Origin: Dehalococcoidia bacterium
Lineage (GTDB): Bacteria > Chloroflexota > Dehalococcoidia > Dehalococcoidales > RBG-16-60-22
Assembly (NCBI GenBank): GCA_011192005.1
Contig: DUFB01000084.1
Span: 1-48,475 of the forward strand
Reading direction: 5' to 3'
DNA length: 48,475 nucleotides
The notes under the pieces are model-generated. The model was not told where the DNA came from. It did no database searches and saw only the letters and a program-made list of their open reading frames with translations. How positions within the stretch are numbered: the first letter of the stretch is position 1; each line of letters opens with the position of its first letter. The translations under genes and the position numbers were made by a program. This document shows, piece after piece, positions 1 through 48,475 of this stretch.

Positions 1-994
1 GCTCCCCGAACGACCGCCGCTTTTCCTCATCCCCGAGCAGTTCGTTAATCCTGTTAATAAATTCCTGTGGGTTGCCGGGTTCAATTACAAATCCATTCTT
101 TCCATCTTGAATGGCATTTTTTATATCTTCCGGGCCAGCAGCAACCACCGGCAGCCCGCACGAAGCTGCCTCAAGAGAAACAAGCCCGAATCCTTCCATG
201 TGATCTTTTTCTGGCATATTGGGCATCACGAAGATATCCGCCGCGTTATAGAGCAGCCTCAGCATATCATCGTCAGCCATGCCGACCAGGAATACATCGT
301 TTTGCAGGTTATGTTTTTCGATGGATTTTCTGATATCGGGCTCCAGCACTCCGGAGCCGGCGATAACATATACCCTTGTATCATCCGCAAGCTGTGGCAT
401 TACCTCTTCTACAAACCAGTCGATTCCTTTCTTCGCCACGAACCTTCCTACCGTAAGCAGTATTTTCTTCTCACCCAGGTCTGTTTTTATAAAGTCAGCC
501 AGTTCCGCTCTTAGCTCGGGTTTCTCGGTACCGACGTAAAATTCATCGGAAATCCCGTTAGCAATAACCGCCGTTTTTTCAGCTATAATTCCCCGGTTGC
601 AGCACGCTTCAAGGATAGCCTGGCTAACGCAGACTATCCTGTCCATTCGCTGGAGACATCTGAGAATCACAAACTGGTACAGGCGATTGCTATAAGTAAT
701 ATCCCTGCCGTGCAATGTAATTACTACCGGTTTCCTGGTGAACAGCTTGAATATCACTCCCAAAGGCGCCAGTACGCCGTCCTGGAGGTATATCACCTGT
801 ATTTTCTCGGTGAGTAAAGACCACATGCCCCTGAAAAAGAACCAGGGTAAAACAAAGGGTAGCCATTTATTCGAGCCACCCCATTTTATAAGCTTCACTT
901 GCGTTATTTGTGATAGATGCCTGCTGAGCTCAAAAGCCGCTCTTTGCATCCCTCCTTTCGAAGGGGGGAACTTCCGCGTGATGAACAGAACCAT
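1..994 (-). CDS. GT4-family glycosyltransferase (C-terminus cut by window edge)
   Basis: Reverse-strand translation reads MVLFITRKFPPSKGGMQRAAFELSRHL...VGRFVAKKGIDWFVEEVMPQL...EGFGLVSLEAASCGLPVVA...GKNGFVIEPGNPQEFINRINELL, typical of GT4. Open at the window edge, so absent from the ORF track. Confidence 0.85.
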   Translation of the reverse strand, partial: MVLFITRKFPPSKGGMQRAAFELSRHLSQITQVKLIKWGGSNKWLPFVLPWFFFRGMWSLLTEKIQVIYLQDGVLAPLGVIFKLFTRKPVVITLHGRDITYSNRLYQFVILRCLQRMDRIVCVSQAILEACCNRGIIAEKTAVIANGISDEFYVGTEKPELRAELADFIKTDLGEKKILLTVGRFVAKKGIDWFVEEVMPQLADDTRVYVIAGSGVLEPDIRKSIEKHNLQNDVFLVGMADDDMLRLLYNAADIFVMPNMPEKDHMEGFGLVSLEAASCGLPVVAAGPEDIKNAIQDGKNGFVIEPGNPQEFINRINELLGDEEKRRSFGE

Positions 995-1940
995 TGCTAC
1001 TCCCGTTCTTTTTAAGCCTGTAGAGGATTTCCTCGCTCAGGCGCCGCTGATTATTCAGCATATGCATAAACACTCCCAGCCCGCCCATACCCAGTCCGAT
1101 TATGATCAATAATGAAGCTAAAATGGTCGAAGGTACGTAAGGTGATACCGTTCCTGTATTGATAAAGTGAACCAGCACTCTTATTCCGTAACCCAGCCCG
1201 ATTATCGTGAATATCCCGCCGATAAACGAAAAGAACCTGAGAGGATAGTAATCAAGATAGGTGCTGATGATTGTCGCTCCTGCCTTAAAGGCGTAAGAGC
1301 CCAGGCCGTTAATAAGCCTGGACTTTCCTTTTCTTTCCCTGAATTCAACGGGCACCTGTTCTATCTGCAGGTCTTTATGACTGGCCTGGATTATCGTTTC
1401 CTGTACGTGCGTATATTTCCCGAACAGATTCAATCTCAATACCGCTTCTCTGGAGAATGCCCGGAAGCCTGTCTGGGAATCCTTTATCGGCAGACCTGAA
1501 AGCCTCCTGGTAACCCAGGTAGCCAGTTTATTCCCCAGTCTGTTACCTCTGGGCATGAAATCCAGTTTATCGATGTCTCTCCACCCGAATACTATATCGG
1601 CTTTACCATCAAGTATCGGCCTTATCAGGTCAGGGATCTGCGCCGGATTGTACTGCCCGTCAGCATCGATATTTACTATAATGTCGGCATCTCTTTCGAG
1701 TGCCCTGTCAATTCCGTCTCTGAAGGTAACTCCCAATCCCTTGTTTGCCCTGTGGGAGATAATCTCATCAACCCCACTGAGTAAAGCCTCGCGACTGGTG
1801 TTATCGGTAGAGCCGTCGTCTATCAAGATTACTTCAACAGAGTCCACTTTATCTATATTCCGGGGAATCTCTTTTAGTACCCCGGCGATAGTATTCTCCT
1901 CGTTATAGGCTGGTATGGTAACAACTAATTTCAACAGCAA
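930..1940 (-). CDS. GT2-family glycosyltransferase, dolichyl/polyprenyl-phosphate mannosyltransferase-like with C-terminal TM segments
   Basis: VVTIPAYNEENTIAGVLKEI, VILIDDGSTDNT, VNIDADGQYNP, DSQTGFRAFSREA; hydrophobic C-terminus. Confidence 0.9.
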   Translation of the reverse strand: MLLKLVVTIPAYNEENTIAGVLKEIPRNIDKVDSVEVILIDDGSTDNTSREALLSGVDEIISHRANKGLGVTFRDGIDRALERDADIIVNIDADGQYNPAQIPDLIRPILDGKADIVFGWRDIDKLDFMPRGNRLGNKLATWVTRRLSGLPIKDSQTGFRAFSREAVLRLNLFGKYTHVQETIIQASHKDLQIEQVPVEFRERKGKSRLINGLGSYAFKAGATIISTYLDYYPLRFFSFIGGIFTIIGLGYGIRVLVHFINTGTVSPYVPSTILASLLIIIGLGMGGLGVFMHMLNNQRRLSEEILYRLKKNGSSNGSVHHAEVPPFERRDAKSGF

Positions 1941-2141
1941 TATTCCTCAGTTTTTTATCTTATTTTTAACTCCCGTTCCAAGTAGAAAAGGGTATTCGAA
2001 TTCGTATATTCATCATAATTAGCCAAATGGCGATTGTCAAGAATATCAGAGATGATAGATGTAGCAAGTAAATGAAACCGAAAACAAAAATCGATACTGA
2101 AATACACCCGAGCTCTAGAGAAAAAGGGGAAATTGTTAAAT

Positions 2142-2188
2142 AATGGTGAGCCGCGGAGGACTCGAACCTCCAACCGGTTGATAAAGAG
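2142..2188 (-). repeat. Partial tRNA-Lys copy (3' half), candidate att-like direct repeat
   Basis: aatggtgagccgcggaggactcgaacctccaaccggttgataaagag matches 9938-9984 with 2 mismatches in 47; homology stops in the anticodon region and no D arm or 5' acceptor strand follows. Confidence 0.85.
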
Positions 2189-2869
2189 GAGATCTTCCCA
2201 GATAAACATAAAAAAATAAACACATTTTTACGCCTGAAATTTTATTTTAAATGATAGAACAAAAATCAGAATCACACTATTACATCTATTTACTATTAGG
2301 TAGTATACCCAGAACACTGTTTTTTATCTACGCTCCCAAACTCTTCCCTCTATTAGATCTATAGAATAACCCTTTAAAAAGAGTGAGTTGCAGGTAAGCC
2401 ATGTTGTCTCTAGCTAAGCAGTTTTTATATCCGTCAGGGTATGATAGGCTACACATACTACCGTTTTATTGGGTTATAGTACCAAAGACGGCGTTAGACC
2501 CGGAGCAGTTATCTGTGATATCATATTATAGGTCTATACGGGAAGGAGTGAGAAGCAAACAGGAGGGAGATAGAAGCGTGATCTGAAGTTAATATATAGG
2601 CATTTTGTCTGGGGGCTAGCATTCTATCCGTCGATGAATTGTTCCTCACCCTGTTAATTCTAGAGGCCAATAGATTAGGCAGTCCGTCAGCAGCGAGCTG
2701 TTTATAACTTTCAGATTGTTATCTCTGTTTTCCAAATATACCCCACTCACCCCATATTATATTAACCCCCTCTCAGTTTTTCTATAGCCTTCATATCTGA
2801 TTTTCCTTTGTTATAGTAAAGTCAGGAAAATAATATGCCTATTGTCTGTTCTATTGTTCACGCCGGACA

Positions 2870-3538
2870 ATGAGCGATATTCTTACATACCAGATTGAAA
2901 AACAGGAAGTCTTACACCGCATTGGTTACAGAGATGCGGAAAATATATCGATCCATATCGATACGCTGGTGGATGATTACCTCGATAATTATCACGATTT
3001 CATCATGCCGTCGTTCTCACGCATATATCAGGATATCGGAGAAGTTACCACCGATAAAGTACGTATTGACAGTGTTACTTTTCAAAGCAGTGTTCTCACC
3101 CGAATGCTCCAACGCTGCCAGCGTATTGCTGTGTTCGTTCTGACCATCGGTGATTACCTTGAAGAACTAGTAGCTTATCTTGCTACTCAAGAAATGGTAC
3201 TTCAGGCTACCGTCCTTGATGCCGTCGGTTCCGGCGCCGTGGAAAAATTCGCCAAGGATATCGAGGCAGAGATAAGGCGAGAAGCGGCAGAGGAAGGTCG
3301 GGTCGTCAGCCGCCGTTTCAGTCCCGGCTATTGCGATTGGGATATTACTCAGCAGAAGATACTATTTCATCTTCTTGATGGTAATACCGCCGGCGTTACT
3401 CTGACGGAAAATATGTTGATGACACCGCGTAAATCCGTATCTGGTATCGTCGGTATCGGATTACCGGGAAGAGATATTGAAGAATACAATCCTTGCCTGA
3501 CATGCCGGAAAAAAGACTGCCCGGGTCGGAGGAGATGA
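2870..3538 (+). CDS. Stand-alone vitamin B12-dependent methionine synthase activation-domain-like protein (corrinoid reactivation candidate)
   Basis: RRFSPGYCDWDITQQKILFHLLDG...LMTPRKSVSGIVGIGLPG resembles the MetH activation domain; sits directly upstream of the methyltransferases. Confidence 0.8.
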   Translation: MSDILTYQIEKQEVLHRIGYRDAENISIHIDTLVDDYLDNYHDFIMPSFSRIYQDIGEVTTDKVRIDSVTFQSSVLTRMLQRCQRIAVFVLTIGDYLEELVAYLATQEMVLQATVLDAVGSGAVEKFAKDIEAEIRREAAEEGRVVSRRFSPGYCDWDITQQKILFHLLDGNTAGVTLTENMLMTPRKSVSGIVGIGLPGRDIEEYNPCLTCRKKDCPGRRR

Positions 3539-3548
3539 TACTTGTAGG

Positions 3549-4988
3549 ATGATTCGAAAAGGGCTGGTCGGAGGCAGCTATCAACCTCTAACCTCCGGGG
3601 AAATCGACCGTATAAACGAGACGGTACTGCGTATCATTGAGGAAATCGGCTGTGAAGTCAATTCCGAAGCGGCACTGGAAGCTCTGGAAGATGCCGGCGC
3701 CAGAATAGACAGAAAGAAGCGGCATGTACAGTTCTCCCGGGAGAAAGCCCTTGAACTGATAGCTAAAGCACCCTCCGAGATTACCCTTTACGGACGTGAT
3801 AAAAAGCATGATATCTACCTGGCTGGCACCCGGGTTTACACGGGCACCGGAGGGACCGCTCTTAACATCTACGAACCTTCGACCGGAGAGAGACGCCCCG
3901 CCAACCTCGACGACCTTAAAAACATCATCGGACTGGTGGATAAACTAGACAACATTCACCTTTTACTCTTACCCACCTACCCCAATGAGTTGTCGACAAA
4001 GCGAGTGGACGTTAACCGCTTCTTTGCCGGGCTGGACAATACCACCAAGCATATTATGGGTGGCGTTTACACGCCAAACGGACTGAAGCAGGTCATCAAG
4101 ATGGCAGAAATTGTAGCCGGTTCTCCGGAGAATTTGAGAGCGCGCCCCCTGATATCCATCATTACCTGCGTTATCAGCCCCTTCGTTATCGATGCCTATT
4201 ACGGCGACCTTATCGTGGCTACCGCTAAAAGCGGTATCCCGGTGGTCTGTCCTGCCGAACCTTTATGCGGGGCGACCTCGCCGGTAACCCTCGCCGCCAC
4301 CGTAGCCGTGCAGACGGTCGATTCTCTGATGGGGATTATTCTGACCCAGGCTGTAAATCCGGGCACTCCGGCTATCTTCGGCTCGGTTGCCACCAGCACC
4401 GACCTGAGCGACTATAAATACATCGCCGGCTCGGTGGAAATGGGCTTGCTCAATGCCGCCGGTGCCCAGATGGCGCAGTTCTATAGATTACCCTACTACG
4501 CCACGGGCGGCATGACCGATTCCAAGACGCTCGATGCCCAGGCTGGCTACGAATCGGCGATAACCAACCTTCTCTGTGCCCTGTCCGGCGCCAATTTCAT
4601 CCACGACGCCGCGGGACTGATGGAGTTCGCACTGACAGTGTGCTACGAGAAATACGTTATTGATAACGATATCCTGGGGATGGTCATGCGGGCGGTTGAG
4701 GGTATCCGTGTGAATGATGATACGCTTGCTTTTGACCTCATCAAGGAAATAGGGCCGGGTGGCAACTTTGTCACTGCCAAGCACACGCGGCGTCACATGC
4801 GTAAAGAGCATTACCAGCCCACGCTGAGCGACCGTAATTACCGCGATAAATGGGAGAGCACCGGGCGAAAGGATACCTGGCAAAAAGCCTCGGAGACAGT
4901 ACGGAGAATTCTGAAAAACCATAATGTAAGACTGCCAGAAGAAGTCAGGAACAGAGTTCTCAGGGAGATCAAGGGCATCATAGCCTGA
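3549..4988 (+). CDS. MttB-superfamily (trimethylamine methyltransferase family) corrinoid methyltransferase, paralogue 1
   Basis: 479 aa uninterrupted; TGTGGTALNIYEPSTGERRPANLDDLKNIIGLVDKLDNI, NTTKHIMGG, VNPGTPAIFGSV. Next to corrinoid protein and second paralogue. Confidence 0.85.
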   Translation: MIRKGLVGGSYQPLTSGEIDRINETVLRIIEEIGCEVNSEAALEALEDAGARIDRKKRHVQFSREKALELIAKAPSEITLYGRDKKHDIYLAGTRVYTGTGGTALNIYEPSTGERRPANLDDLKNIIGLVDKLDNIHLLLLPTYPNELSTKRVDVNRFFAGLDNTTKHIMGGVYTPNGLKQVIKMAEIVAGSPENLRARPLISIITCVISPFVIDAYYGDLIVATAKSGIPVVCPAEPLCGATSPVTLAATVAVQTVDSLMGIILTQAVNPGTPAIFGSVATSTDLSDYKYIAGSVEMGLLNAAGAQMAQFYRLPYYATGGMTDSKTLDAQAGYESAITNLLCALSGANFIHDAAGLMEFALTVCYEKYVIDNDILGMVMRAVEGIRVNDDTLAFDLIKEIGPGGNFVTAKHTRRHMRKEHYQPTLSDRNYRDKWESTGRKDTWQKASETVRRILKNHNVRLPEEVRNRVLREIKGIIA

Positions 4989-5007
4989 GGCAGCAAGGAG
5001 GGGTAAA

Positions 5008-6555
5008 ATGCCCAGAGAAGGAATATTGATAAAAAAGCCAATAGAACGTCTTACCGGTGAGCAGGTGCAGCAGATTCACGATGCGTCTATAACGATATTA
5101 CGAGATCCCGGCCTGCTGTGTTTCAACCGCCGGGCGGCCGAGGTCTTCCGGAGTCATGGCGCGGAAGTTGGTGATATATCAGGGTCCAGTACCCCGAGCT
5201 GGACGGTTAAAATCCCGGGAAAGCTTGTTACAGATGCTCTCGATAAAGCCCCCTCGACGATAACGCTGGGAGCAAGGAACCCGGATAACGTCCTGGTTAT
5301 AAAGGGGGATGAGCCCCGCGTGTACTACATCACCGGCTCGGAGACAAACACCTGGCTGGATGTGGATTTCCCTGCTTACGTCAGTAAAACAGATTCGTCC
5401 AGAGAAAAGCGAATCCCCGAATTCAAGCCGCGACGTGGCACGGTGGCTGACCTGTGCGCCTCGGCGCACGTCTGCGAGCATTTGGAAACCGTTGACGGAT
5501 ATATCCGGACGGTTAATATCCAGGATAAAGAAATTAACGAAACGAACAAGGACGTGAATAAATTTTTCGCCTGCCTGAACAACACCACCAAGCATGTACA
5601 GTCCGGCCTGACCAAACTGGCACAGCTCGATAACGTGGTGAAAATGGCGGAGATAATAGCAGGCGGAAAAGATAAGCTGCAAGAAAATCCGCTTGTTTCC
5701 TTCATTACCTGCCTGGTGAAAAGCCCGCTTCAGTTCGTTGATAATACCACCGAGACCTTTATCGAGGTCTGCCAGCGGGGTCTGCCCGTCGTCGTTTCCT
5801 CTTCACCGCAGGCGGGAACATCAGCCCCCATCAAGGAAGCGGGTATCATGGCGCAGATAAACGCCGAGGTTCTGGCCGGCATCACCCTGGGTCAGCTGGT
5901 CAACCCGGGCACCCCGGTGCTTTACGGTAGCGTGCCGGTGCGGGCGCGCATGGATACCCTCGGTGATTCCTACGGCTCTATCGAGACCACGCAGTACAAT
6001 ATCGACTGCGTGCAGATGGCACGCTTCTATAATCTTCCTAACTACTCGACTTCAGGTGTATGCGATACCAAGATTCCCGGTCAGCAATCGACGGTGGAGC
6101 GGTTGTTTTCCGATATCTTGGTAACGCTGAGCGGTCCGCAGTTCCTTCACTGCGCCTTCGGGCTGCTGGACTGCAACGCCGTATTTTGCCTGCTCCAGGC
6201 CGTCCTCGATGATGCACATTTCAAGATGATTAAAAACTTCCTGAGAGAACCCCGCATTAACGAAACTGAGCTGGCCGATATCAGGAAGCAGATAACCGAC
6301 GTCGTGGCTACACCGCAGAAGATGTTCATTAACTATATCCGCCCGGTGATGCGGAGCGGTGAAATATCACTCCCTTATCCCTTTGAGGGAGAAGGCGACG
6401 ATGATGATGTGTTTTATCTAGCTAACGAGCGAATGAAAGAGCTACTGGCGAAGCCTGTAGAACACATTGACGAAGCGACCACCCAGAGAATATTCAACGA
6501 AATACCCGGTCTGCTGCCCGGGCTCAATTTCTATGAAAGGGAGAACCAATCATGA
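5008..6555 (+). CDS. MttB-superfamily corrinoid methyltransferase, paralogue 2
   Basis: 515 aa uninterrupted; shares NTTKHVQSG, VVKMAEIIAGG, LVNPGTPVLYGSV with paralogue 1. Confidence 0.85.
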   Translation: MPREGILIKKPIERLTGEQVQQIHDASITILRDPGLLCFNRRAAEVFRSHGAEVGDISGSSTPSWTVKIPGKLVTDALDKAPSTITLGARNPDNVLVIKGDEPRVYYITGSETNTWLDVDFPAYVSKTDSSREKRIPEFKPRRGTVADLCASAHVCEHLETVDGYIRTVNIQDKEINETNKDVNKFFACLNNTTKHVQSGLTKLAQLDNVVKMAEIIAGGKDKLQENPLVSFITCLVKSPLQFVDNTTETFIEVCQRGLPVVVSSSPQAGTSAPIKEAGIMAQINAEVLAGITLGQLVNPGTPVLYGSVPVRARMDTLGDSYGSIETTQYNIDCVQMARFYNLPNYSTSGVCDTKIPGQQSTVERLFSDILVTLSGPQFLHCAFGLLDCNAVFCLLQAVLDDAHFKMIKNFLREPRINETELADIRKQITDVVATPQKMFINYIRPVMRSGEISLPYPFEGEGDDDDVFYLANERMKELLAKPVEHIDEATTQRIFNEIPGLLPGLNFYERENQS

Positions 6556-7247
6556 GTATGGCAAATCTGCTGGAAAAACTGAAAGAGAACGTAATACAGG
6601 GACGTAAAACCAGCGAGGACATCGGCATCGATGAATCGCTGACGGGAACGCCGGGCGTTGTCGAGATGGTGGAGGAGGCACTGGAGGCGGATATCCCGGC
6701 CGAGGAACTGATTACAAGCTCGCTGACGGCCGGCATGGAAGTGGTCGGTGAAAAATTCTCCAGTAAGGAATATTACATCCCGGATATGCTGGCGTCGGCG
6801 GATGCCGTCGGCGCGGCCATGGAAATCCTCAAGCCACATCTTGAAAAAGCTAACGTCCCGACACGCGGGAAAATCGTCCTGGCTACCGTCAAGGGCGATA
6901 TTCACGATATCGGCAAGAACATCGTCGCCATCCTGCTTAAGGGTGCCGGCTACGAGGTCGTCGACCTTGGTATCGATGTGCCGGAGGATAAAATCATCGA
7001 GACGGTGCGCAGCGAAAAGCCGGACTATCTCGGTCTCTCCGCCCTGCTCACCACCACCATGACAGAGATGCCGTTGGTGATAAAGGCTCTCGAGGAGAAC
7101 AGTCTGAGGGATAGTGTCAAGATACTTATCGGCGGGGCTGCCGTTTCTGAGGAATACGCTATGGAAATCGGCGCCGATGCCTTCTGTGCTGACGGCTTCC
7201 AGGCTATCAAGGTGCTGGAAGAAATGGAAAAAGCAAACGGTAAGTAA
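6552..7247 (+). CDS. Methyltransferase cognate corrinoid (B12-binding) protein, MtbC/MttC-like
   Basis: GDIHDIGKNIVAILLKGAGYEVVDLGIDVP (DxHxxG cobalamin-binding motif); N-terminal helical cap. Confidence 0.92.
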   Translation: MSMANLLEKLKENVIQGRKTSEDIGIDESLTGTPGVVEMVEEALEADIPAEELITSSLTAGMEVVGEKFSSKEYYIPDMLASADAVGAAMEILKPHLEKANVPTRGKIVLATVKGDIHDIGKNIVAILLKGAGYEVVDLGIDVPEDKIIETVRSEKPDYLGLSALLTTTMTEMPLVIKALEENSLRDSVKILIGGAAVSEEYAMEIGADAFCADGFQAIKVLEEMEKANGK

Positions 7248-7280
7248 AAAGAAACGAATATGTAATTTGGAGATTGTTTT

Positions 7281-8894
7281 ATGTGCGGAATAGCTGGATG
7301 TTTTGGAAAAAAAGATTCGGAAACAATTAACCGAATGCTCGATGCATTGCCCCACCGCGGTCCCGATGACCGGGGTATACATACCTTTAACAACACCGTA
7401 TTCGGCCATACCAGGTTGTCCATCGTGGATGTGATGAAGGGGCACCAGCCCATATTGGCCGAAGACGGGCGGATCGGCATAATCTGCAACGGGGAAATAT
7501 ATAATTTTAGAGCACTCAGAGATAAACTTGTTGAAAAATATGCATTTACTACGGAGTCGGATACCGAGGTTATCCTGCACCTCTACCGCGAAAAAGGTCC
7601 TGACTGCGTCAGGGAGCTGGACGGTATGTTCTCCTTCGCTATTTTCAGCGGGGACGACTATATGCTGGCGCGCGACCCCATCGGCATCAAGCCGCTTTAC
7701 TACGGATATGTCGATGGTAATCTCTACTTTACTTCCGAACTGGGCGCCATGACCCTGGCCGGCGTCGATGAAGTACATGAGTTTCCGGCCGGTTACTACT
7801 ACACCCCGTCGGAAGGTTTTGTCCAGTACTACCAGATACCACCGATTGAAGACGATATACTTACCGACATCGAGGAAGCCAAGCAGCTAATTAGGGATAC
7901 CTTCATCACCTCGGTGAAAAAGCGCCTGCTGGCGGATAAAGAAATACATGTTGGCTCGTTTTGTAGCGGCGGCATCGATTCCAGCCTGGTGGCTGCCATC
8001 GCCGCCGAGGAAATCCCCCACCTGCACACTTTCGTCGTCGGGATGAAAGACGTTAAAGGCGAGGAAAGCGACGACCTTAAAGCCTCCCGAATCGCCGCCG
8101 AACATATCGGTTCCACCCACCACGAGCTTATCTTTACCGAAGATGAATACTACGAGGCACTTCCGATTGTCATCAAGAAGCTGGAGAGCTATGACCCCTC
8201 GCTGGTACGCTGCGCCGTTCCCTGCTACTTCACCTGCAAGCTGGCGGCGGAGTACGTGACCGTAGTGCTGACTGGTGAGGGTGCTGATGAGCTGTTTACC
8301 GGTTACCATTACATGAAACACTATCCGACGGATGTGCTTAACAGGGAAGCCCACCGCTGCATCGGCAACCTGCACAACATCAACCTCCAGCGTGCCGACC
8401 GCATGGGTATGCTGTTTTCCCTGGAACTGCGGGTGCCGTTCCTTGACACAGCAATGATTGACCTGGCGATGAAAGTCCCTCCCGAACTCAAGATAAAGGA
8501 ATCGGAAAAAGTCGGCGACAAGATAGAGAAGTGGATTCTCCGCCAGGCTTTCCAGGATACCGGTTATCTCCCCGATGATATTCTCTGGCGATACAAAGTG
8601 CAGTATACCCAGGGAGCCGGCTGCGAAGACCTGGGTGAAAAACTCGCCAACAGTGAAATAACCGAAGATGAATACGAGCGGCTTAAGGCTGAAAATCCTC
8701 AAGCTACTCTCAACAGCAAGGAAGCCGCTTACTATTTTAAAATATTCCGCCAGTACCACCCGCAGGACTCGGTTCTCGGGTCTATCGGCATCTGGACCGG
8801 ATTCGATTTCACCGAGGAGAGGGAAAAAGTGCGAGGTACCATGGACGGCGATTTGAAACATGTCCGCGAGGAAACATCGACCGGGGCCAAGTAA
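7281..8894 (+). CDS. asnB: Glutamine-hydrolysing asparagine synthetase family protein
   Basis: MCGIAGCFG (N-terminal Cys nucleophile), PHRGPDDRG, GHTRLSIVD, SGGIDSSLVAA PP-loop, LTGEGADELFTGY. Confidence 0.92.
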   Translation: MCGIAGCFGKKDSETINRMLDALPHRGPDDRGIHTFNNTVFGHTRLSIVDVMKGHQPILAEDGRIGIICNGEIYNFRALRDKLVEKYAFTTESDTEVILHLYREKGPDCVRELDGMFSFAIFSGDDYMLARDPIGIKPLYYGYVDGNLYFTSELGAMTLAGVDEVHEFPAGYYYTPSEGFVQYYQIPPIEDDILTDIEEAKQLIRDTFITSVKKRLLADKEIHVGSFCSGGIDSSLVAAIAAEEIPHLHTFVVGMKDVKGEESDDLKASRIAAEHIGSTHHELIFTEDEYYEALPIVIKKLESYDPSLVRCAVPCYFTCKLAAEYVTVVLTGEGADELFTGYHYMKHYPTDVLNREAHRCIGNLHNINLQRADRMGMLFSLELRVPFLDTAMIDLAMKVPPELKIKESEKVGDKIEKWILRQAFQDTGYLPDDILWRYKVQYTQGAGCEDLGEKLANSEITEDEYERLKAENPQATLNSKEAAYYFKIFRQYHPQDSVLGSIGIWTGFDFTEEREKVRGTMDGDLKHVREETSTGAK

Positions 8895-8896
8895 CA

Positions 8897-9745
8897 ATGA
8901 AGCTTACTATCCTTGGTTCGGGTGGCTGCATGGTGATTCCAAAACCGCTATGCGGCTGCCGGGTCTGCCGGGAAGCACGCCGGAAGGGTATCCCATACTC
9001 CCGAGGCGGTCCGGCTGCTTTTTTACATGATGCCAACTTGTTAATAGATTCGCCGGCTGAAATCACCACTCAGCTAAACCGCGAAAACATTCGACATATC
9101 CGGTACCTGATGTTGACACACCTCGATCCCGACCACGTCGAGGGACTGCGGGTTGTGGAACAAATAGTCCTGGACTTCCGAACCTGGTGTTCCTATCCTG
9201 AAAAACGAATAACGCTTCTGCTCCCCGAGCAACTCGAAACGCCTCTACACGAAATCTCCACCCAGTACGGGCCGGCTATAGTACATTATACAGAAAGCGG
9301 CTTTATCGAATTGGTAGCATTTAAGGAACGGGCATGTGCTGGCGATGTCAATATCACTGCCATACCCGTAGAACGCAATCGAAAGAAAGCCTTCATCTAT
9401 GTCTATGAAAAAGACGGGAAAAAGCTAGTCTACGCACCGTGCGATATCAAACCTTTCCCGGAAGAACGTCGTGAGGTGAAAGATGCAGACGTACTTGTTA
9501 TTCAGCCGGGTATTTTCGAAACCGATCTGCGGCACGGCTTCTGTTATCCAGCGGACCATATTTCCCGGAGAACACTTTATACCTTTGAGGAAACGTTGGC
9601 GCTTGCGTCTCGTATTCGTGCGAAACAGACGGTATTTGTACATCTCGAGGAGTACTGGCACCGAAGTTATGATAACTACTTGCAACTCGAACAAGAGCAC
9701 GATGATATTCATTTTGCGTATGATGGGATGAAAGTGTGTCTGTAA
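8897..9745 (+). CDS. Metallo-beta-lactamase-fold hydrolase, PhnP-like
   Basis: MKLTILGSGGCMVIPKPLCGCRVCREARRKG, LLIDSPAEI, LTHLDPDHVEGL. Confidence 0.85.
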   Translation: MKLTILGSGGCMVIPKPLCGCRVCREARRKGIPYSRGGPAAFLHDANLLIDSPAEITTQLNRENIRHIRYLMLTHLDPDHVEGLRVVEQIVLDFRTWCSYPEKRITLLLPEQLETPLHEISTQYGPAIVHYTESGFIELVAFKERACAGDVNITAIPVERNRKKAFIYVYEKDGKKLVYAPCDIKPFPEERREVKDADVLVIQPGIFETDLRHGFCYPADHISRRTLYTFEETLALASRIRAKQTVFVHLEEYWHRSYDNYLQLEQEHDDIHFAYDGMKVCL

Positions 9746-9819
9746 ACAGGAGTATTGGTGTAGTTCAACAAGTTAATTTTAAAAGTAGGCAGAGTTATCA
9801 TACGTGGAAGAGGGTAATA

Positions 9820-9873
9820 GTTAAGCAGTTTGTTAAGCAAAATTGGGGCTAAAATCGCATATTTTGTTAAGCA
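9820..9873. repeat. Three GTTAAGCA repeats inside an imperfect inverted repeat
   Basis: GTTAAGCA at 9820-9827, 9832-9839 and 9866-9873; outer arms gcagtttg/caaactgc, inner arms caaaat/attttg. Confidence 0.7.
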
Positions 9874-9939
9874 AACTGCCGAGTATACTGACTAAACTGA
9901 AAGGAGTACTGAAAAAATGGGTCTAATTAGCCTTAAAAA

Positions 9940-10015
9940 TGGTGAGCCGCGGAGGACTCGAACCTCCAACCGGCTGATTAAGAGTCAGCTGCTCTGCCAG
10001 TTGAGCTAGCGGCCC
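9940..10015 (-). tRNA. tRNA-Lys(CTT), CCA encoded
   Basis: Reverse strand folds as a cloverleaf: GGGCCGC acceptor, GCTC/GAGC D stem, GCTGA-CTCTTAA-TCAGC anticodon arm, GGAGG-TTCGAGT-CCTCC T arm, GCGGCTC-A-CCA end. Confidence 0.95.
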
Positions 10016-10163
10016 GAAGACATCTGAGTTTCATTTTATCATCAATAAACTCATTATCGCAAGCTGGGTCGAGCCTGCTCGGGAACAGGGAAGATAAAAA
10101 ATAAACTTTCCCGCGAAATGCGGAGGAGTCATTTCTATCATATTCTATCCGGTTGAATGACGT

Positions 10164-10382
10164 TTAGTTTTGAGAATTCTTGGCAAGCCTGACGCCGTGA
10201 ATAGGGGCCAGGACGCTGCCGTCGGTTGTCATAATATCTTTATTGACTACAGTCTGCAGCTCCTGATGTAATTCCCTGAATCTTTTCATATCTTCATCAT
10301 GGATCCTGAAAGGCTGCGTTTCTATGCTGGCATCATTGGCTTGTTTATCTTTTTTTAATTTGCGTATCCAGAGTATTAGCAT
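10164..10382 (-). CDS. Small hypothetical protein (72 aa)
   Basis: Plausible isolated ORF on the strand of its neighbours; no family recognised. Confidence 0.45.
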   Translation of the reverse strand: MLILWIRKLKKDKQANDASIETQPFRIHDEDMKRFRELHQELQTVVNKDIMTTDGSVLAPIHGVRLAKNSQN

Positions 10383-10550
10383 GTCTATCTCCTCTTTTTA
10401 GTCTTACTAATCTTACTTTTTACACTTTAAGCTTATCTTTTCTCGGGGGAATAAGGCATAAAAAACAGATAAAAAGCTGTAAATATTGTGTAAATCTTAC
10501 GAGTGAAATTTTAGCAGGCAAATTAATATTAAGATGATAAAAATGATTGG

Positions 10551-10574
10551 GGACTTAGTGTTAACACTAAGTCC
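10551..10574. terminator. 24-nt perfect palindrome GGACTTAGTGTTAACACTAAGTCC
   Basis: Perfect self-complementarity just downstream of the 10628-11044 (-) gene; followed by tcttttatta on the + strand. Confidence 0.5.
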
Positions 10575-10627
10575 TCTTTTATTATTGGGTTATTGCCAAG
10601 CCGGGGAACAGCCTGCAAATAATGGTT

Positions 10628-11044
10628 TTACGGTGTTCCGGTATAAATATTGGTCAGGGGATTGGCGGCGGCATTGTTTCGCTTGATAGTCTCTTCTATG
10701 CGCGTATTTAGTGTGTCCGTTCCGAACGGCTCGGTGAGATAGCTATCGGAACTCAGGTTAAGTCCCCTCACCATGCCGTTTTCCGTACCCCATTTTGTTA
10801 ACATCATAATGGGTAATTTTGTCCATTGCCGGAGCCGCAGACATACCTCGATGCCGTCGAGGGTCGGCATCATGATATCAAGGATAATGAATTCCGGTTT
10901 CTCGGTATCTATTTTATCCCTGAGCGGGATGCCGGTATCCTTGGTGCACACTATCTCATACTTGCCACCGTTAAGTTCTTGCTCCAGGAAGTTCTTCAGC
11001 TCCGAATCGTTGCTGATGGCAAGGATTTTTCTCTTCGTCGGCAT
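10628..11044 (-). CDS. Stand-alone response-regulator receiver protein (atypical)
   Basis: FIILDIMMPTLDGIEVC phosphoacceptor region; C-terminal DNA-binding domain absent. Confidence 0.85.
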   Translation of the reverse strand: MPTKRKILAISNDSELKNFLEQELNGGKYEIVCTKDTGIPLRDKIDTEKPEFIILDIMMPTLDGIEVCLRLRQWTKLPIMMLTKWGTENGMVRGLNLSSDSYLTEPFGTDTLNTRIEETIKRNNAAANPLTNIYTGTP

Positions 11045-11231
11045 TGCTGTCTCCTTAGCGTTTTTCCTCCGTTACGGTACTAGACTATCATCTGAATGGT
11101 AAACAGGGCATAAACGGAGGATAAAATAAGATAAATATCTCATTAAAGATTTGGCGTGTTTCTGGAAACGATTAACACGTGTTAAAGAGTATAAAAACGT
11201 GCTGGTATTGGGCAATCGGGATTATAAGAAA

Positions 11232-11256
11232 CGGGGGAGTTGAAATTACTCCCCCG
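11232..11256 (-). terminator. Hairpin downstream of the two-component operon
   Basis: cgggggagt-tgaaatt-actcccccg, 9-bp stem; on the - strand followed by tttctt. Confidence 0.65.
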
Positions 11257-11284
11257 CTGTTTTTTGCGGATGTATTTAATATCG

Positions 11285-11977
11285 TTATGACGTGGCCAGA
11301 TGGTAGCCGACGCCTGGGATGGTATGGATGTATCTCGGGTTCTTGGGATCCGGTTCGAGTTTCCTGCGCAATCTCCCCACGAATACCCTCAGATACTCTT
11401 TCTCCGAAGAGTACTCATTGCCCCAGACACTGTGCAGAAGCATACTGTGGGTAAGGACTTTATCCGAGTTAACCGCCAGTTGCTGTAAGAGCGCGTATTC
11501 GGTGGGGGTGAGGGTTATCTCTTTGCCCTTTACGGTAACCCGCCTCTTGGCGAAATTGATTTCGAGGCCATCGCAGGTAAAAGACGACTGTGCCGGAGCT
11601 ACGCTGGCGTCGCCGCGATGGCGGAAGGCCGTGTTGATTCTGGCCATCAACTCAGCGATACCGAATGGCTTCGTCAGGTAATCGTCGGCGCCCAGTTCGA
11701 GGCACTTGACTTTATCATTCTCGTCGCCGCGGGCGCTGAGGATAATAATGGGTATGTCCGACCATTCCCGGATATGCCGGCATACCTGGACACCGTCCAC
11801 TTTGGGCATCATGATATCCAGGATTATCAGGTCGATGTATTCTTTCTGTACGGTTTCGAGGGCTTCCTCGCCATCGGTAGCGGTTAATACCTCATAGCCT
11901 CTGGCTTTAAGATTGGTGCTGAGCAATCGCAATATGGCTGTGTCATCATCGACAACCAGTATTCTTTTTTTGTCCAT
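11285..11977 (-). CDS. OmpR/PhoB-family response regulator
   Basis: ILVVDDDTAILRLL, LIILDIMMPKVDG, DDYLTKPFG; winged-helix EITLTPTEYALLQQLAVNSDKVLTHSMLLHSVWG. Confidence 0.95.
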   Translation of the reverse strand: MDKKRILVVDDDTAILRLLSTNLKARGYEVLTATDGEEALETVQKEYIDLIILDIMMPKVDGVQVCRHIREWSDIPIIILSARGDENDKVKCLELGADDYLTKPFGIAELMARINTAFRHRGDASVAPAQSSFTCDGLEINFAKRRVTVKGKEITLTPTEYALLQQLAVNSDKVLTHSMLLHSVWGNEYSSEKEYLRVFVGRLRRKLEPDPKNPRYIHTIPGVGYHLATS

Positions 11978-11988
11978 ATCTTACCCCC

Positions 11989-13608
11989 TTAGTTCAACGG
12001 TAGACTGAAGGTGAATCTGGCACCCTGGTCCGGCTGGCTTTCCACCCAGATTTTTCCTCCGTGTGCCTCGATAATACCGCGGCAGATAGCCAGACCGAGT
12101 CCCGTTCCTTTCCGGCGTCCGGCTTTGCTACCGTTCCCCTGGAAAAATCGTTCGAATATCTTCTCGTGAATCTCTGGCGGGATGCCACTCCCCTGGTCGG
12201 TAACGCTGACGATTATATCCTTATCGTTACTTTCGGCTTCAATACGGATATTGGTATTATCATCGGAAAATTTTACGGCGTTTTCGACAAGGTTGGTCAG
12301 CACCTGGCCGATACGTATGTCGTCAATGTTGACCGACGGCAGGTCGTCAGGTATATTCACCTGAAGCTGGTGCTTCACGGTCAGGTTATCCAGTCTGTCC
12401 TGAATCGTTTCAATTACCTCACTCAGTTTACACAGTTTTCTTTTCACTTCCAGCGCTTCGGCTTCGAGGCGTGACATCATCAGCAAATCGTCCACCAGTC
12501 GCGTAAGGGTGTCGGCGTCTTTGTCTATCGATTGCAGGAAGTATTGACGGGTCGATTCATCGAAAATAACATCGGACTGGAGCAGGCTGTTGGCCGAGCC
12601 CTTGATGACTGCCAGCGGCGTGCGTAACTCGTGCGATACGTTGGCCAGGAATTCGGTACGCATGTTGTCCAGTTCCTGCAGCGCCTTGGCGCTTGAAGCT
12701 GCCTCGTACAGCTGGGCGTTCCTGACGGCGATGGTGATCTCCCTGCCGATTCCGGTAAGTAACTCGATATTATTATCGGTCATCTCATGGTTGGTATCCG
12801 AGGTAACCACTCCCATTACACCGATGCTTTCGCCCAGGATGGAGAGCGGAATACCGCCGAACGACTGTCTGGTTTTCTTCTTCAGGGGTTCCAGGTTTTT
12901 ATCGGTCAAGTTCGTAAAATCATCGATGATAATCGGTTTTGCCTGCCTGAATATCCTCCAGATAATACCGCTGTCCTTCTGGATTTCCTTTGCCATCTGC
13001 GCCGACTGTCTAGGGGATAATCCGTGGGTGCCCTTTAGTACTAGGCGGTCATTTTCGTACAGGTAGATAAAGCTTGCCTTGATGCCGGTATAATATGCTA
13101 CCTTCTCCAGCGAAGAATCAACGATTTGCTGCAGGTCGAGTGATTCCGATACCGCCTGTGACACGCTGAGCAGGGTATTGGTAATTCTGTTCCGCTGTTC
13201 GAGCTCCTCCATGAGACTGCGGTTCTCCAGTACCAGCCGCTGTTTTTCCAGTCCCCGGTTAATGACTGATAGCAGCGTCTCCGTGTCCAGGGGCTTTTCC
13301 AAATATGCAAATGCACCGCGGTTCAGCGATTGTACGGCGTTTTGCACCGAGGAATGACCCGTGAGCATTATGGCGACTATATCCGGGTGAATATCCAGGC
13401 ATCTGGAAAGGAGTTCGGTGCCATCAGCATCGGGCAGGCTTATATCCAGGATGGCGGCGTTATAAAAACGCTCTTTTAAACGGCAAGTTCCCTCGTTTGC
13501 CGAGGGAGCCGTGTCCACTTCGTAGTTCTTGTTTTCTAGGATGCGTTTGATGATTTTCAGGAAATCGAGGTCATCATCAACGACCAGGATACTCTCTTTA
13601 CCTTTCAT
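11989..13608 (-). CDS. REC-GAF-HisKA-HATPase hybrid sensor histidine kinase
   Basis: N-terminal REC (AILDISLPDADG); GAF-like middle; LANVSHELRTPLAVIKG H-box; HATPase motifs NAVKF, DQGSGIPPE, GTGLGLAICRGI. Confidence 0.93.
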   Translation of the reverse strand: MKGKESILVVDDDLDFLKIIKRILENKNYEVDTAPSANEGTCRLKERFYNAAILDISLPDADGTELLSRCLDIHPDIVAIMLTGHSSVQNAVQSLNRGAFAYLEKPLDTETLLSVINRGLEKQRLVLENRSLMEELEQRNRITNTLLSVSQAVSESLDLQQIVDSSLEKVAYYTGIKASFIYLYENDRLVLKGTHGLSPRQSAQMAKEIQKDSGIIWRIFRQAKPIIIDDFTNLTDKNLEPLKKKTRQSFGGIPLSILGESIGVMGVVTSDTNHEMTDNNIELLTGIGREITIAVRNAQLYEAASSAKALQELDNMRTEFLANVSHELRTPLAVIKGSANSLLQSDVIFDESTRQYFLQSIDKDADTLTRLVDDLLMMSRLEAEALEVKRKLCKLSEVIETIQDRLDNLTVKHQLQVNIPDDLPSVNIDDIRIGQVLTNLVENAVKFSDDNTNIRIEAESNDKDIIVSVTDQGSGIPPEIHEKIFERFFQGNGSKAGRRKGTGLGLAICRGIIEAHGGKIWVESQPDQGARFTFSLPLN

Positions 13609-13611
13609 TGT

Positions 13612-14355
13612 TTACACCGTTTTTTTTCGTTTATGGCTGATGCGTCTCACCAGGTCAGCGGCTCGGGAAGGGTCGAACGGTTTGTACAGGCAGGTAATTG
13701 CCGATGCTTCTTGCGCCTTATCGAGAGCGTCCTTAACCTCATTGCGAAAACCGGTCATCATTACCGTGATAATACCGGGATTTATCTCCTTCAATCGCAG
13801 GAAAGTCTCCAGCCCGTCGATATTGGGCAGCTTCACATCGACGAAGGCCATCTTGCAGGCTCTCTCTCTGGCTATACTCACCGCTTCTTCGCCGCTGTTG
13901 GCCGTGAGTACGTGGTGTCCTTCCAATCTTAAGACCCTGGTCAGCGTCTCACAGATATCGGTGTCATCATCCACGATAAGAATCGGCTCTTCGGTAGCCG
14001 CCTCCTTAATCATGTCTATCAACTGGTCGATTCTTATCGGCTTATTGATTACCTTCCGGGCGCCTTCTTTTTTCGCTATTTCAATCAACTCCTCTTCCGA
14101 GTAAGCTGTCATCAGGATTACCGAGGCTTCGGGGTCCATTTCCTTTATCTTCCGGAACGCTTCCACGCCGTTCATCTCCGGCATGACGATATCCATTAGC
14201 GTAACGTCGAAGGCATGTTCCTTATACCTGTTTACGGCCGTGGCACCATTGCCCGCGGTTTCAACATGAAAACCCCGCCGCTTGAGAATCAGCGAAAATG
14301 TTTCCAGTAAATCCTCATTATCATCAACAACGAGAATAGCCAGTTGGTCGGTCAT
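13612..14355 (-). CDS. Tandem double-receiver (REC-REC) protein without output domain
   Basis: Two REC domains, ILVVDDNEDLL...VTLMDIVMPEMNG and ILIVDDDTDIC...MAFVDVKLPNIDG. Confidence 0.93.
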   Translation of the reverse strand: MTDQLAILVVDDNEDLLETFSLILKRRGFHVETAGNGATAVNRYKEHAFDVTLMDIVMPEMNGVEAFRKIKEMDPEASVILMTAYSEEELIEIAKKEGARKVINKPIRIDQLIDMIKEAATEEPILIVDDDTDICETLTRVLRLEGHHVLTANSGEEAVSIARERACKMAFVDVKLPNIDGLETFLRLKEINPGIITVMMTGFRNEVKDALDKAQEASAITCLYKPFDPSRAADLVRRISHKRKKTV

Positions 14356-14356
14356 A

Positions 14357-15862
14357 TTACGTTTCCCTCCTGATTACTAGCGGTAAATCTATACTGAAAG
14401 TGGTGCCTTTGCCCACCTTGCTGACGACGGCGATTTTGCCGCCGTTCTGTTCAACGAGCCTTTTGCTTATCGCCAGTCCCAGGCCGATTCCCTTCGGCTT
14501 GGTGGTGAAAAGAGGCTCGAATATCTTGTCGATGTTTTCTTCCGCTATGCCGCAGCCGGTGTCTTTAAAAGATACCCGCGCGAAAGAGTCCTCGGCCACG
14601 GTCTCTATATCCAGCTGCCCCTTTCCGTTCATCGACTGGCAGGCATTGGTGACGATGTTGGTAAAGACCCGGCCGATCTGCTCGGGGTCGACATTAACCT
14701 TGTACGAATTACCGTTTAGTTTCGACTTGATATTTATCTTCTCCGGCACAGTAACGTAAGACAGGCTTTCCTTGACCAGGGTATTAAGGTCGGTGCGGTG
14801 CAGTGACGGCGGTTTTATCCGGGTGAAGTCCATCAGGTCGGTAACTATTTTATTGGCGGCATCAATCTGCTTGTCCAGTACTTCGAGGGTGTTCAGGGCT
14901 TCTTCGTCCCCCTTTTCGCTCAGAGACATATTGAGGAGGTAGGCGCAGTTCCTGATTACGTTCAGGGGATTGCGAAGTTCGTGCCCGACGCCCGATGCCA
15001 GTTCTCCCACCGCGGCCAGCCTTTCGGAACGGATAAGCTTCTCCTGTACATCTTCCAGATCTTTGGTACGGTCTTCGACATCCGTCTCAAGCTGCTGGTA
15101 ATAATTGCGGAGAGATATTTCCAGTTCCATCTGCCGCAGGGCGCCGCCGATTCTTTCGGCTAATGTCTTGGTGAGGTGATTCCGCTTTTTTAAGTAGGGG
15201 TTATCGCGTATTGAGTAAATTTCTATAAACCCGGGTTCTTCATCGCCAACCACCAGGTTCTCCGTTATCTTGCTGGAAGTTTTCTGGAAATCGGGGCTGG
15301 TATATTCCTGATTGCGGAAAATTATACGCACGCTGGTCTCGTCCGAGTACTGCATGGCTTGCGGCACGAAATTGACTACCTTATCGATGAATTCTTCTAT
15401 ACTGACGTTTTCCCTGGTGGCATTACCGATATCATAAAGGCATTTCATTTCTTTCATTCTCAAACGGTGTTCTAGTTCGCTTTTCTGCAACATGGCCACC
15501 ACGGCACCTACCGCACTGAGGATTATCACGAACGCCGTCGGTTTGAAGAGGGCATTCGGATATGCGTCATACAGAATGGCGTTGGGCAGAAGAATAAACA
15601 TCGCTGCGAAGGCGGTCAGTATCGAAGGTATAACACCGAAAACATAGGCAACGTATACCACCGGAGCGAAAAATATCAGACCCAGGAAATCAATACCGGC
15701 GAAATCATGGAAATTACCGAGGGATATTTCCAGTGATGCCAAACCGAGCGCTCCTCCGATTGTCGGTAGATAATAAAACAAGGAGCAAACCGCCATCATG
15801 GCAACTATATACCAGGTGTGTTTATTGGACCAGAGGTATTTTTTCTTAGTTTTGGTACTCAT
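14357..15862 (-). CDS. Membrane sensor histidine kinase
   Basis: Hydrophobic N-terminal segments; AVGELASGVGHELRNPLNVIRN; NIVTNACQSM; DTGCGIAEENIDKIFEPLFTTKPKGIGLGLAIS. Confidence 0.93.
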   Translation of the reverse strand: MSTKTKKKYLWSNKHTWYIVAMMAVCSLFYYLPTIGGALGLASLEISLGNFHDFAGIDFLGLIFFAPVVYVAYVFGVIPSILTAFAAMFILLPNAILYDAYPNALFKPTAFVIILSAVGAVVAMLQKSELEHRLRMKEMKCLYDIGNATRENVSIEEFIDKVVNFVPQAMQYSDETSVRIIFRNQEYTSPDFQKTSSKITENLVVGDEEPGFIEIYSIRDNPYLKKRNHLTKTLAERIGGALRQMELEISLRNYYQQLETDVEDRTKDLEDVQEKLIRSERLAAVGELASGVGHELRNPLNVIRNCAYLLNMSLSEKGDEEALNTLEVLDKQIDAANKIVTDLMDFTRIKPPSLHRTDLNTLVKESLSYVTVPEKINIKSKLNGNSYKVNVDPEQIGRVFTNIVTNACQSMNGKGQLDIETVAEDSFARVSFKDTGCGIAEENIDKIFEPLFTTKPKGIGLGLAISKRLVEQNGGKIAVVSKVGKGTTFSIDLPLVIRRET

Positions 15863-15870
15863 TCCTAGCC

Positions 15871-15991
15871 TCCCTGATTTACCGGGATGCCTGCGTCTTC
15901 AAACCATAGTGCATTACAAACAGCCGACTTGCCGGGTTTCGACGACCGCCTGTGTCCAGTCTCAGGCTACTACTCCGCACTATGGCAGGCA
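15871..15991 (-). promoter_or_regulatory. Candidate structured 5' leader RNA upstream of the membrane histidine kinase
   Basis: Nested long-range pairings 15888-15894/15985-15991 (7 bp) and 15905-15912/15977-15984 (8 bp), internal hairpin 15948-15952/15963-15967, and TCCC/GGGA pairing over the likely SD AGGGAGG. Confidence 0.5.
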
Positions 15992-16071
15992 ACCATGATA
16001 ACCCTCTTTTTTATCGGGGTATTCACCCACTCAAAATATACTGATATTTCAATATTCATTTCTATCGTTTT

Positions 16072-16704
16072 TTAGCCCTGCTGTCTTTCCCGGATTATTC
16101 CTTTTATCTCTTCCAGCTCATCAAGTAATTCCTGCGCCGAAACCTCCGGCAGCGAACTGATGAGGTTGGCAAGCGGATTTACCTCCTCTTCCTGTTCACT
16201 GAAGAGACTGCTGAAGTCGTCCTTGATATTTTTGGGTGCTTCTTCTGATTTCCCTTTATTGCTTTCCTCACTCCCGTCTTTTTCCTTTAGTTCATTAGCA
16301 GATTTGTTCACAGCCTTATCATCAGTTTTATCAACCACTTTAACTGCATCATTGTTACTCACTTCTACCACGTTAATATCCCGTTCTTCACCTTTTTCAT
16401 CCGTGTCCATCAAAGTGTTGAGTTCTGCTTCGGTATCCAGGTCCATTAATTCGTCTCCGGGTTCAACGGTCAGCTCGATTAACGGTCCGTGCGGACCCGG
16501 TACTTCATCTTCGTCTTCCTCAGGGATTCTTGAGCCGTCGGTAAGTCCTTTCAGCTGTTTTTCGGCGTCCTTCAGTTTTTTGGTCTTGTTGCTTATTTTT
16601 TCTTCCATATCGGCCACTTCGGTTGCCGTGACCGTATCTTCTTTTATGTTTGCTTCTTCTGTTTTTTCGTCGATTTTTCCTATTTTAAAGCTTTTAAATC
16701 GCAT
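16072..16704 (-). CDS. Acidic archaellum accessory protein, ArlC/D/E-like (tentative)
   Basis: Last gene of the archaellum run; charged coiled-coil; PLANLISSLPEVSAQELLDELEEIKGIIRE C-terminus. Confidence 0.45.
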   Translation of the reverse strand: MRFKSFKIGKIDEKTEEANIKEDTVTATEVADMEEKISNKTKKLKDAEKQLKGLTDGSRIPEEDEDEVPGPHGPLIELTVEPGDELMDLDTEAELNTLMDTDEKGEERDINVVEVSNNDAVKVVDKTDDKAVNKSANELKEKDGSEESNKGKSEEAPKNIKDDFSSLFSEQEEEVNPLANLISSLPEVSAQELLDELEEIKGIIRERQQG

Positions 16705-16753
16705 TAGAGGCCTCCTTGTCAGCAGGTTACCGGTCTGCTATTTCTCCTTATCT

Positions 16754-18601
16754 TTAACGGAATAGTCCCTCGCGGTAAGCCTTGGAGAGGATTCCGTAGA
16801 CTTCGTAAAAATTGGTATTTCCCTGTTCGTGCATGCGTTTCAGCACCTCGGCCCTCTGCTTCAGTATCTTGTATACCTCCCGTCTTTTTTCTTCGGGGAA
16901 ACCCCGCCGCGGCGCGATTTTATTCTCGAGTATGTATGAGTTCTGGTATCCCCGGAAGAGGAAGGAGTCGTCAAGGGGATTCCAGTTAAATGACTCTATG
17001 AAGGAGAAACTGTCGCCTACGGAGTCATAACTGACTATTTCGTTAATGGAAGTCAATCGCCTGGCCAGGCTGCCGTTTGCCAGACGTACCTGCTGGCAGA
17101 TGACCACCACGTTAAGGTTATCGACGTATGACTTGGGCACGTTAATCGGATTACCGGTAACACGCTGGATAAGCTTGGATACCGAAGCGGCGTGGAAAGT
17201 ACTCATGCAGGCATGACCGGTCTGCATCGCCTGGAAAGCGATGGCGCCTTCTTCACCGCGGATCTCACCGACGATAATAAGATTAGGCCTCTGCCTCAGG
17301 GCTGCCTTGAGCAGGTCGAACATGGAAACCTCGGAACTATCCTCCTCTTTGGCGGACCCGCGGGTGCATCCGCGAATCCAGTTATGGTGTGGTACTTGCA
17401 CCTCCGGTGTATCCTCGATACTGACGATTTTTGCCTCGGGTGGAATAAACGTAGTCAAGGCGTTCAGCAGCGTGGTCTTACCGGAGGCAGTTTCCCCGGA
17501 GACCCAGACATTCATCCCTTCCTGCAATATCATAGAAAGGTAGGCTGCCATATCATAGTTGAGAGCGCCAAATCCAATAAGCTCCAGTATGCTTAACGGC
17601 GTATCGCTGAATTTCCTGATGGTAAAGTTACTGCCCCGTTTGGAAACGTCCGTACCGTAAACGATATTGATACGGGAGCCGTCGGGCAGGGTAGCATCCA
17701 CGCACGGTTCGCGGAAGGTCACGGGATGCTTAATTCCTTCCGCCAGCTCGATGACGAATTTGTCCAGAGTCTCGTGCGTATCGAAACCGATGCTGGCTCT
17801 GAGGCCGCCGAATATCTTATGCTCCACGAAGATGTTGCCCAGTCCGGAGCAGGAAATATCCTCGATGTTCGGGTCCAGTATCATCGGGTCTAGGGCTCCC
17901 ATACCTTCCAGCTTGCGTCGCAGCAGGTAGCGGAGGCTGTTGTACTGGAACTTGGATATATCTATCTTCTTGGACCGGGAACGGGCTCTGGTGGCTCCTT
18001 TTTCTTCCTTTTTCTTCTTCTTATTCTTCTTGTTATCGCTCCTGGGAATTTCTACGTTCTCTTTGTTTTCTCCTTCAGGCTTTTCGGGTTTATCTTCATC
18101 CTTGGGAAGTTTCTTCTTCGGCGGGGGTTTAACGTTGGTGATATTTACAATCCTGTCAACTATGTCCATGATTATTTCGAGGCGCTTTTTGGGGTCTTCT
18201 ATACCTTCCAGCTCTTCAACGTAGTCCGCGAGGCGCAGCTCTATTTCATCGAGAGCCTCCCTCTGGGCATCGATGAGGCTCGGTTCTACGGCAATATAAT
18301 AATCTCTAACATCATTGGGGTTAGCCAGGATATGGACGAACACCCCACCCCCCACCTGATAGATAAGGTTAGGGTCTTTAGTCCCCTTCAAACTTCGAGT
18401 GACCTTCTCGTAATAGGCAGGCGGGCCAAAGCCGTTTTCAGGTATGCAGTGCAGGTACTGGAGCAGGTGCGGGTGTTCCTTGCATACCGCCTGTAATTCC
18501 TCGGAAAGATTGGAGAACACCGGACACCTTTCCGTAGCGGTACCGCATTCCTTGCCGCATTCCCGAGAACACTGTTCTATATCAAATGGAAGAATTGGCA
18601 T
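16754..18601 (-). CDS. arlI: Archaellum motor ATPase ArlI (FlaI)-like, type II/IV secretion ATPase
   Basis: VWVSGETASGKTTLLNAL Walker A, VSIEDTPEVQVPHHNWI, LRQRPNLIIVGEIRGEEG, MQTGHACMSTFHAAS; adjacent to arlH. Confidence 0.9.
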   Translation of the reverse strand: MPILPFDIEQCSRECGKECGTATERCPVFSNLSEELQAVCKEHPHLLQYLHCIPENGFGPPAYYEKVTRSLKGTKDPNLIYQVGGGVFVHILANPNDVRDYYIAVEPSLIDAQREALDEIELRLADYVEELEGIEDPKKRLEIIMDIVDRIVNITNVKPPPKKKLPKDEDKPEKPEGENKENVEIPRSDNKKNKKKKKEEKGATRARSRSKKIDISKFQYNSLRYLLRRKLEGMGALDPMILDPNIEDISCSGLGNIFVEHKIFGGLRASIGFDTHETLDKFVIELAEGIKHPVTFREPCVDATLPDGSRINIVYGTDVSKRGSNFTIRKFSDTPLSILELIGFGALNYDMAAYLSMILQEGMNVWVSGETASGKTTLLNALTTFIPPEAKIVSIEDTPEVQVPHHNWIRGCTRGSAKEEDSSEVSMFDLLKAALRQRPNLIIVGEIRGEEGAIAFQAMQTGHACMSTFHAASVSKLIQRVTGNPINVPKSYVDNLNVVVICQQVRLANGSLARRLTSINEIVSYDSVGDSFSFIESFNWNPLDDSFLFRGYQNSYILENKIAPRRGFPEEKRREVYKILKQRAEVLKRMHEQGNTNFYEVYGILSKAYREGLFR

Positions 18602-18609
18602 CTAATCTC

Positions 18610-19323
18610 CTAAACTCTGGCTTTAGCGAGGGGTATAATCCGCATACCAAGCTTGGGTTCTATATCGAAACTGACCACATCTCCCGTCGGTCGTTCCGCT
18701 CCCCGGACCTTCAATACCTCCATCAGCTTTATCATGCTGTCGCCGACCTGCTCCAGCTTGAACTTGAAGCGGGCGTCGCACAGCGAGCGTGTCCGGGAAA
18801 GCATATCTTCCTCGAAAGCGTACGAATGTGCCACCAGGATGATAGTCAGGCCGTCATCGCACATGTTCTTGCATCTGGAAAAGAAATCTATAATAGCCAC
18901 CGGATTGCTGTGGGCTACCAGCAGGGTAATGGAATCCACGATTATCAGCTTGAATTCGTTAGGAAGCTGCGAAAAGTGGTGGGTCAGGACGTGAAAAGGC
19001 TTTTGCCCGCCCGCCATGCCCGCGCTGAAAGTCAGCGGGAAAATACGCAGGCGGTCGGCCAGGAAATGGTCTAGGACGTGTAAAGCCAGGGAGTCCATCT
19101 GGCTGATAAGACTTCTTACGGCATTTTCCGTGGTGTAGTATGCCACCGAGATTTCCCCGATGACCAGCGTGCCGTTGGTGAGATGCTGGCACAGGACGCT
19201 TTTTCCCGCATCCGAGTGCCCTTCAACGAGGCACAGTGAGCCCAGCGGAATGCCGCCGCCGAGTTTCTCGTCTACTTCCGGTACCCCGGTTATAATAAAT
19301 TCCTTCTTCTTTTCTGTCGCCAT
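18610..19323 (-). CDS. arlH: Archaellum KaiC-like ATPase ArlH (FlaH)
   Basis: TGVPEVDEKLGGGIPLGSLCLVEGHSDAGKSVLCQHL; LIIVDSITLL. Start placed at the ATG (19323) with GAGAGG upstream rather than the GTG at 19332. Confidence 0.88.
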   Translation of the reverse strand: MATEKKKEFIITGVPEVDEKLGGGIPLGSLCLVEGHSDAGKSVLCQHLTNGTLVIGEISVAYYTTENAVRSLISQMDSLALHVLDHFLADRLRIFPLTFSAGMAGGQKPFHVLTHHFSQLPNEFKLIIVDSITLLVAHSNPVAIIDFFSRCKNMCDDGLTIILVAHSYAFEEDMLSRTRSLCDARFKFKLEQVGDSMIKLMEVLKVRGAERPTGDVVSFDIEPKLGMRIIPLAKARV

Positions 19324-19364
19324 ATCAAACACCTCTCTCGTCTGGTGTCATGTATTTCATGAAC

Positions 19365-20327
19365 TTAGTTTTCGGAACCACTGGAATCGACTTCGGGCAT
19401 GAGGTCTATGCAATACTCTTTTCCCTTCCCGTCACCGTTGGGGAAGACAAGCTTAAGCTTAACGGGAGGTTCTTCCGCTTCTTCCTGTATCTCGATTACT
19501 TCGTTTTCATCGGGTTCCAGTTCTTCGTCTATCTCGTTCCAGTGAGGCCTCACGGGATTAAGAGGTGCATCTCCTCCCGTCAGAATTCCATGTAGAGAAA
19601 GCATCGCATTGCTCCAGACTTCGGCCATGCTGTTATCCCCGGGTTTCTCCTCGGATAGCTCGGCCAGGTGAAGTATCACGTCTTTTAATTCGGGAGAAAG
19701 GTGCCCGCTGATACCGTATACTTCGAGGAATGTAGGCAGCTGTTCGTCGCCTATCTCTTTCTTCGCTATAGATATCCAGCTTATCAAATTAGCTAGCAGA
19801 TTAACCTTGGGTACAGATTTATTCAATTCGCCGCTGATTTTCTCGTAATCAATCTGCTGTTCTCCCCCCAGAGGTGATTCGGGTGAGGACATAAACGGTT
19901 CCTCCTCTTCGTAAGTCTCTTCCATTTCCGGTTCCTCAACGGATTCCAGGTCTTCATCCACGGTTTCCAGCTCGTCATCGGCTGACGTATGAACTTCCCC
20001 TCCTTCCACAGCTTTAGAGCCGTCTTTTTCGGTTTTCGGTTCGGTTTCGGATTCCGATGGCTCGCTTTCCGGTTCTTCCTCAGCTTTGTCTACGGATCTG
20101 GTTTCTTCTTCTTGGGGCATACCTTCAGGGGGCAGTGAAAAAGTGCCTTTCATATTCACCGTCTGGTCACCGCTGTCTCCCAGTGCCGCCAGAATGGTCG
20201 AGAACTCGGTCGTGGGGAGTTCCATATTAAGAAGATAGTCACGTACAGAGGAGAGCGTTTGCTTTAACTCACCCTTCAATAGCTTAAGCTCTTCTTCTAT
20301 GGTTTGTAGCTGTTTTTCGGATTCCAT
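19365..20327 (-). CDS. ArlD/E-like archaellum accessory protein with acidic linker
   Basis: VPKVNLLANLISWISIAKKEIGDEQLPTFLEVYGISGHLSPELKDVILHLAEL resembles the archaeal FlaD/E domain; N-terminal coiled coil. Confidence 0.65.
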   Translation of the reverse strand: MESEKQLQTIEEELKLLKGELKQTLSSVRDYLLNMELPTTEFSTILAALGDSGDQTVNMKGTFSLPPEGMPQEEETRSVDKAEEEPESEPSESETEPKTEKDGSKAVEGGEVHTSADDELETVDEDLESVEEPEMEETYEEEEPFMSSPESPLGGEQQIDYEKISGELNKSVPKVNLLANLISWISIAKKEIGDEQLPTFLEVYGISGHLSPELKDVILHLAELSEEKPGDNSMAEVWSNAMLSLHGILTGGDAPLNPVRPHWNEIDEELEPDENEVIEIQEEAEEPPVKLKLVFPNGDGKGKEYCIDLMPEVDSSGSEN

Positions 20328-20333
20328 CTGGTA

Positions 20334-20507
20334 TTACCCCCTTTCGGATCTCAGTTCATCCTGAAGCCTCTCTTTATCGAGTTCGTTCGGGATGGGACTC
20401 TGTACTTCCATTAAATATGTGCGGATATCAAACAGGATTTCCTGTAACTCATCCTTGGTTTGTTGCAGGTCTTCCTCGATGGCTTTTATCCTTTCCTCTA
20501 TTTCCAT
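20334..20507 (-). CDS. 57-aa coiled-coil protein (not in supplied ORF track)
   Basis: MEIEERIKAIEEDLQQTKDELQEILFDIRTYLMEVQSPIPNELDKERLQDELRSERG*; fits between arlJ and the arlD/E-like gene and resembles the N-terminus of the latter. Confidence 0.7.
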   Translation of the reverse strand: MEIEERIKAIEEDLQQTKDELQEILFDIRTYLMEVQSPIPNELDKERLQDELRSERG

Positions 20508-20516
20508 GTTGCCTCC

Positions 20517-22028
20517 TTAGAATTTTGCCACGGATTCGAATAACGTTTCGGCTAGCATCGGCAGGGCTAACAGGGCGATGCCGGAGATAGCCGATGTCAT
20601 TCCCAGATTGCTTAATATTTTATATTTACTTCCCCCTTCGGCCAGACTGGGAGTAATCGCATTGGCTATGGTAAAAACCAGCACCAGCGGGATTACCAGG
20701 TTGTGCATTATATCCAGACCCGAAAGGTTGAAACTGGAAAGAGAAGCGATAGAAGGTGCTCCCGATACCGAAGGCATTGCCTCCTGGGCCCGTCCCACCA
20801 TTCCTCCGAATGCCACGATAACCTCCGTGATGAAAACCAGGATAAGGACAACGGCGGCATGCATCGTCAGGCACAGCCAGCGGAAGGGCATGGATACCGT
20901 CCTCCGCCTGGCCCGCAGCAGCGCCACTTTATCGGCATAAAACGCTGCCTGCTGACCGGCCTGCCCCGCCGAGCCGCCCACCTCGATGGCGTCGTAAAAC
21001 ATGCCAACGCTCCGATGTGCCAGTTCGCTGCCCGTTTCATCGATGAATATCCCCCACGAAAGCTTGGAACGTATTCCCGCGGTCAGCCTGGTATGGAGTC
21101 GTTTCACCGTTGTTCTCAGCACGTTGATGGCGTCGAGGTCAAGACGGGCTAAGGCGGAATTGACGGTCGTACCCAGTGCCGTACATACACCCCCCAGAGA
21201 CCTCAGGAAAGTGCCGATTTCTGCATCTCTTTTAACTATTTTCCTTTCGTCTTTCATGGCGATAAAACCAATGGGCAGGACCACTACTGCTATCAGCAGC
21301 AGTGCCGTGCCAAGATTCTGGCCCATTGCCATGAAAGCCCCACCGATAACAACCACGGCGATAAGTGTTGGTTTGAACAGCTTGTTTAGTAACTTTTGTT
21401 CATCTGAGCCTGGCCATTTCAGAATCGTGGACTCCTTCGGCGAGACCACCCATATCAGCCAGACACCGACGGTTGTGGTGGCTACGGATATGAATGCCAT
21501 GGCGACGATAAGCGAGGTCTGTATCTGCCATATCATCGTGGAAACTATCCCGATAACTACCACCAGGACCGCCGAGAGGACCAGAGAAATATAGGCGTCC
21601 GTCCACATCTTCAGCGATTCCAGGTGCCGGCCGTACTCGTTCTCGTAGTCCTCAGCACGCGCCTTAGCTTCTCTCACCAGGAAGTCAGCCTCGGGCTCGC
21701 CGGAGATAAGGGAACTGGAAAAGCGGAGCAGCAGCCCTTTTACTTCTTCTTCTTCAAGCGGTTCACCGACGGCGCGGCAAGCGCGGGCGTAGTCGTACTT
21801 CAGGCGCTTGCGGGCGAGTTCTACCCTCTTGAAATATTCGGCGGAAGAACACTGTAACTCAGCCGAGCGTTCGAAAATCTGGTCGCGCGGGACACCGGCG
21901 CTGGCAATTGTCGACATATACGAAAGCTGGTAAAACAGGTCAAAGCTCATCAACCGGTTGCTTCCGTTCTTGCTCTTGACCGGACTGCTCTGCTTCATCA
22001 CCAGATTTTTAACTTTATCGAGTATCAA
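20517..22028 (-). CDS. arlJ: Archaellum membrane platform protein ArlJ (FlaJ)-like
   Basis: Multi-TM protein with two T2SF-like halves (FYQLSYMSTIASAGVPRDQIFERSAE; FLRSLGGVCTALGTTVNSALARL); located in the archaellum locus. Confidence 0.88.
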   Translation of the reverse strand: MILDKVKNLVMKQSSPVKSKNGSNRLMSFDLFYQLSYMSTIASAGVPRDQIFERSAELQCSSAEYFKRVELARKRLKYDYARACRAVGEPLEEEEVKGLLLRFSSSLISGEPEADFLVREAKARAEDYENEYGRHLESLKMWTDAYISLVLSAVLVVVIGIVSTMIWQIQTSLIVAMAFISVATTTVGVWLIWVVSPKESTILKWPGSDEQKLLNKLFKPTLIAVVVIGGAFMAMGQNLGTALLLIAVVVLPIGFIAMKDERKIVKRDAEIGTFLRSLGGVCTALGTTVNSALARLDLDAINVLRTTVKRLHTRLTAGIRSKLSWGIFIDETGSELAHRSVGMFYDAIEVGGSAGQAGQQAAFYADKVALLRARRRTVSMPFRWLCLTMHAAVVLILVFITEVIVAFGGMVGRAQEAMPSVSGAPSIASLSSFNLSGLDIMHNLVIPLVLVFTIANAITPSLAEGGSKYKILSNLGMTSAISGIALLALPMLAETLFESVAKF

Positions 22029-22061
22029 CTGAATCTTCCTTCTTTTCCTTATGAATCGGGA

Positions 22062-23171
22062 TTACGGACTGCACTCTATCCTTGTCTGGTCGGATATAGC
22101 CAGAGTATTATCATCTATGATTATCTGCATGTATCCCGGACCATTCTCGGGCCCGCTATTATCCGTCTCGCCGTAAAAAACTATCTCCAGGTAGTCGCTA
22201 TCATCGACCACCGTGTATCCGGGGAAAGCGTAGGTGGCGCTCTTGGTTACCCATGTCCCCGCTTCATCGATGGTAAGGTAGGCATCGGCGACATTGGAGG
22301 CTATCGTCGTTCTTATCGTGCCGTCGGCTTTCCTTATCAGGATGTCTATATTGAAGTTAACGTCGCCGTTTATATTGGGGAATTGCAGGTCTCCCCAGGT
22401 ACGGCAGCGGTAATACACTGTCCAGGTCTGCGCCGGGATATCGCTGATTCCTTTCAGCGGAAACAGAATCCTCGCTGTCTTGGATGACTGGTTCTCGTCA
22501 TAGAGGATTTTCCTGGCTACTTCGTCGGCGGCAAAGGCATCGGTCGTAATGGTCACTGCATCTCCATCACAGGGGGTCGCTTCCGCCAGCTGAAAATATT
22601 CGTTTCCGGTGATAAAGATACTCTCCGAGTGGGGAGTAAGCCAGGTATAACCGGGCTGCAAGAATGATATTGAGTCGGATATCCCGTTGTGGGTGGTAAG
22701 TGTCAAATCAGCCGATGTATTATCACCGGGCAGGGGGTTCAGCCTGGCGAGGATTATCAGCTCTTCCTCGGGATTCAGTAGACCCGGCTCGAAAAATTCC
22801 GGTTGCCCGCCCAGGCAGATACATGCCTTTTGCCATGCGTTATCGCCCGGTGTTCCCTCGGTATACGGTAGCCAACTCGAATAAATAGTACCGCCGCCGT
22901 CTTCATAGTGGACGATTATATCCCATTTATCGAAATCGCCCAGTTTATACTGACCGTTGTTATCCACCGTGACCCTCACCAGATCCGACCATGACAGGTA
23001 TTCGGCGCGCAATGCCGTTACCGATGTTCTCATCAGGTCTCCTTCTCTCGTTATCATCTTTTCAAAGCTGAGCGCGGTGGTATCAGCCGAGGTTAGAATC
23101 CCCTGTGACAGCGTCATTCCTCCCAGCATTATCAAGGCTACACAAACAATACAGACGACGATTGTCGCCAT
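22062..23171 (-). CDS. ArlF-like archaellum stator protein with extra C-terminal beta-rich domain
   Basis: N-terminal TM then SADTTALSFEKMITREGDLMRTSVT...GQYKLGDFDKWDIIVHYEDGGGTIYSSWLPY; paralogous to 23226-23741; ~200 extra C-terminal residues. Confidence 0.75.
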   Translation of the reverse strand: MATIVVCIVCVALIMLGGMTLSQGILTSADTTALSFEKMITREGDLMRTSVTALRAEYLSWSDLVRVTVDNNGQYKLGDFDKWDIIVHYEDGGGTIYSSWLPYTEGTPGDNAWQKACICLGGQPEFFEPGLLNPEEELIILARLNPLPGDNTSADLTLTTHNGISDSISFLQPGYTWLTPHSESIFITGNEYFQLAEATPCDGDAVTITTDAFAADEVARKILYDENQSSKTARILFPLKGISDIPAQTWTVYYRCRTWGDLQFPNINGDVNFNIDILIRKADGTIRTTIASNVADAYLTIDEAGTWVTKSATYAFPGYTVVDDSDYLEIVFYGETDNSGPENGPGYMQIIIDDNTLAISDQTRIECSP

Positions 23172-23225
23172 GACCTGTTCTCCTTTTTAAACTTGATATT
23201 CCTTTTTATCTCCTTATTCATACCG

Positions 23226-23741
23226 CTATCTGGTAAAATAGGTTGAAGCGGTAATACCCTCGGGAGTGGCAATGACCACCATGTTGGTGGTATTGTCTCC
23301 TACGGCAGGCTCAAGCTGCGCTACCAGCAGTATCGATTCGCTCTGGTTCAGTACGTTCGGCTCGTATATTTCGGCTTCTCCGTTCAGCAATATCTCCGAT
23401 ACTCCCCATTCGTTATCTCCAAGTGTTCCCGAAGTATAAGGGAGCCATGTACTGTGAAAAGTTCCCATATCGTCATAATACTGAATGATGAAATCCCACT
23501 TATCAAAATCAGCCAGCTTTGCCTGACCGGTGTTTTCCAGTATCACCTCGAGTGTATTTGCCGCTGTCAGGCTGGAACTGACCGGAGTTAATTCCGTCCT
23601 TATCAATGTTTCACCCCTCTCCCTCACATCCTCCAGTCCTGTGGTGCTGGTATCTACGGTAGTCATAAATCCCTGGGACATTGTCATGCCGCCAAAGACT
23701 ATCAGGGCTATACATATTAAAGAGACAAGTATCGTCTCCAT
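23226..23741 (-). CDS. arlF: ArlF-like archaellum stator protein
   Basis: METILVSLICIALIVFGGMTMSQGFMTTVDTSTTGLEDVRERGETLIRTELTP...GQAKLADFDKWDFIIQY. Confidence 0.8.
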   Translation of the reverse strand: METILVSLICIALIVFGGMTMSQGFMTTVDTSTTGLEDVRERGETLIRTELTPVSSSLTAANTLEVILENTGQAKLADFDKWDFIIQYYDDMGTFHSTWLPYTSGTLGDNEWGVSEILLNGEAEIYEPNVLNQSESILLVAQLEPAVGDNTTNMVVIATPEGITASTYFTR

Positions 23742-23752
23742 ATATATCTCCG

Positions 23753-24229
23753 TTACATACTAAAGTAATATTCGTCATATATTCCGTTAGGCAGGGTAAA
23801 CTTGGTATAGTAGGTTCCTGCTCCCGGGTCGCTGCTGTAGCTGACTGTGATTTTTAAAGTGGCGCTGTTCCGCCACTCGGTATCGTTTTCAATATCATAG
23901 TCCCATTGAGGGTAATTGCCTCCGGCATGTTCGGTGTAGGGTATAAGTTCAAAGTTGTCCTCCTGGCCGCAGAAAAGGTCACAATCATCGATTGTCTTGA
24001 TGGTTTGCGTCCCGATGTTTTTTACCCACAGGTAGACGGACGTGCGGTTGGCCGTATTTGCTGCATGAACAATATTTATCCGACTTTTCATCCGTTCGTC
24101 CACTTGTTCGGCCATGCTTACCATGGCCTGGCTGGAACGGTTTACCATCGGATAAACACTGTTAAAGACAAATATCATACAAACAACCCCCGCTATAATC
24201 ATTAGAGCTGTAGTTATGGCCTTGTCCAA
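23753..24229 (-). CDS. arlG: ArlG-like archaellum stator protein (TTG start)
   Basis: MDKAITTALMIIAGVVCMIFVFNSVYPMVNRSSQAMVSMAEQVDERMKSRINIVHA; beta-rich C-terminus. Confidence 0.82.
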   Translation of the reverse strand: MDKAITTALMIIAGVVCMIFVFNSVYPMVNRSSQAMVSMAEQVDERMKSRINIVHAANTANRTSVYLWVKNIGTQTIKTIDDCDLFCGQEDNFELIPYTEHAGGNYPQWDYDIENDTEWRNSATLKITVSYSSDPGAGTYYTKFTLPNGIYDEYYFSM

Positions 24230-24328
24230 AACAGTCCTCCGTCACTCCTTTAAAAATCGTACTAGTTTTCGCCATCAAGTTTATCCACAGCCTGTTTAAG
24301 CGGGCAGTTCCCTCATCAATGTTCTGGA

Positions 24329-24366
24329 GGTGGGGTGGGGTTTAATCCTTATTGCCCCACCCCACC
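24329..24366 (-). promoter_or_regulatory. 12-bp-stem hairpin between archaellin genes and arlG
   Basis: ggtggggtgggg (24329-24340) / ccccaccccacc (24355-24366), perfect, 14-nt loop; no U tract after it on the - strand. Confidence 0.8.
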
Positions 24367-24384
24367 GTAACCTGGGATTAAAAA

Positions 24385-25029
24385 CTAGCGAAGGTTCATT
24401 ATGGCGTCAATAAATGCCGGTATCGTGCGTTCTATCTCCAGAACGGCGCCGACGGGTGTCTGGATAATCAGACTGAATTCCGTGTTAATATTGAGAGCAG
24501 TGGTCAGGGCATCGATTAAGTTACCCCCACCGGCTCCAGCGGTAGTATCGCCAACAGTTATCTTGAATTTTTCGTTGTTTTCCAGCAGGTCATCAGAGTC
24601 GGAACCACCGAGCTTGGTGACAGTCCAGTAGAGGTCGTTTACTGTCTGGCTCTGGTCAATATAGTTGATGACAACCTTGTTGGTACTGGAACTATCGGCT
24701 ATACCGGTGGATGCTGCATCGGCTGTCGGTGCGGTAAAATCGATGGCTTCACCACCAAGTACATTGGATACGGTAAAGCTTATCTGCTTGACGACTCCGT
24801 TGGCGCCGGTCCCGTTGGCAGTAGCAATAACATTACCCTTGAGCTCCAGGGTGCTCTGGGCTTCCTTAAGTCCGGAATACACTGCCTCTTGGCTCTTCTG
24901 GGTGGAGAACAAGCCAGCGGAAAGGGTGGTGTAAGCGAAAACCGCGGCAACCACGACAAAGGCAATCAGGATGATGGCCGTTTCCAGACCGGTAATACCT
25001 TTCTCACGATTTAAGAATTTCTTTAGCAT
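24385..25029 (-). CDS. Archaellin (archaeal-type flagellin) with class III signal peptide
   Basis: MLKKFLNREKG|ITGLETAIILIAFVVVAAVFAYTTLSAGLFSTQKSQEAVYSGLKEAQSTLELKG. Confidence 0.95.
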   Translation of the reverse strand: MLKKFLNREKGITGLETAIILIAFVVVAAVFAYTTLSAGLFSTQKSQEAVYSGLKEAQSTLELKGNVIATANGTGANGVVKQISFTVSNVLGGEAIDFTAPTADAASTGIADSSSTNKVVINYIDQSQTVNDLYWTVTKLGGSDSDDLLENNEKFKITVGDTTAGAGGGNLIDALTTALNINTEFSLIIQTPVGAVLEIERTIPAFIDAIMNLR

Positions 25030-25070
25030 TTTTCCTCCTTATTATCTTGTTGAACTGGATTGGGAACTAA

Positions 25071-25703
25071 TTAGTGCAGGTTTACAATGGTATCTATCCA
25101 GGCAGGCGTAGTCCGCTCAATCGTCAGTGTAGCTCCGGCCGGAGTCAGTATTTCAAGGTTAAAGGTGGTTTTTACTGTCAGGTCGGTGGTCAGAGCATCT
25201 TCAAGGTCGCCGACACCACTAGCACCACCGATGGTAATCTCGAACCTTTCGTTGGCCTCTAGCAGATCGTCGGAATCAGCGTTCCCCAGCTTGGAAATGG
25301 TCCAATAGAGGTCGTCCACTGTCTGGGTCTGGTCGTGGTAATTGATTACGACCACATTACTTGACCCAGTGTCGGCTACACCATCGCCGTCGGCATCAGT
25401 AGGAATTGTGAAATCAACCGGCTCGCCGCCAAGTACATTGGCAATTGTGAATTTCAACTGAGCTACGGTGCCGCTACTGCCGGTTGTGCCCGCCACAGCG
25501 ATGACGCCGCCCCTGAGTTCCAGGGTACTCTGGGCTTCCTTAAGTCCGGAATAGACGGCTTCCTGGCTCTTCTGTGTGGAAAACAGGCCTGCGGAAAGAG
25601 CGGTGTAGGCAAAAACCGCGGCAACCACGACAAAAGCAATCAGGATGATTGCGGTCTCTAGACCCGTGATACCTTTCTCACGATTTAAGAATTTCTTTAG
25701 CAT
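25071..25703 (-). CDS. Archaellin, tandem paralogue
   Basis: MLKKFLNREKGITGLETAIILIAFVVVAAVFAYTALSAGLFSTQKSQEAVYSGLKEAQSTLELRG. Confidence 0.95.
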   Translation of the reverse strand: MLKKFLNREKGITGLETAIILIAFVVVAAVFAYTALSAGLFSTQKSQEAVYSGLKEAQSTLELRGGVIAVAGTTGSSGTVAQLKFTIANVLGGEPVDFTIPTDADGDGVADTGSSNVVVINYHDQTQTVDDLYWTISKLGNADSDDLLEANERFEITIGGASGVGDLEDALTTDLTVKTTFNLEILTPAGATLTIERTTPAWIDTIVNLH

Positions 25704-25838
25704 TTTTCCTCCTTAATAAACGGTAATTGGTCAAGTGTAGATGTGTTCCTTTCATCATTAATGTCCCTTTTTATTACTTTAGACATCACCCCCTTCCGTT
25801 TCTTGGCATATTTATGTTTATGGTTAAACCTTTAATTC

Positions 25839-26060
25839 TTATTTATTTACAAAAATGCAATCGTATCGCGAGGTTCTCTGCGTGGGATTGAGTTCGACGG
25901 GTTGTGTTAACGGGATTTCGTATGTAATCGGTAATAAAGCCAAAAAAGCTCTTACCGCCCGTTTCACAATTAAATCTGTAACCGGTGAGAGTTCTTTGAT
26001 ACTGTTTTCGTTAACAGGATAAGTATCTCCGGTCATTCCGGTTATATCTGTTGTTTTCAT
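25839..26060 (-). CDS. Small hypothetical protein (73 aa) between archaellin genes
   Basis: MKTTDITGMTGDTYPVNENSIKELSPVTDLIVKRAVRAFLALLPITYEIPLTQPVELNPTQRTSRYDCIFVNK; ATG start preferred over the upstream TTG. Confidence 0.5.
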   Translation of the reverse strand: MKTTDITGMTGDTYPVNENSIKELSPVTDLIVKRAVRAFLALLPITYEIPLTQPVELNPTQRTSRYDCIFVNK

Positions 26061-26092
26061 ATGTATTACCCCGGCCCTGAAATACTGCTTCG

Positions 26093-26689
26093 TCAATACA
26101 GATTCACAATCTGGTCGACTCTCGCGGGAAGCGTCCGTTCGAGGACGAGCACGGCACCCGATGGAGGTTTAACTTCCAGTTGGAAAGTGTGGTAGGGGCC
26201 AGGCATCTGTTCCGGTGTGGCATTGGCACTCACACAGGTAAGGTCGACGGTAATCATGAATAGTTCGTTATTATCGAGCATGTTATCCGCATCGACCGTA
26301 TTTAATTTAGTCATCGTCCAGTTGACTGTGGGGAATATCTGGTGGGCATCGCTGTAAGAAATAACTACGAGGTTGGTATTGTTGCCCGAAGTATCGGTAA
26401 AGTCAATTGAATCTCCACCGGTGGTGGTCCCGACGGTAAAATAAACCTCCTGAAGAATACCGCCGGTCATCCGACCGTAAATATTTCCCTTCACTTCGAT
26501 AGTACACTGGGCCTCTTCAAGCCCCGCATGAATGGCTTCTTTGGCTTTCTGTGTGGAAAAAAGTCCCGCGGAAAGTACCACATAGGCAAACACGGAAGCG
26601 ACGATGACGAAAGCAATAAGGATAATAGCAGTCTCGATTCCGGTGATGCCTTTTTGGTTCTCGTCTAACTGCTTCATTGATTTATGCAT
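26093..26689 (-). CDS. Archaellin, promoter-proximal divergent paralogue
   Basis: MHKSMKQLDENQKGITGIETAIILIAFVIVASVFAYVVLSAGLFSTQKAKEAIHAGLEEAQCTIEVKG; start at 26689 with GGAGG upstream, shorter than the track ORF. Confidence 0.93.
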   Translation of the reverse strand: MHKSMKQLDENQKGITGIETAIILIAFVIVASVFAYVVLSAGLFSTQKAKEAIHAGLEEAQCTIEVKGNIYGRMTGGILQEVYFTVGTTTGGDSIDFTDTSGNNTNLVVISYSDAHQIFPTVNWTMTKLNTVDADNMLDNNELFMITVDLTCVSANATPEQMPGPYHTFQLEVKPPSGAVLVLERTLPARVDQIVNLY

Positions 26690-26831
26690 CACGGTTCCTC
26701 CCAGGTTTTTGCTTGGACAATTCAAATCTACCTCCGATGTTTCACTCTCGCCAGAAGACCATCACCAATCTTGGTAGGTCGTTTTTTTAATAATTCTTTA
26801 GTAAAAACATCCAGTACCAATACATGGAAAT

Positions 26832-26874
26832 CCCTGAGATAATTTGAGGGGCTACACGTATTGTCAACTCAGGG
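26832..26874 (-). promoter_or_regulatory. Candidate sigma70-type promoter for the archaellin operon, framed by inverted repeat
   Basis: On - strand: CCCTGAG-TTGACA-17 nt-AATTAT-CTCAGGG. -35 is 6/6, -10 is 4/6; repeat arms abut both boxes. Confidence 0.6.
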
Positions 26875-26895
26875 TATTGGTGGCACAATCAAAAA

Positions 26896-26943
26896 CGAAT
26901 ATTCGCCAGGTGGCAGAAATATAACGGAATATTAACGAATATT
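26896..26943. repeat. Three GAATATT heptamers with 30/10-bp spacing
   Basis: GAATATT starts at 26897, 26927 and 26937 between divergent archaellin and LuxR genes. Confidence 0.6.
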
Positions 26944-27081
26944 TAATGGAAAGTTTATAAATTTTTATTTAACTCTTTATATATGTGGGATAAAATCACA
27001 TAAGTTAGAAAAAGGTAAGAAAAGTGATATAAGGCGGTATAAATAAAGTTATCACGACTCACTTACCCTCTAAATAAAAAT

Positions 27082-27828
27082 ATGGAAGGTCACACCATGA
27101 TTCAGGCAAAAACGGACACACTGAGGCTTTATATCGTCGAAGAACAGGAGTTATACCGGGAGCTCTATAAATATGTATTACCGATGCGTCAAAATATTGA
27201 GCTATTGCAGGTTTCTTCGACCAGCGATATAGAAGGCATAAGGCAGAACGTATCGGAAATGCGGCCCGACGTCCTGCTTCTAAGCGTCAAGAAGCTGAAT
27301 AGTGCCATTGTCGGGGAGCTTGAACAGATAAGGAATCTCTATCCTGAAATGGGTATAGTTATTTTACTCGTATTTTATAGTTCCCAGGATATCGAGCTCC
27401 TGCGAAGGCTGGCACTGAGCGGTGAAAGCGGTATGGCTTTATTCCTGAAGCAGTCGCTGGACAAAGTCGACCAGCTCTGCCAGACAATCCAGGCTGTCTA
27501 TGACGGCCAGGTTATTCTCGACCCTCCGCTGGCTACCTTCATGTTTGCCGGTAAACCCGAATGTCCGTTTTTAAAGCAATTGACCACCCGGGAACTGGAA
27601 ATCCTCAGTTTATTATCACAGGGATACACGAACTCTGCTATTGCCGAGACCCTCTTCATCGATATCAAGACCGTCGAACACCACCTTAACAGTATGTACA
27701 GCAAGCTCAAGTCAGACCCCGATTACAATACCAAACATCTTAGAGTCAGTGTGGCCAGACTCTACCTGGAAACCATGGGCGATCTGTATCAGAAAGAAGA
27801 ATCGATAGTACGGGTTGGCAGCAGATAG
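27082..27828 (+). CDS. NarL/LuxR-family regulator with receiver-like domain
   Basis: C-terminal HTH LTTRELEILSLLSQGYTNSAIAETLFIDIKTVEHHLNSMYSKL; N-terminal receiver-like fold. Confidence 0.9.
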   Translation: MEGHTMIQAKTDTLRLYIVEEQELYRELYKYVLPMRQNIELLQVSSTSDIEGIRQNVSEMRPDVLLLSVKKLNSAIVGELEQIRNLYPEMGIVILLVFYSSQDIELLRRLALSGESGMALFLKQSLDKVDQLCQTIQAVYDGQVILDPPLATFMFAGKPECPFLKQLTTRELEILSLLSQGYTNSAIAETLFIDIKTVEHHLNSMYSKLKSDPDYNTKHLRVSVARLYLETMGDLYQKEESIVRVGSR

Positions 27829-27843
27829 AATATACAGGTATCT

Positions 27844-28152
27844 CTACAAAAGATAAGCGATTAATTCCTTAAGGTTCCAAACACCCACGCCAAACAGCAG
27901 GGCGATGGATGGCCAGAGAAGCCTCCCTGGAATAAGCCAGGCAATCAACAGCGGTAGAATGCCCTTGACTACCACCAGCAGAGCCGGTACTTCCAGTAGA
28001 AAACTCACGAAAGGATTCAATTCGGCAAAGCCCAGGTGCATCGCCACCAGCGTCAGGATCAAATCAACCTGATTAAGGATAACAAAGGACACCTTCTCAA
28101 GAGTACACCTCTTAAATGTCGCCGAAGAATCCCACCAGCTGCTGGTTGTCAT
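27844..28152 (-). CDS. Small membrane protein, DUF5658-like
   Basis: LNQVDLILTLVAMHLGFAELNPFVSFLLE...VVKGILPLLIAWLIPGRLLWPSIALLFGVGVWNLKEL. Confidence 0.6.
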   Translation of the reverse strand: MTTSSWWDSSATFKRCTLEKVSFVILNQVDLILTLVAMHLGFAELNPFVSFLLEVPALLVVVKGILPLLIAWLIPGRLLWPSIALLFGVGVWNLKELIAYLL

Positions 28153-28274
28153 TTATCCCCACAATTTAGAATATAATACTAGAACTGTATTCCATTACTT
28201 TAGTACTACCCATTTTAATGGAATCAAATATTAAAAACAAATTTTTCTCACGTGCGTATTTTCGAGGGCAATAT

Positions 28275-28610
28275 TTACTTTACCCAGGTCTTGATTGGGT
28301 TGTACTGCGCTATCCACTTTATATCCAGGCCACCGTCTTTCCAGGTCTCACGCATTTCTTCGGAAGCGGCGGTAAATTCCTGACTGGTCATGAAATCGGT
28401 TATAGCTTTTTCGCTTTCAAACTGATAAAGCGCCAGGTATTTCGCCTGATCTTTACTCTCGTCGGCAAGACGGTAACGGGTGACCTTTTTCAATCCCTTA
28501 AACAGGAATAACATGGGTATGTGTACTTCGTTATACCACCGGTTGAATTTATCTTCCAGTTCTGCTGGACAATCGGAGGCTACAATGTTTAAAATCATTG
28601 CTTCAGTCAT
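28275..28610 (-). CDS. Dimeric alpha/beta-barrel (EthD/DUF4286-like) protein
   Basis: MILNIVASDCPAELEDKFNRWYNEVHIPMLFLFKGLKKVTRYRL. Confidence 0.65.
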   Translation of the reverse strand: MTEAMILNIVASDCPAELEDKFNRWYNEVHIPMLFLFKGLKKVTRYRLADESKDQAKYLALYQFESEKAITDFMTSQEFTAASEEMRETWKDGGLDIKWIAQYNPIKTWVK

Positions 28611-28764
28611 CTTAGTTCCTTTCGGTTTTTCACCAATGATAAAATTTTAACTGATTTGTGTCAAACTGTTGTTACTCGAATCAAATATTTGACATCAAAC
28701 GGACATGGGATTTAGACTGATGCTGGTATAAGTAATAACAAGTGAAATAATCAAGGGGGACACA

Positions 28765-29847
28765 TTGAAAGCTGCAGTATGTTATGAGTTCGGAAAACCA
28801 CTGGTCATTGAGGATATAGATATCAGACCTCCGGGTAAGGGAGAGGTGAAAGTGCGTCTGGCAACAACGGCAGTTTGTCACAGTGATATCCATGCCTTTC
28901 GCGGTGAATTGCCGATGGAATTGCCTGCCATCGGCGGCCACGAATCAGCCGGTTATATCGACGAATTAGGAGAAGGTGTTACCCGGGTAAAAGCGGGCGA
29001 CCCGGTGGTGGCGTCAACTCTCACTTCCTGCGGAAAATGTTTTTTCTGCGTCACCGGCAGACCTCACCTTTGCGAGGCGGAATGGGCTCGTGATAAGGAG
29101 AGTCCCTATAAAAACAAGAAGGGACAGAGCGTGTTGCAGATGTTCAGGATTGGCACTTTCGCGGAGTACACGATTCTTGATGAATCACAGGTGGTAAAGG
29201 TTCCCGATGATATGCCACTTGACAGAGCATCATTACTGGCCTGCGGCGTCATCACGGGATTCGGCGCTGTTGTCAACCGTGCCAAGGTCGAGGTAATGAG
29301 TAGCTGCGTTATTATCGGGGTTGGTGGCGTTGGCTTAAATGCTGTCCAAGGCGCCTCCATTTCCGGGGCTAACCCGGTCATCGCCGTTGATATTAACGAC
29401 GCCAAGCTGGAAGCAGCCAGGACTTTCGGGGCGACCAATACCGTTAATTCCAGTAAAATAGATGCCATTGAGGCGGTGAAGGAATTAACGGGAGGCAGGG
29501 GGGTTGACTACGTATTCGTGACAGTTGGCAACGCTAAAGCCATGGAGCAGGGCTTTGCTATGTCCGGTCCCCGCGGTATGACAGTTATGGTGGGGTTACC
29601 GTACTACAAGGACACTATTACTTTTCAATCGTTTCCCTTTATCATGGGTGAAAGAATGCTTACCGGTAGTTTTATGGGAACGACACACCTTCAGAATGAT
29701 ATACCCAGGATGGTAAAACTTTATCAGCAGGGTATTCTGAAACTGGATGAATTGATAACCGGAAGATACCCTCTGGACAAGATAAACGAAGCTATCGAGG
29801 CGGTGATAAAGGGAGAGGCACTCAGAAACGTAATAATGTTTCAATAG
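28765..29847 (+). CDS. Zinc-dependent MDR alcohol dehydrogenase (TTG start)
   Basis: GGHESAGYIDELGEGVTRVKAGDPVV, CGKCFFCVTGRPHLC structural zinc site, GVGGVGLNAVQGA Rossmann motif. Confidence 0.93.
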   Translation: MKAAVCYEFGKPLVIEDIDIRPPGKGEVKVRLATTAVCHSDIHAFRGELPMELPAIGGHESAGYIDELGEGVTRVKAGDPVVASTLTSCGKCFFCVTGRPHLCEAEWARDKESPYKNKKGQSVLQMFRIGTFAEYTILDESQVVKVPDDMPLDRASLLACGVITGFGAVVNRAKVEVMSSCVIIGVGGVGLNAVQGASISGANPVIAVDINDAKLEAARTFGATNTVNSSKIDAIEAVKELTGGRGVDYVFVTVGNAKAMEQGFAMSGPRGMTVMVGLPYYKDTITFQSFPFIMGERMLTGSFMGTTHLQNDIPRMVKLYQQGILKLDELITGRYPLDKINEAIEAVIKGEALRNVIMFQ

Positions 29848-29907
29848 AGAGGTTTGTTTGTCCGGTCTATAAAGGTGAAATCTTCGGCAGCAGCCAAAAG
29901 GTTGCCT

Positions 29908-29990
29908 CCTTCTGATATTACGTCCCCCTCTCCGGACCTCAATATCTTTACGATATGAGGTGGGGTGGTTGGAGAGGGGGACGCAGAAGG
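29908..29990. terminator. Large hairpin between convergent genes
   Basis: cgtccccctctcc (29921-29933) / ggagagggggacg (29971-29983), perfect 13 bp; extended by ccttctg/cagaagg and an internal cctca-atatc/gatat-gagg arm. Confidence 0.8.
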
Positions 29991-30024
29991 AGAAATGAAT
30001 TGTGTGAATTCTTCAGTTAATACT

Positions 30025-32157
30025 CTATTTACTATCCTTTGCCTTAGATATTTTACATAAAAGTGCCGTAAGGTCCGGAGAACCGTACATCGGGTCACAG
30101 TGGTCATTGGACGTAAGCACATTTGGATTTGACGTAAAAAGCCCGTGATAGGGCCCCGGTTCCTCGGGATAGAAGCAGTTAGCGGTAGCCATGACCACCC
30201 CAGGATGTATCCCCGGGAAAAGCCTGGCTTTCTGCCTGATTTTACCACGCGGCGACTCGATCCAGGTCCAGTCGCCGTCTTCTATGCCGGATTTTTCCGC
30301 TGTTTCCGGATGCATCTGTACCACCGGGTCTCTCTGAAAACTCCGCAGCCAGGGCAGGTTGCGGTACTGCGACAGGAAATAGAACGGCTGGCGGTAGCCG
30401 CTGGTAAGTACCAGCGGGTATTCTTTATAGAGTTCCGGTGTGGAATAGGGGCTTTCTCCGGGTTCCTGGAAATAGGGTAAGGCATCGTAGCCAAGTCCCT
30501 CCAGCACCGTGGAGAATAGCTCCAGCTTGCCGGTGGGAGTGGGGAAACCGCCGCCTTTTCGCCAGTATTCCGTCTTATATTTGTAATATATCTGGTCTTT
30601 GCCGGTCCTCGCCAGGAAGGCCATTTCGCTGAAGTCTTTCCAGGTAATATTGGCTTTACGCAGCTGGTAGTCGAGCATCTTTTCCACGTTCTCGAACCAG
30701 TACTGGGGAGCCACCCTCTTACCGAGTTCGTTGAATATCTTGTTGTCCGCCCAGGCTTCCCCGGGAGGGTCGACTACCTTATTGTGTGCCTCTATCATAA
30801 AGCGCGGGTGCATATCGTAAATTTCGTCTATTTCCAGCCAGTGAGCAGCCGGTAATACTATATCCGCCTGTTCCGCCATCGGTCCCATGAACTGGTCGGC
30901 ATGCGCCAGGAATTCCACGTTGCCGATGGCTTTAGCCACCTCAGTCGTATTGGCCAGATGCACTATCTGCTGTCCGCCCACACTGAACCAGACCCTGATT
31001 ACCGGGTCGTCGCCCAGCAGCTGCTTGATGACCGTATCCGAGTGTGCGGTACGCGCCGCCCCGAGCTTAAAGGTCTCGCTGCCGACGATATTTTCCCGCA
31101 TTTCATCGGTCAAAGGAATTTCATTGAAGAAATCCTCCATCTGCCCGGTCTCCGGGGGAATCCAGCTCATCATGCTGCCCGGTCTCTCCACGTTCCCGGT
31201 GATGCCCAGCAGGCAGATGATAGCCCTCAGAGTCTGGCCGCAGTTTGCCTGCCTCTCCAGCGAGCTGCCTATCTGGATGCATCCCGGTGTGTCCTGGGCA
31301 AAGAGTCTTGCTGCCTTGATGATATCTTCTTTCGGTATCCAGGTAATCTCGGAGACGCGTTCCGGAGTATATTCCGCCACCCTCTCCTGCAATTTATCGA
31401 AACCGTAGGTCCAATCCCTCACGAACTCCTTGTCGTGAATGCCTTCATTGATAATAACGTTCATCATCCCCAACGCCAGCGCGGCGTCGGAGCCCGGTCG
31501 TATCTGCAGCCAGAGCGTTGCCCGCGATGACAGGGCTGTTTCCCGCGGGTCGATAACAATCAGGTTCTTGACGTATTTCAGCGAATTGAGGAACCAGACT
31601 GCCATCTCGCCGTCGGCGCTGCTAATTTCCAGCTGCTTGGCCCAGGATATCTGCGTTTTGGGATACTCGCCGCCCCAGCCGTGATAGTCGCAGTAAAGTC
31701 GACCGTACCCGGTGATCAGTCCGTAAAGGCCCAGCCGCGGACTGTGGCAGATATAACCCGGTGTGATGATGTTGGCCGTGCCGATGGAACGCGCCAGGCG
31801 GTGGGTGTAGCGGTTATAGCCCCGCCCCGTCCCTTGGGATATCCCGATGGATGACGCTCCGTGCTTCTCGATTGACTCCTTCATCCTGCCGGCGATGGTA
31901 TCAAGTGCTTCATCCCAGCTGATTCTCTCCCACTTGCCCTCGCCGCGTTTGCCGGTGCGTTTCAGGGGATATTTGAGGCGGTCGGGATGATTTATGTGCT
32001 GAATGCTGGAGAGTCCTTTGGAGCACATCGTGCCCCGCGTCGGGGCATCCGGATTGCCCTCGATGTGGACAATCGTGCCGTCCTGGACGGTGGCGAGCAC
32101 GCCGCAGCCGCCGTGACAGCCTTTGCAGGTGGTTTTGATTACTTTTCTTTCACTCAT
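30025..32157 (-). CDS. Molybdopterin (bis-PGD) oxidoreductase catalytic subunit, DMSO reductase family
   Basis: CKGCHGGCGVLA...GTMCSKGL [4Fe-4S] motif; GNPDAPTRG; KYVKNLIVIDPRET; C-terminal molybdopterin dinucleotide-binding domain. Confidence 0.93.
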   Translation of the reverse strand: MSERKVIKTTCKGCHGGCGVLATVQDGTIVHIEGNPDAPTRGTMCSKGLSSIQHINHPDRLKYPLKRTGKRGEGKWERISWDEALDTIAGRMKESIEKHGASSIGISQGTGRGYNRYTHRLARSIGTANIITPGYICHSPRLGLYGLITGYGRLYCDYHGWGGEYPKTQISWAKQLEISSADGEMAVWFLNSLKYVKNLIVIDPRETALSSRATLWLQIRPGSDAALALGMMNVIINEGIHDKEFVRDWTYGFDKLQERVAEYTPERVSEITWIPKEDIIKAARLFAQDTPGCIQIGSSLERQANCGQTLRAIICLLGITGNVERPGSMMSWIPPETGQMEDFFNEIPLTDEMRENIVGSETFKLGAARTAHSDTVIKQLLGDDPVIRVWFSVGGQQIVHLANTTEVAKAIGNVEFLAHADQFMGPMAEQADIVLPAAHWLEIDEIYDMHPRFMIEAHNKVVDPPGEAWADNKIFNELGKRVAPQYWFENVEKMLDYQLRKANITWKDFSEMAFLARTGKDQIYYKYKTEYWRKGGGFPTPTGKLELFSTVLEGLGYDALPYFQEPGESPYSTPELYKEYPLVLTSGYRQPFYFLSQYRNLPWLRSFQRDPVVQMHPETAEKSGIEDGDWTWIESPRGKIRQKARLFPGIHPGVVMATANCFYPEEPGPYHGLFTSNPNVLTSNDHCDPMYGSPDLTALLCKISKAKDSK

Positions 32158-32159
32158 GA

Positions 32160-33056
32160 TTATTGTTGTTCTGACCTCGCTACCAGCGGACTGTAAGCCC
32201 CGGCTTTCAGGACACAGTAACGAAGTGCCAGCCCGCCGATTACTTCACAGGCTACCCCGAATACCAGCACTGCTGGGGGCATCTCGGCAACGGCATAGCT
32301 GGTAAAGGCAATCACCAGTGGAATGATGATGCCCATTACCACGATACCAATCCAGAAAATAGGCGCGCTGCTGCCGCGTATCTGCTCCATCACCGATTGC
32401 TTTCCTGTTGCCTCACGCTTGGCCGCTCGCCAGAGGTAAATGGCTATCAGCAAGGCGTTGGCGAGAAGCAGCCAGCGACTCCCCGCTTCGGCAGTGGCAA
32501 GGTCGATATTACCGTCGTTCAGGGCGATGAGAACCGATATCCCGAATCCCCCGAGAATACCGCAGAGCACGAACAATAAGGGCAGTAGAGAGGAATTCCA
32601 GAATGGCACTGCCTTGACAGTGTTCAGCACGAAACCGGTATAAACGGCTACCACCAGTGCGGTAATCCCGGTCAGTACCTTAAATACCATTTCTCCGGCG
32701 GTATCCGGCAGCCAGTAGGAGAGCATGAGCTGTATTGCGCCGAAGATGACGAACAGCATCACGAAGATGAAACCCCGGGCCAGCCAGGAGCTTTGGGGTC
32801 GTGTGATTATCCGCCAAAAGCGCTGCGGCTTGCCCAGGTAGAGCAGGTGGGCTCCTCCCTTGAGAACCGCGATGATAAGCCAGCTGATAAACATCCCCCA
32901 GATGCTGTTGAAGAATACCGATACCAGGTAGAGACCACCGCCCAGACCGCCCGTGTAGAACGCTATCCAGAGTATCAGTCCGCGGCGGTCTATCCACTCG
33001 GTCTGGCGGGTATAATTGAGCATCCACTCGTGTATTTCCATGTTGAATCCGCTCAA
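32160..33056 (-). CDS. NrfD/PsrC-like membrane subunit
   Basis: Multi-TM protein between catalytic and FeS genes; FYTGGLGGGLYLVSVFFN. Confidence 0.85.
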   Translation of the reverse strand: MSGFNMEIHEWMLNYTRQTEWIDRRGLILWIAFYTGGLGGGLYLVSVFFNSIWGMFISWLIIAVLKGGAHLLYLGKPQRFWRIITRPQSSWLARGFIFVMLFVIFGAIQLMLSYWLPDTAGEMVFKVLTGITALVVAVYTGFVLNTVKAVPFWNSSLLPLLFVLCGILGGFGISVLIALNDGNIDLATAEAGSRWLLLANALLIAIYLWRAAKREATGKQSVMEQIRGSSAPIFWIGIVVMGIIIPLVIAFTSYAVAEMPPAVLVFGVACEVIGGLALRYCVLKAGAYSPLVARSEQQ

Positions 33057-33772
33057 GCGAGGACCGGCTCCTCTTCTTTAGTGCTGGTTTCCGACGGCTC
33101 ATCGGAAACTCCAATTTTACCGTCGATGAAATACACGGATGGGTCGGTATCGTATTCCGGATGAAGCTGAAATCCCTGGTTCTCACGTATTAATCGCGAT
33201 ACCTCGCTGTCGGGGTCGTCCAGGTCGCCGAATGTCAGTGCCTGCGCCGGGCAGGTATTCACGCAAGCTGGTGTGGCATCACGGTCTATCCCGGGCTTCA
33301 GTCCCCTGGCAAGTCCAGCGTCGATTCTTTCCATGCAAAAGTTGCACTTCTCGGTGGTGCCGTGCGTGTGAGGGTATAGCTCTTTACCCGCTTTCTCGAA
33401 ATCGGTCACCACCCTGCCTGGGAAAAAGCCTTTGTCCTTGTCTTTGGAGAGGAAGGTGCGGTTCTGGTAGGGGCAGGCAATGACGCAGTACCGACAGCCG
33501 ACGCACTTGTCCTGGTCCACGTAGACGATGCCGTCATCGCGTAGCTGGGTCGCCCCGGTAGGGCATACTTCCACACAGGGTGCGTCATGGCACTGGTTGC
33601 ATCTCACCGAGTAAGTCGATACAGTGGGGTGCTCGCCCCCCGTTTCCATCGCCACCAGTCTCGGCCAAGAAACACCGATTGGCAGAAAATGCTCGATGCG
33701 ACAGGCGGCTATACAGGCATAGCACCTGACGCATTTCCTTAAATCAACGACCATTCCCCATCTCATACGCAC
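33053..33772 (-). CDS. DmsB/NrfC-like 4x[4Fe-4S] electron transfer subunit
   Basis: CVRCYACIAAC, CNQCHDAPCVEVCPTGA, CVGCRYCVIACPY, CNFCMERI...CVNTCPAQAL. Confidence 0.95.
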   Translation of the reverse strand: MRMRWGMVVDLRKCVRCYACIAACRIEHFLPIGVSWPRLVAMETGGEHPTVSTYSVRCNQCHDAPCVEVCPTGATQLRDDGIVYVDQDKCVGCRYCVIACPYQNRTFLSKDKDKGFFPGRVVTDFEKAGKELYPHTHGTTEKCNFCMERIDAGLARGLKPGIDRDATPACVNTCPAQALTFGDLDDPDSEVSRLIRENQGFQLHPEYDTDPSVYFIDGKIGVSDEPSETSTKEEEPVLA

Positions 33773-34018
33773 AATACCCCGCTATTTATTAACAATTTGC
33801 ACAATTATCATATATTATCCGTGATGATAACGCAAAATAAAGATTGATATATTATGCAATAAAGCCTCTCTAATATAATTGTAATATGTATTACGAAATG
33901 GAGAAAATAACTTAAGTTACACTTTTTGTGATTTTTTTGTATTAGTCTTATACTGTTGGTATCTCGTACTGAAGTCCGATATCATCGGAAAGTAAAAACC
34001 AAAAATCAGGAGTGTGTA

Positions 34019-35566
34019 ATGAACGACAGTAAAAACGCCGTGGTTACTACGACCGGTGGCAGAGTCGAAGGAAGCTATGAGGATAACCTGTATGTCTTCA
34101 AAGGAATACCTTATGCTGCGCCTCCCGTGGGGAAACTGCGCTGGGAGCCACCGCAGCCGGTAAAGCCCTGGGACGGCGTACGCCCAGCTAAAAAATACGG
34201 GAATATGGCGCCCCAGAATGCCATGCCCTTTGCCATGCCGGGCATGCCTGCCTTTGAAGAACCCCAGAGTGAAGAATGCCTCTTCCTTAATATCTGGACG
34301 CCGGGAATCGATGATGCTAAACGTCCTGTCATGTTCTATATCCACGGCGGTGCTTTTATCATCGGGGCTGGCAGCGAACCGGTGCTGAAGGGTGGCAAGC
34401 TGGCCAGGCGTGGTGATATCGTTCTGGTCAGTATCAACTACCGACTGGGAGCGCTGGGATTCCTGAATCTCAATGAAGTCACCGGGAGTAAAATTCGCGC
34501 TACCGGTAATGAGGGAATACTCGACCAGATTGCCGCTCTGGACTGGGTACAAGACAATATCGCCGCTTTCGGCGGTAATCCGGATGACATCACAATTTTC
34601 GGTTTTTCCGCCGGTGGTATGAGTGTCGGTACTCTACTGGGTATACCGCTGGCCCGCGGAAAGTTCCACAAGGCGATGAACCGCAGCGGCGCTGCCAACG
34701 TCGTGGCCCCGCTGGATAATGCGGTAAAAATGTCTGAACGATATCTCGAATTACTGGATCTCACCGGCAGGGATGCCGACGCTTTGCGTAATCTCACCCC
34801 GCAGCAGCTCCTTGACGGTCAGCAACAGCTGAGCATGAAGGTCCGCGAGACGGAATCCCGGGCGACACCTTTTATCCCCGTCGTTGATGGTGTTAAAATT
34901 CCGGAATGGCCTATCGACGCCATTAAAAAGGGCCTTTCTAAGAATATCCCCGTTATGGCGGGTAATGCACTTGATGAATTGAAAGCGCCCAATATGATGA
35001 TGGACCCCGCCATGCATAATATGAACGAAGCAGAACTGAATAGACGACTGAATAAGCTGTTGCCTTCTGACATGGTGCCGGGATTGATAAATACTTATCG
35101 TGATGCTTTGAAGAAACGAGGCAGTAAAGCGGACTTCGCTGACGTCTTGGGGACGGTGGGTGTGGACCTCATGTTCCGCATGACCACACTACAGCTTGTT
35201 GAAGCCCAGCGTGATAATGGAGCTCCTGCCTATAACTACCTCTTTACCTATAAATCACCCGCGATGGGTGGTGTCCTCGGTGCCATGCACGGATTGGATA
35301 ATCCCTTCCTTTTCGGTAACCTCGAGCCTCAGCTATGTGGAACGGGACCGGCGGTTGAAAACCTGGCGGTGAAGATACAGGATTCGGCAATCGCTTTTGC
35401 CCGTAACGGGAACCCGTCCTGCGAGAGCATCGGCGAATGGCCAGCCTACGGCAGAGAACGTATGACCATGATTCTGGATAAAGACACCCGCGTTGAGGGA
35501 GCCCCGTATGAAGATGAGCGATGTGCCTGGGAAGGGTATGAAATTTCACACACGTTACCGTTATAG
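34019..35566 (+). CDS. Type-B carboxylesterase
   Basis: VFKGIPYAAPPVGKLRW, SEECLFLNIWTP, IHGGAF, FGFSAGGMSVG. Start at ATG 34019 after AGGAG. Confidence 0.93.
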   Translation: MNDSKNAVVTTTGGRVEGSYEDNLYVFKGIPYAAPPVGKLRWEPPQPVKPWDGVRPAKKYGNMAPQNAMPFAMPGMPAFEEPQSEECLFLNIWTPGIDDAKRPVMFYIHGGAFIIGAGSEPVLKGGKLARRGDIVLVSINYRLGALGFLNLNEVTGSKIRATGNEGILDQIAALDWVQDNIAAFGGNPDDITIFGFSAGGMSVGTLLGIPLARGKFHKAMNRSGAANVVAPLDNAVKMSERYLELLDLTGRDADALRNLTPQQLLDGQQQLSMKVRETESRATPFIPVVDGVKIPEWPIDAIKKGLSKNIPVMAGNALDELKAPNMMMDPAMHNMNEAELNRRLNKLLPSDMVPGLINTYRDALKKRGSKADFADVLGTVGVDLMFRMTTLQLVEAQRDNGAPAYNYLFTYKSPAMGGVLGAMHGLDNPFLFGNLEPQLCGTGPAVENLAVKIQDSAIAFARNGNPSCESIGEWPAYGRERMTMILDKDTRVEGAPYEDERCAWEGYEISHTLPL

Positions 35567-35574
35567 GTAATGAT

Positions 35575-37254
35575 TTATACGGGCTCCAACCTGATATCCA
35601 GTACGGCCGGCTGGCCGCTCCGTACCCGTTCCAGTCCCTCTTTGAGGGCCGGTATAACGTCAGCCGGCTCTTCGACTGTCCTGCCGTACGCATGGCATGC
35701 CTGGGCTATCTTGGTGTAATCGGGCGGTCTGTAAATATCCGCGCCCATGTTGTCGACGTCGTGCTTTTCCCGGAAAAGACCTTTAATCGCGCCGTATCCC
35801 TGGTTGTCGAATATTATCGATAGGAAAGGTGCTTTGTAGAATCCTGAGGACCATAGCGATGCTTCCGGGCAGCCGTAGATAAAGGCGCCGTCGCCCATCA
35901 GGCTGACCACCGTCTTGTCCGGTGCCGCTAGCTTAACCCCCAGGGCAGCCCCTATCGCCCAGCCGATGCAACCTCCGGAGTAGGAGAGCAGCGTGCCCGG
36001 TTTACTCCGCTGCACCAGGTGCGCCACTATCCTGGACGGTGAAATTGTCTGGTTCACGATAATGGTATCGTCGTCTATCGCTTCGCTGATGCACTTGCTC
36101 AACCAGTGGGCTGATATGGGCTTTTTCTGCGAATGACTTTCCGCCAAGCTTTGCCATTCACTGGCGAGGTTGTTATGTTCCGCTTCCAGCTGTTTAAAAC
36201 ATTTTTTAAATTGTGCGCGCCGGTCGTCTGTCAGCTTCTCCTTTATAGCTCTGGTCAGGGCCGGTATTATCCTACCAGAGTCGCCTTCGATGGCGATGTC
36301 TGGCTTACGTCCCCAGAGAGGCGCGCCCTTCTTAAACATGTCGATGTCGATATGTATGAATGTCATCTCAGCCGGGGGGCCAGCTGCCGGTGAGGCATAC
36401 GGCAAATCGTAGTCTATTGCCAGTATCACATCGGTATTTGCCATCGGTGGATTTCCTAATCCAGCAATAGTCGGAATGTATGCTGCCAGCGGGTGCGTAT
36501 TCGGGAAGTTCATCCTGGTATCGGATGTTAATACCCGGGCGCACAGCGTCTCCGCCAGTTCGATGAGCTTCGGTACGGTATCCGGGTTCCTCCCCGAATG
36601 TCCGGTGATTATTAGTGGATTTTCGGCATTAATCAGTATTTCCGCGGCTTTCGCGAGCATTTCCAGTTTTACTTTTTCGGGCGGGATACCGGCTTTTTTC
36701 AGTGTTTTCGGTTTATCTCTGGACTTGTCGGCTTTGTGCCAGAGGACTTCCCTAGGAATGGCCAGATAGACGGGCCCGTACGGTTCAGTTGTCGCTATAT
36801 TTAGTGCTGTTTGGAGAGCTTCCTGGATGTCCTCTTTATCGGTTAGCTGGTGGTCCCACTTGACGAAGTTGCGTACCATTTTCCCCTGGTCGAAAGGTTC
36901 CTTCTGCCAGGTGACGCGCCTGGTCGGACCCTGTATTTCCGTGAAGATAATCACCGGGACTCTTCCCCACTGCGCGTTTTGCAGGGCGCCACCGATCTGC
37001 AGAATACCTAGTTCCGAGTGCACCGAGACCGCCTGCGGCTTGCCTGATGCCATGTAGTTGCCGTGGGCAGCTGTCATCGTCACGAACTCGTCAAGGCAGA
37101 GTATTCCCCGTGGGCTTTTCTTGCCGGTAGCCCGGTATCTGGACACCGTTTCCAGTACCGGTACATTATCGATTCCCGGGTTGAAGAAAAGATGCTCTAT
37201 ACCGTAAGCATTGAATATTTCTATCAAGTCTTCCGCATTATCGTATTCTTCCAT
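35575..37254 (-). CDS. ThDP-dependent enzyme, acetolactate synthase/benzoylformate decarboxylase family
   Basis: CLDEFVTMTAAHGNY; GDGAFIYGCPEASLWSSGFYKAPFLSIIFDN ThDP motif. Start at 37254 avoids overlap with upstream gene. Confidence 0.88.
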   Translation of the reverse strand: MEEYDNAEDLIEIFNAYGIEHLFFNPGIDNVPVLETVSRYRATGKKSPRGILCLDEFVTMTAAHGNYMASGKPQAVSVHSELGILQIGGALQNAQWGRVPVIIFTEIQGPTRRVTWQKEPFDQGKMVRNFVKWDHQLTDKEDIQEALQTALNIATTEPYGPVYLAIPREVLWHKADKSRDKPKTLKKAGIPPEKVKLEMLAKAAEILINAENPLIITGHSGRNPDTVPKLIELAETLCARVLTSDTRMNFPNTHPLAAYIPTIAGLGNPPMANTDVILAIDYDLPYASPAAGPPAEMTFIHIDIDMFKKGAPLWGRKPDIAIEGDSGRIIPALTRAIKEKLTDDRRAQFKKCFKQLEAEHNNLASEWQSLAESHSQKKPISAHWLSKCISEAIDDDTIIVNQTISPSRIVAHLVQRSKPGTLLSYSGGCIGWAIGAALGVKLAAPDKTVVSLMGDGAFIYGCPEASLWSSGFYKAPFLSIIFDNQGYGAIKGLFREKHDVDNMGADIYRPPDYTKIAQACHAYGRTVEEPADVIPALKEGLERVRSGQPAVLDIRLEPV

Positions 37255-37276
37255 GTAGCACTCCTTTTTGGATGAA

Positions 37277-38827
37277 CTACTTTTCAGCTTTAATATAATG
37301 ACTGGCTTCGGATGCTTCATTAGGGTCGAAGGTCTTCTTAATTTTCCTGAGCCACTTGGTGTACTGTGAAGCCTCGGGACCATACATATCGTGGATAGGG
37401 TCGCTCCAGACGTGATGGGGAACACCGTAGTGGCCCTGGACAGCGGTGCGGTTAGCAGCCATGTATACCTCGAAGTTGGCCTGGACCGAGGCCGGATTCC
37501 TCGAGAAATAGCGGATGAGCATCTCACCGTGACCGCAGTGTCCGTGCTCTATCAGTTGCACGAACGGGTCGGTCCCATCAGCCAGCAGAGCATCCTCTTC
37601 GATATAATGTCCCTTCACCCTGGACGCTTCCCCGATGTACTTGCTCATCAGGTTGAACACGTCGGTGCCACCCACCTCACCCCCGAATGTCCCCGTGGCA
37701 CGGCAGGTTTCGCGGATGGAACCGGTAACCCTGATGAAGCGGTAGAGAAAGCCCCCGGCATTTTCGGGGTCCTCCACCGGCTTGAGAGATTTTCCTCCGG
37801 TTTCTTTGATAATCATCTCCAGTGTCGATTTTTTATATGCGAAGTCGCGTGCGGAATTCCCGGTGATGATTATCATGAATCCCGGCCCCTGTACCATGTC
37901 CGTGAATTGCCTGAGATATTTGATGTCCTCGGTGTTATTTGTAGCGATGTTGGCCGACATCATTGCGGGATTGAATCCCATCAGGATAAAGGCTATCTCC
38001 GCTTCGCCCACTCGATGAACTGCCTCCCGCAGCAGTTCCTGCGACTTAAAAGAGAAGTAGCGAATCATAAAGTTCGGCGGCAGGTAGCTCGGCCGGTACT
38101 GCGGCGATACTCCTTCGATGGGGAATACCGCCGGTCCCGGCCAGTGATAGACCTTCTGAGCGGCTTTGGTATATACCCCCAGCCCCCCTAATGGCATGGT
38201 ATTACCGCGTATAATACCTCGCAATGATGGTCCCGGTCCGTCGCCGCAAAACCACTCGTCGGAGGCTCCCAGCGTCCCCGTCCTGACTATCTCGCCGTCG
38301 GGTGTTACCCATTCCAGAGCCAGCTGGTTCCGCTCGCCGTAGCTGCCGCTGACACTGAGGTGCCCCAGGTTAGAATGTGCCGCCAGGGGTAGCGCGGAGC
38401 AATTGCTGCCGGCACCGGTGATATTGCAATTGAGGCCTCGTTTCATCAGCTCCGCCTGTAGTTGAGCATAGATGACAAAGGGCTCAACGACGGCGTACAT
38501 GCTTTTCTCATTGATTTCTATAATCCGGTTCATCCTGCGCAGGTCCAGCTTGATAACGCCGGATCCAGCGGGGTCGCAATAGGGTCCCCAGCCCGTGCTG
38601 GATGCTTTGAACTGTATGCCGTATTTATTGCACAGCCGTACGATTGCCTGCACCTCGGTGGTGTTACCCGGGAGGGTAATGGCTTCGAACCTGGGCACGA
38701 ACTTGTTCAGTCCCGAAACCAGTCCCGAGCGCCAGGCGTACGAGTCCAGTATTGCCGGTTCGTCGGAAATGTTCTCCGGTCCCACGATGTCTTCCAGGGC
38801 TCTGTATGTATCTTTTTTTAAAGCCAT
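37277..38827 (-). CDS. FAD-linked oxidase/dehydrogenase (GlcD/VAO superfamily)
   Basis: LPGNTTEVQAIVRLCNKYGIQFKASSTGWGPYCDPAGSGVIKLDLRRMNRIIEINEKSMYAVVEPFV FAD-binding domain. Confidence 0.88.
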   Translation of the reverse strand: MALKKDTYRALEDIVGPENISDEPAILDSYAWRSGLVSGLNKFVPRFEAITLPGNTTEVQAIVRLCNKYGIQFKASSTGWGPYCDPAGSGVIKLDLRRMNRIIEINEKSMYAVVEPFVIYAQLQAELMKRGLNCNITGAGSNCSALPLAAHSNLGHLSVSGSYGERNQLALEWVTPDGEIVRTGTLGASDEWFCGDGPGPSLRGIIRGNTMPLGGLGVYTKAAQKVYHWPGPAVFPIEGVSPQYRPSYLPPNFMIRYFSFKSQELLREAVHRVGEAEIAFILMGFNPAMMSANIATNNTEDIKYLRQFTDMVQGPGFMIIITGNSARDFAYKKSTLEMIIKETGGKSLKPVEDPENAGGFLYRFIRVTGSIRETCRATGTFGGEVGGTDVFNLMSKYIGEASRVKGHYIEEDALLADGTDPFVQLIEHGHCGHGEMLIRYFSRNPASVQANFEVYMAANRTAVQGHYGVPHHVWSDPIHDMYGPEASQYTKWLRKIKKTFDPNEASEASHYIKAEK

Positions 38828-38841
38828 TGTTCTCTCCTGGT

Positions 38842-40674
38842 TTAGATATTATCCAGTCCCAGAGCCTTCAGTTTCTCGGGGGAAGGCACGCCCTCTTGCG
38901 ACCATCCCCTGAGTTCGTAGTAGCGATCGAGGAACTCGTCCTGGTGCCGCACCTTCTGTCCCTCACCCTCGGCTTCACCGGTATGGAGGGGCTCGGTACG
39001 CATCCGCTTTGGCAGGGTATCGTCTTTCCGGCCAAGACCCTCGCGCATGTTTATCAAACGTTCCACGTTTACTATGCGCTCTCCGACCTGTCTCAGGTGT
39101 TCGTTGTCGGTATACTCCTCGATTCCTCTGGCTGCCGCCAGCATCTTCCCGAAGCAGTCGGGCACCCAGCCCCAGTTACCCGCGAACCCGCAGATGATTC
39201 CGGTCTCTTTCGAGGCGGTTTCGTCCTGGTTATAAATAACGACGTCGGCGTTTTCTACCTCTTCGAAGCGATTCGTCGGCCGTGGCACGGGGGCTCCCCA
39301 GATATCCTGAGCGGCGTAACCGTAGCAGTGGCTGGCGCCGATGCTGGCGGTGGCGTAGTTATAGCCCATCGACTTGGCACCCCGCGGTTCGTAAGCCGGT
39401 ATTTCCAGTCCCTTGACCTGCATCGCATAGTCCTCGGCGCCCTTTCCGATGATGGCCGCGGCTGCCCTAGTGCCTTCAGCCAGGATATTCCCGATGCCCT
39501 CGCGGGAGGCTATTTTCTTGATGAGGGCAATCATGGTTTCGTAGTTGCCGTAGGTCAGTTCCAATCCGTCGGCATCTGACTTATTGAGGATGCCCTTTTC
39601 GTAAAGCTCGAAAGCGAATCCGATGGTATTGCCAGTGGAGATGGTATCCAGCCCCAGGTCGTCGCATAGTTGGTCGGCGGCGATGGCGGCTTCGATGCTG
39701 GTGTTCTCCACCGGTCCACTGAATGCCCAGATGGTCTCGTATTCCGGTCCCTCGCTGTGGGCGTTCTTGTACAGCCCCGAGGTCACCGTATGTACTTTAC
39801 CACATCGTGCCGGACATGAGTAACAGCCTATGTCTCCCGTCCTCAGCTTACGGTAGTTCTCTCCGGTTATCTTCTCCCTGCCGTTCATCTGGCCGTAGCG
39901 GAAATTCTTCACGGGGAAAATCCCTATCATGTTCGTAAAGTCCTGCGTCTGCGTCGTGCCCCATTCCTTATGGTTTTCGAATCCCTTATTCGCCAGTACT
40001 GCGTCCACCTGCTCCTTGACCAATTGGTTGTACGTCTCGGGATCGCTGAGATTGAGGTTGCGCTGGGCGTTGATGGCGATGGCTTTAAGGTTCTTGGAGC
40101 CCATCACCGCGCCGGTTCCGCAGCGTCCCGCGCACCTTCTATCACTGAAAATCCCCGAGTATTTCACGCCGTTTTCTGCGGCCGGTCCGATGCTTACGCA
40201 GCGTGTGCTCTTGCCGTAAAGCTCGCTCAATTTTTGCTGGGTTTCCTTCGTATTTTTACCCCAGAACCCGGCAGCGTCATGGATACGGCAGCTGTCCCGG
40301 GTCAGGTGAAGATAAACCGGTTTCTCGGCTTTTCCTTCGATTATCATGAACTCGTAACCGGCGAATTTCAGCCATGCCCCGAAGTCCGCCCCGCCCACCG
40401 ACCTGGCGAAAGCCCCGGTCAGCGGACTTTTTGTAATCGTCATCCACCTCGATACCGCCAGGGCTGATGTCCCCGCCAGCGGTCCGGCGAGCAGTATTAA
40501 CTTATTATCTTCACCGAGCGGGTCGATATCTGACTTGAGTTCCTTATAGAGATATCTAACGCCGTAGCCCCTCCCCCCGACGAAGTTCTTGGCTATCTTA
40601 TTGTCTACTTCCTCGGTCTTTATTTCCGATGTGGATAGGTTAATTCTAAGATATTTACCCGTGTTCAATGCCAT
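38842..40674 (-). CDS. Aldehyde ferredoxin oxidoreductase family protein 1
   Basis: YLRINLSTSEIKTEEV, NFVGGRGYGVRYLY, LAGPLAGT, RCAGRCGTGAVMGSKNLKAIAI, CYSCPARCGK, DDLGLDTIS. Confidence 0.95.
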   Translation of the reverse strand: MALNTGKYLRINLSTSEIKTEEVDNKIAKNFVGGRGYGVRYLYKELKSDIDPLGEDNKLILLAGPLAGTSALAVSRWMTITKSPLTGAFARSVGGADFGAWLKFAGYEFMIIEGKAEKPVYLHLTRDSCRIHDAAGFWGKNTKETQQKLSELYGKSTRCVSIGPAAENGVKYSGIFSDRRCAGRCGTGAVMGSKNLKAIAINAQRNLNLSDPETYNQLVKEQVDAVLANKGFENHKEWGTTQTQDFTNMIGIFPVKNFRYGQMNGREKITGENYRKLRTGDIGCYSCPARCGKVHTVTSGLYKNAHSEGPEYETIWAFSGPVENTSIEAAIAADQLCDDLGLDTISTGNTIGFAFELYEKGILNKSDADGLELTYGNYETMIALIKKIASREGIGNILAEGTRAAAAIIGKGAEDYAMQVKGLEIPAYEPRGAKSMGYNYATASIGASHCYGYAAQDIWGAPVPRPTNRFEEVENADVVIYNQDETASKETGIICGFAGNWGWVPDCFGKMLAAARGIEEYTDNEHLRQVGERIVNVERLINMREGLGRKDDTLPKRMRTEPLHTGEAEGEGQKVRHQDEFLDRYYELRGWSQEGVPSPEKLKALGLDNI

Positions 40675-40709
40675 TTTACCTCCTGGGAATGATTACATTG
40701 GTTCAATAT

Positions 40710-41486
40710 CTAGGGAAGTTGCGGCAGGCCGCCGGTGACGCAGAGCGTTTCGCAGGTAACGTAAGCCGAGAGCTCCGATGCCAAGAACAGGGCGGCCCCG
40801 GCGATGTCATCCGGAGTACCAGGTCGCTGCATGGGCACCTTCTTACCCAGACCTTCGTTGAAGAATTTATCCTTGTCTTCATCACTCATCGTGCCGGTCA
40901 TTCTTTCGTAAAAATTCGTGCGTATCGGACCTGGCAGGATGGCGTTTACCGTGATATTCAGGGGTGCCAGTTCCCTGCCGAGGTCGTAGGTAAACCCGAT
41001 GATGCCCGCCTTGGCCGTATTGTAGTGGATTTCGTGGGCGGGCGGCTGGATACCCCCGATGGAGGATATGCCGATTATCTTGCCGTATTTCGCCTTCTTC
41101 ATATACGGCACGACGTACTTGCAGAAGAGGAAGTGGCTTTTCAGGTTCAAAGCCAGCACCCTGTCCCATTCTTCCTCGGTGATGTCCTCGATCGGTTTAT
41201 GGGGGGCTATGGCTCCGGCGTTATTGACCAGAATATCTATTTTCATGTAATTATCGACAACTTTCTGGACCGTGTTCCTTACCTGTTTGCCGTCGGTAAC
41301 GTCGCACCGTATCGCCAGCCCGTCGCTTCCTTTCTGTTTAACCAGAGCTACCGTATTGTTAGCTTCATTGATGTCTATATCGGCAATGGCCACCTTGCAG
41401 CCTTCTTCCGCGAATCTTGAAGCCATGCCGCGTCCCATCCCTTTAGCCCCGCCGGTAATAATCGCCACTCTGTCTTTTAACAACAT
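40710..41486 (-). CDS. SDR-family oxidoreductase
   Basis: AIITGGAKGMGRGMA, NNAGAIAPHKP, YNTAKAG, PGPIRT. Confidence 0.95.
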   Translation of the reverse strand: MLLKDRVAIITGGAKGMGRGMASRFAEEGCKVAIADIDINEANNTVALVKQKGSDGLAIRCDVTDGKQVRNTVQKVVDNYMKIDILVNNAGAIAPHKPIEDITEEEWDRVLALNLKSHFLFCKYVVPYMKKAKYGKIIGISSIGGIQPPAHEIHYNTAKAGIIGFTYDLGRELAPLNITVNAILPGPIRTNFYERMTGTMSDEDKDKFFNEGLGKKVPMQRPGTPDDIAGAALFLASELSAYVTCETLCVTGGLPQLP

Positions 41487-41500
41487 TATTCTTCTCCTTG

Positions 41501-42022
41501 CTATCGTGGATTTGGCATGTTGCTGTAGCCTTCGGACATGTTCTCATCGTGCCAGAATTTCCAGTCCAGTTTAGCACGTTGGTCCGTGCTCATAAGCTGC
41601 GGGTAAAATTTCTCGGTGTGCTGGGTTCCCTGGTTGATTTCAATAAATATCCAGGATCGCACTGTCTTCAGAGGATTCCAGGGACCGTGGATAAAATTGG
41701 GTGGTAGAAAGACTACCGTCGATTCTGTGATGACATGCCTTTCCTGCTCCGGTCCCATGTAAATCTCCACCTCTGCTCCCAGGTCGTCGGGGTTATCGGG
41801 GTCGGTGCCGATATGTATCAGCAGTTCGGCTTCGCTGTGGATGTGTGGCGGGTGCCCGATTTCCATCCGCGGTTTCTCGTGCGGCAATACCCAGTGAATA
41901 AAATAGAAGTTACTCCCTGTTATTTTCCTGCTGTCCATACGCTGGAGTATCGGCCCCATAATGAACTTGAAAGGTGGCGGGTCGTTTTTCAGGAAATATT
42001 TATCGTATTTGTTGCCGGGCAT
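41501..42022 (-). CDS. Cupin-fold protein (tentative)
   Basis: HPPHIHSEAELLIHIGTDPDNPDDLGAEVEIYMGPEQERHVITESTVVFLPPNFIHGPWNP. Confidence 0.65.
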   Translation of the reverse strand: MPGNKYDKYFLKNDPPPFKFIMGPILQRMDSRKITGSNFYFIHWVLPHEKPRMEIGHPPHIHSEAELLIHIGTDPDNPDDLGAEVEIYMGPEQERHVITESTVVFLPPNFIHGPWNPLKTVRSWIFIEINQGTQHTEKFYPQLMSTDQRAKLDWKFWHDENMSEGYSNMPNPR

Positions 42023-42174
42023 TCTATAAAAAACTCCTTATTAAACGCTGAGTTCAGCCAGGAGAGAAAGCAATCCTTATAACTGTATCTGATTTTACTC
42101 CTTTAGCCGTTCGGTAATCAATAAATCATTCAGTCTGTCATTATTCCTGCTAAAGGTTTATAATATCTTTTGAG

Positions 42175-43416
42175 TTGGATATTCATCATCGCGCCGAGAT
42201 TATTTCCGTCGGCAATGAGCTTCTCCGGGGAGAAATCACCGATACCAATGCCGGTTTTCTAGCATCGCAGTTACCTTTACTGGGCATCGAGCTCAACCGG
42301 ATGACCACCGCAGGGGACGATATCAGGCAGCTGAGGGAAACCCTGGAAAGGGCGCAGGAAAAGGCGGATATCGTGCTTGTTACTGGTGGCTTGGGTCCTA
42401 CTGCCGACGACTTGACCCGTGAAGCCATCGCGGCTGTCACGGGCGAGGAACCTACCGTTGATGCCGCGCTTGAAAATAATTTGCGCCAGCTTTTCGGTCG
42501 CATGAGACAGGAAATGCCTCCCCATAATATCAAGCAGGCCTGGTTGATTCCCTCCGCCGAGGCGCTCGATAACCCCCTCGGTACCGCTCCGGGCTGGTGG
42601 GTCAGGAAAAACGGCAAGACCATCGCCGCCATGCCCGGTCCTCCCCGCGAGATGACCATTATGTGGCGTAATGAAGTAGCGCCGCGTTTGAGAAAAATAC
42701 TATCGAAACAGGTTATATTGTCGCGTACGTTCAAGACCTATGGCATACCCGAGGCGGAGGTTGCCGAAATGGTGCAGTCCTTCTTCGAATCGGAAAACCC
42801 GTCCCTTGGCATCTACGCGCATCTGGACGGTATTCATTTACGATTTGTTGCCCGGGGTAATGACGCCGGGCAACTGCTCAGGAATGCCGGGGAACAACTT
42901 GATGAAATCTTTGGCTCGCGTATCTGGGGCAGAGATGACGATTCGCTGGAGGGACTTATCGGCGGCTGGCTCGGTAAGACCGGTCTGACGCTGGCGACAA
43001 TCGAGGATGGTACAACGGGTACTATCGCTAATTTGTTATCGACGACACCTGGCAGCGCGCGATACTATCGTGGCGGTCTGGTAACCGGCTCCGACGCCAC
43101 AAAGATTGCCTTCGGCGTTCCCCCGGAAGTTATCGCCACGTACGGCCCTGTAAGCCCTGAAGTTGCCGGTATAATGGCTGCGATGATCAGAGAGAGATTT
43201 TCGGCGGACATCGGGTTGAGTACCAGTGGAATATCACAGAAATCCACCGTTAAGGGAGAACCTCCCGGGCTGACCTATGTAGGCGTCAGCGATGCATCGG
43301 GAGAAAAAACCTGGGGGCATAACTTTGCCCGTTTCCGAGACCCCTCGGGACAGCGCGAGGCTTACGGGGCTCTCTTCCGACTCCGAGAACGCCTGATAGA
43401 ACTGAAAATCGCCTGA
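42175..43416 (+). CDS. cinA: CinA family protein (TTG start)
   Basis: AEIISVGNELLRGEITDTNAGFLASQL, TGGLGPTADDLTREAIA, MPGPPREM, C-terminal amidase-like domain. Confidence 0.93.
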   Translation: MDIHHRAEIISVGNELLRGEITDTNAGFLASQLPLLGIELNRMTTAGDDIRQLRETLERAQEKADIVLVTGGLGPTADDLTREAIAAVTGEEPTVDAALENNLRQLFGRMRQEMPPHNIKQAWLIPSAEALDNPLGTAPGWWVRKNGKTIAAMPGPPREMTIMWRNEVAPRLRKILSKQVILSRTFKTYGIPEAEVAEMVQSFFESENPSLGIYAHLDGIHLRFVARGNDAGQLLRNAGEQLDEIFGSRIWGRDDDSLEGLIGGWLGKTGLTLATIEDGTTGTIANLLSTTPGSARYYRGGLVTGSDATKIAFGVPPEVIATYGPVSPEVAGIMAAMIRERFSADIGLSTSGISQKSTVKGEPPGLTYVGVSDASGEKTWGHNFARFRDPSGQREAYGALFRLRERLIELKIA

Positions 43417-43431
43417 CTCCGGCATATAAAA

Positions 43432-43474
43432 CAACCGGTTATCCCTCGCTTGCGTCGTGAAAGATAACCGGTTG
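43432..43474. terminator. Hairpin between convergent cinA and AOR
   Basis: caaccggttatc / gataaccggttg, perfect 12 bp, 19-nt loop. Confidence 0.8.
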
Positions 43475-43491
43475 CTCTGTTCTGAAATATT

Positions 43492-45354
43492 CTATTTATA
43501 CAGCTCTTTGGCTACGTCATCGAGGCCCAGCTCTAGGAGGACTTTTTTGCTGGGTTTACCCGTCTTAACATCCCAGCCGAGGGCTTCATAGTATTCCTTG
43601 GAGAGTTCGTTCATGTCAAGTGTAATACCGGCGCGCGGTCCCTCCGTCTTGGGGGGAACACCCTGCATCCTGTCCGGGAATTTCCAGGGTGTCGCCAGAC
43701 CTTCGCGGATGTTAAAGGCCTGCCGCATGGTTACGATACGGTGGCCTGTCTTGATGATTTCGTCCATGTCCATGTCCCATCCGGTGATGGTCTGGAAGGC
43801 CTCAACCAGCTGGTTGATATGGCCGTAACCATCCCCGATGACAATCATGCAGATACCGGCAGCATTATAGGCCGCCGTAAGATTGGCACCGTGCTTGTGA
43901 ATTTTGCCACGCCCCTTGAGCTTCGTCGGGTCATATTCGGGCATGGCTCCCGCCGGTAGAGGCCCCTCACCACCCTGGGTATGCCTGGCGGGGGTCGGTT
44001 CGGAGGCGTACCCGATAGCGAACTGGTATCCTCCGCGGGAATCGTGCGCCGGGACTTCCTGTCCGCCGACATGCATGGCGTATTTCTCGGAACCCTTGCC
44101 TATTCTCTCCGCGGCTTTCTTCACGCCATCGGCTATTTTATCGCCGAACCCTTCGCGCTTCGCCAGCTTCTCGGTCATAGCGACGATTGCCTTGGTATTG
44201 CCCCAGTTCATTTCCAGTCCGTCGGTATCCTTTTTGTTGATTAGTCCCTTTTCGTAGCATTCGATGGTGAAGGCGATACTGGCCCCGGCTGATATCGTGT
44301 CGAGTCCGTATCGGTTACAGATATCGTTAATTTTAATTATCGAAGACAGGTCGGCATTCAGGCAGTTACTGCCGAACATCGCCAGTGTCTCGTATTCGGG
44401 TTTATGGGCTTCGGCGGAGTACTTGTACTCGCCGGTGCCTTCCTTCATTATCCCGCCGCAGCCGATGGGGCAGTGCCAGCAGGCATAGTTCCGCGCCTGC
44501 TGCGGTTCCACGTTCTCGGCGCCGATATCTTTGAAATTCGGGAAGTCTATCACGCAGGCGCCGGCCCAGTTCTTGGCAGGGGCATCGTCAATTTCGCAGC
44601 ACATATTGAAGAGGAAAGGCGTGCCGAATTTGCGCATGAACGGGACGTTCGGTCCCATATTGGCTAGGTGTTTTTTCCTCATAGCCGCGGATTTTGCTGC
44701 ATCGGCTACGGGTATCTTCATGTTGCCCTGTACCGCGATTGCCTTGAGTTTCTTGGAGCCCATCACCGCCCCCAGTCCTGACCGCCCCGCGGCGCGCCCC
44801 TTGTTGTTCATTATCGCCGCCACCAGAGCTACTTTCTCCCCGGAAGGCCCGATACAGGCAACTTCCAGGTCTTTGCCGTACTCGGCACGTAGTATGTCCT
44901 GGGTCTCGAAGGTATCCTTGCCCCAGATTTTACTGGCGTCTTTCAACTCGGCTTTACCGTTGTTGATGTGGAGATATACGGGCTTGTCCGATATTCCGGT
45001 AAAAAAGACAGCGTCGTATCCGGCAAACTTCAAGGTGGGTCCGACATTACCACCCGAGTTGGCGTCGCCCCAGCCACCTGTCAGCGGCGATTTGCCCACC
45101 ATGATGTAGCGGGAACCGCCCATCGCGTCGGTGCCGGTTAGCACGCCGGTGGTCATACCGAGAATCGCCTCGGGGCCAAGCGGATCGATGCCGGCTTTCT
45201 GCCGGCTGAACAGTATGCGGGCGCCCAGGCCGTAGCCACCCAGGAAGTCGCGCCCCATCTTCTCATCCAGAGCTTCTTCTTTCAGCTCTTTCTTGGAAAG
45301 GTCTACCCACAGTACCTTTCCCATGAATCCATGTGCCATGTTTACATCCTCCAA
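43492..45354 (-). CDS. Aldehyde ferredoxin oxidoreductase family protein 2
   Basis: KVLWVDLSKKELKEEAL, DFLGGYGLGARILF, GRSGLGAVMGSKKLKAIAV, CWHCPIGCGG, RYGLDTISAGASIAF. Confidence 0.95.
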   Translation of the reverse strand: MEDVNMAHGFMGKVLWVDLSKKELKEEALDEKMGRDFLGGYGLGARILFSRQKAGIDPLGPEAILGMTTGVLTGTDAMGGSRYIMVGKSPLTGGWGDANSGGNVGPTLKFAGYDAVFFTGISDKPVYLHINNGKAELKDASKIWGKDTFETQDILRAEYGKDLEVACIGPSGEKVALVAAIMNNKGRAAGRSGLGAVMGSKKLKAIAVQGNMKIPVADAAKSAAMRKKHLANMGPNVPFMRKFGTPFLFNMCCEIDDAPAKNWAGACVIDFPNFKDIGAENVEPQQARNYACWHCPIGCGGIMKEGTGEYKYSAEAHKPEYETLAMFGSNCLNADLSSIIKINDICNRYGLDTISAGASIAFTIECYEKGLINKKDTDGLEMNWGNTKAIVAMTEKLAKREGFGDKIADGVKKAAERIGKGSEKYAMHVGGQEVPAHDSRGGYQFAIGYASEPTPARHTQGGEGPLPAGAMPEYDPTKLKGRGKIHKHGANLTAAYNAAGICMIVIGDGYGHINQLVEAFQTITGWDMDMDEIIKTGHRIVTMRQAFNIREGLATPWKFPDRMQGVPPKTEGPRAGITLDMNELSKEYYEALGWDVKTGKPSKKVLLELGLDDVAKELYK

Positions 45355-45500
45355 TTTTTATATAATTAAAAATTACTTCCTATATGTAAGTAGCAATTCC
45401 TGTAGGATTATATCAGATTATCCTATGCAATTGTCAAAAATATAGATTTGGAGCTATTCAGAAAGTAATATGGCGACCCCGGGGGGTACTGGATTCCCGA

Positions 45501-45689
45501 GTGCAAACCGCCTATATTGTAGAACTTCTGTGTAAAAACATTAGTGAAATTTGTATATCACCGAAGAAGGTATCAACATTAAAACAGACAGAGATAATTC
45601 AGAAGATTGGTAAAAAGAGTCTAAGAGAATTGGCCAGAGAATACGATGTTAGATATGAAACGGTGCGGAGAATAATAAAAAGAGATTGA
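45501..45689 (+). CDS. Small HTH protein or recombinase/resolvase-like HTH remnant
   Basis: GKKSLRELAREYDVRYETVRRIIKRD resembles a resolvase-type HTH; isolated in AT-rich DNA. Confidence 0.45.
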   Translation: MQTAYIVELLCKNISEICISPKKVSTLKQTEIIQKIGKKSLRELAREYDVRYETVRRIIKRD

Positions 45690-46231
45690 GATTTGTTTAC
45701 TCCATATCGAGAGTAGTATCAAATTTTTATAACACAGCAAAATACTAAAATGTTCGGCGAGGTGACAAAACGTCAGATTGTGCAGCCTAAAAACGTTCCT
45801 TTTTTAACATTTTGATTATATGCCTAGTACTCAGGCGTGGAATAGAGCGGACCTTTTTATATTGAGGAGATATATTATTGAGATAACCTAAGATTAATGT
45901 GACAATCTAGTTGAATGTTACTATTAATAAATATCAGGCTTTTTAGCTCTAACTTTATAGAACCAAGTTTGACAAATATGAATAATAGGATAGAATGATG
46001 ATACTCCATGTCGAAGGGGGTGGCGCTTATGGATGAACACAATAAAATTATCTTAAGAAATAAGGCTCCTAGGGTAAAATGGATCAGACGTAGCTGAAAA
46101 TAAAAATAAGGGGAAAAATTAGTCATACAAAATCTCATAGCGGCATAATATATTATTCACTGGCTAAAGATGGCAATTAGATATAAGGTGCTATAAATAT
46201 ACGGGCAGTTCACTGCTAAGGAGGGAAGAGC

Positions 46232-46939
46232 ATGAAAAAGGGGTTAGTTACAATTGTAATCATCATAATCAACATTTTTATGCTTTTCACATTACTGGCT
46301 TGTGGTGAAGAAGTAATCACAACACAATCATTGAGTGCCTCGGAAATAATTAATAATTCAATAGATAAGATGAATGTCATCAGTTCTTTCCATTTTGAAC
46401 TTGTTCATGAAGGTGGACGCACACCTATTGCTATGGGATTAGAACTGGATAAAGCGATAGGTGATGTTACAAAACCCGATAAACTTAAAGCAAGCATTAC
46501 CGCCGCCTTAGGTGGAATGCTGGTTAAAGTTGAAGTTGTAACGATCGGGATCACAACTTATATGACGAATCCCCTTACCAAGGAGTGGGAACTCGTTCCA
46601 GGAGAATTCAGTGCCATCAGTATTTTAGACCCGAATGCTGGAATTACTGCTATTTTAGAAGATATAGTAGACCCTTCCGTAGTTGAGGGTGAAGACAAAG
46701 ATGAGGGCGGTAGCTATCATATTAAAGGTGAAATACCATCTAAGAGTTTACGCCCGATTACATTGTCATCTGTCGAAGGTGTTAATGTTACTGTGGATGT
46801 CTGGATTGATGCAGAAACTTTCTTGATATATCAAATACAAGTGGAAGGGCAGATAACTGAAACGGAAAAACTGGGGATAATAAGAATACTAAAGCTATCT
46901 AACTACAATCAGGAAGTAGAAATTGAATCACCTATATAG
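46232..46939 (+). CDS. LppX/LprAFG-like lipoprotein
   Basis: Signal with lipobox LLAC; SASEIINNSIDKMNVISSFHFELVHEGG; TLSSVEGVNVTVDVWIDAETFLIYQIQVEG. Confidence 0.82.
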   Translation: MKKGLVTIVIIIINIFMLFTLLACGEEVITTQSLSASEIINNSIDKMNVISSFHFELVHEGGRTPIAMGLELDKAIGDVTKPDKLKASITAALGGMLVKVEVVTIGITTYMTNPLTKEWELVPGEFSAISILDPNAGITAILEDIVDPSVVEGEDKDEGGSYHIKGEIPSKSLRPITLSSVEGVNVTVDVWIDAETFLIYQIQVEGQITETEKLGIIRILKLSNYNQEVEIESPI

Positions 46940-46947
46940 AGCTAGAT

Positions 46948-48396
46948 ATGCAATTCACTTTAAGGGAACCTTTGAGGAGAAATTTATCGCCCTATCTTAT
47001 CCTGGCAATAACATGCGTTGGTATTTTTATCTCGGCACTTGATCAAACAGTGATCTATGGTGCTCTAGCCGATATGATGCCAGACCTCGAGCTCACCGTA
47101 TTGGACCTAGACCAGGCGGTATGGATTGTTGTTGGTTACCTAATAGGTTACATATTTGCCATGCCCTTAATGGCAAGAGTTTCGGATGTATACGGCCATA
47201 GTCAAATTTATATCATGTCTTTATTACTATTCATCGTCGGTTCAATATTTGTAGCTCTCGCTCCTAACTTTGAATGGATCGTAACAGCCCGTATAGTTCA
47301 AGCCATCGGTGGTGGTGCGATGGTACCCATAGCCATGGCTATTGTAGCTGATAGCTTTCCTGGAGGATCTAGAGCCGTACCACTTGGAATCATTGGCGGA
47401 GTTGTCGAAGCTGGAGGTGCATTCGGACCATTTTACGGGGGAATTGTCTCGGAAATGCTCGATTGGCGCTGGATATTCTGGATCAATATACCGATTGGGA
47501 TAATAGCGGCCTTACTCATCTTCTTTCTACTCGGATCTAGCCAAAGGACTCAGGTCAAAGTGGATTATCTCGGTGGTATTTTACTTGCTGCGGGTCTCGC
47601 TTTCCTCAGCCTGGCTCTCAGCCAGAGACCAGAGCAGTTTGACTCTCGTCTTTATACTTTAACCACAGCAATTATCTCGGTGCTTTGTTTTACCTTTTTC
47701 ATAATGAGGCAGTTTAGGACCACGGAACCGCTAATTAATCTTTCTGTCTTCAAGAATATCACCTTTTCCAATGCGAATATTACCAGTTTAGTCACCGGAG
47801 CAGCCCTTATTATGGCTCTGGTAAATGTACCTCTTATTAGTCAGACCATTATGGGTTCCTCACCTATAGAGGCAGGGCTGAGGTTGTTTCGTCTTACCAT
47901 CATGATTTGTGCTGGAGCGATCCTGGGTGGATTTCTATGCCGGCGATTCGGTTACCGGTTACCAACCATACTCGGCCTGCTATTTAGTAGTCTCGGCTTC
48001 TTCTTTTTAAGCCGGTGGGATCTTGATATCGCCGATCCGCAAATGACATTGCATCTTGTTACGGTTGGATTAGGTTTTGGTTTGGTTATTGCTCCCCTTG
48101 CCACAGCCGTTGTCGAATCAATCGGGGTGGAGCAGAGAGCCATCGGCTCATCTATAGTGGTAATGACACGCATGATAGGCATGATAATAGGACTTGCAGC
48201 ATTATCCTCATGGGGTATGGGTAACTTTCAGATTATGACGGCTGGGATGACTCTCGAGGAAATAATGAATACCCCAGAAGAAGTGATTCAGGTGTCATTG
48301 GACTTATTCCATGATTTCTTTAAGATTTCAATCTTTATTTGTTTAGCCGGGATAATTCCGGCATTATTGTTATCCAGAGACAAAAGGAAGATTTGA
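46948..48396 (+). CDS. MFS transporter, DHA2/P55-like
   Basis: ISALDQTVIYGALADMMPDL, GYIFAMPLMARVSDVYGH, ARIVQAIGGGAMVPIAMAIVAD; many TM segments. Confidence 0.92.
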   Translation: MQFTLREPLRRNLSPYLILAITCVGIFISALDQTVIYGALADMMPDLELTVLDLDQAVWIVVGYLIGYIFAMPLMARVSDVYGHSQIYIMSLLLFIVGSIFVALAPNFEWIVTARIVQAIGGGAMVPIAMAIVADSFPGGSRAVPLGIIGGVVEAGGAFGPFYGGIVSEMLDWRWIFWINIPIGIIAALLIFFLLGSSQRTQVKVDYLGGILLAAGLAFLSLALSQRPEQFDSRLYTLTTAIISVLCFTFFIMRQFRTTEPLINLSVFKNITFSNANITSLVTGAALIMALVNVPLISQTIMGSSPIEAGLRLFRLTIMICAGAILGGFLCRRFGYRLPTILGLLFSSLGFFFLSRWDLDIADPQMTLHLVTVGLGFGLVIAPLATAVVESIGVEQRAIGSSIVVMTRMIGMIIGLAALSSWGMGNFQIMTAGMTLEEIMNTPEEVIQVSLDLFHDFFKISIFICLAGIIPALLLSRDKRKI

Positions 48397-48475
48397 TAAT
48401 GTTTATTTATCTCAATCTTTTTCGTATGATTTTATAACAAATCACTAGGTATTAGTTTGCTGTGTAAAAAGGAAC

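Follow-up and report, generated by a model that had tools for sequence, protein, structure and literature searches.

The segment at 2144-9939 of the window, by which we mean the whole stretch of 48,475 nucleotides analysed here, is probably the remainder of an element inserted by a tyrosine recombinase at tRNA-Lys(CTT), which has lost its recombinase and is now a fixed relic island with a family-native operon. The window is the entire contig C92, from its own draft genome G000 of 108 contigs, 79.6% complete. In favour of this reading are the repeat of the tRNA 3' half, its uniqueness in the genome, a breakpoint common to fragments throughout the order, the recombinases that other genomes carry at this tRNA, the variability of the tRNA 3' side and a second copy of the operon at this tRNA, next to a recombinase remnant, in the genome G050.

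The tRNA-Lys repeat and the segment between its copies

ARAGORN and Rfam both placed the sole tRNA of the contig, an intact tRNA-Lys(CTT), at 9940-10015 on the minus strand. Alignment of 2142-2188 with 9938-9984 gave 45/47 matches in direct orientation, a flanking AA included, with the far copy spanning the anticodon loop to the CCA end, which bears out the duplication of the tRNA 3' half described in an earlier note made from the sequence alone. The next-best 47-base match within the window reached only 25/47, and a chance origin of the repeat is therefore excluded. The genome-wide search retrieved two strong copies only (E 3.5e-16 for the pair and 6.1e-16 for the fragment), and the fragment is absent from the unrelated loci of its own genome where, according to the same note, a dispersed repeat should be found. 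The far boundary thus carries the tRNA 3' end as a direct repeat, and the tRNA is left whole with the insertion on its 3' side, both of which are features of a tRNA island. The features of the segment are as follows.

2144-2188, minus strand: far att copy, being the displaced 3' half of tRNA-Lys; 43/45 matches with tRNA positions 32-76
2189-2474, no strand: inner end of the island on its left; the search for relatives gave no convincing match
2475-2869, plus strand: operon leader; conserved in family relatives at an equal distance upstream, 71% to the upstream regions of G015 and G021
2870-3538, plus strand: B12-dependent activation protein with a Met_synt_B12 domain (PF02965, E 6.6e-12)
3549-4988, plus strand: MttB1, MttB-superfamily methyltransferase, non-Pyl (PF06253, E 6.8e-106)
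5008-6555, plus strand: MttB2, MttB-superfamily methyltransferase (PF06253, E 1e-55)
6552-7247, plus strand: corrinoid protein, MttC/MtgC-like (B12-binding, E 5.6e-28; NF047996 and TIGR02370 under their cut-offs)
7281-8894, plus strand: AsnB-like glutamine-dependent synthetase (PRK09431, 603.7 bits, above cut-off)
8897-9745, plus strand: MBL-fold hydrolase (PF12706, E 2.3e-14)
9829-9841 and 9863-9875, no strand: 13-base repeat TTTGTTAAGCAAA in two identical copies, located 65-111 bases from the 3' end of the tRNA
9940-10015, minus strand: intact tRNA-Lys(CTT) (ARAGORN; Rfam tRNA, 65.3 bits); its 3' half, 9940-9984, is the tRNA-side att copy

Six metabolic genes, all on the plus strand, form one operon between the att copies, in agreement with the earlier description of purely metabolic content, and since the leader begins at about 2475 the segment is almost wholly operon and leader. 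No recombinase, conjugation or phage genes were found in the segment, and tblastn with several tyrosine recombinases and their C-termini gave no credible match at either end, so that the integrase reported as not visible is indeed missing. As the segment lacks the site-specific recombinase of a complete tRNA island, it was filed as a relic and not as a complete element. The 13-base repeats TTTGTTAAGCAAA are possibly recombinase arm sites; they were found in this genome alone among 156 of the order, and were rejected as an order-wide feature.

The operon is a predicted corrinoid demethylation operon, whose products would take methyl groups off small molecules. Both MttB reading frames are open, without in-frame TAG, and the MTTB domain, the lack of a Pyl codon and the partner corrinoid protein place them in the non-Pyl branch of the MttB superfamily. 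The solved structures nearest to MttB1 are those of glycine betaine methyltransferase (2qne/9yce; ~450 residues aligned, 285 bits), and the similarity extends to GGMTDSKTLDAQAG in MttB1, aligned with GGLNDSKTVDAQAG in the MtgB type (2qne, 9yce). As in MtgB-type systems, corrinoid and activation proteins adjoin MttB1; unlike them, the window operon joins two MttB paralogues with AsnB-like and MBL-fold genes.

A short pattern recurs in the leader, in which a Shine-Dalgarno-like sequence precedes a start codon that only a single codon separates from a stop codon (GTG ATC TGA at 2578-2586 in the window). By manual count it is kept in 19 of the 22 aligned loci, the exceptions being L091, L099 and L106, with ATG, GTG or TTG as start, any of the three stop codons and varied middle codons. 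The leader was rejected as a structured RNA, with no consensus structure from RNAalifold and no match in Rfam. For axe-txe, a regulatory two-codon minigene has been described (PMC8708949). As a lead only, the pattern may deserve more attention than the island itself.

tRNA-Lys(CTT) as an integration site in the Dehalococcoidales

We searched 156 Dehalococcoidales genomes for tRNA-Lys(CTT) 3' fragments. In the fetched loci, about 16 other fragments all started at tRNA positions 26-35, in the anticodon stem-loop, and ended near the 3' end. The tRNA and a fragment lie on the same contig and in the same direction in four genomes, 9.8 kb apart in G003, 9.9 kb in G143, 5.2 kb in G052 and 2.5 kb in G054, with a tyrosine recombinase between them in the first three; the G003 interval also holds a phage-type repressor, a terminase-like ATPase and a virion-protein-like match. 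Recombinase genes or remnants were also present beside tRNA-Lys in G030, G133, G015 and G050, and the 3'-side remnant of G030, which belongs to another family, shares 89% identity with the G143 enzyme across 80 residues. This pattern is what tRNA-Lys-specific recombinases would leave, and the survey supports site-specific integration.

The flanks of the tRNA were then compared between loci. Two-component genes on its 5' side are syntenic in G001, G005, G015, G018 and G021; on the 3' side only two oxidoreductase genes, common to G005 and G018, are shared, and the gene directly beside the tRNA differs even between these two. With the 5' side syntenic and the 3' side variable, the insertion is therefore on the tRNA 3' side. 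The shared breakpoint, the recombinases elsewhere and the flank synteny support the footprint of integration into a tRNA 3' end, with the element on the 3' side, that had been proposed from the window alone. When relatives were examined for an empty site, they had tRNA-Lys without this island, but none has the same left flank, and the exact empty site was not found among them because the left-flank glycosyltransferase (930-1940) has no close relative, its homologues in the family being only 34-40% identical. The survey identifies tRNA-Lys(CTT) as a hotspot of integration throughout the order, at which tyrosine recombinases occur on either side, and gives a defined place to seek mobile elements in these hard-to-culture bacteria.

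Origin of the operon and of its position at the tRNA

The operon is present in seven other members of the family (G002, G005, G015, G016, G018, G021 and G024), with MttB proteins 76-82% identical, at several different loci with no tRNA-Lys fragment nearby. The earlier note had held that relatives with the methyltransferase genes and without the repeat would speak against an island; such relatives formally exist, but as the loci differ between genera they show only that the operon is not tied to the tRNA site. A fuller form in other Dehalococcoidia comprises the activation protein, MttB1, MttC1, MttB2, MttC2, AsnB1, AsnB2 and MBL, from which the window operon differs by lacking MttC1 and AsnB1. 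The leader is conserved at a fixed distance upstream and moves with the operon.

In the MttB2 tree the window sequence groups with those of G018 and G005 in a well-supported fork within its own family, operon identities track core-gene identities between genomes, and the GC and codon usage of the operon are host-like; the cargo is therefore not a distant import. A foreign origin inferred from composition or tree was rejected on the host-like usage and the within-family position. Homologues at ~69-77% came from records labelled as Deltaproteobacteria, with one from a record labelled as Phycisphaerae, which suggests that the operon does cross lineages, provided those bins are clean. The search for the operon on viral contigs found none.

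In the genome G050 (locus L086, assigned to its contig C53 from matching coordinates; Dehalococcoidales BS750m-G39, another family) the operon is found on the 3' side of tRNA-Lys(CTT), oriented as in the window and with the same operon genes (MttB2 74%, MttC 69%). Unlike in the window, a C-N hydrolase and the remnant of a recombinase C-terminus separate it from the tRNA, and its AsnB is the other paralogue. The recombinase C-terminus matches at 50% over 38 residues, and the remnant reads on into the tRNA. The contig stops just upstream of MttB2, short of the far boundary. By a rough estimate made after the fact, the chance that one or more of the 33 other carriers would show such closeness is 0.04. 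This case suggests, without proof, that the operon is cargo of tRNA-Lys elements. G063 was rejected as a further case: its operon shares a contig with tRNA-Lys, but ~14 kb with ordinary genes separates the two and no fragment is present.

In the reading that we find probable, a tyrosine recombinase would have joined the tRNA-Lys-like 3' half of the element with the tRNA of the chromosome at the anticodon stem-loop; the incoming 3' half would have kept the tRNA whole, and the original one would have been displaced to 2144-2188. The cargo would have been the family-native corrinoid demethylation operon with its own leader, and the later loss of the recombinase and of any other mobility genes would make the island look fixed. 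We infer a joint arrival of operon and att sites, insertion by a recombinase of the tyrosine class and an island that no longer moves. Counted against this reading are the lack of a recombinase remnant in the segment and of an exact empty site, the operon away from tRNA-Lys in the seven family members, the host-like composition and within-family tree position, which give no sign of recent import, and the early end of the G050 contig, short of the far boundary where a fragment would lie.

The att copies could also come from an older provirus or island whose contents were lost, with the operon reaching the interval independently, whether through homologous recombination or in some other way. In its favour, the operon is native to the family and shifts between loci from genus to genus with no tRNA repeats, and G003, of the same family, carries an element with repressor, integrase and ATPase at the same tRNA; but almost nothing beyond operon and leader is left between the att copies, and the same operon, tRNA and orientation recur in a second family, against the chance estimate given above, so that we consider separate entry unlikely.

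A living integrase-less element, excised and reinserted by a recombinase encoded elsewhere, appears improbable. Both att copies are nearly intact (43/45), but the displaced one has its two changes near the crossover; the two 13-base repeats lie near the tRNA side, but such arm-like repeats occur in no other genome searched. The search of the genome for a tyrosine recombinase, which the earlier note had advised, did yield a phage-type piece on contig C26, 31% identical to the G143 tRNA-Lys enzyme, but this gene is interrupted by an in-frame stop and truncated where the contig ends. Among the fixed, decayed or trans-mobilised states put forward in that note, fixed or decayed fits best, while mobilisation in trans is possible but without positive support. 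We likewise give little credence to a wider scheme in which tRNA-Lys of the Dehalococcoidales is a shared dock, where elements would shed their recombinase, rely on those of resident proviruses and repeatedly deliver the operon as an integrase-less cassette to the families of the window and of G050.

We find it scarcely credible that the repeat arose by a chance or segmental duplication of the tRNA, is a dispersed fragment of it or was created in assembly: the window comes from a draft assembly and fragments without a neighbouring tRNA occur in other drafts (e.g. G001, G015 and G030), but the anticodon-loop start and 3' end common to all fragments argue against random duplication, tRNA-fragment pairs with recombinases inside exist, and the two copies differ at two bases and are therefore not a simple collapsed repeat.

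Comparison with known islands

Cis-mobilizable elements (CIMEs) are att-bounded elements without integrase. The window island, taken as a relic, resembles them in its two att copies and missing integrase, and differs in that its own genome has no known related integrative element sharing its att sites. The provirus-like element of G003 (L011:4328-14167) and the elements of G143 and G052 share with it the same tRNA-Lys(CTT), breakpoint and side; they carry tyrosine recombinases and other element genes and none has the operon.

Dehalococcoides, of the same order, is known to have islands at tRNA genes whose 3' end is directly repeated: strain 195 has a repeated island at its tRNA-Lys, and the bvc island occupies tRNA-Arg, where the repeat measures 58 bp (PMC2764846). 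The ssrA islands of the genus use a serine recombinase (PMC3146451). An ssrA island was ruled out for the window by the tRNA-Lys site and the absence of a recombinase gene. Like the window island, the bvc, vcr and other Dehalococcoides islands lie between an RNA gene and a directly repeated copy of the gene's 3' end and carry metabolic cargo (PMC2764846, PMC3146451); they hold dehalogenase genes and usually an integrase, whereas the window island holds a demethylation operon and no recombinase. The window island is thus a known island type with a different cargo and no recombinase, and it extends tRNA-directed islands from dehalogenase genes in cultured Dehalococcoides to methyl-group metabolism in uncultured Dehalococcoidales.

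Elements and recombinases at tRNA-Lys

Three loci from other Dehalococcoidales genomes carried provirus-like genes or unusual arrangements at tRNA-Lys or its 3' fragment:

L011:4328-14167 (contig C12 of genome G003), 9.8-kb provirus-like element at tRNA-Lys
L147:5609-5682 and 3109-3148 (G054:C1), tRNA-Lys and separate consensus 3' half
L148:8450-10660 (G105:C63), tRNA-Lys 3' fragment amid recombinase domains

The G003 element encodes a 404-aa tyrosine recombinase, a repressor, a nuclease and a terminase-like ATPase, along with structural-type genes that are mostly of unknown function. In G054, the 3' half of the tRNA-Lys itself departs from the consensus, and the half that fits the consensus is found at a distance of 2.5 kb, which looks like a replacement by integration. 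In G105, a tRNA-Lys 3' fragment (positions 27-74, 100% identity) has a recombinase domain on either side, both within a single long frame, and this locus is perhaps the product of two elements fused at their att sites.

In G007 (L162, G007:C41) and G051 (L164, G051:C103), tRNA-Lys is flanked on its 5' side by recombinases related to the G143 enzyme, the tyrosine recombinase located between tRNA-Lys and its 3' fragment in genome G143. In G069 (L163, G069:C20 555-630 and 3092-3133), the tRNA-Lys 5' half (positions 1-42) recurs 2.5 kb upstream. Together with L147, these loci were grouped under possible use of the 5' half, which may be the target of some elements at the same tRNA.

The sole phage-type tyrosine recombinase of the window's own genome (G000:C26:1-956, loci L025/L062) is interrupted by an in-frame stop, truncated at the contig end, and shares 31% identity with the G143 enzyme. 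Close to the 3' end of the window tRNA-Lys, two identical 13-base repeats (9829-9875) are set in an imperfect inverted repeat; among 156 genomes of the order, they were found in this one only.

The MttB operon and its leader

Compared with loci L075, L078, L097 and L108, the window operon (3549-9745) is a shortened form that has neither MttC1 nor the first of the two AsnB paralogues. The MBL protein is retained, and so is the second AsnB, at 82-86% to those of other Dehalococcoidia; family relatives carry the opposite AsnB paralogue. Upstream lies a leader:

2475-2869, MttB operon leader
2578-2586, two-codon ORF within it

This leader is kept across Dehalococcoidia (22 aligned loci), and 19 of the 22 show a Shine-Dalgarno-like sequence followed by a start codon, one codon and a stop codon. 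It was also noted at L053, L056, L059, L096, L114, L116, L121 and L126. Neither an Rfam family nor a consensus structure was found for it.

PYLIS_3 match

Within MttB1, window 4512-4611 matched Rfam PYLIS_3, the mttB pyrrolysine insertion sequence, at 62.2 bits. Despite this match, MttB1 has no in-frame TAG, and the match likely reflects plain mttB coding homology.
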